DNA from: Turritopsis dohrnii
Lineage: Eukaryota > Cnidaria > Hydrozoa > Anthoathecata > Oceaniidae
Reading direction: 5' to 3'
NCBI GenBank assembly: GCA_027922465.2
Contig: BQMF02000009.1
Span: 62,001 to 126,000, forward strand
DNA length: 64,000 nucleotides
Position 1 is the stretch's first letter; each line of letters starts with the position of its first letter. Positions 1 through 64,000 of this stretch are shown one piece after another. Under the pieces are notes generated by a model. The model saw nothing but the letters and a program-made list of their open reading frames with translations, was not told where the DNA came from and did not search any database. Position numbers and translations under genes: made by a program.

Positions 1-318
1 TTTTTGGAAAATATCTCGCATGGGTCCGCAATATTGGCAAACACGCCTGTGTTAGGATGCTTGATTGGCGATATCTTGGTTACATTTAGTCGTCGCAAAA
101 TGACCCCTTACATTTGTTAGGTAAGATGGATACAATGACCGCGTTGACTTTTTGGTGTACAATTTAAATTGAAAACCTTAAAACACCAGCTTAAAAGAAA
201 AATTTTTCAAGAATCTTTACGTGTTAGTTAAATTTTAAAGCGGATTTTCCACTTTTTAAACTTTCGACTTGATAAATGCTACAAAAGAATATTTTTTGAT
301 ATTAGCATCTGTTAATAT
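1..318. other. No gene seen; flank or decayed 5' region of the LINE
   Basis: This AT-rich stretch shows no open frame of note. An in-frame TAA at about 313-315 lies just before the 2A-like peptide of the LINE that follows, so the true start of that protein has been lost. It may be the old 5' untranslated region of the LINE or host flank; nothing separates the two. Confidence 0.4.
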
Positions 319-729
319 TTGTTATCTGGTGATGTAGAAACCAATCCTGGACCTGGTTCTAACGCACCAAAGTGTACAGTCTGTGAGAAGACGGTGAAAA
401 TAAATCAAAAACCCCAGATTTGTTCAGCGTGTCAGGATGTGTGTCGTGCAAAGTGTGGCGGTCATACACTCAAAACGATCCAAGCAAGAATACCTCGATA
501 CCATACTTGTGCAAAATGCGTCTACACTGAACTTCCATTTTCAAAATCAAACCTTCCGACAGATCTGGAGCAATTAAATCTTGAAAGAAACGCTCTCCTC
601 GATGAGAATATACCTTATGAACTTCCAACTGTTTCAGCACTCAATAAATATCGTCAACACTTCTCCATTGCCCACCTGAACACACGATCCATTACGTCCA
701 TTACGCTAAACACCAATTTGACATTATAA
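319..729 (+). pseudogene. LINE N-terminal part: 2A-like peptide, zinc finger, start of endonuclease
   Basis: The frame opens with LLSGDVETNPGPG. DVETNPGP is the core of 2A peptides, which make ribosomes skip the glycine-proline bond and are known at the N-terminus of several invertebrate LINE proteins. A zinc-binding region follows with CxxC pairs (CTVC, CSAC, CAKC), like the PHD-type fingers of CR1-group proteins, but the central histidine region looks degraded. The end reads into the endonuclease start (IAHLNTRSI). The first codon is TTG directly after a nearby stop, so a proper start is missing. The frame breaks at about 705, where the endonuclease continues one frame over. Confidence 0.85.
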
Positions 730-1331
730 CACTATCCGAGACGTGGCTCAAGGACAATGCAAATCTGTTGAAGTCAGTTGCAATTTCAGGTTACACAAAT
801 AATTTTCGTAACCGTGGTCGCGTGAAAGGTGATGGAGTCGGCTACTACATCAAAGACAACATCAATGCGAAGGAAAGAAAAGATCTCATCGACCTGGATG
901 TCTCCGTCGAACACCAGTGGATCGAAATCAAACAAAAAAGATCAAAGAATATTATCATCGGGAATTTTTACCAACCTAGCAGCAAGCAACAAGAAAAATT
1001 CCAATTCCTTGAAAAGTTCGAAACTATTATTTCACAGGTGACACTGCTCCACGAGGGACCAATCATCATTACTGGGGATTTCAACATCGACCTTACGAAA
1101 GAATCTCCAGAAGTAGCAAGATACAAAGACATCCTCAACTCCTTCAATCTTACGCAACACGGAACTCAACCCACCAGACAGTCGAGCTCACTCATTGATC
1201 ATATCATCTCCAACCAATCGTTGAAGCTTCTAGATCATGGTTTGGTTTTCTGCGACGAGATTTCAGACCATGACGCCCCTTCTGCATTTTTAAAGCAGCA
1301 AAAACAAAGTTCGAAGCAAGGTACAAACTGA
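711..1331 (+). pseudogene. LINE EEP (APE-like) endonuclease domain
   Basis: Read from 711 the frame gives DIITLSETWL, the second conserved block of EEP endonucleases, so it begins well before the first methionine at 768. The metal-binding and catalytic motifs GDFNIDL, SLIDHII and SDHDAP are all present and look intact. In a live LINE this domain nicks the target DNA to prime reverse transcription. The frame shifts again near 1280, after SDHDAP, so the protein cannot run on into the linker. Confidence 0.9.
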
Positions 1332-1786
1332 TAAGAGATGAACGAAATCTTGACATGGTTCAGTATATAAAAGATTTTAATTCACTTCCACTCAATCTTG
1401 TTTACGTATTTGAAGAAGTGTCGGACAAGGTCAATATCCTTAACAATCTAATAACAGAGTGCATTTCAAGACATGCACCACTACGAAAAGTGAAAATCAC
1501 TCGACCTCCATCTCCATGGATGAAAAATCTAGATATCACTGATCTCCAACGTCAACGAAATCGTACGAGAACTGAATACAGAAAACATCCAAACGAAACT
1601 AATCGTGAGAAACTGAAATTAGTGAGAAACAAACTGAAACAAAACATTAAGGAAACGAAAAGAACTTTCATGAAAAAGCTGCTATTGAACAAAAACTGCA
1701 CCGAAACATGGAAAGTCATCAATAAAATTCTCCATCCAAATCTAACGTCCGTGAAAGTCGATCCTGAGAAAGTTAATCACCTCTGA
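1282..1786 (+). pseudogene. LINE linker between endonuclease and reverse transcriptase
   Basis: The frame reads CIFKAAKTKFEARYKLIRDE, then a basic, helix-rich linker with HAPLRKVKI and PPSPWM, phrases typical of the EEP-RT linker in CR1/L2 elements. It stops at the TGA 1784-1786. The next segment starts a different frame at 1783, so part of the linker (in relatives several tens of residues) is missing by deletion. Confidence 0.8.
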
Positions 1787-2534
1787 CACACATCATTAAT
1801 ACCTGCATCAACACCTCATCAGTGCCAATCGAGTGGAAGATTAGTCGCATTTGTCCTGTTCCAAAAGTCAACAATCCAAGGTCCCTCTCCGAATACCGAC
1901 CCATCAGTGTTCTACCAATATTATCTAAAGCGTTTGAACACGTAATCCTACAACAGTTAACCGAACTAATCGAAACTGAATCTTTCTACGACCCAAAACA
2001 ATCTGGTTTCAGAAAAGGTCACTCAACGATGACGATTCTTATGAAACTGAAAGAAGACATCCTGAGTGCAATGCGCAAAGGAGAAGTCACACTTGCCATT
2101 TTAGCTGACTTCTCGAAAGCATTCGACACGGTGGATTATAGAACCTATTGCTCCTTTTCAAAGAATATCTGTCTAATCGGCAACAATTTATACAAATCGA
2201 CGACAAGTCATCGGGTCTTCTTCGGGTGGAATTTGGGGTTCCACAAGGCAGTATTTTAGGACCAGTTCTCTTTAACCTTTACGTCAACACTATCTCATCC
2301 ATTGGTGGAAGCACCTATCTAGTTTACGCTGATGATACGACCCTGCTACGACACTCGAAGGTCGTCGACCTGCCCCAGACTATCAACAAAATGCAACAAG
2401 AAATGAACGAGGTGAACACCTGGTCGGAAGATAAGAACCTTTATTTAAATAGCAACAAGATGAAGGTGATTCTTTTCTCGACTTCACAAATGTATAAAAG
2501 ACAATCTCCAAAACAAAGTGATGCAAATCAATAG
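1783..2534 (+). pseudogene. LINE reverse transcriptase palm and fingers
   Basis: The first part (to about 2135) carries NPRSLSEYRPISVLP, SGFRKGHST and ADFSKAFDTVDY, the finger and palm motifs of non-LTR reverse transcriptases. After a deletion of roughly twenty codons the frame changes, and the second part (2148-2534) has EYLSNRQQ, FGVPQGSILGP, the catalytic YADDTTLL and LNSNKMKVILFS. The catalytic aspartates are present, so the enzyme was lost through frame breaks rather than active-site changes. Confidence 0.92.
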
Positions 2535-3178
2535 CCAAAATCAAAAACTTGATAACATCACCGACATTAAAATCTTGGGAGTGCGTTTCCATCAACATCT
2601 GACATGGAGAGGTCATATCAACAGTAGCGCAATGTTGTTACTCTACCTTGAAGTCTTTGAGAATCTTCAAAAGATCTGCCGACTTTCGTCTTCAAAGGTC
2701 ACTTGCTCAAGCTCTTATCCTTTCGAGAATTAACTACGGAAACGTATTGCTCATGGGAGCCCCTCAGTACCTCCTAAGGAAACTGCAGAAACTCCAAAAT
2801 GCTGTGGCTGGCTTTGTGTATGGATGGCATGCCAGTGAAATATACGTTGTCAAGTTGCAATGGCTACCAGTCAAATAAATGATCTCACTTTCCTTGGTAA
2901 AAATGGCACACAAAGCCCTAAACAACCCTTCATGGCCAACTTATCTTAAGTTAACAAAATCACGTCCACCTGGAAGGAAACTTCGCTCGGAACTTCAACA
3001 CAAGTATAACATCGACATGACTGACGCTTTTGAGGGTTCCTTTGCCCAACAAGCTGGTGGTTGTTTTAATGACCTTCCGAACAACTTGAAAAACATTGAA
3101 AAATTTGAAACGTTCGCGGAAAAATGTTTTTCCTATTTTATTGATAAAGCCGTTGCTCGGGTTTACTCAAATCAATAA
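2518..3178 (+). pseudogene. LINE C-terminal thumb region
   Basis: Three pieces follow one another: KILGVRFHQHLTW (2518-2640), LILSRINYGNVLLMGAP to LQWLPVK (2648-2878), and SLVKMAHKALN to LPNNLKNIEKFETF (2879-3178). These are the usual C-terminal blocks of CR1-group LINEs. The last two are in one frame, separated by a single TAA at about 2876 (VK-stop-MISLS where relatives read through), a simple nonsense mutation. The end at 3178 is the natural C-terminus (FKxxAKxxLF-like FETFAEKCFSYF). Confidence 0.85.
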
Positions 3179-3485
3179 CATATTTTTAATTCTAATAATA
3201 TTATTACTTAACCTCTATTATTTTCATCTGTTAGCATTACTTTTTTTTATCGAGTCTTCCTCTATTCTATTGATGCGTATCAATTGTAACCCAAGTTTCC
3301 ATTATTTAATATTACAAGCTTCATTATCCAACTTACTGCGACACCCACTCAACCCTTCTACCACAATTGTTAGCCTATTTCTTAATTTAATCTAATTTAG
3401 ATGTCCGTAATATTTATTATTATACGTTTTTATACATTATACGTAACACCATGCATATATTTTATCCTATACGCTTTCTCTGTTA
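3179..3485. other. AT-rich LINE tail, no gene
   Basis: The sequence is a T/A-rich tail after the LINE stop codon. No coding signal is seen. The LINE 3' end probably lies near 3400, but no target duplication was found. Confidence 0.4.
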
Positions 3486-3867
3486 GGGGCTGTTCATATG
3501 GAGGTGGGCTGTACCGGTTGACTGGGCTGGCTCGGTTAGGTGAGATCTCGCTATGTTTATGAAACGCATGAAAATTAAATGTGTTCATATGACAAGCGAG
3601 CCAGCCCGCCTTGCCGAGATCTCTCTTGTTTTTACCGAGATCTCGGCTAGGCGGGGTGAAAATTGTACATATGAACACTCCATCCCGGTGAGGCGGGATG
3701 GGATTGTATCAATTCCTGCACAAAGAATGTGAGTTCACGTGATGAAAAAAAATTCTATCCCGGTTGAGCGGGATGAAAATTATCATATGAACATGAGATA
3801 AAAGTCAGCCCGTCTAGCCGAGCCAGCCCGGTCAACCGGTACAGCCCGCCTCCATATGAACAGCCCC
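3486..3867. mobile_element. MITE with about 57-bp inverted repeats (TTAGGGGCTGTTCATATGGA type)
   Basis: The ends are GGGGCTGTTCATATGGAGG and its reverse complement, with matching arms over about 57 bp and few mismatches. A TA lies outside each end (3484-3485 and 3868-3869). The interior repeats a module made of a CCCGG...GCGGGA dyad, GAGATCTCG boxes and CATATGAAC. It has no coding capacity. The TA duplication suggests mobilisation by a Tc1/mariner-like transposase, but the family was not recognised. Related modules occur at 4972-5105, about 52815-53069 and, in its ends only, 58175-58351. Confidence 0.85.
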
Positions 3868-3870
3868 TAA

Positions 3871-4971
3871 GAAGAACCATATTGATGGATGCAGGAAATA
3901 TATCGATTAAAATAAAAAAAAAAGCATCTTGAATTACCACATGAATTCATAGATAGATAACCATCGTGTCCGGATGGTCCAGAGCCACCCTTTGTTTTGA
4001 TAGCAGCTTATCTGATGGAATCTGCTGTTATCAACTGTTCACAGGTTGATTTTCGCCGCCGAGATGATACTCAATGCGCATGATGATGTCACTCGACGTA
4101 GGTTTTCAACATTCGCTCGTAATTTTTTGTATGGATATCGGACTTTTTGTTGTATGGATATCGGACTTTAGGAAGAAATTTCACCAGTCAGCCAGGAGTG
4201 CTTTTACATCGGTTCAACTAGAAGCACGAACAGTTTGCAAATTTCATGTTAGAATCTTTTGTTCTTTATACCAAAATCCACATTCTTAAAATAGAGCCAC
4301 TCCCATGACCTGTTTATTTCTTCCTAGGTTACCTCTTCAGCTTCTTCATCTACCACTTATAATACTCCATATGTATTGTTGTCTCCCTGATTTTGCAAAC
4401 TACACAAACTGGTAAGATTCTTCTGACAACTGTACCAAGTCCCAAGTAAACAAGCCAAGTAAACTAACAGTATGCTGCTTGTCGGAACATCCTGTTAATT
4501 AATAAGTGAATATTTGAATGAACATTGCAAAAGGAGATAAAAATTATTTTTATCATCTGTTGTATGTTTTTTCCAATGATTTTGATATTCACACCCTTTC
4601 TCTATCATGTAAAGAAAACAGAAATGAATTTTTCAAGCATTCCTTCTGGTAGTCTTCCGAGCGAGCTACAGCTTACTATGTTTGAAAGATGTATATTTTA
4701 TCACGCGTTTAGCACACCTATTTTTTTGTAAATATGTCTTGCAGTACAAAATATCTTACTTTCATTCAAAAATTTAATATTTGAAATGAAGTTATTTATC
4801 ATTTTACAGATTCAGATCAGTGTTTTGCGGAAAGAACAGCGAACATTTCCAGTCTCTCCGCTTCACAAAATCACTTTTGGTGCTTGGCAACATACCTGTC
4901 TAAAATGTTGTATCTACCCCTCGAACTTGCTTCATTCCTCTTGTTATTGAAAATCCCGAATTCCCTAAGCA
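3871..4971. other. Intergenic, no supported gene
   Basis: Short open frames here (for example 4074-4289 and 4525-4731) have no recognisable motif, no partner exon and the composition of random AT-rich DNA. Nothing else is seen. Confidence 0.5.
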
Positions 4972-5105
4972 CTATACCAAATAAGCTCGGCTGACCGAGC
5001 TGGCCCGAAAGATCGATATCTCACCTTCATTGACAAAAACTCCTAGTACACAATTCCCTATCATATAAGAGCCGGGCTGACCCGACTTAACGAGATCTGG
5101 ATTTT
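4972..5105. repeat. Diverged fragment related to the 3486-3867 MITE
   Basis: The blocks AAGCTCGGCTGACCGAGC, CATATAAGAGCCGGGCTGACC and AACGAGATCTGG resemble the interior of the MITE at 3486-3867 (GACGGGCTGAC, CTCGGCT and GAGATCTCG boxes). The boundaries are unclear and no target duplication was found. Confidence 0.5.
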
Positions 5106-5517
5106 GCCATGTGCGATCCTTGTTAAGCGTGGCGAAGCCACGTTTCATTTTTTGAGGACCTATCATTTTGTCATTTATGTTCCGTTTTTATCAATTTTTA
5201 CACCATTCGATAGGATTTTATTCGTAGATTTTAAAAATATACATTTTGTTCTCCAACACCTTTTTGTTTGGAAACAATTAAGGATTTTAACATGAAAAAA
5301 TCCAATTATCTTTTTAATGGTTAATTAACACATCTTTCAATAACAGCTACCAAAGGTCATTATCAAAAACAATATCAAAGTCAAGTGACTGTAAAACACA
5401 AAAGTCATTAAAAACAAAACTTCAAGCTGTCTCAACATGTCCCCCGTTTTCTGAACACAGCGATTTACTCTTGCTCTCATATAGAGTGGCGAATAAAATT
5501 TTGATTTTGTCTAAGAT
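5106..5517. other. Intergenic, no supported gene
   Basis: AT-rich sequence without recognised features. Confidence 0.4.
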
Positions 5518-5539
5518 TACCTTATCGGTAGAAAATTCG

Positions 5540-5682
5540 TCGGTAAAAAGTGACGAAAAAATCGCTTGGTGACGAAATTTTTTACCGACGAATATTTTTT
5601 GCCGACGAATTTTTTTGCCGACGAATATTTTTTACCGACGAATATTTTTTACCGACGAATATTTTTTGCCGACGAAATTCTC
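5540..5682. repeat. Left subterminal tandem repeats (ACCGACGAATATTTTTT)
   Basis: About six copies of ACCGACGAATATTTTTT or GCCGACGAATATTTTTT lie just inside the left end, some as AAATTCGTCGG on the other strand. The matching cluster at the right end is 6575-6700. Such dense subterminal repeats usually serve as transposase binding sites. Confidence 0.85.
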
Positions 5683-6028
5683 TAAATGAAAAAGTGCTTT
5701 TTTCGTAAAATCGTCCTTTTGACTATTTTTGTTTGGAAGTATTAAATAGAACATATTTTTTCATTTTAGCGTTCTTATTTCTACAGAAAAATGCTTTAAA
5801 ACAGGAGAATTTCAGAACAATAAAGGAAAGGTTTCGGTTCTGGTAGTAACATTTTCTTCTAGTTCTTTCTATTGGTGTTTCATATAACAAATTTCAACAA
5901 ATAAAATATTATACCACATTTCTTTCTTAGGCAAAATTTCATCGTCATACTATGCTATATAAATAGCTGAAATCTGCATCGGTTAAAAGTTCAATTTAAA
6001 CAGAAATATCAACGAAAGTGAAGTCATT

Positions 6029-6433
6029 TTAAGCTCGGAAAGGGTTTTCAATCCTTGTGTAAACGGTGTTTGCAGAATCAATCGCTTCTAAGATACCAGC
6101 TGACTCAAAGCCCTTTATGATAGAATCCTTTTGTTCTTTTAAGTGATTGTATGATTCAACAATCCATTTAGCATGGAGTGGTTTTAGAATGCTCAATTTG
6201 AGGGAAACTTGTACGTCAGCGGGGTTGGTGCCATTCGACAACTGAGCGCTTACTCTGTCGGCGTACCAGGAGTTGAATTTGTGTGAGATGAATTTTTTGG
6301 CGACATGATTGATGCTTATGTCAAGCAGTTGAAATTTATTGGTTAAATTGTGAGGGACAATCACCAGCTCACAATTGTTCTTTGAGCATAATTTTTTGAC
6401 ATCATCATTGTCTTGGCCTTTAAAGGTATCCAT
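6029..6433 (-). pseudogene. Pogo/Tigger-type DDE transposase, C-terminal remnant
   Basis: The frame carries VIVPHNLTNKFQLLDISIN followed by a helical tail with WYADRVSAQL. This matches the end of the DDE_1 domain in pogo/Tigger (CENP-B related) transposases, where a VIPxxxTxxLQPLDxxxN block precedes the last catalytic region. The N-terminal HTH domains and the first catalytic aspartates are absent. The frame ends naturally. It lies between the terminal repeats of the element at 5520-6709 and was probably its transposase before a deletion. Confidence 0.75.
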
Positions 6434-6574
6434 GATGATTAACGATTTCCGTTCATCTGGATAACCGAGTTCCTTTTTCTTTCTCTTTAGAAAGGGGAAA
6501 TGATGACTTTAAATAAAGTCACTAAATAAAAGTCACTTTAGTAAAAAATAATTATATCCTCTTTACTTAAAAAG

Positions 6575-6700
6575 TGCAGAAAAAAATTCGTCGGCGAAAA
6601 ATATTCGTCGGCAAAAAGTGACGAAATTATTGGCAAGTGACGAAATTTTTTACCGACGAATATTTTTTGCCGACGAATTTTTTCACCGACGAATTTTCTA
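6575..6700. repeat. Right subterminal repeats of the pogo-like element
   Basis: Copies of ATTCGTCGGCAAAAA and its complement TTTTTGCCGACGAAT mirror the left cluster, mostly in inverted orientation, and end in the right terminal repeat. Confidence 0.85.
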
Positions 6701-6711
6701 CCGATAAGGTA

Positions 6712-8558
6712 TTTGCTGCGTCAACAATTTTACTTCTCAACTTTGATAGACTCTGGATCTCAGTGAAGAAAAGTTTTTGTAGCATCTAAAGATTGCTCAT
6801 ATGATGTCAAAAAAGTTTGTAGAAGCCCCCGTCTCACAATTTTTAACTTTGTGATGAAATCACAATTTTAGGGTGTTCAGTAACACCACGACATGTTCTT
6901 AATAAACAAAAGAATAATCGCACGTGAAAACTTACTTTTATTAACCATTAAGGAGTTAATGACCGTGACAGTTTAAAGAAATCCTTTTTACTACAAAGGT
7001 GTTGGACTAAATTATTTGAAATATAGGTTTTTAAAAACCTTGAAAGAAATGCTATCGAATGATGTAAAAATCTCTAAAATCTGATATATGTGTGAAAAGT
7101 TATAGAGTGTTAAAATCTCAGACCGAAATTCTCTGGGACACACTGTACAAGTCAATGTTTCTTATCTTAGTGAATTCCCTACGGAACTGCATTGGCCCCA
7201 ATAAATATCTTTGCTCTCAACTGGACATTCGGTGTACTTGGCGAGACGATGCATGTTTGTTTTAGGTTCGTTAAGTTGCACTGGATTTTGTTGATAACTT
7301 ATAGGGCAAATGAAAACTTGATCATTCTAGAATTATTGACAACATATGCAATTGATTGCAGAAGGCTACATTGTTTCGTTGTTTCAAAAGCACACATATA
7401 CCTTGAAGCTTTCCTTTATATCCCTAACATCTATGAAAAATTAATTTAAATCTGGTTTAGTAACGTCTGAGGGAGGTATCCCTTATAGTGCGACAGGAAT
7501 GAACACATAAAGAACGGACATCAAATATTTTTTCTGTTTTTAAATCTTTAAAAGTCTTTCGTAAAACTGCATTTATGTTCAGACTTTCTTTACGAATCCT
7601 TTTAAGTCAAATGTATTCTGAAAGTTTACATGGAACAAGCACCAAGCGTTGTGTCAAGGATGTTGCCAAGCACGATGCATCCTGTTTGTTTATTCATCTA
7701 GGAAGGAAAAAAATGGCTGATTATTTTCCTGCACGATGGTTGAGTGATTTATAGATCCATAAGAAACATTCGTTATTAAAATAAAACCTAAATGCAAACA
7801 CGATATGTTACAAACAACAGCCTCAATCAACATCAGAGGCTGTCAAACAAATTATTAAAACAAGTGTTTCTGTAGACATGATGGCGTCGAAAAGGAAAAC
7901 TTAAGGCCTTAAATATTCTCGTACAAAATCTTTTCTAAACAATGAACAGCCCAAACAACCTTGTGTTAAGGCCTATACCATTTCAAAACAGTGCTTAGCC
8001 ATCATTTAACGTTACAATTAGATTCTGTTTTAATGACTACCATTACAACATGTTATTACCTTAAGGGAAGAAATTTTGGCGGGAAAAAATTGTGACGGAT
8101 TTGCCGGATTAAATTTGGTTTAAATGCTCGTCCGTGAGGCGCATTGCAATAGTGCGAGGTTTCAAGTCAAGAAAGTAAACAGATCAGGCGGAAATCTTGA
8201 CAAGGAATTTAATGAACCACACTAGAATGTTTTCCTACAAGTAAACCTGAAAATAGAACTCAACTCACGAAGAATCGGAATCCGCATAAACATCTGAAGA
8301 GTAAAACCAATGAAGAAGAAAAAAACAAAAAAGGAACATTTAAATGAGACTGGAAATAACAATAAGAATTTAGTGGCGTCCTCATCACCCTCAAATCATC
8401 CCCTTAAAGCTATGTGTGCTTCTTATACATTAAACCGTTTCACATATCTAGTATATTGTTAAAACGTTCAGAGAATTTGCATTGGCTATCTTATTAACTC
8501 AACTATGTCTTCGTAGATTTAACTTGTAAGAATAAGTCAAGTAAGTTACCAAGTGAAA
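6712..8558. other. Intergenic, no supported gene
   Basis: No coding or repeat structure was recognised apart from a small perfect dyad near 7819-7850 (ACAGCCTC...GAGGCTGT). The open frame 7192-7449 has no recognisable domain. Confidence 0.45.
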
Positions 8559-10261
8559 TATGGTCTTTTTCTCCGTTAACTGAGTCGGAAAATGTATGTA
8601 TACTATGACCTGAAACAACTAAATTCCATCCGCTCTATCACTTCTTGTACAGTTACTTTTAAACTGAATCACTTCCAAGTATTGTTCCTAATTTCATCAA
8701 CCTATACAAATTTTCTATTTCTATTCTTTAGCTCCCCAAGATACGGTTGCACCATCCAATTGCAAGTGTGCTTGCTTTTCATTTAATTGCCATTGGCTTC
8801 GTATGATTTGCAAAAAAATGAAATGGACATATTTCTTTATTGTGTTGATGACTACCAACTGCCTTATTGTTGCCTTGCTGTTGCCATGTGATCACCTTAT
8901 CGTTGCCTTTTCATTAACTTATTACGTTTCTGTGATATGAAAAGTGTTTTTCCTACTTCATTGTGCTTGTTATTCATTCTTCCTGCTTCGTGTAATTTGT
9001 TGCAGCTTGAAATTGATTTGATTTGGTTTCCATTTACTAGCCAAGCTTGCCTCACCATTACCTTATCTTAGACTCGCCATGGCCTTGCCATTGTTTTGTC
9101 ATGCTCCATCCAACCTGCCAGTCCTCTCCTTGTGGTCTGAAGAAAATATTCTTGTAAACATTACTAAACAAGCTTGATGTACGTGGCTCGATGATGAATT
9201 TCAGGACGTGAATTAACTACGCCTTTGTGACGTAGCGATTTGACATGCGACCACTGTTGCTACGTTATGTCGGAACAGCAAAGTAGCCCAAGAGGCCTTT
9301 TAAGTTGGTTTCTTGGGGACTGTAAGCCTCTTTAGTGGAGTGTGGTGGCGAAGCTATTTCAACGAAATGACAGAAATTAAAAGTTTAAACTCACCAAAAT
9401 ATTTTGTAGTGGCAAGTAGTCACAAAGTGTGTTACAAAGTAGGAAGAAATTTTCGAACGATTTAAACATTAAAGTCGGCATCTCAGCTACATGCTAACAC
9501 TTCAAGCCCTGGCGTGTCATAGGATTTCGATCGAGTTGCGATGACCTAAATGTTTCTGTGAACTAGTGCCATCTGACAACTCCGAAGAGTTGCCAAAACA
9601 AGCCGCGCCAACCTACATCACTACGGGGAAGTGCGCACCCATGCAAGTTACTAACCAGAACATGGGAGAGCTTTGATAGCCGTCGATGATTCATCAACCT
9701 CTCAGACGAATGTTCGTTTGGCGTCCTTTTCCTTCCAAGAAAACTGACAACTTTGTTTTGTATTCTTAATTGTTGCCAAGATGTTGAAATAGCTGTTGCC
9801 TCTACTTTCATTTTAAATTTTGATTCATTTGTAGATTGCTGACTAAATCTGTTGATGTGCCAGAACTAGGTGGCAATCACAGGCGGATTTGATAAACGAA
9901 TGACGCTGTCTGTCGTACTCTTTTGTTGCCAAAGACATTCCATCCTCCGAAACTATACTTTATAGATATGTTATTGCCGAATTTTCAGTAAATTAAACGT
10001 AGTTATTGTCTATAGTTGTATGTTCCCAGCCAGAGATAAACAAAAAGTAAGTTAAGATGCTAAGCGTGCCTCGCTCTTTATACATTTTAGGTGTTTGTTT
10101 AAGGTCATTTAACGCTTTCGTTGCGTTTTTAAAATTATCCCTTTGCCTTTACATGCTTAGTACACATACCTCAACAGCAAATCTTGATTAGAATTAGGTA
10201 GTTATTTAATTGTAACGGACAGCAATGATTTGTAGGTTTACTCTGGCATTTAGGCTGAACT
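8559..10261. repeat. Array unit 1, diverged edge copy
   Basis: This copy has small indels (GTGATATGAAAAG where inner units have GTGATAATATGAAAAG) and substitutions, and its first tens of bases (TCCGTTAACTGAGTCGG) are the most different. The 76-codon frame of inner units is changed at many residues here, which argues against protein conservation. Confidence 0.9.
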
Positions 10262-10659
10262 ATGGTTGGTCTTTTTCTCCGTTATCTGAGTTGGAAAATG
10301 AATGCAAGCTATAACCTGAAACAACTTTATTCCATCCGCTCTATCACTTCTTGTACAGTTACTTCTAAACTAAATCACTTCCAAGTATTGTTCCTAATTT
10401 CATCAACCTATACAAATTTTCTATTGCTCTTCTTTAGCTCCGAAAGAAGTTAAGATGCTAAGCGTGCCTCGCTCTTTATACATTTTAGGTGTTTGTTTAA
10501 GGTCATTTAACGCTTTCGTTGCGTTTTTAAAATTATCCCTTTGCCTTTACATGCTTAGTACACATACCTCAACAGCAAATCTTGATTAGAATTAGGTAGT
10601 TATTTAATTGTAACGGACAGCAATGATTTGTAGGTTTACTCTGGCATTTAGGCTGAACT
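10262..10659. repeat. Array unit 2, internally deleted to 398 bp
   Basis: The unit reads as normal up to CTCCGAAAG at about 10447, then jumps to AAGTTAAGATGC, the start of the last part of the unit. This removes about 1311 bp. The junction shares a few A/G bases (AAAG/AAG), compatible with slippage or end joining. Confidence 0.92.
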
Positions 10660-13600
10660 ATGGTTGGTCTTTTTCTCCGTTATCTGAGTTGGAAAATGAA
10701 TGCAAGCTATAACCTGAAACAACTTAATTCCATCCGCTCTATCACTTCTTGTACAGTTACTTCTAAACTAAATCACTTCCAAGTATTGTTCCTAATTTCA
10801 TCAACCTATACAAATTTTCTATTGCTCTTCTTTAGCTCCGAAAGACACGGTTGCATCATCCAATTGCAAGTGTGCTTGCTTTTCATTTAATTGCCATTGG
10901 CTTCGTATGATTTGCAAAAAAATGAAATGGACATATTTCTTCATTGTGTTGATGACCACCAACTGCCTTATTGTTGCCTTGCTGTTGCCATGTGATCACC
11001 TTATCGTTGCCTTTTCATTAACTTATTACGTTTCTGTGATAATATGAAAAGTGTTTTTCCTACTTCATTGTGCTTGTTATTCATTCTTCCTGCTTCGTGT
11101 AATTTGTTGCAGCTTGAAATTGATTTGATTTGGTTTCCATTTACTAGCCAAGCTTGCCTCACCATTACCTTATCTTAGACTCGCCATGGCCTTGCCATTG
11201 TTTCATCATGCTCCATCCAACCTGCCAGTCCTCTCCTTGTGGTCTGAAGAAAATATTCTTGTAAACATTACTAAACAAGCTTGATGTGCGTGGCTCGATG
11301 ATGAATTTCAGGACGTGAATTAACTACGCCTTTGTGACGTAGCGATTTGACATGCGACCACTGTTGCTACGTTATGTCGGAACAGCAAAGTAGCCCAAGA
11401 GGCCTTTTAAGTTGGTTTCTTGGGGACTGTAAGCCTCTTTAGTGGAGTGTGGTGGCGAAGCTATTTCAACGAAATGACAGAAATTAAAAGTTTAAACTCA
11501 CCAAAATATTTTGTAGTGGCAAGTAGTCACAAAGTGTGTTACAAAGTAGGAAGAAATTTTCGAACGATTTAAACATTAAAGTCGGCATCTCAGCTACATG
11601 CTAACACTTCAAGCCCTGGCGTGTCATAGGATTTCGATCGAGTTGCGATGACCTAAATGTTTCTGTGAACTAGTGCCATCTGACAACTCCGAAGAGTTGC
11701 CAAAACAAGCCGCGCCAACCTACATCACTACGGGGAAGTGCGCACCCATGCAAGTTACTAACCAGAACATGGGAGAGCTTTGATAGCCGTCGATGATTCA
11801 TCAACCTCTCAGACGAATGTTCGTTTGGCGTCCTTTTCCTTCCAAGAAAACTGACAACTTTGTTTTGTATTCTTAATTGTTGCCAAGATGTTGAAATAGC
11901 TGTTGCCTCTACTTTCATTTTAAATTTTGATTCATTTGTAGATTGCTGACTAAATCTGTTGATGTGCCAGAACTAGGTGGCAATCACAGGCGGATTTGAT
12001 AAACGAATGACGCTGTCTGTCGTACTCTTTTGTTGCCAAAGACATTCCATCCTCCGAAACTATACTTTATAGATATGTTATTGCCGAATTTTCAGTAAAT
12101 TAAACGTAGTTATTGTCTATAGTTGTATGTTCCCAGCCAGAGATAAACAAAAAGTAAGTTAAGATGCTAAGCGTGCCTCGCTCTTTATACATTTTAGGTG
12201 TTTGTTTAAGGTCATTTAACGCTTTCGTTGCGTTTTTAAAATTATCCCTTTGCCTTTACATGCTTAGTACACATACCTCAACAGCAAATCTTGATTAGAA
12301 TTAGGTAGTTATTTAATTGTAACGGACAGCAATGATTTGTAGGTTTACTCTGGCATTTAGGCTGAACTATGGTTGGTCTTTTTCTCCGTTATCTGAGTTG
12401 GAAAATGAATGCAAGCTATAACCTGAAACAACTTTATTCCATCCGCTCTATCACTTCTTGTACAGTTACTTCTAAACTAAATCACTTCCAAGTATTGTTC
12501 CTAATTTCATCAACCTATACAAATTTTCTATTGCTCTTCTTTAGCTCCGAAAGACACGGTTGCATCATCCAATTGCAAGTGTGCTTGCTTTTCATTTAAT
12601 TGCCATTGGCTTCGTATGATTTGCAAAAAAATGAAATGGACATATTTCTTCATTGTGTTGATGACCACCAACTGCCTTATTGTTGCCTTGCTGTTGCCAT
12701 GTGATCACCTTATCGTTGCCTTTTCATTAACTTATTACGTTTCTGTGATAATATGAAAAGTGTTTTTCCTACTTCATTGTGCTTGTTATTCATTCTTCCT
12801 GCTTCGTGTAATTTGTTGCAGCTTGAAATTGATTTGATTTGGTTTCCATTTACTAGCCAAGCTTGCCTCACCATTACCTTATCTTAGACTCGCCATGGCC
12901 TTGCCATTGTTTCATCATGCTCCATCCAACCTGCCAGTCCTCTCCTTGTGGTCTGAAGAAAATATTCTTGTAAACATTACTAAACAAGCTTGATGTGCGT
13001 GGCTCGATGATGAATTTCAGGACGTGAATTAACTACGCCTTTGTGACGTAGCGATTTGACATGCGACCACTGTTGCTACGTTATGTCGGAACAGCAAAGT
13101 AGCCCAAGAGGCCTTTTAAGTTGGTTTCTTGGGGACTGTAAGCCTCTTTAGTGGAGTGTGGTGGCGAAGCTATTTCAACGAAATGACAGAAATTAAAAGT
13201 TTAAACTCACCAAAATATTTTGTAGTGGCAAGTAGTCACAAAGTGTGTTACAAAGTAGGAAGAAATTTTCGAACGATTTAAACATTAAAGTCGGCATCTC
13301 AGCTACATGCTAACACTTCAAGCCCTGGCGTGTCATAGGATTTCGATCGAGTTGCGATGACCTAAATGTTTCTGTGAACTAGTGCCATCTGACAACTCCG
13401 AAGAGTTGCCAAAACAAGCCGCGCCAACCTACACCACTACGGGGAAGTGCGCACCCATGCAAGTTACTAACCAGAACATGGGAGAGCTTTGATAGCCGTC
13501 GATGATTCATCAACCTCTCAGACGAATGTTCGTTTGGCGTCCTTTTCCTTCCAAGAAAACTGACAACTTTGTTTTGTATTCTTAATTGTTGCCAAGATGT

Positions 13601-16600
13601 TGAAATAGCTGTTGCCTCTACTTTCATTTTAAATTTTGATTCATTTGTAGATTGCTGACTAAATCTGTTGATGTGCCAGAACTAGGTGGCAATCACAGGC
13701 GGATTTGATAAACGAATGACGCTGTCTGTCGTACTCTTTTGTTGCCAAAGACATTCCATCCTCCGAAACTATACTTTATAGATATGTTATTGCCGAATTT
13801 TCAGTAAATTAAACGTAGTTATTGTCTATAGTTGTATGTTCCCAGCCAGAGATAAACAAAAAGTAAGTTAAGATGCTAAGCGTGCCTCGCTCTTTATACA
13901 TTTTAGGTGTTTGTTTAAGGTCATTTAACGCTTTCGTTGCGTTTTTAAAATTATCCCTTTGCCTTTACATGCTTAGTACACATACCTCAACAGCAAATCT
14001 TGATTAGAATTAGGTAGTTATTTAATTGTAGCGGACAGCAATGATTTGTAGGTTTACTCTGGCATTTAGGTTGAACTATGGTTGGTCTTTTTCTCCGTTA
14101 TCTGAGTTGGAAAATGAATGCAAGCTATAACCTGAAACAACTTAATTCCATCCGCTCTATCACTTCTTGTACAGTTACTTCTAAACTAAATCACTTCCAA
14201 GTATTGTTCCTAATTTCATCAACCTATACAAATTTTCTATTGCTCTTCTTTAGCTCCGAAAGACACGGTTGCATCATCCAATTGCAAGTGTGCTTGCTTT
14301 TCATTTAATTGCCATTGGCTTCGTATGATTTGCAAAAAAATGAAATGGACATATTTCTTCATTGTGTTGATGACCACCAACTGCCTTATTGTTGCCTTGC
14401 TGTTGCCATGTGATCACCTTATCGTTGCCTTTTCATTAACTTATTACGTTTCTGTGATAATATGAAAAGTGTTTTTCCTACTTCATTGTGCTTGTTATTC
14501 ATTCTTCCTGCTTCGTGTAATTTGTTGCAGCTTGAAATTGATTTGATTTGGTTTCCATTTACTAGCCAAGCTTGCCTCACCATTACCTTATCTTAGACTC
14601 GCCATGGCCTTGCCATTGTTTCATCATGCTCCATCCAACCTGCCAGTCCTCTCCTTGTGGTCTGAAGAAAATATTCTTGTAAACATTACTAAACAAGCTT
14701 GATGTGCGTGGCTCGATGATGAATTTCAGGACGTGAATTAACTACGCCTTTGTGACGTAGCGATTTGACATGCGACCACTGTTGCTACGTTATGTCGGAA
14801 CAGCAAAGTAGCCCAAGAGGCCTTTTAAGTTGGTTTCTTGGGGACTGTAAGCCTCTTTAGTGGAGTGTGGTGGCGAAGCTATTTCAACGAAATGACAGAA
14901 ATTAAAAGTTTAAACTCACCAAAATATTTTGTAGTGGCAAGTAGTCACAAAGTGTGTTACAAAGTAGGAAGAAATTTTCGAACGATTTAAACATTAAAGT
15001 CGGCATCTCAGCTACATGCTAACACTTCAAGCCCTGGCGTGTCATAGGATTTCGATCGAGTTGCGATGACCTAAATGTTTCTGTGAACTAGTGCCATCTG
15101 ACAACTCCGAAGAGTTGCCAAAACAAGCCGCGCCAACCTACACCACTACGGGGAAGTGCGCACCCATGCAAGTTACTAACCAGAACATGGGAGAGCTTTG
15201 ATAGCCGTCGATGATTCATCAACCTCTCAGACGAATGTTCGTTTGGCGTCCTTTTCCTTCCAAGAAAACTGACAACTTTGTTTTGTATTCTTAATTGTTG
15301 CCAAGATGTTGAAATAGCTGTTGCCTCTACTTTCATTTTAAATTTTGATTCATTTGTAGATTGCTGACTAAATCTGTTGATGTGCCAGAACTAGGTGGCA
15401 ATCACAGGCGGATTTGATAAACGAATGACGCTGTCTGTCGTACTCTTTTGTTGCCAAAGACATTCCATCCTCCGAAACTATACTTTATAGATATGTTATT
15501 GCCGAATTTTCAGTAAATTAAACGTAGTTATTGTCTATAGTTGTATGTTCCCAGCCAGAGATAAACAAAAAGTAAGTTAAGATGCTAAGCGTGCCTCGCT
15601 CTTTATACATTTTAGGTGTTTGTTTAAGGTCATTTAACGCTTTCGTTGCGTTTTTAAAATTATCCCTTTGCCTTTACATGCTTAGTACACATACCTCAAC
15701 AGCAAATCTTGATTAGAATTAGGTAGTTATTTAATTGTAACGGACAGCAATGATTTGTAGGTTTACTCTGGCATTTAGGTTGAACTATGGTTGGTCTTTT
15801 TCTCCGTTATCTGAGTTGGAAAATGAATGCAAGCTATAACCTGAAACAACTTTATTCCATCCACTCTATCACTTCTTGTACAGTTACTTCTAAACTAAAT
15901 CACTTCCAAGTATTGTTCCTAATTTCATCAACCTATACAAATTTTCTATTGCTCTTCTTTAGCTCCGAAAGACACGGTTGCATCATCCAATTGCAAGTGT
16001 GCTTGCTTTTCATTTAATTGCCATTGGCTTCGTATGATTTGCAAAAAAATGAAATGGACATATTTCTTCATTGTGTTGATGACCACCAACTGCCTTATTG
16101 TTGCCTTGCTGTTGCCATGTGATCACCTTATCGTTGCCTTTTCATTAACTTATTACGTTTCTGTGATAATAAGAAAAGTGTTTTTCCTACTTCATTGTGC
16201 TTGTTATTCATTCTTCCTGCTTCGTGTAATTTGTTGCAGCTTGAAATTGATTTGATTTGGTTTCCATTTACTAGCCAAGCTTGCCTCACCATTACCTTAT
16301 CTTAGACTCGCCATGACCTTGCCATTGTTTCATCATGCTCCATCCAACCTGCCAGTCCTCTCCTTGTGGTCTGAAGAAAATATTCTTGTAAACATTACTA
16401 AACAAGCTTGATGTACGTGGCTCGATGATGAATTTCAGGACGTGAATTAACTACGCCTTTGTGACGTAGCGATTTGACATGCGACCACTGTTGCTACGTT
16501 ATGTCGGAACAGCAAAGTAGCCCAAGAGGCCTTTTAAGTTGGTTTCTTGGGGACTGTAAGCCTCCTTAGTGGAGTGTGGTGGCGAAGCTATTTCAACGAA

Positions 16601-17493
16601 CTGACAGAAATTAAAAGTTAAAACTCACCAAAATATTTTGTAGTGGCAAGTAGTCACAAAGTGTGTTACAAAGTAGGAAGAAATTTTCGAACGATTTAAA
16701 CATTAAAGTCGGCATCTCAGCTACATGCTAACACTTCAAGCACTGGCGTGTCATAGGATTTCGATCGAGTTGCGATGACCTAAATGTTTCTGTGAACTAG
16801 TGCCATCTGACAACTCCGAAGAGTTGCCAAAACAAGCCGCGCCAACCTAAATCACTACGGGGAAGTGCGCACCCATGCAAGTTGCTAACCAGAACATGGG
16901 AGAGCTTTGATAGCCATCAATGATTCATCAACCTCTCAGACGAATGTTCGTTTGGCGTCCTTTTCCTTCCAAGAAAACTGACAACTTTGTTTTGTATTCT
17001 TAATTGTTGCCAAGATGTTGAAATAGCTGTTGCCTCTACTTTCATTTTAAATTTTGATTCATTTGTAGATTGCTGACTAAATCTGTTGATGTGCCAGAAC
17101 TAGGTGGCAATCACAGGCGGATTTGATAAACGAATGACGCTGTCTGTCGTACTCTTTTGTTGCCAAAGACATTCCATCCTCCGAAACTATACTTTATAGA
17201 TATGTTATTGCCGAATTTTCAGTAAATTAAACGTAGTTATTGTCTATAGTTGTATGTTCCCAGCCAGAGATAAACAAAAAGTAAGTTAAGATGCTAAGCG
17301 TGCCTCGCTCTTTATACATTTTAGATGTTTGTTTAAGGTCATTTAACGCTTTCGTTACGTTTTTAAAATTATCCCTTTGCCTTTACATGCTTAGTACACA
17401 TACCTCAACAGCAAATCTTGATCAGAATTAGGTAGATGCGATTGTAATGGAAAGCAATGATTTGTTGGATTACTCGGGTATTTAGGCTGAACT
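10660..17493. repeat. Array units 3-6, four near-identical 1709-bp copies
   Basis: The starts are 10660, 12369, 14078 and 15787. Diagnostic sites differ in their distribution. AACTTTATT versus AACTTAATT alternates from unit to unit, while TACATCAC versus TACACCAC and GGCTGAAC versus GGTTGAAC run in blocks. This patchwork points to repeated unequal exchange or conversion. The last unit has more private changes (ACTGACAGAAATTAAAAG, CACTGGCGTG). Confidence 0.92.
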
Positions 17494-17653
17494 ATGTTTG
17501 GTTTTTTTCTCCGTTCTCTGTGTTGACAAATGGATGCATGGTATTACCTGAAACAACTAAATTCCATCCTCTCTATCACTTCCTGCACAGTTAATGCTAA
17601 ACTAAAACAATCTACACAAATTTTCAATCTTCTTTAATGGCTTAAGACACGGA
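17494..17653. repeat. Degenerate partial end copy of the array
   Basis: TTTGGTTTTTTTCTCCGTTC begins a copy that stays alignable to about 17653 with many substitutions and a deletion (the AAGTATTGTTCC part is missing). It marks the right edge of the array. Confidence 0.8.
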
Positions 17654-17895
17654 AGCGGAAAAGTAGCTATCATGACTTTTGACGGGTCATTTTGGATGTC
17701 AAATTGACTTTCGGAAATGCAGATTTAGCTTATCTAGAGGGTATAAAATCCAAAAAATTTTCGGCCCCCTCAGCCCCAACCATGGTGGGGCCTCCGTAGA
17801 TACTAAACATCAGGGCCCCCCTAAAAAAAAATTTCGTGTCTCCAACATCTTTCTCGAACCAAACTGTCGGTCCCTTGGACATTTGTGAACGCTCT
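17654..17895. repeat. Dispersed repeat with CCCCAACCATGGTGGGG core
   Basis: The block TTTTCGGCCCC...GCCCCAACCATGGTGGGGCCTCC recurs at 20085-20130, and in weaker form at 26770-26800 (CCCAACCATGATGGTACCTCC), where a GCGTTTTAGCCAATCTAG lead is also shared. The core is palindromic (CCCCAACCATGGTGGGG). This is probably one end of a dispersed DNA element. Full boundaries were not found. Confidence 0.6.
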
Positions 17896-18512
17896 AGGCT
17901 GCTAAAGTGCTCTCTCTACCTCGAAACAAAATCTTGGCCCCGTCAGACAATTTCTCTCTCTATCTTGAACTTTTTCAAACATAAAGACCTTTTTACACTG
18001 AAAATCGAATAAAAATGTTCTACTTTCGAACGAATTTTTTCGAAGGTCGAATTCGAATTCAAGCAAAAGATTGTTTCTCGTGTTTCTCGTTGTTTACAAA
18101 ATCCTTTTTATGCAGTCTTGAGGTAAACGAGAAGCAAAGATGTCGGCTGTAAAAAGTGCAAAAAGGAAACTTGTCAATCACTTTACTTCAAAAATGCAAA
18201 ATTATTCGGGAAATCGAAAAAATGATGAAGCAACCGAAGGCTTCAGAGAGATACAGAATCCCAAAAAATACAATTTCCACGTGGATGAAGAACAAAGCTA
18301 AAATTATCAAAAGTTTGGAACAGCAACAAACAGCATCGCGTTCCAAAAAGGTAGTCTGACTGTGATTACGAACCCCCGATATACTGAAAATTAAATTTTT
18401 GTGCTTTATTTTCGAAAAAAATCATTTTTCGCCAACTTTTCTCTATCTCGAACTTTCTCTATGTCGAACTTTTTCTCTGGTCCCTTGCGAGTTCGAGATA
18501 GAGAGTCTACTG
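17896..18512 (+). mobile_element. Tigger/pogo derivative
   Basis: The right end CGAGATAGAGAGTCTACTG, followed by TA at 18513, is the inverse of the left end CTAAAGTGCTCTCTCTACCTCG. Internal TCTATCTCGAACTTT blocks repeat near the right end. The CTCTCTATCTCGAA termini are characteristic of Tigger/pogo elements. Inside lies only the N-terminal DNA-binding part of a transposase, so this is a shortened non-autonomous copy. Confidence 0.8.
18140..18358 (+). pseudogene. CENP-B N-type HTH domain of a Tigger transposase, frameshifted
   Basis: From the ATG at 18140 the frame reads MSAVKSAKRK, then shifts by one base near 18170 into NLSITL and KCKIIREIEKMMKQ...YRIPKNTISTWMKNK. This is the CENPB_N helix-turn-helix found at the start of Tigger/pogo transposases, where it binds the element ends. 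The catalytic DDE domain is absent. Either an ancient deletion removed it or this is a MITE-like derivative. Confidence 0.8.
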
Positions 18513-18514
18513 TA

Positions 18515-19540
18515 TTTTATAGCACATTTTGTTTATGGTAACAGATTTCGACTATTTTAACGTTTAAACCCAAGAAACTGGACACAAGTAATGTAGCGTC
18601 TGTAAGTTTAAAATTGGTCATGGAATATTTTATATCTGAAAATACATTTACGATATCTGTTAAAGTTTTATTATGTGTTAATCCACTGAAACCAAGTTAA
18701 TCGCTCCTAAACCTCGTGGAAACAGAAAACGTCAGAACTTAACGTGACAACTTTTCACACTACTTGGAGCAGACAAGAAACACATCTTACTTGTAGAAGA
18801 CAAGAAACACATCTTATTTGAAGCACACAAGAAACACATCTTACTGAAGCTACTATGACAATCGAGCTTGGATTTGTATGGCTTCAAGGATGAAATCTCG
18901 ATACTTTGACTCAATGGTGGTTGGCGTTCTGTGAATTCTGAAATCTGGTGACCACAGTACTCTATCATCTTATTGAAAACACATTAACAAACAAAACTGT
19001 TCAGATTCATACCAAATCATGTAACAGAGAAATAACAGAAATATATAAAAATATGGATAGTTACTCACATCATATCGAGTGTTTCAAAACATTTGAAATC
19101 GGCTTTTCTTTCCAAAAATGCAATGATTTTCTATTTCTTAATCTAAAGGATGCAAAAATCATAAACACCATAAAACAACTATTGTCAGCAAAACAAGCTA
19201 CAATATCATAAAACATCATAAACCAATAATGACAGGCGAATGGATTATACCACTGTATAAATTTATTAAATGTAGAGAATTTACTAACACGACTTCTAAA
19301 ACGATCGATCCTTCTGAACTAGCGCGTTTTCTGCTTCTTATTTTCCATGTGAGTAGAAAAACGTTAAAACTTTCTATTATCACGAGAATGCCCAAAAGAC
19401 CACCAAAAAAATTTGCACGATAAATTATTGAATACTTCTGATTCTTTATTATTCGAATGAACCTTTCATGACGAATTTCTAAAGTCCCTTTTATCACTCC
19501 CTTGAAAGAACAAATGCAGCTGAATCAAATTCCTTTAAAT
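18515..19540. other. Intergenic with a short tandem repeat at 18770-18845
   Basis: Three tandem copies of about 28 bp with core GACAAGAAACACATCTTA lie at about 18770-18845. Open frames 18948-19211 and 19216-19497 (opposite strands) have no recognisable domain, and I do not support them as genes. Confidence 0.5.
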
Positions 19541-19645
19541 TAGAATTATAACCTCTTTAAGCTTAGTTCACATCATAAGAATTATAACCTCTTTAAGCTT
19601 AGTTCACATCATAAGAAAGTCCTTTAAGCTTAGTGCACACCATGA
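19541..19645. repeat. Short tandem repeat, about 36-bp unit
   Basis: AATTATAACCTCTTTAAGC...TTCACATCATAAG occurs twice in tandem, and a third partial copy (TTTAAGCTTAGTGCACACCATGAG) follows. Confidence 0.8.
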
Positions 19646-19745
19646 GATATTATAATCTCTTTACAAACTTTCTTTGTTGCAAGATGAGCTCTTCATTTTC
19701 TCAACAATTTGACAAACAATTTTTAATTTAGTTTTTATATTCTTC

Positions 19746-20160
19746 AACTTTTCTAATATCTTGAACTTGATTTATTTATTTATTTATTTACGAATGTTTA
19801 CCCAGGATAGCCCAGGGCCGACAAAACCGGGCGGGGTTGAAGTTTGCAAAGAATTTGTGATGGCTCGGGAAGACTCAGTTACTTTGGAAAATTTTAACTT
19901 GTTTTGTTGTTGTTTTTTGTTAAGTTTAAGTTCCCTACATTGTATTTATCTTAACGTTATGCTTTTAAAAAGAAGTTTCTTATAATAATATAAACACGCA
20001 TATAATAACTTTTTCTCGTCTTTAATACTATAAATTTCAGATATTTGGATAGCGTTTTAGCCAATCTGAAGGTCCTAAATTTCAAGAAAAATTTTGGGCC
20101 GTCCGCCCCAACCATGGTGGGGCCTCCTTCCACTTCAAAAGTTAATTTGTCGGCCCTGTA
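19746..20160. repeat. Repeat-derived segment with (TTTA)n and a CCATGGTGGGG copy
   Basis: A TTTATTTATTTATTTA run at about 19771-19790 precedes ACGAATGTTTACCCAGG. On the minus strand this would be a retroelement 3' tail ending in (TAAA)n. The dispersed CCCCAACCATGGTGGGG repeat sits at about 20110. Whether the tail belongs to the SINE at 20190-20606 is uncertain. Confidence 0.4.
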
Positions 20161-20365
20161 GCTTCTTCAGTTCCTTAAGGTACTGTTATCAATGAGGGTC
20201 CTGCAAAGGAGGTCCTAGAGCATTTAAAGCCCCCATTTGGGCTACAGAAGTTGTAATGACAGAAACCGCTCAACTAGACAACCACCCTAGACATCATTCC
20301 TACTCTCTTGCTGAGTGCTAAGCAGAGAGGAGTGATTCACACTGTTATAGTCGCTGGCATGACTC

Positions 20366-20532
20366 CAGTGGCGGATCTAGAGGTATGTCGAAATTTGTGT
20401 AGGAGAACACTAACATATTTGTGAATTCAATTTATATTACCAATGGGATTATTTGAAGAACGCTTTTCTTTTATGATTAGATTGCTAACACTCTCCTACA
20501 CAAATTTCGACATACCTCTAGATCCGCCACTG
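20366..20532. mobile_element. 167-bp MITE with CAGTGGCGGATCTAGAGG ends
   Basis: The two ends are inverted repeats of about 40 bp starting CAGTGGCGGATCTAGAGG. The direct repeat GACTC lies on each side (20361-20365 and 20533-20537). Removing the element and one GACTC rejoins the SINE sequence (CATGACTCGGTCGGGG). CAGTGGCGGAT ends are common in hAT-like MITEs, but hAT usually makes 8-bp duplications and only 5 bp match here, so the superfamily is open. Confidence 0.9.
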
Positions 20533-20606
20533 GACTCGGTCGGGGATTGAACCCGCGACCTCCCGAACAGGAAGCGAGCACTCTACCACAAGGCTACCAG
20601 TCGGCC
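20533..20606 (-). promoter_or_regulatory. tRNA-like RNA polymerase III promoter head of the SINE
   Basis: A box and B box are spaced as in a tRNA gene. The sequence lacks a clean acceptor stem pairing and runs into SINE body, so it is a SINE promoter and not a functional tRNA gene. Confidence 0.75.
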
Positions 20607-20960
20607 AAAGTCGGTCGGTGATGTTCTTCTTCATCCATTTTATGGTCGAATTAAACGTTGACATATTTACATAGTTGAATCTAGAAAATAGTTGAATAGT
20701 TGAATTCAGAAAATAGAAAATATTCTAAACGGCAAATACTCAGCATAGACTTATACCTCTTAAGTCGTTTTAATATTTCACGTAAGTTTGCTATTGTAAT
20801 AATTATTATGCTTTCACAATGCACAGTGCATATTATTTTTGTGTTTTAGCGAAGGGAATGACGAGGCTTTTGAAGCACAGCTTGAAATCAGAAACTGTGC
20901 CAACTATGAATTTTATTTTTGTATATGATGTTTTAGCTCTTTTAAATCTTGTCTATTTTT
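20607..20960. other. Intergenic, no supported gene
   Basis: No coding or repeat signal was recognised. Confidence 0.4.
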
Positions 20961-22605
20961 GTATTCCTGCGTAAGCAAGGAATACTTTGAAACCGTTCGT
21001 GTTTTTTTTGTTTTTTTTTTTTTTTTTTCACTGTCCAAACCTAGACCAATTTTTGTCGATGGGAAATAGCCACTCAAATCCTCTAAGTTCCAAACTTACA
21101 TTTTTTTATGTTTTAAATATGTTAACTCACACTACGTTCATTGTGTGCAAGTATTTTGCTTGAAAAGACTCTAAAGGTGTATAATATAAGCTCTACTGAA
21201 AGGAATAGTTGACATATGGCTAAATTGCAGATGCCAAGGTAGAAATGTTGTTTCATGTGAGTCTTATGCAACGTTCTTAAGTTTTCCGTAGTTGTTTTAA
21301 AAATGGAAGCGAAGAAGCACGCGTAGATCTGAGAAAATTTCTTTGTTGAATATATGGATATAGAAGAGGTTGTAGTACGGCTGTAAAACTTAAAAGAATC
21401 AAGAACATTTATGATCCAAACTGATAATCTACGTGAAACTAGTACTCTTAGTAGTTATTCGTGATAAATAAGCAGTTTTTGATGCTTCAAATCAGATATG
21501 AACGACTACAAAAACGGTATGCTTACATCGATTTAAAAAATTGCGTAAGGTTTCTATTAGTCTTTTTCTAAATATAATACAATTTTCTATTTCATGTTCC
21601 TAGGTAAGCTATCCTGTTTTTATAAAGCTCTGGAATCTTGAAGCACAGCTCATCTTCCTCATCAGCTTATACCCATTTTATTAATCAATAGATGACCACT
21701 TTTTTAATTGACTAGTCGAATTTAAAATATTGTATGATTCTAAAATTTGTATACTATCAAGCTGACGATAAAAAGGAAACACAGATATTTTTATCATTTC
21801 GTAAGGCCAAGTAAAAGTTTTTATTATGAAGTTCAGGTACAAACAACGTAAAGATTTTCATACTGTATAGTTTTAAAAGAAGTATTTTGAAACGTCCACG
21901 GAAGAGTGTTCTCTAATGGATTTTTAAACTGACGGTGTTCCTTTTTAAGCTTGATCTCCGGCAAAATTTTTCAAAGTTTCTTAACTTTTATAATGCTCTC
22001 GGGAATGTAATTAAATGAATTCGAAGTTATTACTATTTACGCCACAGATTTTCCCTTCAAAACTTAATGTGACAAAGTTTTCATTACTTAATTACTTTTT
22101 GAAGATGCTTTAGGGAATATAACTATGAATAAAATACTTTTTGAAAAAATCTCTAAATGATGCAAAACAGTGCAGTTTATATGAAATAACAAATATTACT
22201 TCTTTCACAGCTACAAGATAAACTGTAAAACACAAAGAACATCATACCACATTATGCATATTGTTTTAAACCGTGAACAAACATTCACCTTTTAAAGCAC
22301 AGATTATTCTTAACGCGATAATCTTTTAATTAGTTAATTGTTTCTTGAAGATGCTTTAGGGAGTGCAACTTCGAATGGAAATCTTTTTTGAAAAAATCTC
22401 TAAATTGATGCAAGACTGAAGTTTTATATGAGACAACAAAGTTTAATTGTTATCGTTGTTAAAAGGTAAAATGTAAAATACCGGAACATCATTCTGCATT
22501 ATGCATATCTTTTTAAAGCGTGAACTAACATTCATTTCTTTCTGAAAAGCCTCCAGAAAGTCTTCCAGTCATCTGCAGGAATACTTCTGCCCGGTAGGGC
22601 ATCTT
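20961..22605 (-). repeat. Dispersed 1.5-kb repeat S, copy S1
   Basis: On the minus strand this copy starts AAGATGCCCTACCGGGCAG, runs about 1.6 kb and ends GGTTTGGACAGTGAAA, a poly(A) run, then CACGAACGGTTTCAAAG with a terminal hairpin (GTATTCC...GGAATAC). The same unit occurs at 33273-34622 and three times in tandem at 42967-47592. Inside are two related ~235-bp blocks (TCCCTAAAGCATCTTC...). No coding frame is kept among copies. The poly(A) plus hairpin end suggests a retroposed or transposon-derived unit of unknown class. Confidence 0.85.
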
Positions 22606-22639
22606 GTTTATTGTGAATCAAAGCTTGAAGCGCTTGAAA

Positions 22640-23335
22640 TGATTTTTAACGGATTTTTCGCTTTAATTTTTATCGAAAAAGTTTGTTTTTTTCTTTTGGC
22701 TCTTACATAATTTCTTTAACAAATCTTATTTTGATTATAAAATATGTTCCTATGGTTGCAGTTCACACATTTCTTTGTTTGTAGCAATACTTTCTGATAT
22801 TACTTGTTAAAGCGCTATTTCCATGACCACATTTGATCGAAATTTTTCGAGCGAAAATTTTAGAGGAGAACAATTTCTGCTAGAAATATTTCGATAATAG
22901 AATTCCACATAAAAAATTGAACTTTATTAGCTGGTTTTCATATTCAATAGGAGATTAAAGATACAGAAGTTACTTCGAAAGCAACCACAAGTAGAAACCG
23001 TCTACTATAATTCTTTTTTCTGAATTGTTCGACAGGATTGCTATTCAATAGTTCAATTTAATACACAAATTGTCAACACATTTTTCACGATTTTGATTGG
23101 ACGAATATTTTTTCGCAAAGCGATTTCGATAGAGAGTTGAAATTATTTCAACTCACATTCGCACAGTAGAGAAAAGAAATTTTTCGCTCGAAAAGCAGAA
23201 AATATTTAATGCGCATGCTCAATTTTTTTCTCCGTCGAAATATTTCGATCAAAAGTGGTCGTGGAAATAGCGCTTAAGGCTTATTTTCACTTTTTAAAAG
23301 ATATATTAGCATTAGTGTGACTTAGGCCTAAGAGA
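22640..23335 (-). repeat. Dispersed repeat next to S1 (second copy at 48680-48920), split by a MITE
   Basis: The minus strand reads TCTCTTAGGCCTAAGTCACACT...AAGTAATATCAGAAAGTATT...GAGCCAAAAGAAAAAAA. An inverted counterpart with the same order lies at 48680-48920. The 48-kb copy lacks the insertion found here, giving a filled/empty site pair for the MITE at 22811-23274. Confidence 0.8.
22811..23274. mobile_element. 464-bp MITE with AGCGCTATTTCCA ends and TAA duplication
   Basis: The ends AGCGCTATTTCCATGACCAC and its imperfect inverse GTGGTCGTGGAAATAGCGCT pair over about 40 bp. TAA lies on both sides (22808-22810 and 23275-23277). The copy of the host repeat at 48725 shows the empty site. A TWA duplication of three bases is typical of PIF/Harbinger elements. 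There is no coding capacity. Confidence 0.85.
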
Positions 23336-23407
23336 TAACAAAAAGTGTAGTTTGTTCACTACATTCATGTACAAACACAGCTGAATGCTTCGGTGACCTT
23401 TGTTAAA

Positions 23408-23562
23408 GCCCACTTTGTAATAATCGTTCCACTTTGTAATACCTGTCCCGATTTGTAATAAAATTGTCCCGCTTTGTAATACCTGTCCTGTTTTGTAATA
23501 AAATCGTCCAGGTTTGTAAAAAAAAAGCTGTCCCACTTTGTAATAACTTTGTAATACCAAAA
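23408..23562. repeat. Minisatellite, core GTCCCGCTTTGTAATA
   Basis: About seven degenerate copies of an 18-22 bp unit, for example CACTTTGTAATAATCGTTC, GATTTGTAATAAAATTGTCC and GCTTTGTAATACCTGTCC. An open frame crossing it on the minus strand only reflects the repeat. Confidence 0.85.
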
Positions 23563-23828
23563 AAATGTGATAATCTCGTTTTCTGCTTTGTAAAAATTGA
23601 TTAAAATAGTAGTACAAGTTCAACAAAGCCAGCAAGTAGTTGTTGGTGATCAGGGCATTTTCATTTGTTGTGTTTCATATTAATATTACTTCTTACTTTG
23701 CTATTACTTCTTTACTTTATCTACACAAATATTTCCATCTGATTTTGTCGAGTTGTGCGTGACATGTAACATATTAATTACAGATGACGTTTTTGGAAGA
23801 ATAAAAAAACAAAGGACAAAACATATAG

Positions 23829-25537
23829 TCAGGTAGCTACTTGCAAAAAAAAATTGGAAATGAGAGGGACATTGTAAAAGTACTTTGAACTGTTAGATAT
23901 CATCCCTTAGAACTAGAAAATCATTACCGGAATATCTGAAATTATTTATTGGGCGTGTCCAACACGATTTTTATTTTGATGACGTCACACAATAAAACCA
24001 AAATTTTTTTCGAAATTATTCAAGTATTATTATATCAATCGATAGCTTTTTTTATGCTGAATTAAAACCCCAATTATGTCATGGTGTGATTTTGAACAAA
24101 AAAAGAGTAATTAGGAGGGATAAACGACTTGCAACTACATGGTGCTATTTCCTTTTCGCACCCCTAACTCTCCCGTCCAGGATGTTTTAGTATCAGGGTT
24201 AGGGTTATTTTTTATCTCGGTGATGAAGAGCCAACTAGTAATAGCAAATACATTTAGAGGGTTGTGAAAAGGAAATAGCACCCAACTACATTTTGCACAT
24301 TATTCACTAAGATTTCACTAATTCACTAAGGTTCTCACTATCGCCATCATCATTATCTTCATCAGAAGTATCATAATCAAATTTTCAAGTTTTCGCATCA
24401 TTCGCCACAACCACATAAATCAATGCATTCGAGGCCATGCGATCAATACTCGCATACTTGGGTGCGGCATTTTGATTTCGATCAATTGCAGAAAATCAAC
24501 TTGAGGACGTCGACTGGTGCTGCAGGAAGCAACTTCCAGTCAATGGTTAAGACACAAGCCTCAAAATATCCTCTTCTGAAGGTCAAGAAAATTATGAAAC
24601 TTCGGTTTTCTAGATTGGCTAAAACACACTCATAATTTTTAATTATAGTTAAGCATTCAAGAAATATTTTCATGAGTAAAAGGTGTAAAACACATGTCAA
24701 AAAGGTTTTCCTTAAAAATTTCTATCAATTCGCACGAACAGTCCAACACAGGTAGTTCAAAAATCGCTGATGCGGATTAGAGTAACGCTATCATCCCCTT
24801 CCTCAACCAATAATTTGATTGATTGCAATTTTTGCCCTCTTTTTTCCGTGAGCACTTGATCAGAACAACGATTTCGGCGATGACGTCCCTACCAGAAGCT
24901 TCATTTGTATTGTGGTCATCTTCACCAATAGATTCGATGAATGACAATAGCAATGGGTAAAGACCCCCCGCCGGTTCTGCCGCCCCTGAGGGCTATTATA
25001 TAGGGAGATGAAGATTGCACTATGACGATGTCATTAGAAATAGAACAATAGGAAAATGGCCTGGAAGCGACCAGCTGTTTATTAATAAAAGTGTTCAAAG
25101 AAGGTAAAGAAATGATTCGCTCTCATATCACAAGAAAACCACTGAAACACTTTTTCTCAATCTTAGCAAAACCGTCCAAAAAAATATCACAGCTTTGAAA
25201 AAAAGTGTCTCTTCCCCTGCCGACAGTTTTTTTTGTTTTTTTTTTGTTCTTTTTTTTCGTGCACCCGATAAAACATTGCTGCTTTTTTCCAGACATAATA
25301 TGGAATCTTTAAGCATTCGAAATAATAGACGGGGGTTCAACATTTTTGAAAATAATAATGCTACAAAGATTTTTTATTAAAACATTGAACAAAGACATCG
25401 AACGTATATATTTTTAAAACATTTTATTTAAAAGGAACAAGGGTTTTGTTTGTTTGTTTTTTTAAATGATACAATGAATGATTATTTTTCATTTATAGCA
25501 CCCCCTGAATATGTACTTTCGATTTTCCGATTTGTCT
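23829..25537. repeat. Left arm of the foldback
   Basis: Matches the right arm in reverse: TGACGTCACACAATAAAACC at about 23980 with GGTTTTATTGTGTGACGTCA at about 27450, GCGCACCCC-type block near 24158 with 27220, and CACCCCCTGAATATGTAC at 25500 with its inverse at 25838. The open frame 24423-24635 has no recognised domain and lies in the arm-specific part. Confidence 0.85.
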
Positions 25538-25817
25538 AGAAGGAAGGAAAAATGGCGGAGAAATTTTAGTTTGTTGTTGTTGGAATAGCGTGATTTTTCT
25601 TTTTGTGATAACTTGTTTAATAAATAATTTTAGGTGCTCCGGTAAAAAAATAATTAATACTGAGTATCTTTAGAACATATTTCACTATCTTTTGGATTGT
25701 CCCCTTTATTGCATGGTTTCTCATTTTTTTATGCAAGTAGCTTCCTGACTAATATGAAATTTACATTTCATACAGCACATACTTGATGTATCTTTTTGAA
25801 ATAGTCATGTATTTCAT

Positions 25818-27584
25818 GACAAATCGCAAAATCGAAAGTACATATTCAGGGGGTGCAATATATGAAGAAAATCATTCATTGTATCGTTTAAAAAAACAAA
25901 CAAACAAAACCCTTGTTCCTTTTAAATAAAATGTTTTAAAAATATATACGTTCGATGTCTTTGTTCAATGTTTTAATAAAAAATCTTTGTAGCATTATTA
26001 TTTTCAAAAATGTTGAACCCCCGTCTATTATTTCGAATGCTTAAAGATTCCATATTATGTCTGTAAAAAAGCAGCAATGTTTTATCGGGTGCACGAAAAA
26101 AAAAGAACAAAAAAAAAACAAAAAAAACTGTCGGCAGGGGAAGAGACACTTTTTTTCAAAGCTGTGATATTTTTTTGGACGGTTTTGCTAAGATTGAGAA
26201 AAAGTGTTTCAGTGGTTTTCTTGTGATATGAGAGCGAATCATTTCTTTACCTTCTTTGAACACTTTTATTAATAAACAGCTGGTCGCTTCCAGGCCATTT
26301 TCCTATTGTTCTATTTCTAATGACATCGTCATAGTGCAATCTTTATCTCCCTATATAATAGCCCTCAGGGGCGGCAGAACCGGCGGGGGGTCTTTACCCA
26401 TTGCTATTGTCATTCATCGAATCTATTGGTGAAGATGACCACAATACAAATGAAGCTTCTGGTAGGGACGTCATCGCCGAAATCGTTGTTCTAATCAAGT
26501 GCTCACGGAAAAAAGAGGGCAAAAATTGCAATCAATCAAACTATTGGTTGGGTAAGAGGATGATAGCGTTACTCTAAACAGCATCAGCGAACTTTCAACT
26601 ACCTGTTGGACTGTTCGTGCGAATTGATAGACATTTTTGAGGAAAATCTTTTTGACACGTGTTTTACACCTTTTACCCATGAAAATATTTCTTGAATGCT
26701 TAACTATAATTAAAAATTATGAGTGCGTTTTAGCCAATCTAGAAAACCGAAATTTCATAATTTTCTTGACCTTTGACCCAACCATGATGGTACCTCCTTA
26801 TTGTAGACACTAAATCATCAGCCCCGCCACTGTAAATTTGCTCCACCGCCCCTATGGTCCTGCACACTTCAATGATATCTTATCAATTCTAAAAGATCTT
26901 TCAGCTAGTCAGAGAGCTAATCACAGAAGAGGATATTTTTCTCCCCTTACTTTCTGTCATGCAATACCTGGTACACTGGTAACGATTATACCAGCGCGCT
27001 CTATGGATTTGAAAAAAACTAAAGCATTTAAGTTGTTGCAAACTTTTGAAGAATTCGAAGCTACCTTTGCGTCATTTGGGAACTCTTTTGGCGTCGATGC
27101 AACATTGCTCCAAAACATAGAGGTGTTTGTCTGCGATAATGATTTACTAGCTGGTTCTTCATCACGGAGATAAAAATTAAACCTAACCCGGCCCTAAAAC
27201 ATCCTAGAAGGAGAGTGAGGGGTGCGAAAAGGAAATAGCACCACGTAGTTGCAAGTCGTTTTTCCCTAATAACTTTTTTATGAAATCAGTGGAACAGTGA
27301 ATCGCATGAAAACGAGGTTAGATATGAAACTCAGTCACAGTTTAAAGTTTAAACAGAAATTCGGGAAAGGTCTATTGGGCTTTTAATTCAGCATAAAAAA
27401 CCTATCGATTGATATAATAATACTTGAAAAATTTTGAAAAAAAATTTGGTTTTATTGTGTGACGTCATCAAAATAAAAATCGTACTGGACACGCCCAGTA
27501 AATAATTTCAGATATTCCGGTAATGATTTTCTAGTTCTAATGGATGATATCTAACAGTTCAAAGTAGTTTCACAATGTCCCTCT
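25818..27584. repeat. Right arm of the foldback
   Basis: Inverse of the left arm, with a private segment (about 26780-27160) that carries an open reading frame and a copy of the dispersed CCCAACCATGATGG repeat. It is interrupted at 27584 by the nested element and resumes at 31005 for 36 bp. Confidence 0.85.
26838..27173 (+). pseudogene. Unrecognised fragment in the foldback arm, possibly transposon protein
   Basis: A 111-codon frame with NHRRGYFSPLTF, AIPGTLVTIIPARS and LLQTFEEFEATFASFGNSF looks like real protein rather than noise. I tentatively relate it to the middle part of the PIN-like transposon proteins such as the one decayed at 28191-30450, but I could not confirm this. It starts without a clear initiator and is absent from the left arm. 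Confidence 0.45.
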
Positions 27585-28190
27585 TAGACAAGACACACAG
27601 CCTAACAATCTGACATTTTGGGTAATGTTTATTTTCTCAATGGAATTTGGTAGAGGAGACCTCAGACTACTAAAATCTGCCAGGTGACTTTTTTGGAAAC
27701 GCCTGTATGTCACGTGATTGATTACGTCATTAATTACGGTCAGTAAAAATGTTATCTTCTCAAAAGTCATATTATTATACATAAATCGAAAGATCTTTTA
27801 AAATGGAACAAACATTGCATGAAAACATATGCTTGAAAATTTAGTCCTGAGGTTATTTAGGTCCTTAAAACTTTTGATGACGTCATAGAAAAGGACTAGA
27901 AAAAATCTTTCAAATAAATTTAATTCGCTAATTTTCGACTATTTGTGACATGTAACCCCTCAATTTTGGTCAGAATTTGATTTCTGATCTTTTCCACATA
28001 AGTAAATTCACTGAGCAAAAAATACGTTGTTGGAGAATACATAAGCGAGAGTATCTTTGTAGTAACAGATAACGAATTATCAAGGCGATATGTTATCCCC
28101 CATCTAATATATGAAGCCCTTGCATATTGAGGTGTTAGGGTATTCGATATTCAATATTCAATCAATAGCATTCATTTTCGTTAGTCCACA

Positions 28191-28770
28191 CATGGCTGCT
28201 GCATCGTTTTTAAGTTTAGATCCTGGTGGCGAAAACAAATGTTTATTGTGTAATGGTGTGATTAAGAAAAGCGAGAAGTTTCAAAGTCTGGGAAGTCGGG
28301 GCTGGAAGAAGTTTACAGATTTAGCTGAAGAATGGAAAAACATGAACATCGAAGTTAACGATTTAGTAACGAGTAACGAGTTAGTAGATTTTTTTTCTGT
28401 GAAGTGTATAGCCGTGTTAGATATGCAGAAAAGCCATTTGGAAAAGTTCACAAAAACTGCCGCACAGATTTTTCCACCAGTCTATACCAAGAAAATTTCT
28501 ATACCAAGAAATTTACTCGTCTAAAGGTGATGATCCCTGTGAACAGGCATCATACATCTCTGAAGACACCGGCTCTCTACCTGCAACACGCTCTAAGAAG
28601 AAAGCATCCAATGACAACCAAGGAAAGCGATTTTGCTTTATCTGTGGTGAAAAAGAGTCAAAAGATTCCAAATCGTATGACGAAGGTGGTCTTGGAAGGT
28701 GTGAACAGTGGAACGCAATGACTAGATTGTTAGAACGGCAGAAAATATTTATTACACATCCAAGTCACAG
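28191..28770 (+). pseudogene. N-terminal part of PIN-like transposon protein, frameshifted
   Basis: Starting at ATG 28191 the frame has KCLLCNGVI (a CxxC) and GWKKFTDLAEEW, then breaks near 28400-28440. The next frame gives FGKVHKNCRTDFS and a third gives RFCFICGEKESKD and GRCEQWNAMTRLL. Together they form the zinc-binding N-terminal half of a protein family common in cnidarian and fish repeats. At least two frameshifts and a stop follow. Confidence 0.7.
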
Positions 28771-28839
28771 ATTTTACTAAGCAACCAGAAGACTCAGCGT
28801 TTCCAAGGAGGACAGTCATTTGACATTTTTGCAATAGAC

Positions 28840-29340
28840 GTCTATTATCATAATTCATGCTGCATAAAATTCGCAATTAAGCCAGTTGTAGTGGAAACAA
28901 CCGCAGACAACGATGGCATAGACCAAAGCAAGGCTGATGTTATGGCAGATTATTTCCAAGATGTACGCATAAAGACAATATACAGCGAAGAGAGTGGCCT
29001 GGATCCTGTTGTGACTTCGACAGCCACACTAAAAAGGAAGATTGTTGGAGAATTTGGAGATGACCTTGGATTCTTTAACACAGGCAAATATGTGATAGTT
29101 TATGCATCTTCCGTAAACCCTTGTGAATACAGCCTTGCCACATTGAAAGGTCACTGTTTAAGAGACGAAGGTTTCGTTCGGTCTTTTGCAAACTTCATCA
29201 AATCAAAGGTGAGACAACGCAATTAGGAGCTACCTCCACTTTCTGCTGATTCCCTGATGAGAAGCTTTGACAATGGTCCCCTACCAGAACTCTACAATGT
29301 TATATTTGCAACAATGTACGAAAATTTCAGCTTGAATCAA
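28840..29340 (+). pseudogene. Middle part of PIN-like transposon protein
   Basis: The frame reads VYYHNSCCIKF, then ADYFQDVRIKTIY, LKRKIVGEFGDDLGFF and SSVNPCEYSLATL, all phrases of the same family. It stops at TAG 29224-29226, but SADSLMRSFDNGPLPELYN continues just after it in the same direction, so the stop is a mutation. Further sequence is deleted before the next part. Confidence 0.7.
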
Positions 29341-29394
29341 ACCTAAAGAAACGTACAAAGCTTGGTTCAAGTGTAGAGCAAAAAGTGCCCCACT

Positions 29395-30450
29395 GAATTC
29401 TTTAAAAGTGCAGAGGGGAGAAGAATTCCGCTTATAATAACTTCAAAACACGAAGCATGGAGAATTTCAAGAAGCAATGTAGAAATCTTGCCAAGATGCA
29501 ATTGCAAAGAGGCAGACACTAGAATGATATTGCATGCAAACTCTGAAGATACACCAGTTGTCGTTGCCAAGGACACTGATGTTTTTGCATTGCTAGTTTA
29601 TGCGATGCAGATGTGCGAACCAGAAAAAGAATGGTTTATGCGCATCGACAATGAAAAACTCGTTAAAATTCGAAAAGTCATTGAAAATTTTGGCTCCAAA
29701 GTTTGCTGTGCTCTACCACAGATCCATGTTGTCACAGGTTGCGATACAACTACATACAAATATAACATCGGAAAGGTCAAATTGCTTAAAAAGATATTGA
29801 GGAATGAAGAACAATGTTCGTTTATCCAAGAATTGGGCAAAAATGAACATACGTCGGAGAGAGTCATTACCTATGAACCTTTTTATAAACCTAATAAAAA
29901 CTATGTTGAGACAAGAATTCGCATTTACAAAAATTTGAAGACAAAATCATCTGCAGCGATTCCAGCCGACCCGCAATCCATAGAGGAAGAGTTGAAACGT
30001 GTAAACTTTACATGCTTTATATGGCTACGCTGTTTGAAAATAAATGTTTCAAGGCCAGATCCAAAGCAATGCGGCTGGAATAACGAAGAGAAGGTTAAAC
30101 ATTTGACTCCTAAACGGTCCACAGGCAAGCAACTACCTCCATCACGGATGAAGCCGAAAAAATCTGAGAAGAGCAATAAGAGAGTTTTGTCTCGAGCATC
30201 AGGAAACGAAGCGGACACAGAAGTTGAAACAAGTGATGAAGAAACAAACGCGCCTTTAGCAAAGCGTTTCAGACCCATGCCAGGAAAGCACTTTAAACAG
30301 CCTGCAACAGAAGCTGGATATTCAACAGATTCGGAGTGGCAATCAAATGCAGATGCAGTGGAATTGTTGTCAGATTCAGAATGGGAACAAGACTTCACAA
30401 CTTCAGAGGACGAACAAAGTGATTCTTCGGATAGCGACTTCCTTCCTTAA
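29395..30450 (+). CDS. PIN/FEN-like domain of transposon protein, longest open segment
   Basis: Reading in frame from about 29400 gives PLIITSKHEAWRISRSNV, then CNCKEADTRMILHAN, VVVAKDTDVFALLVYAM and HVVTGCDTTTYKYNIGK. The acidic EADTRM, DTDVF and GCDTT motifs fit a PIN/FEN-like nuclease fold, in which clustered aspartates bind metal. The C-terminal part is basic (PKKSEKSNKR, a likely nuclear signal) and ends with an acidic serine-rich tail and TAA. This segment of about 350 codons is intact, but it is only the C-terminal part of the protein. Inferred role: DNA cleavage in transposition. Confidence 0.7.
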   Translation, partial: EFFKSAEGRRIPLIITSKHEAWRISRSNVEILPRCNCKEADTRMILHANSEDTPVVVAKDTDVFALLVYAMQMCEPEKEWFMRIDNEKLVKIRKVIENFGSKVCCALPQIHVVTGCDTTTYKYNIGKVKLLKKILRNEEQCSFIQELGKNEHTSERVITYEPFYKPNKNYVETRIRIYKNLKTKSSAAIPADPQSIEEELKRVNFTCFIWLRCLKINVSRPDPKQCGWNNEEKVKHLTPKRSTGKQLPPSRMKPKKSEKSNKRVLSRASGNEADTEVETSDEETNAPLAKRFRPMPGKHFKQPATEAGYSTDSEWQSNADAVELLSDSEWEQDFTTSEDEQSDSSDSDFLP

Positions 30451-31040
30451 ACTACTTGTAATTTAAACTTTATTTTATCTCCACATTTAATCATTCAACA
30501 TATATTATCAAAATGCCCAAGTGAAAGCACTTTTTTATGAAAAGAAATGAAACTGCTGAGTCAGCATTTTTTGCTCAGTGAATTTATTTATGTGGAAAAG
30601 ATCAGAAATCAAATTCTGACCAAAATTGAGGGGTTACATGTCACAAATAGTCGAAAATTAGCGAATTAAATTTATTTGAAAGATTTTTTCTAGTCCTTTT
30701 CTATGACGTCATCAAAAGTTTTAAGGACCTAAATAACCTCAGGACTAGATTTTCAGGCATATGTTTTCATGCAATGTTTGTTCCATTTTAAAAGATCTTT
30801 CGATTTATGTATAATAATATGACTTTTGAGAAGATAACATTTTTACTGACCGTAATTAATGACGTAATCAATCACGTGACATACAGGCATTTCCAAAAAA
30901 GTCACCTGGCAGATTTTAGTAGTATGAGGTCTCCTCTACCAAATTCCACTGAGAAAATAAACATTTCCCAGAACGTCAGGTTGTTAGGCTATGTGTCCTG
31001 TCTATCTCATTTCCAATTTTTTTTGCAAGTAGCTACCTGA

Positions 31041-33141
31041 AAAAATTATATGGAAAAAATAATCTTTGTTCAACTTTTCTATAGAATCATAATGTTCATG
31101 ATATATATGAGATATACGCCTTAAAAGTTGGTGGATAAGACATTTTGATACACACTGTATGTTTTAATTTATGTGTTAATGAGAAAGCTTATTAGACTGA
31201 AACTAACGGTTTGGCCATGAATATGGTGAACAGACCATAACAAAAATGTTTTCTGCAAATTTTCAGCTGCGTATGTAGATCTATTTGGGTTGCATATTCC
31301 AAGTTAGGTTAGCCACCGCTTCACTTTGCCACAAGGTTACGCTACTCATTAAACAATTCGTTGTCTTGTAAACCTAAATATTTACACTTAAATATGTGAT
31401 TTTCGGCACGCGCTTTCTTCACCTGCATACAAACACTTTGATTACGATTTGCATTTGAAATATTGTGTATCTTATCATACATAAAAGACCGGCTTTGTCG
31501 AAATATTTAGAGCATGCCACTGATCCAACCCCAAATCAGTCACAAACATTCTTACAAAAATCCTTAAATCACAAAGTGTTTGGGTGGAAACTTTTCTTTT
31601 TTAATGTAAAGCTTGCTTTGTGTAGAAATTGGAAAGCCTGAGCGCGGGGGAATTTTTAGCTAAAGCTACATGCTGGTCCAAATAGTTCCAAATAGTGATT
31701 CAGAAACAATGGGAAACACGTTTTTTTAGAAGGATAGGCATCAACCTTTTTGCTTCATGTTTTCAGTAAAACTTCTTACAACGGATGTTCAAAATTTTCT
31801 AGTTTGGAACAGTTAGGTCAGTGTTTTTTTCAACTTGGCAAAAAGTGTCATTTTAGGGTATGATAAAGTATGTGTCTTTTAAAGGAATTTTTTAGTGTTT
31901 TAAAAGTAAAATAAGTTTTTCTTTTGGTAAATAAAGATTAAAAATTCCGATTTTCTTCATCCGAGTTTAAAACCATTTGAGTTATTTAAGTTTAAAGTTG
32001 GGAACACGGAAGGATCGAAAAATTCTCAATGTGAATTCCAAAGAGAACAAGTTTTTGTCTAATAAAGCTTTGTTGCTGAGATTTTGCATACGCCTTGCTA
32101 TATTTGATCTCTATCTTTTAAAAAAAACAAATATCTGCTTTGGAGCACTTTAGGAAGAAATATTCCCAATAATCTATAAAATTGTTGTGTTCAATGATAG
32201 ATGATGTCCTTTACTGGTTCACTCAAATTGTTTTGCTTTTGCGAGTGTTGATGAGATTAAGTACAAAACGAAAATTAAATTGAATTAAGAGTCCCCAAGT
32301 ATTCCATTATTCCATCTTAAAGGTAGACAAATGAAAATTTTGTAGGAATAATCGTGTTTCATCTTTTTCCAATTATTCGTTGAAAAAAAAAAGATTGATC
32401 AAAAATCGAACTGAAATCACACTTAACCCAACTCCAGGATCGATTTCCATCGACTTTTGTCGTTTTAGTAGCAAGTTAGTATTAATTATTCCGTGTTTTC
32501 TTAAAAATGACGTACTTGCAGTCGGAATCATCAATTATTCCGGGCCCCTGTTTTTCAAACTTCATTAATTGGAAATCATTCTTAGAGCATTGAATTTTGA
32601 CCTGAAAAAGAAATTCATTACAAAAAGAGCCTCAATGGATTCCATTATTCCAAGCACGGTAAGTAACTTTTTGGAAAGGCTTAATTTCTAGGAGCTCCAC
32701 AGACACTGAAAAAAAATTTCTACAAAATTTTTTACGTCATTGTGTTCTTTGCTTAATTACTCAAAAAAGTTATTTCAAACAAGTGCTAGTTCTGACGAAA
32801 TAAAAGATTTACGAAAAAACACTCGTTAAAATGACCCTTCTTTTACTTTCTTCACTCATCTCGCGAAAAAAGTGTGTCAACAGTTTCTTATGTGATAATC
32901 TCCACGAGGGAGCCAATCAGTTTTTACTTTGTTTGAACGCTTAACAATAACAGTTGCTCGTTCCCAGACCATTTCTCAATTGTTCAATTTCTACTGACAT
33001 CACCATAGTGCAACCCTTAGCTCTGCATATAATAGTTCATCTTTGCAGAAAAAATTGAAGTAATGTTTTGTTCTTATAAACCTATTCTTTGAAAAAGCTA
33101 CGTCACGATACCTCCATTGCAGCGCTTCCCGGAGAGTCTTA
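31041..33141. other. Repeat-derived intergenic region
   Basis: 31609-31685 (GCGCGGGGGAATTTTTAGC) is an inverted copy of 48546-48640. 32290-32660 repeats the motif ATTATTCC five or six times on the plus strand. 32930-33055 resembles the foldback arm at 26275-26370 (GCAGTGCAA, CATAGTGCAA, TATAATAG blocks). No gene is supported; the frame 32380-32568 has no motif. Confidence 0.5.
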
Positions 33142-33272
33142 AGGCCGATTTCCATTCAGGAAAATATCCGCGCGGACGTAGGTAATCCACGCTCAGTGAC
33201 TTAGAACGCATGCGTATTGGCTAATTCATAAGCGTAGTTATGTCCGCTCAGCGAGCAAAAATAAAGTTAAAC

Positions 33273-34622
33273 AAGATGCCCTACCGGGCAGAAGTATTCC
33301 TGCAGATGACTGGAAGACTTTCTAGAAAGATTTCAGAAAGAACTGATATTAGTTCACGCTTTAAAAAGATATGCATAATGCAGCATAATGATGTTGCGGT
33401 ATTTTACATTTTACCTTTTAACAACGATAACAATTAAACTTTGTTGTCTCATATAAAACTTGTTTCAATTTAGAAAGTCTTGCTTCAATTTAGAGATTTT
33501 TTAAAAAAGATTTTAATTCAAAGTTGTATTCCCTAAAGAATCTTCAAGAAGTAATTAAGTAATAAAAAGTTTGTCGCGTCAAGAAAAGTCTGTGCTTAAG
33601 AAGTAATAACTTCGAATTCATTTAATTACATTCCCGAGAGCATCATAAAAGTTAAGAGACTTTGAAAAATTTTGCCGGAGATCAAGCTTAAAAAGGAACA
33701 CCGTCAGTTTAAAAATCCATTAGAGAACACTCTTCCGTGGACGTTTCAAAATACTCCTTTTAAAACTATACAGTATGAAAATCTTTATGTTGTTTGTACC
33801 TGAACTTCATAATAAAAACTTTTACTTGGCCTTGCGAAATAATAAAAATATATGTGTTTCCTTTTTATCGTCAGCTTGATAGTATACAAATTTTAGAATC
33901 ATACAATATTTTAAATTCGACTAGTCAATTAAAAAAGTGGTCATCTACTCATTAATAAAATGGGTATAAGCTGATGAGGAAGATGAGCTGTGCTTCAAAA
34001 CTCCAGAGCTTTATAAAAACAGGATAGCTTACCTAGGAACATGAAATAGAAAATTGTATTATATTTAGAAAGACTAATAGAAACCTTACGCATTAAATCG
34101 ATATAAACATACCCTATTGGTAGTCGTTCATATCTGTTTTGAAGCATCAAGAACTGCTTATTTATCAAGAATGACTACTAAGAATATTAGTTTCACGTAG
34201 ATTATCAGTTTGGATCATAAATGTTCTTGATTCTTTTAAGTTTTACAGCCGTGCTACATCCTCTTCTATATCCATATATTCAACAAAGAAACTTTCACAG
34301 ATCTACGCATGCTTCTTCGCTTCCATTTTTAAAACAACTACGGAAAACGTAAGAACGTTGCATAAGACTCACATGAAACAGCATTTCTACCTTGGCATCT
34401 GCGATTTAGCCATATGTTAATTATTCCTTTCACTAGAGCTTATATTTTACACTTTTAGCGTCTTTTCAAGCAAAGTACTTGTATACAATGAATATAGTGT
34501 GAGTTTAGACTGTTAAATCATAAAAAGAATGTAAGTTGGGAACATTAATGATTTGAGTGGCTATTTCCCATCGACAAAAATTGGTCTAGGTTTGGACAGT
34601 GAAAAAAAAACAAAACAAAAAC
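33273..34622 (+). repeat. 1.5-kb repeat S, copy S2, with start of a further copy
   Basis: Begins AAGATGCCCTACCGGGCAG and ends GGTTTGGACAGTG followed by an A-rich run. It lacks one of the inner ~235-bp blocks of S3. Directly after it, 34623-34680 (AAGATGCCCTAACAGGCAAAC) starts another, truncated copy, so S2 was also part of a head-to-tail series. Confidence 0.88.
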
Positions 34623-34680
34623 AAGATGCCCTAACAGGCAAACGGATTTCTGCCAAATCTGCTGAAAAATGAAAAATAAA

Positions 34681-36708
34681 AGACCATGTGACTTGAAATT
34701 TGAAAGAGATTATATATATATATATGATTTCCAAAATAAAACATCACATTTCTAATCATGTCCTTCCAAGACATTGTCAAAGGATAACTGACACTATCTG
34801 AGATTTATAATGTACATACTGTCAATAAACTGGATTACATCTGAATTACATTATTATTATTATTAAATGTATTTCAGGGAAAAAATGGCTTTTTACCCAA
34901 TAAAAAATATAACAATAGATAAATACAATAAATACAATATAGTTAGTTAAAATTGGTATTCTTAGTTAAAATAAATTACTACATATGTGTGCATAAGAAG
35001 TCAGACAAGAAATAGACTCGCTGATGTTACATTCTTTATTTTGCTGGTACGAAACAGTATCAAGGATATATTGATCCTTGCAGATATCACAATGAATGAG
35101 CACATACTCATAAACTCTAAAAGATATGAATTTCTGAATTTGATAACTTTGTGTCAATCTTCCTAAATCACAAGCACAGAAAGGCACACAGATTTTGGTC
35201 ATGCAAAATACATATACATAGACCAAAATCAACATATAACTGAAATCAGACATTTTTGTTTTAGTTTGATTGATATGGCTTACACTCACAAACATTCTTA
35301 ATCTAAGTTGACATTCATGGCCTGTTTATAAAAATTCTTTAAGAAATTTGAAAATAAGGCTGAATGATTTTTACAACACAGCATTGCATTTCTGATCTCA
35401 TAGGCACCCCAGGACATTGTGAACGTGTAATCGACACTGTGTGATGACATAAACATCCTTTATTTTTGGGGAACCAAATATTACACTTTTATTGATCTTT
35501 TCAGATATCACAGTGATTTCGTATGTTAATCGTACTCTTTAAACATGTGATATGTACCGTCAATCTTCTTCATTATGAATGGTTTTCTCAATATTGAAAA
35601 CACAAAAAGTAAACAAAGATTTTGAAAGTAGCTATACTTATACGTACGTATACTTATTACGTATGGTATGTTCAAGCACACACATAAATTATATAAATGA
35701 AAGGAAAGTTTTGTATCGTGTTTCATGTGAAGTGTTCTGAATTTACAGACAGTTGGAAGATGTTTTAATTCGCTGATTAGGAAAGCCATTCATAATAAGG
35801 GACATTATCGACAGTGTATAACTTAAAAACTGATATAAAATATTAAAAACATTAAAGCATCAAACATTGAAAGTAAGTGGTGCAGAGAGTAGTCAAACAT
35901 TTTTGATGTTAGAACTTAACAGGAAACTGAGCTGAGCTTAAGTATCCAGAGCTTGAAAAGCATAACAGCCTATATACGAAACAAACAAAGATGTTTTCAG
36001 GCTTTTCAAGACATCTCAAGACATGTTTCCACTAAAAACAAACAAATATATACCTTTTTGACTCTTCTGTTTACAAAAAGTTGAGAATTTTGTTTTAGTT
36101 AGAAAAGAACGATCTGATCGCAACGAGTACGTTTTTCTCTCTATAAAAAATACAACGAACGAAAAAACTAAAAAGAATAAAACAGCCATAAATGGCCGTA
36201 ACTCAGCCGTCTTAACGAAAAATTGTGGGAATTAACTCACATTCGAAGTCTAACTACACAGACTCGCCTTTGCGTTTGTCTACATTTCGTATATAAGAAG
36301 AAAGGTAGCAGAAATCGGGATTTTAGAAAAAAAAAGTCGTTGTCAATTTCATCTGCTTTTTCTTTCCGAAAAAAATCAACTAATAAGAAGCTACAAAGGT
36401 TAAAGGTTATAACGTAAAAAAATGACAATCGAAAATCTAAAGAGTTTAATAAAACCAAAGGTGTAAAGATAGTAAAATATCTAACTGACAAAAAATACAC
36501 AAGTGTTTTTCAAAAAACTAGGTTCATGGAATCATCATATTTTTTATGATTCATAAATTTAGACAGCCAATAAATGAATGCGAAATGTACTTTGTCTAAA
36601 ACACATCAGTAATATAATAACTAAAATCAAAAAGGCGTCTAAGTGAAAAGGTTGAAGAAAAGCCATTTTACGCAACAGAAGACAAGTTCATGTGTGCGTC
36701 CGACTCAG
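34681..36708. other. Intergenic, no supported gene
   Basis: Contains a short (TA)n near 34715. Open frames at 34966-35295 and 35526-35789 (minus) have no recognised domain and an AT-rich random look. Confidence 0.45.
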
Positions 36709-37899
36709 TTAAACATTTATAGCAATAATCGCACCTCTGTTATCCAAATTCAGTTCGGTTGTATCGTCTTCTAGAAATACCTCCATAATTTCATCTATTG
36801 TGGTAGGTACAGTCAATTTTTTGGCTGCAAAATATTTGACAATATGCGTGTGATAAACATTCACAGTAGCTGAATCGAAAATCATTTTCATGCTGAACTG
36901 GTTTTCTAGGTTATTGCGTAAGCACACAATTCCACATCTAGTGCACTTAAACAATCGACTTTTATCTCCAGACGAAACATTTTGACTACAACGTGGACAT
37001 ACAACCCTTTGTTGCTCATTGAAAATTGAAGATGGCGGAAAATAAATTGATTTTATTCTCAATTCGAAAAGCGTGCTTTTAGCCTTGTTAATGTCAGTAG
37101 AGGAAGGTGTAAAGATTGTGTTGTGGTTTGTATTAAGCGAAACAGTTCCAAAGTAGTCGTTCACTACTGCACTTGTAATCAAATACACTCCATCGTTCTG
37201 AACTGACTTTATCCCATCACCCCACAATGTAACCTTTATTACACCCGTCTCATCATTAGCGGATAAATCTAACTTGTTTACAACTGCACCAGTTTTCCTT
37301 AACTTCGTAGGAATACTCGGACGACCTTCAACTGTGAGGTATGCTTCAAGTGATACTACATCTCGGTGAATTTTACTTTCTAATATTGACTTAATTGTCA
37401 GTAACTCCGACTTTGCATATTCAAATGATGGATTAACCACCTTCTCAATCTTTGAGTTATGTCCAATTTGAATATCTTCTGCTGTTGAATCGAAAAAGTT
37501 CATTTTTCTTTTCACCCCAGATAATTTGATAGGACTTCTCGTCTTGCAGCGTTTTCCAATTCGTCATGGTAGCTTTCATTAAAACAAACACCACGGAACG
37601 TTTTGGTAGGCGATTGTAGCTGCAAGTTAAAATATTTCAAATTTTGATTTTTCTTGGTATGCTTCACTGATGTCACATTATGTACATAAGCAACGAGATC
37701 TGCAAAATAACAATAAGTAAAATTGACATAGAAACATTATATTCCAATGTCATTACAGTCAGACTGTTTATTTTTGAGACCAAAATATTGCAAAAAGACT
37801 TATGCATGCACATTGCCTACCAGCTGTATTCCCAAACATTTCTACGTTGCCTTGATTAAAGCTACCCAAAACTGATTTGATAATATTGTAAGTAGGCAT
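36709..37899 (-). CDS. RPA1-like OB-fold protein with zinc ribbon, two exons, one frameshift
   Basis: Exon 1 is 37821-37899 (ATG at 37899, MPTYNIIKS). A GT donor at 37820 and the acceptor TTTTGCAG before 37699 join it in frame as NTA-DLVAYVHNV. Exon 2 runs to 36709. It has OB-fold-like stretches (YFNLQLQSPTKTFRGVCF; ETGVIKVTLWGDGIKS) and a C-terminal zinc ribbon (CPRCSQNV, then CTRCGIVC). This is the layout of the single-strand DNA-binding domains of the large replication protein A subunit. One frame change near 37545, between ELENAAR and RSPIKLSGVKRKM, breaks the frame. It may be a mutation or a sequencing error. Relatives occur as repeated transposon-linked genes; a host origin is possible. 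Confidence 0.65.
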
Positions 37900-37984
37900 A
37901 GTTTCTTCACGAGACGTTACGATCACCCAAAAACCAGTGTTGCAGTAGTAGTTCGAGTGCAAACACTTTAAGCAGTATAAATAA

Positions 37985-38093
37985 AAACACACACTGGAAA
38001 CCTGCCCCCCGAATATATCAAACGTACTGGTAACTGTACGTTGCGGAAGGCACCAACTGGAAATGGACAGATGTTTATAGTTTAAGTGTACTG
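37985..38093. repeat. Left part of an array of TGGAAA-loop hairpins
   Basis: Motif ACTGGAAA (or ACTGGTAA) occurs at about 37993, 38026, 38055 and 38090. The copy at 38021-38042 is a perfect hairpin: stem AACGTAC/GTACGTT around the 8-base loop TGGTAACT. The last copy is cut by the transposon at 38094 and its other half is at 42140. The array lies just upstream of the RPA1-like gene, which is read away from it. Confidence 0.85.
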
Positions 38094-38114
38094 GGGTGAA
38101 TTGCACCAAAACTG

Positions 38115-38870
38115 TACCGTCCCGTCCGTCACACTGTTTTGTTATCCTGGGATGGACACACAAATATTTAAACTTACAGGCTGATGTTTTCCTGAAGGAT
38201 TCCATTTTTATACATATTTCTTTTATGTATTTGACACTGGCTTAGTATTGATTTTTCAAAAATGGCAAAAAAATGTTGAAATTTTCAAAATTTTTGAAAA
38301 TTTTGTGAAAAAATCATATTTTATCATGTGAGTTTTTTGTTTTACTGTCATGCAAGTCAACTTTGATGATTATTTTGTCATCTTTAGGACTTTAGCTTGA
38401 TTTTCAGGATACATTTTCAAGATTTATGTATTCCACCTTCTGGTACTCAAAAATTTTATAAAATCTATGTTTTGAAAACAAAATCTGTCCCGTCCGTCAC
38501 ATGGATGGTAAATAGTAGCATGTTGTGCAAATTTGACTCTTGTATGTTTTATTTTGTAAACTTTAATGTCTTAGAGGGGAGTTAAAGTAGTTTTGAATTG
38601 AAGATTATGTTTTTTGTTTTAGATATAGGTAGCAAACTCTGGCCAATTCGAATTGAAAACAAATTCTGTCCCGTCCGTCACAGCTATTTAATCGCCAATA
38701 TCTTGAGTTCTCTGGGGACTATCTAAATGAAATTATAGGATGTGGACGATATGCTGGGTCTTTTAGAAAGTGTTTCATTTATTGATTTGAACATCCTTTA
38801 CAATAAGGTCAGCCCTTTGAAATTGATGTCCCATCCGTCACACAATGTCCTGTCCGTCACACCAAATTTT
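38115..38870. repeat. Left subterminal motif cluster of the 4-kb transposon
   Basis: The 14-base motif GTCCCGTCCGTCAC appears in the terminal repeat and at about 38488, 38669, 38828 (GTCCCATCCGTCAC) and 38850 (GTCCTGTCCGTCAC), all in the same orientation. These are likely transposase binding sites. Confidence 0.9.
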
Positions 38871-39155
38871 CAAAACATGAAAAACAATGTTTTGTCAATA
38901 GGAGAGCATGACTGACTGATTTTATTAATAATTTTATGACTGTCTTTATTATATCAATGTTTTTTTCTCAATAGATTTATATTGGAACTTTAAATCCCAT
39001 GTGTATCAATTTCACATGAATTAGAATTCTAAAATTAGAATACTCCCAGGAATTAATTCCCTAGTTAATTAAAAAGAATAGTATAGAATATATATAGATT
39101 TATGTAGAGTTTATAAGTGTTTTATGAAAAGGTTTCTGTAAAGGGTGTGTTAAGG

Positions 39156-41467
39156 ATGGAGACTTTGGCAAAGAAATATGAGAGGATAAAGAAAGAAGCA
39201 GCAAGGAGGCAGAAGAAATGTCGAGAGAACATATATATGGATGAAGAGAGGCATAAAAGGTATAAAGCGAAAGATGCTGAGAGGAAGAAGAAAGAAAGAG
39301 AAAGGAAAAAAACCACCACATCGAAAAATAAAAGCAATGAAGAGAGGGAGAAAGAAAGACTGAGAAAAAGAGCATACAGATTGAGAAAAAAGATTGAATC
39401 AAAAAAACTCTACCAAAAACACCAGAGGATATTAGAAATGACTGCCGAAGAAAAACTATTGCATCTGTTAATCGCACACGACGTAAATATGAAAAGAAAA
39501 TTGATGAGTTGAAAAAGAAACTAAAAGAATCATCTGCTGCTTCATAATCAACTCCATCACCAAGCCAACCATCTACACCTACTCAAACACTCCAAGTGTC
39601 TTCAATGATATGGAAAAGCCTCACCCCAATTTCTCGTAGGAAAAGTAAAATGAACTTACAGGAGGTTCTTCAAAGTTTACCAGCAGGAACAAATGTACAG
39701 TTTAGGAAAGAGGTTGGCGTCAATCTGTCGAACGAGCTTACAAGTGACAGAAGTGCACGAAAGTCTTTAGAACATGAACTTAAAGAATTCTTTGACAGAG
39801 AAGATGTATCCAAGGTTGCGCCAGACACAAAGAAAACTGTCAGTGATCCATGTGACCCAACCAAAAAAGTACAGGTCCGCTATCAGCTAGGATACAAAAA
39901 AACCCTTTTCTACAAGTTTTTGGCAGAGACCGGTACTGACTGTTGCTATGAAACATTTTCACGACACGTGCCCTTCTACGTCAAAAAAGCAAACCCATCT
40001 GATTGGGGTACATGTCTCTGCATGGCGTGCCTTAATCCTCAGCTCAAAGTTCAAAAGTTAATGGCGCTTAAATTGATTCCAAATGTAAATATCGAGAATG
40101 TAGTAGGTGACGAATATGAGTTCCAAGATTTGCTGGATATCCTGCGAAACCTCACTACAGGAGGTAACAACTCAAATACCAAACTAAATGTTGTGGAATG
40201 GAATAAAGTTCCCTATTTGAATAACAAACGCAAAACATCATATTTGTCACGCAAGGAAAACAAATCGTTTATGCTGAAGGATCTCATTGAAAAATTAATT
40301 CAAGAGCTGAATTTCCTGAAAGATCACCTTCACCGTGCTCATATGCAATTCCGGGAATTCAAGCGAAAAAGGAATCAAGCTGTTGAAAACGACAATGTAG
40401 TCACAATGCAAGTTGATTGGTCTGAAAATTCTAAAGTCCGGCAAGCACAAGAGGAAAACTCAGCATATTATCATCAGGACCAAATCTCAATCCATCCTGT
40501 GTATGTTTGGTCAAAAAAAGGAGAATTTTCACATGCTGCCTTGTCTGATGCTACAGATCACAGAGCTGGAGCTGTTTTTGCCAGTTTGAGCCCAATTTTT
40601 ATGAGGTATATTGAATCCGGAGCAAATCATATCAATGTCATTTCCGATTCTCCTACAAGCCAGTATAGGAACAAAAAGATCTTTTGGCTGATGGAAGAGC
40701 TGTGTAAGCAACACAAAGTCTCTATGGAATGGGTGTATATGGAGAGTGGCAAAGGAAAAGGTATTCCAGATGGTATTGGTGCTGTGTGCAAACGTGCCAT
40801 TACAGATATCATCAGCCATAATCCTGATACGCCTTTCCATTCATTGAAAGATTTTATGTCTTTTCTTCCTGAAATGATTCCGAACATATTGTTGACAACA
40901 TTTAATCAAGATGACATCGATGAGATAAACGATAGAGTACCTCTTTTATGAGCAGTGACTGGCACAACTCTATGCCATCATGTTTCAGCTGTATTCAAGG
41001 ATGGATTTGTTGAGCTAACCATGGGGGAGATGTCTTCAATGAAGGGCAAACCCTTCACCCTAAATAAGATTATCAAAAAGATCAAGAAGAAAAACCATGA
41101 AGATGATGAAGTTGATGATGAACCGGCAGATGAGGAAAAAGAAAGCGATGATGATGAGGTAGTAGAACAGGAGGAAGAGAATGACGACGATGATGAAAAT
41201 GATGAAGAGAATGAGGATGGTACAAATGATGAAGAGAACCAAGAGCAAGTAAAGATCGGTGATTATGTGAAAATAATAAAAGAACCATTTAAAAACTTTT
41301 ATGCAGTTATTTTGAACAATGGTTATGGTGACGAATGGGAGATACAATATTTTCGAAAAAAGGAGAAGTGGTGGGTGTTAAAAGAAAACGATTTTGACTC
41401 TCGGGAAAAAACAGATTTCAAAATTGTTTCCTGTCGGGTGGATGAAAGATCACATTATTACTTTTAA
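39156..41467 (+). pseudogene. Unclassified DDE-type transposase of the 4-kb transposon
   Basis: From ATG 39156 a basic N-terminal region (KDAERKKKERERKK) is followed, after a frameshift near 39455 and a TAA near 39545, by the main frame 39551-40948. A TGA at 40949 splits off the last part (40952-41467), which is in the same frame. Candidate catalytic residues are the aspartate of VDWSEN (about 40415), that of ISDSPTSQYRN (about 40645), and the glutamate or aspartate of MESGKGKGIPDGIGA (40742-40770). This D-D-E/D spacing fits an RNase H-like transposase. A cysteine cluster CLCMAC precedes it. The end has a long acidic stretch and then DYVKIIKEPFKNFYAVIL, which may be a small Tudor-like fold. 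The family is known to me only as uncharacterised repeat proteins. Confidence 0.75.
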
Positions 41468-41589
41468 GTATTTATACATTTATTTAAGAGATATATATAG
41501 TTAGAAGATATATTTTTGATTGAATTAATATAGCAATGACTTTAATCACCTTTTCTTCCAGGGCAATCTTATCATAATGGATTAAAGAA

Positions 41590-42115
41590 AATTTGTCCCG
41601 TCCGTCACACTTTGGTTATAACAGTTTTTCTTAGCTATGATATATAGTCTTTAACATTGCTAGTGGTTTGGATATTTATACAACCTGACTGCAATTATTC
41701 AGAGGGTAGTTTTGCATATTTCTAATGATGATTTCTTGTAAAAAAATTTAAAAAAGAGGCCAATTTCGTCAATTTTGTCCCGTCCGTCACACATTTTTCT
41801 TCACCTATTGTTTTTAAGATAATAATTCATAGAAAGGGACTTATCAGGTTGTTTTTGATTCCAAAAGGAGAAGAAAAAAAGTATATGTGTCTAATGAGAC
41901 CATTTCTTCCTGACTATAGAGAAACTTTAAGGTTTCTCTTGAAAATCAGTAATTTATCCTACCACCGGTCAACTGAGGGCATAAATTTAAGTTTTTGTCA
42001 AAAAAATTCGTTTTCGGTCATTTTCCCCAAAAACTAGACACAATGTAGTACCTTTTAAAAAAAAATTTGGATTATTTTAAGCAACTTGAAAATTTAGTGT
42101 GACGGACGGGACACG
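41590..42115. repeat. Right subterminal motif cluster of the 4-kb transposon
   Basis: GTCCCGTCCGTCAC occurs at about 41596 and 41778 in the same orientation as on the left, and once inverted (GTGACGGACGGGAC) in the right terminal repeat at about 42098. Two thirds of the sites therefore keep one orientation instead of mirroring. Confidence 0.9.
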
Positions 42116-42139
42116 GTACTGTTTTGGTGCAATTCACCC

Positions 42140-42430
42140 ACTGGAAACTGTACACTTCAGGAGGTGATACTTAATAAATAATAAACACACTGGAAAATGT
42201 GTGCCACAGTTATATTTCATAATATTACCAACGTACTGGAAATTGTACGTTGTAGGTGGTTTCAAGTGCACTGGAAACTGTACACTTCAAAAATATGGTA
42301 AGCAACAAACTCACTGGAAAAGTAGTGCCTAAAGTTGATGTTGTGTGTATAGTGCATCATATAAAGTCAACAAAAACTAGTAGAAAGAAATTTTTAAAAA
42401 TAACAAACACACTGGAAACAAGTATGGCTA
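42140..42430. repeat. Right part of the TGGAAA-loop hairpin array
   Basis: Copies of ACTGGAAA at about 42140, 42189, 42235, 42270, 42312 and 42411. Strong hairpins: 42186-42203 (CACAC/GTGTG, loop TGGAAAAT), 42229-42252 (CAACGTAC/GTACGTTG, loop TGGAAATT) and 42264-42287 (AAGTGCAC/GTACACTT with one mismatch, loop TGGAAACT). The loop is always 8 bases. Stems differ yet stay paired. Confidence 0.85.
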
Positions 42431-42966
42431 CAGTAAAAAAAAATAACTAAAAGTAAATTTGGGGGAACAAATAAGCAAAAACCAACCTCTTTCTCTTTCG
42501 TAACTGCTTCGTAAGGAACTCCACGCTTTAACTTGGGGAGAGCACAAGATTTACGACTTACACCATTTTGAAGAACCGTGCACTGCGCATGATGGAGGTG
42601 AAAGCGTGCAGCCTGGATACCGCGTGGGAAGGTTAGGCTCCGAAAAAAGTTCGACGACACGACAAAAAGAGGATTTTAATACTCAGCTGCCGTAAACGGC
42701 CGGCTGAGTAATAACATGCGTGATAAAAAGCCACGTGCGTGAACACAATACATTAATAAGAACATGGAACTTAATAAAAGCCATTGTACTGAAAATGAGC
42801 GTCACATATTTCAACACGATCACAGTTCAAGATAATTATAAGTTTCTTTTCTTCTTCAAAAAGGTTTCTTCCCGCTGACATGCATGGCATAGTGCTTTGG
42901 TTTCATGTAACCGCACGCATGAATTTTCAAAAAACCGCTAGGTTTGGACAGTAAGAAAAAGAAGAC
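42431..42966. other. Intergenic, no supported gene
   Basis: Frame 42394-42660 (minus) has no recognised domain. GGTTTGGACAGTAAGAAAAAG at 42943-42963 is the tail of a truncated S copy lying just before S3. Confidence 0.5.
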
Positions 42967-45900
42967 AAGATGCCCAACCGGGCAGAAGTATTCCTGCGGA
43001 TGACTGTAAGACTTTCTGGAGCCTTTTCAGAAAGAAATGAGTGTTAGTTCACGCTTTAAAACCATATGCATAATGCGGAATGATGTTTGCAGTATTTTAC
43101 ATTTTACCTTTTAGCTACGATAACTATTAAACTTTGTTGTTTCATATAAAACTTTAGTCTTGCATCAATTTAGAGATTTTTTTAAAAAAATTTCCATTTG
43201 AAGTTGCACTCCCTAAAGCATCTTCAAGAAGCAATTAACTAATTAAAAGATTATCGCGTTAAGAATAATCTGTGCTTTAAAAGGTGAATGTTTGTTCACG
43301 GTTTAAAACAATATGCATAATGTGGTATGATGTTCTTTGTGTTTTACAGTTTATCTTGTAGCTGTGAAAGAAGTAATATTTGTTATTTCACATAAACTGC
43401 ACTGTTTTGCATCATTTAGAGATTTTTTCAAAAAGTTTTTTATTCATAATTATATTCCCTAAAGCATCTTCAAAAAGTAATTAAGTAATGAAAACTTTGT
43501 CACGTTAAGTTTTGAATGGAAAATCTGTGGCGTAAATAGTAATAACTTCTAATTCATTTAATTACATTCCCGAGAGCATCATAAAAGTTAAGAGACTTTG
43601 AAAAATTTTGCCGGAGATCAAGCTTAAAAAGGAACACCGTCAGTTTAAAAATCCATTAGAGAACACTCTTCCGTGGACGTTTCAAAATACTTCTTTTAAA
43701 ACTATACAGTATGAAAATCTTTATGTTGTTTGTACCTGAACTTCATAATAAAAACTTTTACTTGGCCTTGCGAAATAATAAAAATATCTGTGTTTCCTTT
43801 TTATCGTCAGCTTGATAGTATACAAATTTTAGAATCATACAATATTTTAAATTCGACTAGTCAATTAAAAAAGTGGTCATCTATTGATTAATAAAATGGG
43901 TATAAGCTGATTAGGAAGATGAGCTGTGCTTCAAGATTCCAGAGCTTTATAAAAACAGGATAGCTTACCTAGAAACATGAAATAGAAAATTGTATTATAT
44001 TTAGAAAAAGACTAGTAGAAACCTTACGCATTTTTTTAAATCGATGTAAGCATACCGTTTTTGTAGTCGTTCATATCTGATTTGAAGCATCAAAAACTGC
44101 TTATTTATCACGAATAACTACTAAGAGTATTAGTTTCACGTAGATTATCAGTTTGGATCATAAATGTTCTTGATTCTTTTAAGTTTGACAGCCGTACAAC
44201 AACCTCTTCTATATCCATATATTCAACCAAGAAATTTTCTCAGATCTACGCGTGCTTCTTCGCTTCCATTTTTAAAACAACTACGGAAAACGTAAGAACG
44301 TTGCATAAGACTCGCATGAAACAACATTTCTACCTTGGCATCTGCGATTTAGCCATATGTTAATTATTCCTTTCACTAGAGCTTATATTTTACACTTTTA
44401 GAGTCTTTTCAAGCAAAGTACTTGTATACAATGAATATAGTGTGAGTTTAGACTGTTAAATCATAAAAAGAATGTAAGTTGGGAACATTGATGATTTGAG
44501 TGGCTATTTCCCATCGACAAAAATTGGTCTAGGTTTGGACAGTGAAAAAAAAAAAAAAAAACAAAAACGAGATGCCCTACCGGGCAGAAGTATTCCTGCG
44601 GATGACTGTAAGACTTTCTGGAGCCTTTTCAGAAAGAAATGAGTGTTAGTTCACGCTTTAAAACCATATGCATAATGCGGAATGATGTTTGCAGTATTTT
44701 ACATTTTACCTTTTAGCTACGATAACTATTAAACTCTGTTGTTTCATATAAAATTTCAGTCTTGCATCAATTTCGAGATTTTTTTAAAAAGATTTCCATT
44801 CGAAGTTGTACTCCCTAAAGTATCTTCAAGAAGCAATTAACTAATTAAAAGATTATCGTGTTAAGAATAATCTGTGCTTTAAAAGGTGAATGTGAAAGAA
44901 GTAATATTTGTTATTTCTAGAAACTGCACTGTTTTCATCATTTAGAGATTTTTTCAAAAACTTTTTTATTCATAGTTATATTCCCTAAAGCATCTTCAAA
45001 AAGTAATTAAGTAATGAAAACTTTGTCACATTAAGTTTTGAAGGGAAAATCTGTGGCGTAAATAGTAATAACTTCTAATTCATTTAATTACATTCCCGAG
45101 AGCATCATAAACGTTAAGAGACTTTGAAAAATTTTGCCGGAGATCAAGCTTAAAAAGGAACACCGTCAGTTTAAAATTCCATTAGAGAACACTCTTCCGT
45201 GGACGTTTCAAAATACTACTTTTAAAACTATACAGTATGAAAATCTTTATGTTGTTTGTACCTGAACTTCATAATAAAAACTTTTACTTGGCCTTGCGAA
45301 ATAATAAAAATATCTGTGTTTCCTTTTTATCGTCAGCTTGATAGTATACAAATCTTAAAATCATACAATATTTTAAATTCGACTAGTCAATTAAAAAAGT
45401 GGTCATCTATTGATTAATAAAATGGGTATAAGCTGATGAGGAAGATAAGCTGTGCTTCAAGATTGCAGAGCTTTATAAAAACAGGGTAGCTTATCTAGGA
45501 ACATGAATTAAAAAATTGTATTACATTTAGAAAGACTAATAGAAACCTTACGCATTAAATCGATATAAACATACCCTATTGGTAGTCGTTCATATCTGTT
45601 TTGAAGCGTCAAGAACTGCTTATTTGTCAAGAATGACTGCTAAGAATATTAGTTTCACGTAGATTATCAGCTTGGATCATAAATGTTCTTGATTCTTTTA
45701 AGTTTTACAGCTGTACTACAACCTCTTCTATATCCATATATTCAATAAAGAAACTTTCACAGATCTACGCATGCTTCTTCGCTTCCATTTTTAAAACAAC
45801 TACGGAAAACTTAAGAACGTTGCATAAGACTCACACGAAACAACATTTCTACCTGGCATCTGCGATTTAGCCATATGTTAGTTATTCCTTTCACGAGAGC

Positions 45901-47592
45901 TTATATTTTACACTTTTAGAGTCTTTTCAAGCAAAGTAGTTGTATACAATGAATATAGTGTGAGTTTAGACTGTTAAATCATAAAAAGAATGTAAGTTGG
46001 TAACATTATTGATTTGAGTGGCTATTTCCCATCGACAAAAATTGGTCTAGGTTTGGACAGTGAAAAAAAAAAAAACAAGATGCCCTACCGGGCAGAAGTA
46101 TTCCTGCAGATGACTGTAAGACTTTCTGGATCCTTTTCAGAAAGAAATGAGTGTTAGTTGACGCTTTAAAACCATATGCATAATGCGGAATGATGTTTGC
46201 AGTATTTTACATTTTACCTTTTAGCTACGATAACTATTAAACTTTGTTGTTTCATATAAAACTTCAGTCTTGCATCAATTTAGAGATTTTTTTAAAAAGA
46301 TTTCCATTCGAAGTTGTACTCCCTAAAGCATCTTCAAGAAGCAATTAACTAATTAAAAGATTATCGTGTTAAGAATAATCTGTGCTTTAAAAGGTGAATG
46401 TGAAAGAAGTAATATTTGTTATTTCATATAAACTGCACTGTTTTGCATCATTTAGAGATTTTTTCAAAAAGTTTTTTATTCATAGTTATATTCCCTAAAG
46501 CATCTTCAAAAAGTAATTAAGTAATGAAAACTTTGTCACATTAAGTTTTGAATGGAAAATCTGTGGCGTAAATAGTAATAACTTCGAATTCATTTAATTA
46601 CATTCCCGAGAGCATCATAAACGTTAAGAGACTTTGAAAAATTTTGCCGGAGATCAAGCTTAAAAAGGAACACCGTCAGTTTAAAAATCCATTAGAGAAC
46701 ACTCTTCCGTGGACGTTTCAAAATACTCCTTTTAAAACTATACAGTATGAAAATCTTTATGTTGTTTGTACCTGAACTTCATAATAAAAACTTTTACTTG
46801 GCCTTGCGAAATAATAAAAATATCTGTGTTTCCTTTTTATCGTCAGCTTGATAGTATACAAATTTTAGAATCATACAATATTTTAAATTCGACTAGTCAA
46901 TTAAAAAATTGGTCATCTATTGATTAATAAAATGGGTATAAGCTGATGAGGAAGATGAGCTGTGCTTCAAGATTCCAGAGCTTTATAAAAACAGGGTAGC
47001 TTATCTAGGAACATGAATTAAAAAATTGTATTACATTTAGAAAGACTAATAGAAACCTTACGCATTAGATCGATATAAACATACCCTATTGGTAGTCGTT
47101 CATATCTGTTTTGAAGCATCAAGAACTGCTTATTTATCACGAATGACTACTAAGAATATTAGTTTCACGTAGATTATCAGTTTGGATCATAAATGTTCTT
47201 GATTCTTTTAAGTTTTACAGCCGTACTACAACCTCTTCTATATCCATATATTCAACAAATAAACTTTCACAGATCTACGCATGCTTCTTCGCTTCCATTT
47301 TTAAAACAACTACGGAAAACGTAAGAACGTTGCATAAGACTCACATGAAACAACATTTCTACCTGGCATCTGCGATTTAGCCATATGTTAATTATTCCTT
47401 TCACTAAAGCTTATATTTTACACTTTTAGAGTCTTTTCAAGCAAAGTACTTGTATACAATGAATATAGTGTGAGTTTAGACTGTTAAATCATAAAAAGAA
47501 TGTAAGTTGGGAACATTAATGATTTGAGTGGCTATTTCCCATCGACAAAAATTGGTCTAGGTTTGGACAGTGAAAAAAAAAAAAAAAAAAAC
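42967..47592 (+). repeat. Head-to-tail array of three 1.5-kb S repeats (S3-S5)
   Basis: Starts are at 42967, 44571 and 46080. Each begins GATGCCC(T/A)ACCGGGCAG and ends GGTTTGGACAGTG plus an A-run of 13-19 bases (the end of one copy leading directly to the next). S3 keeps both inner ~235-bp blocks in full. S4 and S5 share a deletion after AAAAGGTGAATGTGAAAGAAG. The A-run at each junction suggests that the repeating unit includes its poly(A), as in tandem retro-insertions or rolling-circle amplification. Confidence 0.92.
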
Positions 47593-47756
47593 AAAAAAAA
47601 CACGAACGGTTTCAAAGTATTCCTTGCTTACGCAGGAATACAAAAACACGAACGGTTTCAAAGTATTCCTTGCTTACGCAGGAATACAAAAAAAAACACG
47701 AACGGTTTCAAAGTATTCCTTGCTTACGCAGGAATACAAAAATTTTAACTTTTTTT
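47593..47756 (+). repeat. Triplicated terminal hairpin of the S array
   Basis: CACGAACGGTTTCAAAG, followed by a hairpin (GTATTCC, loop TTGCTTACGCA, GGAATAC) and A-rich spacer, repeats at 47601, 47647 and 47697 (period 46-50 bp). The single copy of the same ending occurs in S1 at 20961-21000 on the minus strand. Confidence 0.9.
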
Positions 47757-47882
47757 AAGCCCGCCGATGTCCGCTGATAATTTCAGCCAATCGTGTCTTT
47801 TGATTTCTATTTGCAGCTGTTTGGCCCCTCGGAAAATTCTACGTCCGCGCGGGCATAAGCGTTGAATGGAAATCGGCCTTTA

Positions 47883-49426
47883 AGAGTAAGTATGAAAAAG
47901 CTACGTCAAAATTTCAATTTTAGGCACGTTTTTTTTTGGTACACCCGGTATTTACAGACTAATAACACAGAAAATCTTATCGAGAAAAAATAATCGAAAA
48001 AAAATTCATTTTGCAAAGAGTTAAGTAAACAAATAATAGCTTGAATTTTTCGATTAGTAGGCTGATGACTATCCTGAACATAACTGATAACTATTTACGT
48101 TTAGATGATGAAAGAAAAAACAACTCATTTCATCACAAAACTAGTGAAACTAGTCTAAAAACAAAAAAGAATCACGGCTCTGTTCGTCGAATACTTCTGA
48201 TTAGTCACTCAATGTCATTGTAATTATCTGAAATAAGTGAGGAAGGCATGGGAACAAGGTTGTTAAAATAAGACAAGAAAAATCTGGGTGTGTTCAATAT
48301 TTTTCGCTCAAGTGATAGAATATTAGTACGTTCTCCGTTATTTCTTTATGTTGTAAACATTGTCGGACAAAACATCATATGTGGAAGCAAACTGGAATGT
48401 GGAAGCAAAAAGAACATAATTGATTTTGCATTATTAAACACATCTTTTATTTTGATGAGTTAAACAAATTATATTACCACCATTTAATGTTGTAAGGCTA
48501 TATACACTGAAAAAAAGCTTTTTTCAAACTGAATATCCCACATGTAATATATAAAACTAGCATGTAGCTTTAGCTAAAAATGCCCCCGCGCTCAAGCATT
48601 CCAATTTATACACACAGCAAGCTATACATTGCAAGCTATACAACGGAAACAAAAACAAACAAAACTTTGCTAGTTTTTATCTCTTAGGCCTATGTCACAC
48701 TGATGCTAATATACCTTTCAAAAAGTGTAAATAAGGCTTAAAAAGTAATATCAGAAAGTATTTGCTACAAACAAAAGAAATGTGTGAACTGAAACATGGA
48801 TACGTATTTTATAATCAAAGTAAAATTTGTTAAAGAAAATTATGTAAGAGCCAAAAGAAAAAAAAAAACACTTTCTCAAAAAAAAATATTAAAGCGAAAA
48901 ATCCATTTTGTGTTTCAAACTTTAGCTCTAAACAAAAAATAGCCAACGTTTACATAAAATAGGAAGAAAAAAATTAAAGGTTTTATTGATCATGAGTTGT
49001 GGGGAAGACAGTTAAAGAAGAAAAACAAGAATTTGTAATATGGCTTTCTTGCATACACAGAAATCCAATTAAAATGGCAAGATCCACCAAAAATCAGTGC
49101 ATTTAATAAAATTTATTGAACGAAAGTTTTATAGCTAAAACATATACAAAACATAAAAATGTATGCTTGGCAAAATTTCACATTTCAAGTTGTGTTTCAA
49201 AATCCTTGTTGTTCACTTCACTAAAAAAACGGAAAAGTAATATAAAAAATGTTTAATTAATTTTAGCATACGAACTTTTTAAATAACATAATATATCATA
49301 ATAATGAATAAGGAAAGAGATACGAAAAAACATTCTGTCTCCCACTTACAGTAGCATGCTTTGAAACGGGAAAAACGCAAAGTCAGCTAATAATTGTATT
49401 CTACCGTGTAACGTCAACACGAAAGT

Positions 49427-49430
<4 letters not shown>
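47883..49430. repeat. Repeat-derived intergenic region
   Basis: 48546-48640 is an inverted copy of 31609-31685 (GCCCCCGCGCTCAAGC). 48680-48920 is the uninterrupted copy of the repeat split at 22640-23335. The rest is AT-rich without recognised genes. 47893-47907 (GAAAAAGCTACGTCA) is repeated in the left flank of the 14.7-kb unit at about 33094. Confidence 0.6.

Positions 49431-49493
<63 letters not shown>
49431..49493. repeat. (GAT)n microsatellite
   Basis: About 20 uninterrupted GAT/ATG triplets. Confidence 0.98.
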
Positions 49494-49497
<4 letters not shown>

Positions 49498-49781
49498 AAT
49501 CGGAAACTGACATTCGCCTATCTCGTGAAACTACTATGCCTCCTCGCTCGCTTACGCTCGCTGCGGGGGCAATAATTTAAAATAAAATCAATAGATTTAT
49601 TGAAGTCTCGAGCTTTAAATCGTAGACTAACTGACATCTCGGCCGAAAAATGAGGAGCAGTCCACTGGTGTTTTACATATGGTATTTGCTTTCTCTGCTA
49701 CCGTATTAAATTGAAAATGAAATATATTCTCAATGAAATATCTAATACCGGGAGGAGCAACCCTAATTGGAACTCTATATA

Positions 49782-50299
49782 CCTTATCGACCCTTTTTAC
49801 GCCGGCCCTAATTTAACGCCGGCCCTTATTCCGCCACCCCAAGATTTTGCCTGAACGCCACTGAGGGCCGTTATTTACGCCTCAAAAGTAAAAAAGAACA
49901 AAAAAAATTTTTAAGCACTATTTTTCACTTTTTCTGTTCAAATTTTAACTTATACTACAAATGTCTTCTAATATCATCTAATACATCGTAAGACTTAATC
50001 TATTACAGTTATTTCGTCCTCTTTTTCATTAATGCTTTCATTATTTTCTCTATTTCCCTCATCGTCATCTGATTCTACAGCTATTTCTGCTTCAACTTCC
50101 CCTTCATCTGACTCTTCATCTCCAAAGAGTTCTTTCACATCTAAAGTTTGTTTCATTTTTTCAAATCTAAATTTCAACTTTAAAAAATAACGCCGATTTT
50201 TTGAAAAATTTCCATTTTTTTGGCCCTTTTTACGCCGGCCCTTTTTACGCCGCGCACCAAAATTAACGTCACATTAGGGCCGGCGTAAAAATAATAAGG
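49782..50299. mobile_element. 518-bp non-autonomous element with CCTTAT ends and ACGCCGGCCC repeats
   Basis: Ends CCTTATCGACCC and (inverted) CCTTATTATTTTTACGCC are flanked by TA (49780-49781 and 50300-50301). Subterminal tandem ACGCCGGCCCTAATTT and CCTTTTTACGCCGG blocks sit at both sides. The CCTTAT end and TA duplication match the pogo-like element at 5520-6709, but the subterminal motif is different. An acidic 60-codon frame (49995-50177, minus; GDEESDEGEVEAEIAV) could be the tail of a lost transposase. Confidence 0.85.
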
Positions 50300-50514
50300 T
50301 AATTAATACTGAACTAAATGGCGTTCTTAAATGTTGATTAAAGTGTTTTAAGGTTTTTCATTTGTTGATGGTTCTAATCGAAAAACTGCCTTGTATTTCC
50401 AATGATGTTTGCATGGGTACTTGATCTTTTTTACAATAGAGGCAGTAACGGCGACCTAAAATGCAAACAAATTACTTTAAACTATTCATAACTAACTCAT
50501 ATATAACACATCGT

Positions 50515-50628
50515 TGCAGCGATGGGGTAGTAGTTAGTGCGACACACTGCCTTCGTGCAAAAAAATAGAAAACATGATGGAAGCCCAAGGACTAAAAACT
50601 CCTACTTACTTACTCACATAGTTTTATA
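50515..50628 (+). repeat. SINE-like dispersed repeat, copy 1
   Basis: GATGGAAGCCCAAGGACTAA, then AAACTCC and (TTAC)n, recurs inverted at 53228-53276. A short upstream part (GCGACACACTGCCTTCGTGC) corresponds to GCGTGTCGACTGACTGC...CCTTCGGGC in the second copy. The (TTAC)n tail fits a SINE or LINE end. No clear RNA polymerase III boxes were found. Confidence 0.6.
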
Positions 50629-50629
50629 T

Positions 50630-51254
50630 TTAGCTTACCATTGGCTTTATGACCCCATACATCAGGCAAAGAAACTCGTAGTCTCCGGACATGAAGACAC
50701 GGGAGACACGGGTTGTCCATGATGCATGTCTGTTAGGTCATTTCGAAAGTTTCACCATTATAGTCCCCTCTAATGTTTATGTTGACTGTCTCCTTAACTT
50801 TTTGATCAACAAAAGGTTGATTTGTTAAATCAAATGTTAATATTAGGTTTTCTACACAAAATCATGATAAATTTCTGAAGTGCGTTATAACTTACCAAAT
50901 TCCAGAAAATTATCAATGTATGCCCATGAGATTGATTTCATCTCGTACTTTTCCTTCTGGTTATGAACTGATGCTGGTAAAACTTTGAAAGTCCTCAACC
51001 TATGTAGAAAGTTGGAAATAATTGTATTTAAGCTGATGTATCAATTGAAGAATGAAGTACAGAAATAATGTAAACACATACCGAGCCATGTTTATGAGTT
51101 TTCCCTCGGTATACCCATTTCAGCTGAAAGTATCGAATCAGCTGACAAGTAAACTGACGGCATCAAGAGGAGGTGGGCCAGTTGTGCTCATTTTCAAAGC
51201 ATCATAAATGCCAACTGCTTTCCGTCCATTCAAAATTATTACAGCAGCTGTCTC
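50630..51254. other. Intergenic, no supported gene
   Basis: No recognised coding or repeat structure. Confidence 0.4.
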
Positions 51255-52195
51255 GGATGTAGTTGAAAAAACAGTTGGTAAAAAATTTAGTCGGGGAAAA
51301 TTTTAGTCACCTAATGATAAGGTATTTTCCTTTATTTCTCAGTGCTTTATTTCACAGTGTTTTCAATCATTTTCAGATTGTTTACACGTTCCCTGTGATT
51401 TTTTTCATTTGGTCTGTAATTTTCAAGGACGTAGAACTAGGAACTTTTATGCCAATTATGAGGAATTTGTTTTTGCCTTTCCTAAAAATGGAAAATCATG
51501 TTTAAATTATAGATTTTGAGTGCTTTTATAGGCAATCTAGCCTATCTAGCCAAGTTCTGTGTCATTTTGTTCTGTAGTATATGCCATATCTACGTCAGTA
51601 TTTTATTTTTATTAATTTATCAATTTTGGTCAGTATTTTCTAGGTCTGTGTATAACTTTCTGATTTCTCTTCATAAATTACATCCACTTTCACTTTTCGA
51701 TCTACAATTCCAAGGAGAGGTCATGAGTACTATCATCAACATCTTTGTCTTTTCATAGGTTTCTAACTCAGGCAAGCTGGTATGTTCTCTTGTTTCTCTT
51801 CCTTTCACTTTGCTCTGTTAACTCTTTATATACTTATATTCTAGTTTAAGCTTTGTCAAATTTTTCAGATAGTTCATTTCTCCAATTTTCAGTTTGAATA
51901 TATTCGTTACAAATACTTGCAACATTGTTCTCCACGACTATTGATCCCACACTTAAGGCCACGACTATTGATCCCACACTTAAGGAAACTTTAATCACTT
52001 TTCACAGACCAATTTTTGAAATTGGTCACTTTTCACTGACTAGATATTTTCAATATGAAAAGTCGGGAAAAGTTTTTGGTCGAGTGCATAAAAGCCGGGG
52101 GATAAATTGATCGGAGAAAATTTTAGTCTCCCGTCAAAAATGTTGGCCACTTTTCCCCGACTTTTTTTGCCCCGATAAGGCAGTTACCAAAAATC
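51255..52195. mobile_element. Possible non-autonomous element with AGTCGGGGAAAA blocks
   Basis: The left side TTGGTAAAAAATTTAGTCGG and GGGAAAATTTTAGTC pair with the right side GACTAAAATTTTC (inverted), CTTTTCCCCGACTTTTTTTG and CAGTTACCAA. The right side also has CCCCGATAAGG, the CCTTATCGG end seen in the pogo-like element. The left tip is not clean and no target duplication is certain. Two unrecognised frames (51263-51505, 51516-51758) lie inside. Confidence 0.45.
51932..51985. repeat. Perfect 27-bp tandem duplication
   Basis: The block CCACGACTATTGATCCCACA plus CTTAAGG occurs twice without a mismatch. Confidence 0.95.
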
Positions 52196-52814
52196 TTGAA
52201 AAAAATGGTTGACGCCATTTGTGAACAATACATATATTGGCTTTTCGTGCTATAACAATTTTAAAATTCTAGAAGAATAAAAAGCATGATGTATAAAGTG
52301 CATAAAGTATATATAAGTATGTTACACACACATACATACAGCACATTATATACAAAAATATAAAGTTTAAAAATATATGTCTAAAAATTTTATGAAGTAA
52401 AAAAAAGTAGCTATATCTATCAAAGTAACCACTTCAGAAAGGTAAACAATAGCGTAAGCAATGGAACCACAAAGAAATAAAAGAAGTATACTCAAAACAG
52501 ATGGGTGGTGCCTAATGGGGTGGAGAACCCTTGGAGTAGCCTTTTGAATTAGTTTTGCAAACAATATCTAATTATTTGCGTTTATCATTAACGCTTTGGT
52601 GAAGCTTGGACACTCAGCTTAATGTGGATTAATATGTAATGAAATAGTGTCACAGTCATAATGTTAAAAAACGAGTAGAAAATATTTTTTTCTTGTAGAA
52701 GTTGATAAAATGAATGAATGCGGTAAATTGAAGATAAAATACACGAACGCGCGCGTAAAAAATGAATGCGCGCGGGCGACGCTATCCTCATAATCAAATT
52801 AACTTGGCCTTAAG
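52196..52814. other. Intergenic, no supported gene
   Basis: AT-rich; frames 52367-52564 and 52588-52797 (minus) have no recognised motif. A GCGCGCG-rich patch at 52745-52780 stands out. Confidence 0.4.
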
Positions 52815-53069
52815 TGAGGTGTTTTTCCCATATGATCACAGTTATCCCGTCTTCATCCGTCTTGCCGGGACAAGATAACATCTTACGCGTGCGCATTAAT
52901 AAATTCTTTTATATAAACAACAACATTATAGACTATCCCGGGTTGATTTGTTTTCATCACGGCATGACGGGACAAAAAAATTTATGTGATCGCAATGCAA
53001 AAACTGCCCCGGGACGACTTTCATCCCGCCGTACCGGGATAAAAACACTCTATATGATTAGCTCCTAAA
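52815..53069. mobile_element. MITE related in its modules to 3486-3867
   Basis: The right end, inverted, reads TTAGGAGCTAATCATATAGA and the left has CCCATATGATCAC. Inside are three CCCG...CGGGA dyads (TCCCGTCTTCATCCG, TCCCGGGTTGATTTG, CCCCGGGACGACTTTC). The CATATGA box and CCCG dyads match the modules of the 3486-3867 MITE. The left boundary is approximate. Confidence 0.55.
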
Positions 53070-53227
53070 AGAAAAAAGAATTATATATGCGTGAGCTGTG
53101 TTTGCGTATGTTTTTTTTCAAAGAGCTTGCGTGAAGAAATAAGAAACGCGTTGTTTTTAATTATAATTTCCTGAAACCAAAAATGTATTCGAACAGATAA
53201 CTGCCTTTTTGAACAATATCTTTGAAA

Positions 53228-53400
53228 GCCTTAAGTAAGTCAGTAAGTAAGGGGAGTTTTTAGTCCTTGGGCTTCCATCTGCAATGGTTGGTTCTTCCGC
53301 CCGCCAACTTGCAACTATTAGTTGACTCACCGCCAGAGATACGTATAGCATTGCTCTATCTTGCCCGAAGGCCAGTGTGCAGTCAGTCGACACGCTGCTT
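53228..53400 (-). repeat. SINE-like dispersed repeat, copy 2
   Basis: On the minus strand it reads CGACTGACTGCACACTGG...CTTCGGGCAAGATAG...GATGGAAGCCCAAGGACTAA and ends in (TTAC)n-like sequence. It is longer than copy 1 and in the opposite orientation. Confidence 0.6.
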
Positions 53401-53580
53401 TTAAAGCGCATCGGAGTGGTGTATTGAGATACGACATGACTGGACTTGAACACGACAAGAAAAGAAATCCACAAAAGAAAACAAGAAAACCAGAAAACTA
53501 TCTACATTACCAACAATACAATTTAATCTTCCTTCACGGTAAATAAAACAAATCACCTATCTGAAGCAAACTTACTCAAC

Positions 53581-53926
53581 ATGGACGGCTCCGTCCGCAT
53601 ACGGGAAGTAACAACTGATGAAAAACAGCTACCATGCTGTTCTCCGACCGAATGTATTGAAGACGACGACAAATACAAACTAGAATGCAGCAAATGTCAG
53701 AAACTATTACACTACCGGTGCACCAGATTACCCTTGTATCAAATAAGCCCTTTTCTAACAAAAAGTTACCGTAGGTTCGGCTACGAAGAATGCGAAGTAA
53801 TACCACAATATATACAAGATATCCCGAACATCTCGAATAATAACGAAACAATCTGAAACCTTACAGCCGTACTGATGGAAAAAGATGGTGAAATAGTGTC
53901 CAACCAAATGAAAATCGATAACTTAA
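53581..53926 (+). pseudogene. LINE ORF1, PHD-like zinc finger and start of coiled coil
   Basis: ATG 53581. CCSPTEC, LECSKCQKLLHYRCTRL and FGYEEC form a PHD-like zinc-binding region, as in ORF1 of several LINE families, where it helps bind nucleic acid or chromatin. The frame ends at TGA 53854-53856. A second frame continues with LMEKDGEIVSNQMKIDNL, a coiled-coil start, until the MITE insertion site. Confidence 0.7.
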
Positions 53927-54683
53927 AGGGAAATTAAGCCTTAAAATTTCTTTTCTGATTTTGAGCATGAAATACTTCATTTATCCTAGAGGAACACCTT
54001 TTATGTATAAAAGGTATTCCAAATGAAAAAAACTGCTAAAAAAACAACTTAGTTAAATCGCCATTACAGCTTTCGTTATAAATATCATGACGTCACAGAG
54101 CGAATTTCATTTGCAGAAACATCAGACGTAGGCAGCACATGATGGCATGTTTTTTACGCCTATGTTTTAAAGATACGAGAAATGGTAGAAAAACAACATA
54201 AACACGAAGATATTTATCGTTCACCAACATAACAATCTTAAACATCAAGAAACAGCAAAATGTAAAATAAGTTTATCGTTAACGATTCAAGAAAAACAAA
54301 AACAGTCTGAAGATTTCATTTTTTATACATCTAAAATATACACATTTGTTCAAAAACTCACTTACGCACATATACCTGCTATAAATCTAAAACAAATACT
54401 TTTTAATAAAGGTTTTATTAACAAAATTTCATCAACAAAAACAACAAAATCTTCACGTTCACGCTATCACTACAAAAAGATCGGTCGCGCTGTGACGTCA
54501 AAAATTCGCATGATCTCCATCGGAGTGCTCTTTTGTAAGCAGCAATGGCGTCTGTTGTTAGTTATTAAATAACGAAAAATTGAGTATAATTATTGTTTTT
54601 GACAATTTTTAATGATCACAGAGGATTAATGAGACCTTTCTGCAGCTAATATAAAAAATTTTTCATGAAGGCTTAATTTCCCT
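53927..54683. mobile_element. 757-bp MITE with TTAA target duplication
   Basis: Ends AGGGAAATTAAGCCTT and its inverse AAGGCTTAATTTCCCT are flanked by TTAA (53923-53926 and 54684-54687). Removing the element and one TTAA rejoins the LINE coiled-coil frame (KIDNL to NKELSDLRDEV). TTAA duplications are typical of piggyBac and Kolobok elements. The interior has no coding capacity. Confidence 0.9.
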
Positions 54684-55280
54684 TTAAACAAAGAGTTAAG
54701 CGATTTGCGGGATGAAGTGTGAAAACATGAAGAATCATTAAGGGAAAACGAGGATATAATTGTAAACCTGGAATCCGAATGGAAAGCTATGAATGTACTG
54801 TAAATAGTTACGAGGAAAATGAAGCAAGTCTGCAACTTGTTATCACAAACCAGCAGAATGAAATGAAGAAACAAGAAAAAAAGTTTGACGAAGTAGGAAA
54901 TCCAGACTATGATTATCTGGTTAAAATGGAAAACTGTGTGGAGAACAATCTGGAACACTTTGGCAATACCTTGAGAGAATCTCTGTTAAAAGAAGTCAAG
55001 GAAAACACAAAAAAAAAATTGAAGAAAAACTCAATCAAGTGATCAGTGAAAGCAGATCTTATTCGGACACAGTAAAAAACATCACAACATCTACTGTTAA
55101 CCAACCAATAGCAGACACAAACATTGATTTTCGTACTATCATGAAGGAGGGGAAGGATGAAGAACTTGCTGAAGAAGGTGAACAACAGCGTCGATCCTGT
55201 AACATAATTTAAATGGAGTGAAGGAAGATAGTAGTAACAACAGAGAAGATGGGAAAAAAGTGGACATGTTGTTTAATACT
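54684..55280 (+). pseudogene. LINE ORF1, coiled coil and C-terminal part
   Basis: The restored frame NKELSDLRDEV stops at a TGA near 54719. Further pieces run through ESLRENEDIIVNLE, LQLVITNQQNEMKKQEKK and VISESRSYSDTVKNITT to EEGEQQRRSCNIIV and NGVKEDS. This is the usual layout of LINE ORF1, ending with a region like RRSNVIIHGV. There are several frame breaks. The end is cut by the head-to-head junction. Confidence 0.65.
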
Positions 55281-55915
55281 GATTGGTCTAAAATTCTCCT
55301 TATTCTTTGAGCCTTTTTTGTAGGCTGGAGTGATATCAGCCTGCTTAAGTGTAGCCGGGAACTTGGATGTTTTAATGGTATTATTAATAGAAATTGTGAT
55401 AATTTCTGCAAAAATGTCATTATTTTCTTTGATTATCCTTGTGAGTATGTCTGGGTAGCTATGTACATTTGGACGAGTCGAGATTTCTAATCTCCAACTC
55501 AATGTCCCTCTGAGAAAATGAAAAGCTCTCATTTTCAAATCTCTGCCTAATAGTTATAATGCTAGGATGGTTTCTATAATTCACGATTGCTTTCGTAGTT
55601 CTATCAGTAATAATGTCTGCAGCTGGAGCACAATTTTGGTATTTTGAGATATTTAACTGCGAGACAACATTTGTGAAGAAGGAGTTTAGAATTTCAGCAG
55701 TTTCTAGGTCAGACTTAACTATATTATCGTTCTCAACAAGAGTTATTTTTTCTTTTGTTGGACCCTTGTCTGACAGAAAAGGCTTAATAGTCTTCCAAAA
55801 TTTTTTATTATCAACAATATCATTTACCTTTAAGCTATTGTAATAGTCTTTTTTCACTTTTCTCACTAAAGACACGCAATAATTTCGCTGTTTTTTGTAT
55901 AGGATTTCATTCTCC
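55281..55915 (-). pseudogene. LINE linker and RT N-terminus
   Basis: NTSKENEILYKKQRNYCVSL continues the protein after the frameshift, then KKFWKTIKPFLSDKG, ETAEILNSFFTNVV and, in the next frame, FPATLKQADITPAYKKG and NFRPIS. These are the linker and the first RT motif of CR1-like LINEs. The copy ends inside the FRPIS motif. Confidence 0.85.
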
Positions 55916-55924
55916 TTAGATGTG

Positions 55925-56923
55925 TTACGAAAATTTGTTCTTAAGTCTTGTTCTTTCCATCATGGCCTTACTAATCTCCTTATTCATAAAGGGAGATTGA
56001 TTTCCTCTCACGTATCTTTGTTTTACTGGAGCATGTTTATCTAGCGTGCTCTTGCAAGTGATTATAAAATTTTCGAAACTATCTTGACTAATTGAACCAT
56101 TTTGTCTAAATAGACTATCACTTAAATCTTGACGGAAGTCTTGTTGTGAGAAAGTCTTGTAATCTCTATAGCTGATGATCTTTGGAGGCAACCTCTCAAA
56201 CTTTGATTTTAAAGCAGTGGTTACCATTTTATGGAAGTTAGACAGACCTGTTTCTATCGTACAGGTATCTCGGAAGCTCCTCGGTCTGTTAGTTAAAATT
56301 AAGTCGATACATGATGGGTTCTCCGTATTTTTAAAACATGTCGGGGTTTTTACAATACTCGTTAGTTGATAGTTTTCACAGAACACTTTTAATGCATTCG
56401 TATTTACACTTTCATTGAGGTCTCCCATTAATATAATGTTATCGTACTTCGTGGAGAGTAAGTCTAACGTCTTAGATAAATTATCTAAATGTGTCACGAT
56501 AGCCGACTTTTTCGGATTGTAAGAAAAGCAGATAAGCCAATTTATTTTTCGCAGGTTTAGCTCAACAGAAAACCCTTCAATATTCTCTTCAATATACAAA
56601 ATCCAGGTAGGGATGTCTTCCCGTACGTAAAGTAGCATCCCCCCTCCATGGGCATTTCGATCTAATCTTACAGCAAGATTATATGCCTCCATAAAGAATT
56701 GCCTGTTTGTAAATGACTGGTCAAGTTTTGTTTCTGATATCAAGAGGATATCCACATTTCCTCTGACTAGTTTTCGTAAATAAAGAAATTTATTGCGAAT
56801 TGAGTTAATATTTATTTGAGCAAATATCAAATTTTTGAGGTTTTTTGCTCTAAGGCTCCCCAATCCCCCAGAAGAGTTTTTGTCTTTGGACCTAGTTACC
56901 CTTGAGATATAGTTCAGACTCAT
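55925..56923 (-). pseudogene. LINE EEP endonuclease with SDH motif changed to SNF
   Basis: The frame from ATG 56923 holds AQININSIRNKF, LLISETKLD, LMGDLNESVN and SCIDLILTN in the right order and is open for 332 codons. The last catalytic motif reads GLSNFHKM where relatives have GLSDFHKM, so the aspartate is replaced by asparagine, which should cripple nicking. The frame shifts after RTRLKNKFS at about 55925. Confidence 0.88.
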
Positions 56924-57120
56924 TTTTTCATATTTCGAGTAAAAACTTATACCTGTCGCTTGTTGGCATCACTTTGAGCGTAGATGTCGAATAAAATTCA
57001 TTGCTAGTCTTCCACAGCCCCGTTCATTCAAATGCAGTTTTTTATTTCCCAAGTGCTCACTTGTCAAGTTGTCATTTTTTACCAACTGATCATACAAAGA
57101 AGCGACCAATCAAACTGACA

Positions 57121-57378
57121 ATGATATCTCAAGATGACAAGATTATGAATAACCTGATAAATCTGAAGGGTCAAGAAATGTACCGAGGTCTAAGTGTTAC
57201 CGATGACTATACGCAAAAACAAAGACAAACCATTAAACATTGGGTGGAAAAAGCCAAACAAAAAAATGACGACGAAGCAACCGACACAAAATATATCTGG
57301 AGAGCGCGTGGTACTCCAAAAAACGGAATGTTCTTAAAGAAGTTGCTGAAGCGGAGCCCTACAGTCTTGCTACAGTAA
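57121..57378 (+). pseudogene. LINE ORF1 C-terminal domain
   Basis: Frame from ATG 57121: INLKGQEMYRGLSVTDDYT, RQTIKHWVEKAKQ and YIWRARGTPKNGMFLK. These phrases are typical of the C-terminal domain of ORF1 in a group of LINEs with EEP endonuclease. The frame stops at TAA 57376-57378. An A_AAA_AAC heptamer sits in phase at 57318-57324. Confidence 0.8.
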
Positions 57379-57713
57379 TTCAAGTAAACCAGTATAAGAA
57401 GAATCCACGAAGTAATGTTTTTGACAATAATGAGAGTGACGTAATTCACACAGAAAAGAAGTTTCAAATAGATTATTCGATTAAAGGAACAGCAAAGTGC
57501 AATGTATGCAAAAAACTAATACTGAAAAAAGATATCAGAATTGGAAAGCCAGTGCAATTCAAACCAAGATCCATAATCCGCTACTATCATCTTAAATGTG
57601 CCTTCAAATCATTTATGCTAGCTAAAAATCCTACGGATGTTATTGACGATGTATGTGAATTAGAAGGCTTCGACAAAATTGAAGAAAATGACAAAATCTA
57701 CATCAGATACTAG
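57318..57713 (+). CDS. PARP-type zinc finger open frame in LINE context
   Basis: In the -1 frame relative to ORF1, an open stretch reads NVLKEVAEAEPYSLATV, then a zinc finger: CNVC, 26 residues, HLKC, followed by DDVCELEGFDKI. C-x2-C-x(26-30)-H-x2-C with a trailing DDLEGWxxL-like phrase is the pattern of PARP-type zinc fingers, which sense nicked or broken DNA. It ends at TAG 57711-57713, and the endonuclease frame that follows is in the same phase. It could be the end of ORF1 after a frameshift or the start of ORF2 with a nonsense mutation. No initiator is obvious. Confidence 0.65.
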   Translation, partial: KKRNVLKEVAEAEPYSLATVIQVNQYKKNPRSNVFDNNESDVIHTEKKFQIDYSIKGTAKCNVCKKLILKKDIRIGKPVQFKPRSIIRYYHLKCAFKSFMLAKNPTDVIDDVCELEGFDKIEENDKIYIRY

Positions 57714-57737
57714 ATTGAGAAAGTGAAAGTGAAAAAA

Positions 57738-58046
57738 ATGGTGCCAGTAGCACAAACCGAAAGTAAGAAAAAGAATAACATAGCAAGGTTTCCACAGGCT
57801 AAGCTCCCTACACGACAATCGTTAAAGAAACAAACGATCAATATAATGTTTACAAATGCAGACCAGCTAACGCCACAGAAAATGGTTGAATTGAGGAAAC
57901 GGATTCTTGATCATAAACCTCTTATCATTGCAATATGTGAAGTAAAACCTAAACGGTTCAAGGAAAGAGAGATATTGGATTATAGTATACAGAACTATTC
58001 AATACATCCGGTGAATCTTGATGATCGTTCTATCATCGAACTATGA
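57738..58046 (+). pseudogene. LINE EEP endonuclease N-terminus, truncated
   Basis: After a basic stretch (TESKKKNNIARFPQAK) the frame reads NIMFTNADQLTPQKMVEL, IIAICEVKPK and SIHPVNLDD. This is the start of an EEP endonuclease of the TNADQL group (the ICEVKP block corresponds to SETK in others). It is cut off soon after, so the catalytic GDFN and SDH blocks are missing. Confidence 0.8.
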
Positions 58047-58174
58047 ATGAAACAGACACTTCTTTGAGCGATTCATAGAGGCTTTTAGGCCTGCCAATCT
58101 GTATTTCATTAATAATAATAATATAAGCGGACATTTTTTTTATTATTGACAATTGTAACCAATTAGTTTATTAA

Positions 58175-58351
58175 GGGATTGTTCACAACCTGCGTCAACT
58201 TTGCGTTGCCCCCTCCCTCTCAGTTGACGTCATCGTTTGAGAAGACCCCCCTCCCCCCCTCCCGTCAACCAGCGTCAACCAGCGTCAACTTTAGCATAAC
58301 CCCCGCACCCCCCCCCCCCCCTAGCAGTTGACGTCATTTGTGAACAGTCCC
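58175..58351. mobile_element. MITE with GGGACTGTTCACAA ends
   Basis: The left end GGGATTGTTCACAA and right end TTGTGAACAGTCCC are inverted. TAA lies on both sides (58172-58174 and 58352-58354). Interior: repeated GCGTCAACTTT and AGTTGACGTCAT plus C-rich runs. The ends share the (T)TAGGGxCTGTTCA pattern with the 3486-3867 MITE. Confidence 0.8.
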
Positions 58352-58354
58352 TAA

Positions 58355-58689
58355 CTAATTAAGTCCACCTTTTAAATAAATGAAATTACAATGAATGATG
58401 CCTACTCTTAAGATTTCCCTTTTAGATACTTAGTCTGAAGTATCAGTTTTATTATGATAATAGTTTTATAACTTTGTCGCTGATGTTATCAACAAAGGGA
58501 AAAATGATGCAGTGGCAACTTGGGCAAACTTTATTGCAAATTAAGGCAGGTATTATAAGTTGTGGAAAAGTCTTATATTTTCGAAGTACAGTGATTCGAG
58601 TTTTGGAAAGAGAAACTCAACTGTACGATCATTGTGTGTGGTGTGTTGCGCGACTACAAAATCAAAAAATGCGTAAAAATAACTTACAA
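58355..58689. other. No supported gene
   Basis: An open frame (58474-58710) shows no motif that I recognise. The true RT frame begins near 58690 in another phase. Confidence 0.4.
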
Positions 58690-59074
58690 TATGTAAAATT
58701 GAAGATCTGAAAATAACGTGGGATGAATTAACAAACGAAGGAAGGAAGTATGGTTACAACCCAAAAGCAAGTAAATCGCACTTAATTGTAAAAGAGAAAT
58801 TCATCAGCAAAGCTCACATCATCTTTGGCAATACTGATATCAACATAACAACTGAAGGAGAGAGACATCTTGGTGCTGTTATCGGATCCGAAAACTTCAA
58901 AGTGAAATACATAGATCAGATGGTAAGCAATTGGAAAAATCAACTTGAAACGTTATCACAAATAGCTGAAATTGAACCACAGGCTGCTTATGCTTGCTTT
59001 GTGTCAGGTTTCAAGAACAAGTTAACTTACTTTTTGAGGACAGTTCCGAAGATTAACGAGCAACTAACACCAAT
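58690..59074 (+). pseudogene. RT palm/thumb end of LINE, first piece
   Basis: The frame reads DLKITWDELTNEGRKYGYN, PKASKSHLIVKEKF, GERHLGAVIGS and FVSGFKNKLTYFLRTVP. These blocks follow the catalytic core in a group of RTs seen in cnidarians and fish. The catalytic YADD core itself is missing upstream. The frame is cut by the insertion after EQLTP. Confidence 0.75.
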
Positions 59075-59372
59075 ACACCTTTCCCGAGATGTTTTGATTG
59101 TGCATGGAAACGAGGCGGGGCTGTACAAAAATGTAAACACGAAATCGAAAGTGGCCGATTTGCGCAGTGATAACAGCGAAAATATCTCTTATCTTGTGAA
59201 CTTTTCTAATTTATGAAGCATATGTGTGTGTTTTTAACAAGAGAACTCAATACCTAACATGAGTTTTTTTTGTAGTCCTACTATGAGTTTGTTGAGAAAA
59301 GTCTCTTTGTAAAAATATTAACAAGAAGTAAAATGTGTGTTGTGTTGTGAGTTTGAAAACACAACTTTTAAA

Positions 59373-59610
59373 ATGAGTGAAGATAATCCAACGTGTTCAA
59401 GAAAAAGTCCTTCTAAAATTTTGAAAGGAGGCAAAAGTATATATTGTTGTATTCCTGGTTGTGGTAGCAGCTTCTACGACAGTAAAGGAAACAAAACAAA
59501 CGTTGTTTTTTTTCACTTCCCTACGAAAAAGGATACGAGACAAGCCTGGATTCGTGCAGTCAGTACTGTGAGAAGAAAAGGAGCTGGTGATAATTTTATG
59601 TCTAATAAAA
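59373..59610 (+). pseudogene. THAP domain, N-terminal part of a transposase
   Basis: From ATG 59373 the frame reads a polar lead, then YCCIPGCGSSFYD, VVFFHFPTKKDTRQAW and IRAV. C-x4-C spacing and the FHFPxxxxxRxxW signature identify a THAP zinc finger, used by several transposases to bind DNA ends. The second metal pair (CSxHF) is missing. From about 59610 the frame is just the antisense of the minus-strand gene piece, so a deletion joined the two gene starts. Confidence 0.75.
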
Positions 59611-59897
59611 ATGTCTCCAGATGTTATATATCTTTCAAGCATAAACGTTCGTCCCCTATCTCTTGTCTTTATTATAGAGTGTTTATTTTTTCCAGCTTTT
59701 CTTTTTCCACTGTTTATTCTAAAGTGTTCAATTTCTTTGATGGTAAACAATGGCAATTCTTTCAAACATTTGCCCCATGCTTCTTGCTCTTTTTCTTCTG
59801 CTTTTTCTACAAAAATCTCAATGTTTATATCCAAATTATTCACTAAATAGTTCAAAACATTATCTTCTTGCAGCGTACTACTACCAGGCTCCGTCAT
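59610..59897 (-). pseudogene. N-terminal piece of a transposon protein, possibly the YqaJ-nuclease partner
   Basis: From ATG 59897 the minus frame gives LQEDNVLNYLVNNLDINIE, LPLFTIKEIEHFRINSGKR and SIIKTRDRGRTFMLERYI. I recall the phrase K-T-x-D-R-G-x-x-F-x-x-E-R-Y from transposon proteins that carry a YqaJ-type exonuclease and a SWIM finger. This part lies before those domains, so the nuclease itself is not here and the assignment is tentative. Confidence 0.5.
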
Positions 59898-59965
59898 TTT
59901 GAAGTGCGAACATACAGCCCCGCCTCGTTTCCATGCACAATTAAAACATCTCGGGAAAGGTGTAT

Positions 59966-61082
59966 TGAAGTTACAATAAGAGATAAGTTCATACCTGCGA
60001 TAACTGGAGGACATATATGTTCGGAATTAGAGCGAGAATTGCTAACTTTGCCTGTAAGGATGGGTGGATTGGCAATTACGGATTTCACAAAGACAGCAGG
60101 AGTAGAATATGAGAATTCGAGGAAGATAACAGAGAATTTGGTTGAAGCAGTCAAGAAACAAGAAATGACATATTCTATTGAGAAGAAGCAAATTAGTCGG
60201 ATTAAGAATGAGATAAGATCAAAGAAGGACAAAGCTAATGAAGAAATTTTAGAAAATCTTAAACAACAAATGAATACTTCGCAGAAAAGACTACTAGAAG
60301 TGAACAGTGAGAAAGGAGCATCCAGCTGGTTAAATGTATTACCCAACCCAAAATTTGGTTTCGATCTTAACAAGCAACAATTTTGGGATGCAATAAGATT
60401 GCGATATGGGTGGAATATTCCAAATCTTCCAACGATGTGTACTTGTGGCAAGAAATTTGACATCCAACACAGCATGAGTTGCAAAAAAGGAGGTTTCATC
60501 ACAATGAGACATAATGATATTAGAGATTTAACAGCGTCTCTACTGTCAGAAACGTGTAAAGATGTTGAAGTTGAACCTATGTTAACGAAATTAACTGGTG
60601 AAGTAATGATCACTCCATCTGCAAAAAGTGGCAACGAAGTTCGACTTGATATTAGTGCAAGACATTTTTGGGTAAAAGGCCAAAGAGCATTCTTTGATGT
60701 AAGGGTCATTGACCCAAACGCTTCGAGGTATTCAACCCAAAGTCTGCAAAAATGTTACGAAAGGAACGAAAAGGAGAAGAAATCAGCATATAATGAACGA
60801 ATACTAAATATCGAACATGGTAACTTTACTCCGTTGGTTTTCACTATTCAAGGAGGAATGGGTCGAGAGTGTAAAACGTTTTACAAGCGACTTTCTGAGA
60901 TGGTTGCTGATAAAAGGAAGGAGCATGCATCAATAGTCACGAACTGGATACGAACAAAGATATCCTTCGCTCTTTTAAAATCAAGTCTGGTGTGTCTCCG
61001 AGGTTCCAGATCACCTTGGAATCAAAACAATGTAAACATGACAGAAGACATCAGCATCGTTTCAAAAACGTCACACGTGTAA
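59966..61082 (+). pseudogene. LINE C-terminus: zinc knuckle and restriction-like endonuclease
   Basis: The frame reads RDKFIPAITGGHICSELE, LPVRMGGLAI, ASSWLNVLPNPKFGFDL, a zinc knuckle CTCGKKFDIQHSMSC, MRHNDIRDLTA, VRLDISARHFW and AFFDVRVIDP, then FTPLVFTIQGGMG. The LDI...FFDVRV pair with an upstream RHNxIRD block matches a PD-(D/E)xK restriction-like endonuclease, as in R2-type LINEs. It is open to its natural stop at 61081, so once the DNA transposon is removed this part looks undamaged. Family name not determined. Confidence 0.8.
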
Positions 61083-61785
61083 AATCCGAGTGTCAATTGC
61101 TGCAATGAAGATATGTAATTGTGATTGGGAAGAATTTATTTGTAAAATGATGCAACGCAGTGAACGGTGGTCTGCGAAATATATTATAATATCTTCTTCT
61201 AAAAAAAAAAAAAAAAAAAAAAAAAACTTACAAAGAAGACTGGAAGCCAGTTTACTTTATTTTTTAAGATGGTAGGTCTGGGAGTTGCATACATAGAACA
61301 TTATATTGCAAATGATTCGAATTTAATTATTGCGGTCGTCGAAATGTGGTTGTATTCTGACTGCTTTCGTTTTCATTTGCTTCTTCTCTCTTTTTGTCGT
61401 ATGGAAAATTGAAAAACAATGGGAGAAAGGTCAGTTTTTTGTTACTTTATTTTTGTCGTAAACCTTGGAAATTATGGCCATATTTCGAATTTTTTGCTGC
61501 ATTCAAAACATAAACAAATATCCCATTATAATTAAGAAATTCTCATAATAATTATTTTAACAGAGAAGTCCCTGTTATTTACTTGAAATTGTTAATCTAA
61601 GTTAAACTAAGTTCCAGTTGATATAAAAAAAATCTGAACTGAAGTTATGTATATATATTCATAATTATAATCATTTATTCATGTTGCAAATTCCCCTCCT
61701 AGCAAATAAAGGGTTGTTCTTTAATAAGCAAAATTATTCACCCCACACTTGGAAACCAAACTGAAACTGAAACTGAAATGATGCC
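61083..61785. other. LINE tail and intergenic
   Basis: Poly(A) at 61201-61225 closes the LINE. After it there is no recognised feature. Confidence 0.5.
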
Positions 61786-62095
61786 TGTTGTTGATGAATT
61801 CAACAGCAAGTTCATCTGAATTTTGCTTTTGCTTAGGAAATGTAGTAGCTCAAAACATAAAACCCTCCTTTTGCTGGGTGATTTCAACTTAGATTTTCTC
61901 AAATATATATCCAATTCTCATATCTCCAATTTCTAGACATTTCAGGCTCCTACTCTTGCCATCTATCGTCCTCCCAACTAGAATAACAACGAACTCTAGA
62001 ACACTCATCGATAACATTTTTATCAAACTATAACGTCCAATCAGGCAACCTTGTGTGCAACATTTCTGATCACCTCCCTCAGGTTATACTCCTAA
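61786..62095 (+). pseudogene. Small LINE endonuclease fragment
   Basis: In shifting frames the sequence reads LLLGDFNLDFLKYI, SRTLIDNIFI and ISDHLPQ, the last three catalytic blocks of an EEP endonuclease from a LINE different from the others here. Several frame breaks and stops are present. Confidence 0.7.
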
Positions 62096-62480
62096 GGGCA
62101 AGCCTCAAAATAATTTTTTGAGGACAGTCGGACAAAATGCCCGGTACATTTTAAATTTGGTCGGACATGTCCGATAACCATTACTTTCTGACATAATAAA
62201 ATTGCTTAACTTTTGATAACACAAATAAATTACTTTTGCTTGAAAAATAAAAATCAAAACAACTTAGCAACAAACCCTATGTTATTTTGATGAGAGATTA
62301 GTCTGTTATTGTCGCGGCTTTTTCTTCGATAGAACTTTCGAGTTTGCCTTAACGCAATAAATAGAATTTTCGACTTCAGAATTAATCATCTCACTGACAA
62401 ACAAACAAAATTCAAAAGAAAAATGGAAAAACTAAAGGTTTGACATATTAAAAACCTAGGAAGTCCTCATATTCATCATC
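62096..62480. other. No supported gene
   Basis: Contains a GGTCGGACATGTCCGATAACC dyad (TCGGACATGTCCGA, perfect palindrome) at about 62160-62175. Nothing else was recognised. Confidence 0.4.
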
Positions 62481-62484
62481 ATCG

Positions 62485-62660
62485 TCATAAGAATGCGTCT
62501 TAAAGACGTCTTAGGAAGAATGTCTTGAAAGCGGACAAAATAGACCTTTTCTAAGACGTCTTGTTGAGATATTTAAAAGACGTTTTGAGAATGGGTCTTA
62601 AAGACGTCTTAGGAAAGACTTTTTGAAAGCGGACAAAATAGAATTTTTCTAGACGTCCTT
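62485..62660. repeat. Cluster of the palindrome AAGACGTCTT, left
   Basis: AAGACGTCTTAGGAA occurs at about 62500 and 62605, TAAGACGTCTTG at 62552, and AGACGTTTTGAG and TAGACGTCC between them. GAAAGCGGACAAAATAGA is also repeated, so a roughly 100-bp unit is duplicated in tandem. Confidence 0.8.
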
Positions 62661-63650
62661 TATACCTTTAAAGGGAATGAAACATTTAAGTTGAATTAAA
62701 ATGTTTATATTCTTTTGAATGAATCAGTACTTTTTCATACGTAATACAACAAAACAACAAAATAGAATATATGCAGAAAAAAGACTTTAAGTATATATAG
62801 TTAAGTTTCTTGCTGAAATACATAACGTTTGAAAAACCCTGTCTTGTATTAGATATAACTCATCATAACTTGGAGGAGGCTCTAGTTCATGTCATGCTAG
62901 CAAAGCCTCTTCATTTTCATACACTTGCATTTAGAATTGTATCTCTTATTATTTCTTCCATATCTCATCACCCTGGAATGAAATAAAAAAATACAAAAAT
63001 AATGTCGGGAAGGCTTCTGTATAAAATAACATTTACAAAACCAATACATTTACACGTTTTGCAAGAGACTTTGTTTCTCTAACATCCAAAACAAAAGCAT
63101 CGAAAGAAGATAAAAAATACTTACAAAAATCCAAATCAAAAGTTTGAATCCAAATGATCAAGTATGTGAATCTGTAAACATAAAAAATACACCCATCATT
63201 TAACATTAAAACTAGAGCAAATCAACAAAATCGCTGAATATACATGTTATTGCCTTAGCAAAACAACCAAAGATTTTACGAAATTTCTGGGAGTTAAAGA
63301 TTAAAAGATTTACTTATTTTTGTAAACAGCACGACCAAGAACTTTTGGAAGGAACATTTTTGAAACTGCTTAAGAATTAATTTGGTTCAGATACGATAAT
63401 CAGGGGGTGGTAAATAGGTAGCAGTATATCATAATCATCGAAAATCAACCAGCTTTTAAAAAACTAAGCATCAAATATGATCATATAAAACCTTTTATAA
63501 TAACATTAATTCATTTGTCCTCGTAGTTTGACTGAACATAACAACATAAATAAATTATTAAACTAAATGTTTCCCCCCGTCATGAAATCGAATATCAAAC
63601 ATTCGAAAATCGAATAAAGCGGAAAGAATAAAAAAAGAGTACCCAGCCAG
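62661..63650. other. AT-rich stretch between the two AAGACGTCTT clusters
   Basis: No gene, repeat or RNA was recognised. It could be the interior of an element whose ends are the two clusters. Confidence 0.4.
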
Positions 63651-63825
63651 CACAAGACGTCTTTTAGACCTCTAAATCAAGTCTAAGTTATATTAAAGAC
63701 GTCTTTAATATGTCTTGAGAAAGATGTCTTAAAGGCGTTTAAAAGACGTCTTGGAAGTGCCAATAAAATACGTACTTTTAAAGACAATTTTTAAATGTCT
63801 TTTAGACGACTTAGATCAGGGACCT
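63651..63825. repeat. Cluster of the palindrome AAGACGTCTT, right
   Basis: CAAGACGTCTTTTAGA, AAAGACGTCTTTAAT, AAAAGACGTCTTGGAAG and degenerate copies (AAGATGTCTT, AGACGACTTAG) fill about 170 bp. Density and motif match the left cluster. Confidence 0.8.
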
Positions 63826-64000
63826 ATCCAGGGACAATTTGATAGCGTTTGAACGCTATGGGCGCCCAAAATAATGCGCCCAAAAACTTTACTTTAGAAA
63901 TACTTCTTTTTTAAACTGAAACAGTATTAGAAGATCACAAAATCACCAGAACGTGCAAGATCATCGCCTCGCTCGGAGTGCTATCAACTTGCTTTCGTAT
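63826..64000. other. Window end, no gene seen
   Basis: A dyad GCGTTTGAACGC with GGGCGCCC close by (63845-63870) is the only structure noted. Confidence 0.4.

What the first reader, a model, noticed from the sequence alone, without database searches (positions are those of the whole stretch)
37985..42430. Array of small hairpins with a constant 8-base TGGAAA-type loop and covarying stems
Nine copies of ACTGG(A/T)AA lie 28-60 bp apart once the inserted transposon is removed (one gap is about 100 bp). Five of them form hairpins with an 8-base loop (TGGTAACT, TGGAAACT, TGGAAAAT, TGGAAATT, TGGAAACT), while the stems differ: AACGTAC, AAGTGTAC, CACAC, CAACGTAC, AAGTGCAC. Four pair perfectly on the other side and one has a single mismatch. 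Paired changes with a fixed loop suggest selection for the folded form (RNA or cruciform) or palindromic binding sites. The array sits directly upstream of an RPA1-like gene. I know no described family with this pattern.
Basis: partly seen in the sequence, partly recalled or inferred. Interest (0 to 1): 0.85.

Follow-up and report, generated by a model that had tools for sequence, protein, structure and literature searches.

The report
Repeat array in a rolling-circle transposon
The row of small hairpin-like repeats belongs to a mobile DNA element, a relative of Helitrons, where similar rows lie just before the replication gene; it is probably a set of protein binding sites, and the element itself is of a known kind.

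Summary
In detail: nine ACTGGWAA copies, five in hairpins with an 8-base loop, one split by a 4-kb transposon. The host genome shows what carries them: a Helentron-type rolling-circle transposon. The window holds an internally deleted copy (36176-42714, minus strand: 5' end, array, first Rep exon, RPA-like gene, 3' end). A copy on contig C492 spans 10.2 kb between the same ends with array, Rep, PIF1 helicase, endonuclease-like domain and RPA-like gene. Of 11 Rep loci examined, 10 have such units upstream of Rep, same orientation; all ten were fetched because they hold the motif. Conversely, all 18 multi-hit sites among the 100 listed motif places lie beside Rep or RPA-like matches. Spacers clearly change faster than units in one of three comparisons; loops change least in all three. 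The covarying stems hold poorly: matching units show 12 broken pairs, 0 compensated. Best reading: iteron-like binding sites in the Rep promoter region, for Rep or a host factor. New feature of a known kind; four Helitron-directed literature searches showed none like it.

The parts
36176..42714 (-). Whole element: internally deleted Helentron-type transposon (5' end at 42714, 3' end at 36176); about 2.5 kb without the later insert
   Evidence: Matches at 97-99% identity in L353, L354, L358, L359 reach both ends within a few bases (36170-36177 and 42712-42715); L352 reaches only the 5' end and starts at 37311
42681..42714 (-). 5' end with palindrome and subterminal inverted repeat ACTCAGCCG
   Evidence: Same 34 bases in L348, L352, L354, L358, L359; L353 differs (7 mismatches counted without gaps)
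36176..36211 (-). 3' end: inverted copy CGGCTGAGT, then palindrome GCCATTTATGGC close to the terminus
   Evidence: Same 36 bases in L353, L354, L359, L361; L358 with 1 mismatch
37981..38093 (+). Array, low part: units at 37993, 38026, 38056 and first part of the split unit at 38090
42140..42430 (+). Array, high part: rest of the split unit, units at 42189, 42235, 42270, 42313, 42411
38021..38042 (+). Hairpin AACGTAC-TGGTAACT-GTACGTT
   Evidence: in the 8 window-type loci 4 have 7 pairs, 2 have 6 (L350, L357), 2 have 3 (L352, L354)
42186..42203 (+). Hairpin CACAC-TGGAAAAT-GTGTG
   Evidence: 5 pairs in all 8 window-type loci
42229..42252 (+). Hairpin CAACGTAC-TGGAAATT-GTACGTTG
   Evidence: 8 pairs in 6 of 8 window-type loci, 3 in L350 and L357
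42264..42287 (+). Hairpin AAGTGCAC-TGGAAACT-GTACACTT with one mismatch
   Evidence: left arm GTGCAC in all 8 window-type loci, right arm altered further in L350, L357 and L359
38094..42139 (+). Later DNA transposon inserted in one unit: inverted ends GGGTGAATTGCACCAAAAC, duplication ACTG; resembles Sola elements (recalled, not tested)
   Evidence: unit unbroken in six copies elsewhere
37771..37899 (-). Remnant of the first Rep exon (MPTYNIIKSVLGSFNQGN...), about 90 bp below the array
   Evidence: Frame; same letters as the start of the Rep ORF of L348, which carries Herpes_teg_N, DUF6570 and Helitron_like_N
37515..37736 (-). First OB-fold-like piece of the RPA-like gene
   Evidence: Frame; matches in L352-L354, L358, L359, L361 (95-100%) and L363 (42%); Pfam OB fold only E 0.23
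36709..37563 (-). RPA1-like ssDNA-binding protein ORF (OB fold and zinc ribbon)
   Evidence: NCBIfam replication factor A 4.1e-6; SSB chains E about 1e-3; no Pfam domain above cut-off; 149 matches in the genome

Best explanation
The array is a cis-acting region of a Helentron-type rolling-circle transposon. It lies upstream of the Rep-helicase start, a few hundred bases inside the 5' end. Read in the sense of Rep, a unit is a 16-bp imperfect palindrome GTAC-AGTTTCCA-GTAC with a nearly invariant asymmetric core TTTCCAGT. Most likely the units are cooperative, iteron-like binding sites for the element's own Rep or for a host transcription factor, and so set Rep expression and possibly the place where Rep loads near the 5' end. 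In the window the middle of the element was deleted, which left the array and the first Rep exon in front of the RPA-like gene, and a second transposon later split one unit. Shown: element identity, position, orientation, recurrence; constraint on the units is clear in one of three comparisons. Inferred: protein binding, which protein, regulation.
For: Element ends and near-identical copies. Contig C492: array, Helitron_like_N (111.8 bits), PIF1 (109.7 bits), endonuclease-like domain and RPA-like gene between the same ends. Units upstream of Rep in 10 of 11 loci examined, clusters on one strand only. Of the 100 listed motif places, grouped in 45 sites, all 18 sites with two or more hits are in Helentron context: 13 have an RPA-like match downstream on the same strand within 15 kb (chance per site about 0.003), the other 5 have Rep. 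In the C492 copy 8 of 9 gene-sense TT(T/A)CCAGT words lie in the array. L348 against L350: spacers changed at 18.2% of sites, arms 7.8%, loops 4.7%; loops change least in all three comparisons. 60 matches of the 14-mer against 4 of the reversed control.
Against: No protein is shown to bind. The ten loci were fetched because they hold the motif, so 10 of 11 is not the share of Rep genes with an array; the only one reached otherwise, L366, has no unit within 1 kb upstream of Rep, and the genome-wide Rep search did not complete. 26 of 45 listed motif sites, 21 of them single hits, have no RPA-like match downstream. L345 against L341: spacers 4.3%, arms 4.5%; L342 against L343: without gaps spacers change no faster than arms (8 of 129 against 10 of 128). 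Tandem repeats are common in non-autonomous Helentrons (PMC4067079, passages), and tandem copying in the L342-L344 arrays could imitate conservation.
Confidence: 0.57

Rival explanations
1. Folded hairpins are the functional form: in the leader RNA of Rep, or in the single-stranded transposition intermediate, a protein (Rep or the RPA-like protein) reads the 8-base loop and needs the stem.
For: Nearly invariant loop and several distinct paired stems (CGTAC/GTACG, GTGTAC/GTACAC, CACAC/GTGTG, ATAC/GTAT). 37 of the 62 collected units: covariation score 0.254 against 0.172, 0 of 500 shuffles. 62 units in 9 loci, arms shuffled inside arrays: 269 pairs against 249.2, 6 of 20,000; five loci L348, L342, L345, L347, L349: 136 against 123.8, 102 of 20,000. 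Window copies fold better as minus-strand RNA (Stouffer z -5.2 against -1.9).
Against: 0 compensated and 12 broken pairs in three comparisons of matching units. No arm signal in L342/L343/L356. Sliding the partner by 2 columns gives nearly the same score, 0.240, and those shuffles ignore relatedness. Wobble pairs favour neither strand consistently: 29 in gene sense against 18 on the other strand over nine loci, while the window alone favoured the gene-sense strand.
Confidence: 0.22
2. The paired arms are a mutational product: template switching in replication copies one arm on the other and keeps palindromes without selection for folding.
For: Mechanism described in PMC8794818 (abstract and passages seen). 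Would explain paired unit classes concentrated in one family.
Against: Does not explain the invariant core or the place upstream of Rep; no paired change in the three comparisons.
Confidence: 0.15
3. A neutral tandem repeat, like the central repeats of non-autonomous Helentrons.
For: L342-L344 arrays are nearly uniform with a period of 35-36 bp. Constraint is clear in only one of three comparisons.
Against: Window-type units are unevenly spaced and alike only over pieces of 12-26 bases; in L348 against L350 spacers change faster than units; same orientation and place upstream of Rep in families whose Rep matches are mostly about 45-65% identical to L348.
Confidence: 0.15

Closest known systems
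[quoted passage not shown]
   Same: Rep, PIF1 helicase and endonuclease-like domain in one element, RPA-like gene, subterminal inverted repeats, 3' palindrome, shorter derivatives that share the ends (features from PMC4067079 passages)
   Different: An array of 16-bp imperfect palindromes upstream of Rep; not mentioned in the passages of PMC4067079 that I saw (the whole text was not read)
Iterons of rolling-circle plasmids and geminiviruses (recalled)
   Same: Short direct repeats close to the Rep gene and the replication start
   Different: Binding not shown; the repeats are partly palindromic and lie in a eukaryotic transposon
Baculovirus homologous regions (hr)
   Same: Arrays of imperfect palindromes serving as enhancer and origin (recalled; search listing with abstracts only)
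   Different: Carrier is a rolling-circle transposon

Membership tests
Helentron | Helitron Rep domain with PIF1-type helicase | tested here: met
   In the C492 copy, in two overlapping frames: Helitron_like_N 6.1e-32, PIF1 2.1e-31. Deleted from the window copy.
Helentron | Endonuclease domain fused behind the helicase | tested here: inconclusive
   L361 ORF 2221-3363 joins UvrD_C_2 (0.0013, below cut-off) and Exo_endo_phos (5.9e-5, 23.4 bits, cut-off 24.5)
Helentron | RPA-like ORF in the same element | tested here: met
   98% identical RPA-like gene between the same ends in C492; replication factor A similarity
Helentron | Subterminal inverted repeats | tested here: met
   ACTCAGCCG 5 bases from the 5' end, CGGCTGAGT 25 bases from the 3' end; 9 bp here, where PMC4067079 gives 12-15 bp and 38-60 bases from the 3' end in mites
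Helentron | Palindrome near the 3' end | tested here: met
   GCCATTTATGGC ends 9 bases from the 3' end, in the window and 5 other copies
Helentron | Insertion in T-rich sequence without target duplication | tested here: inconclusive
   Most copies have TT at both ends (L353 and L358 differ at one end) and no duplication is evident in the flanks, but no empty site was looked for
Canonical Helitron | 5' TC and 3' CTRR ends (recalled) | tested here: not met
   Ends are TTATTACTC and GTTTTATT
RNA family with covarying hairpin | Compensatory changes between matching copies | tested here: not met
   0 changed and still paired, 12 broken in three comparisons; no Rfam family at gathering threshold and only an unrelated weak match at 30636-30749
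Iteron array | Bound by Rep | not testable with these tools
   Needs purified protein

The most novel reading that the evidence does not exclude
Rolling-circle transposons of the Helentron kind carry a replication and promoter control region like the iterons of plasmids: a variable-number array of partly palindromic units upstream of Rep, whose 8-base centre is read as a hairpin loop in single-stranded DNA by the element's own Rep or RPA-like protein, so that the array senses copy number or loads the replication complex.
Probability: 0.2. Interest if true: 0.75.

Novelty: new variant of a known kind. Interest (0 to 1): 0.5.

Why it matters
How Helitron-class elements choose their 5' start and control Rep is poorly understood (own knowledge). 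An array upstream of Rep that recurs in several families is a defined target for a binding test, and its retention in short derivatives with an RPA-like gene shows which pieces the element family keeps.

Tried and rejected
A 16-mer scan of viral contigs gave 99 hits, about what I estimate by hand for chance; no control was run. The RPA-like protein had no relative at E 1e-3 in the protein database (388 candidates) or in viral contigs. A single-sequence structure model was too poor to use (mean pLDDT 31), so no fold search was made. I first took 34621-42952, flanked by 1.5-kb repeats with similar ends, as the element; copies elsewhere put the ends at 36176 and 42714. Strand-specific RNA folding looked convincing in the window alone, but the wobble bias did not hold in other families.
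Full report
OBSERVATION. The array is as described: nine ACTGGWAA copies on the + strand between 37993 and 42418, one split by an insert. In the 8-base-loop register five copies pair 7, 8, 5, 8 and 7 of 8 positions and the other four 0, 2, 3 and 0. Contiguous stems of 5 or more around an 8-base loop occur at 115 of 63,940 window positions. A covariance model of the nine units gives 7 matches in the window, all in the array; two of its own units are not recovered. Rfam has no match at gathering threshold.

INSERT. The 4-kb insert 38094-42139 has inverted ends GGGTGAATTGCACCAAAAC and a duplicated ACTG. Its ORF recalls Sola transposases; this is recall and was not tested. Six other copies of the array have the unit unbroken (L348, L352, L353, L354, L358, L359).

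WHAT CARRIES THE ARRAY. When the host genome could be searched (436 Mb, 891 contigs; window = C9:62001-126000), the 14-mer TACTGGAAACTGTA had 60 matches against 4 for the reversed control, many in clusters. I fetched 20 regions around part of these matches. Eight have the window's layout with 7 to 9 units (L348, L350, L352-L354, L357-L359), six have other arrays with clusters of 5 to 11 (L341-L346), five have two or three units (L347, L349, L351, L356, L360), and L355 showed no cluster. Matches at 97-99% identity in L353, L354, L358 and L359 reach from about 36176 to about 42714; L352 shares only the 5' part from 37311 on. These are the ends of a mobile element, 2.5 kb without the insert. On contig C492 the same two ends lie 10.2 kb apart (C492:11458 to 21670), with the array, an ORF with Herpes_teg_N, DUF6570 and Helitron_like_N, a PIF1 helicase in an overlapping frame, a helicase C-terminus joined to an endonuclease-like domain, and the RPA-like gene at 98% identity. 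The window copy has kept the first Rep exon (MPTYNIIKSVLGSFNQGN...) and the RPA-like gene and lost what lies between. By genes and ends this is a Helentron as given in PMC4067079 (passages and section 6 seen); the endonuclease match is just below Pfam's cut-off and the target site is not proved. Canonical Helitron ends are absent.

ARRAY AND REP. I examined 11 loci with a Rep match. In 10 of them gene-sense units of the type GTAC-AGTTTCCA-GTAC lie upstream of Rep; the nearest clear unit is about 105-180 bp from the start of the Rep match, with weaker words at 51-55 bp in L341, L345 and L349 (the start was estimated for L341 and extrapolated by 17 residues for L343 and L344). These ten were fetched because they hold the motif, so this is not a frequency. 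The eleventh, L366, has none within 1 kb. In each locus clusters were found on one strand only, the one that makes the unit read TTTCCAGT in the sense of Rep. In the C492 copy 8 of 9 gene-sense TT(T/A)CCAGT words are in the array, 329-653 bases from the 5' end; two ACTGGWAA words on the same strand lie elsewhere in it. With up to 2 mismatches the 16-mer has 902 matches against 275 for the control; only 100 were listed. These 100 form 45 sites: 19 of 45 have an RPA-like match downstream on the same strand within 15 kb, 13 of 18 among sites with two or more hits and 6 of 27 among single hits; chance is about 0.003 per site (with 137 of 149 RPA places). The five multi-hit sites without RPA (C127, C202, C322, C51:926514, C604) have Rep matches. 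Many of the single hits are probably chance.

CONSTRAINT. L348 against L350 (about 85% identical there): spacers changed at 18.2% of 209 sites, arms 7.8% of 128, loops 4.7% of 64. L342 against L343: 28.4% of 169, 7.8% of 128, 1.6% of 64, but 40 of the 48 spacer changes are gaps, and without gaps spacers (8 of 129) change no faster than arms (10 of 128). L345 against L341: 4.3% of 93, 4.5% of 112, 1.8% of 56. L357 gave the same figures as L350 and is not counted. So loops change least in all three; a clear excess in spacers is seen in one.

STEMS. A3, 37 of 62 collected units, from six loci: covariation score 0.254 against 0.172, 0 of 500 shuffles, though a slide by 2 columns gives 0.240 and the shuffle ignores relatedness. 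Nine units of the window alone (A2): 10 of 500 shuffles reach the score. Arms shuffled only inside each array (62 units, nine loci): 269 pairs against 249.2, reached 6 times in 20,000; L348 alone 157 times; L342, L343 and L356 together 5,221; L345, L341 and L349 together 1,185; L350 alone 3,161. In the window's nine units 1,383 of 100,000, and 322-720 of 5,040 with one copy of each near-duplicate left out. Against: in the three comparisons, 99 pairs were unchanged, 12 broken, 0 changed and still paired, 5 gained. So distinct paired stems exist, mainly in one family, but recent evolution does not keep them.

MECHANISM. The nearly invariant, asymmetric core, the partial GTAC symmetry, the repeated same-way layout and the place close to Rep fit cooperative binding sites of a promoter or iteron-like region. 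Binding, the binder and the effect are inference. The hairpin in single-stranded DNA or RNA stays open.

LIMITS. The genome search was unreachable most of the time, so the share of all Rep genes with an array is unknown. No transcripts were available.

Noticed in passing
window 33271-34601, 42965-44544, 44567-46062, 46075-47572 and, reversed, 21028-22607: 1.3-1.6 kb repeats with common ends, a terminal hairpin TGCCCGGTAGGGCA and, beyond, GTATTCCTGC / GCAGGAATAC inverted repeats and T-runs; they look like another family of short Helentron derivatives in tandem.
   Followed up: partly
window 47601-47737 and 20961-21001: 41-bp unit with a 25-bp palindrome GTATTCCTTGCTTACGCAGGAATAC, three copies in tandem and one elsewhere, next to the 1.5-kb repeats.
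   Followed up: partly
window and 14 further places (C731, C56, C223, C633, C57, C527, C225, C263, C51, C272, C163, C455, C295, C313): In 15 places an RPA-like match lies within 2 kb downstream of array units, as in the window: probably a multiplied derivative that keeps array and RPA-like gene. Only some of these were read.
   Followed up: partly
L361 4127-5124 and window 37515-37736 / 36709-37563: The RPA-like gene changes reading frame between its first and second part in both copies; copies may be decayed or an intron may be missed.
   Followed up: no
window 57270-57710: zf-PARP domain (5.5e-15); the next ORF looks like a retrotransposon endonuclease by eye, not tested.
   Followed up: no
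L350 and L357, about 4945-7036 in L350: Pieces of window 34620-35969 lie in the opposite orientation next to the array there (72-78% identity); not explained.
   Followed up: no
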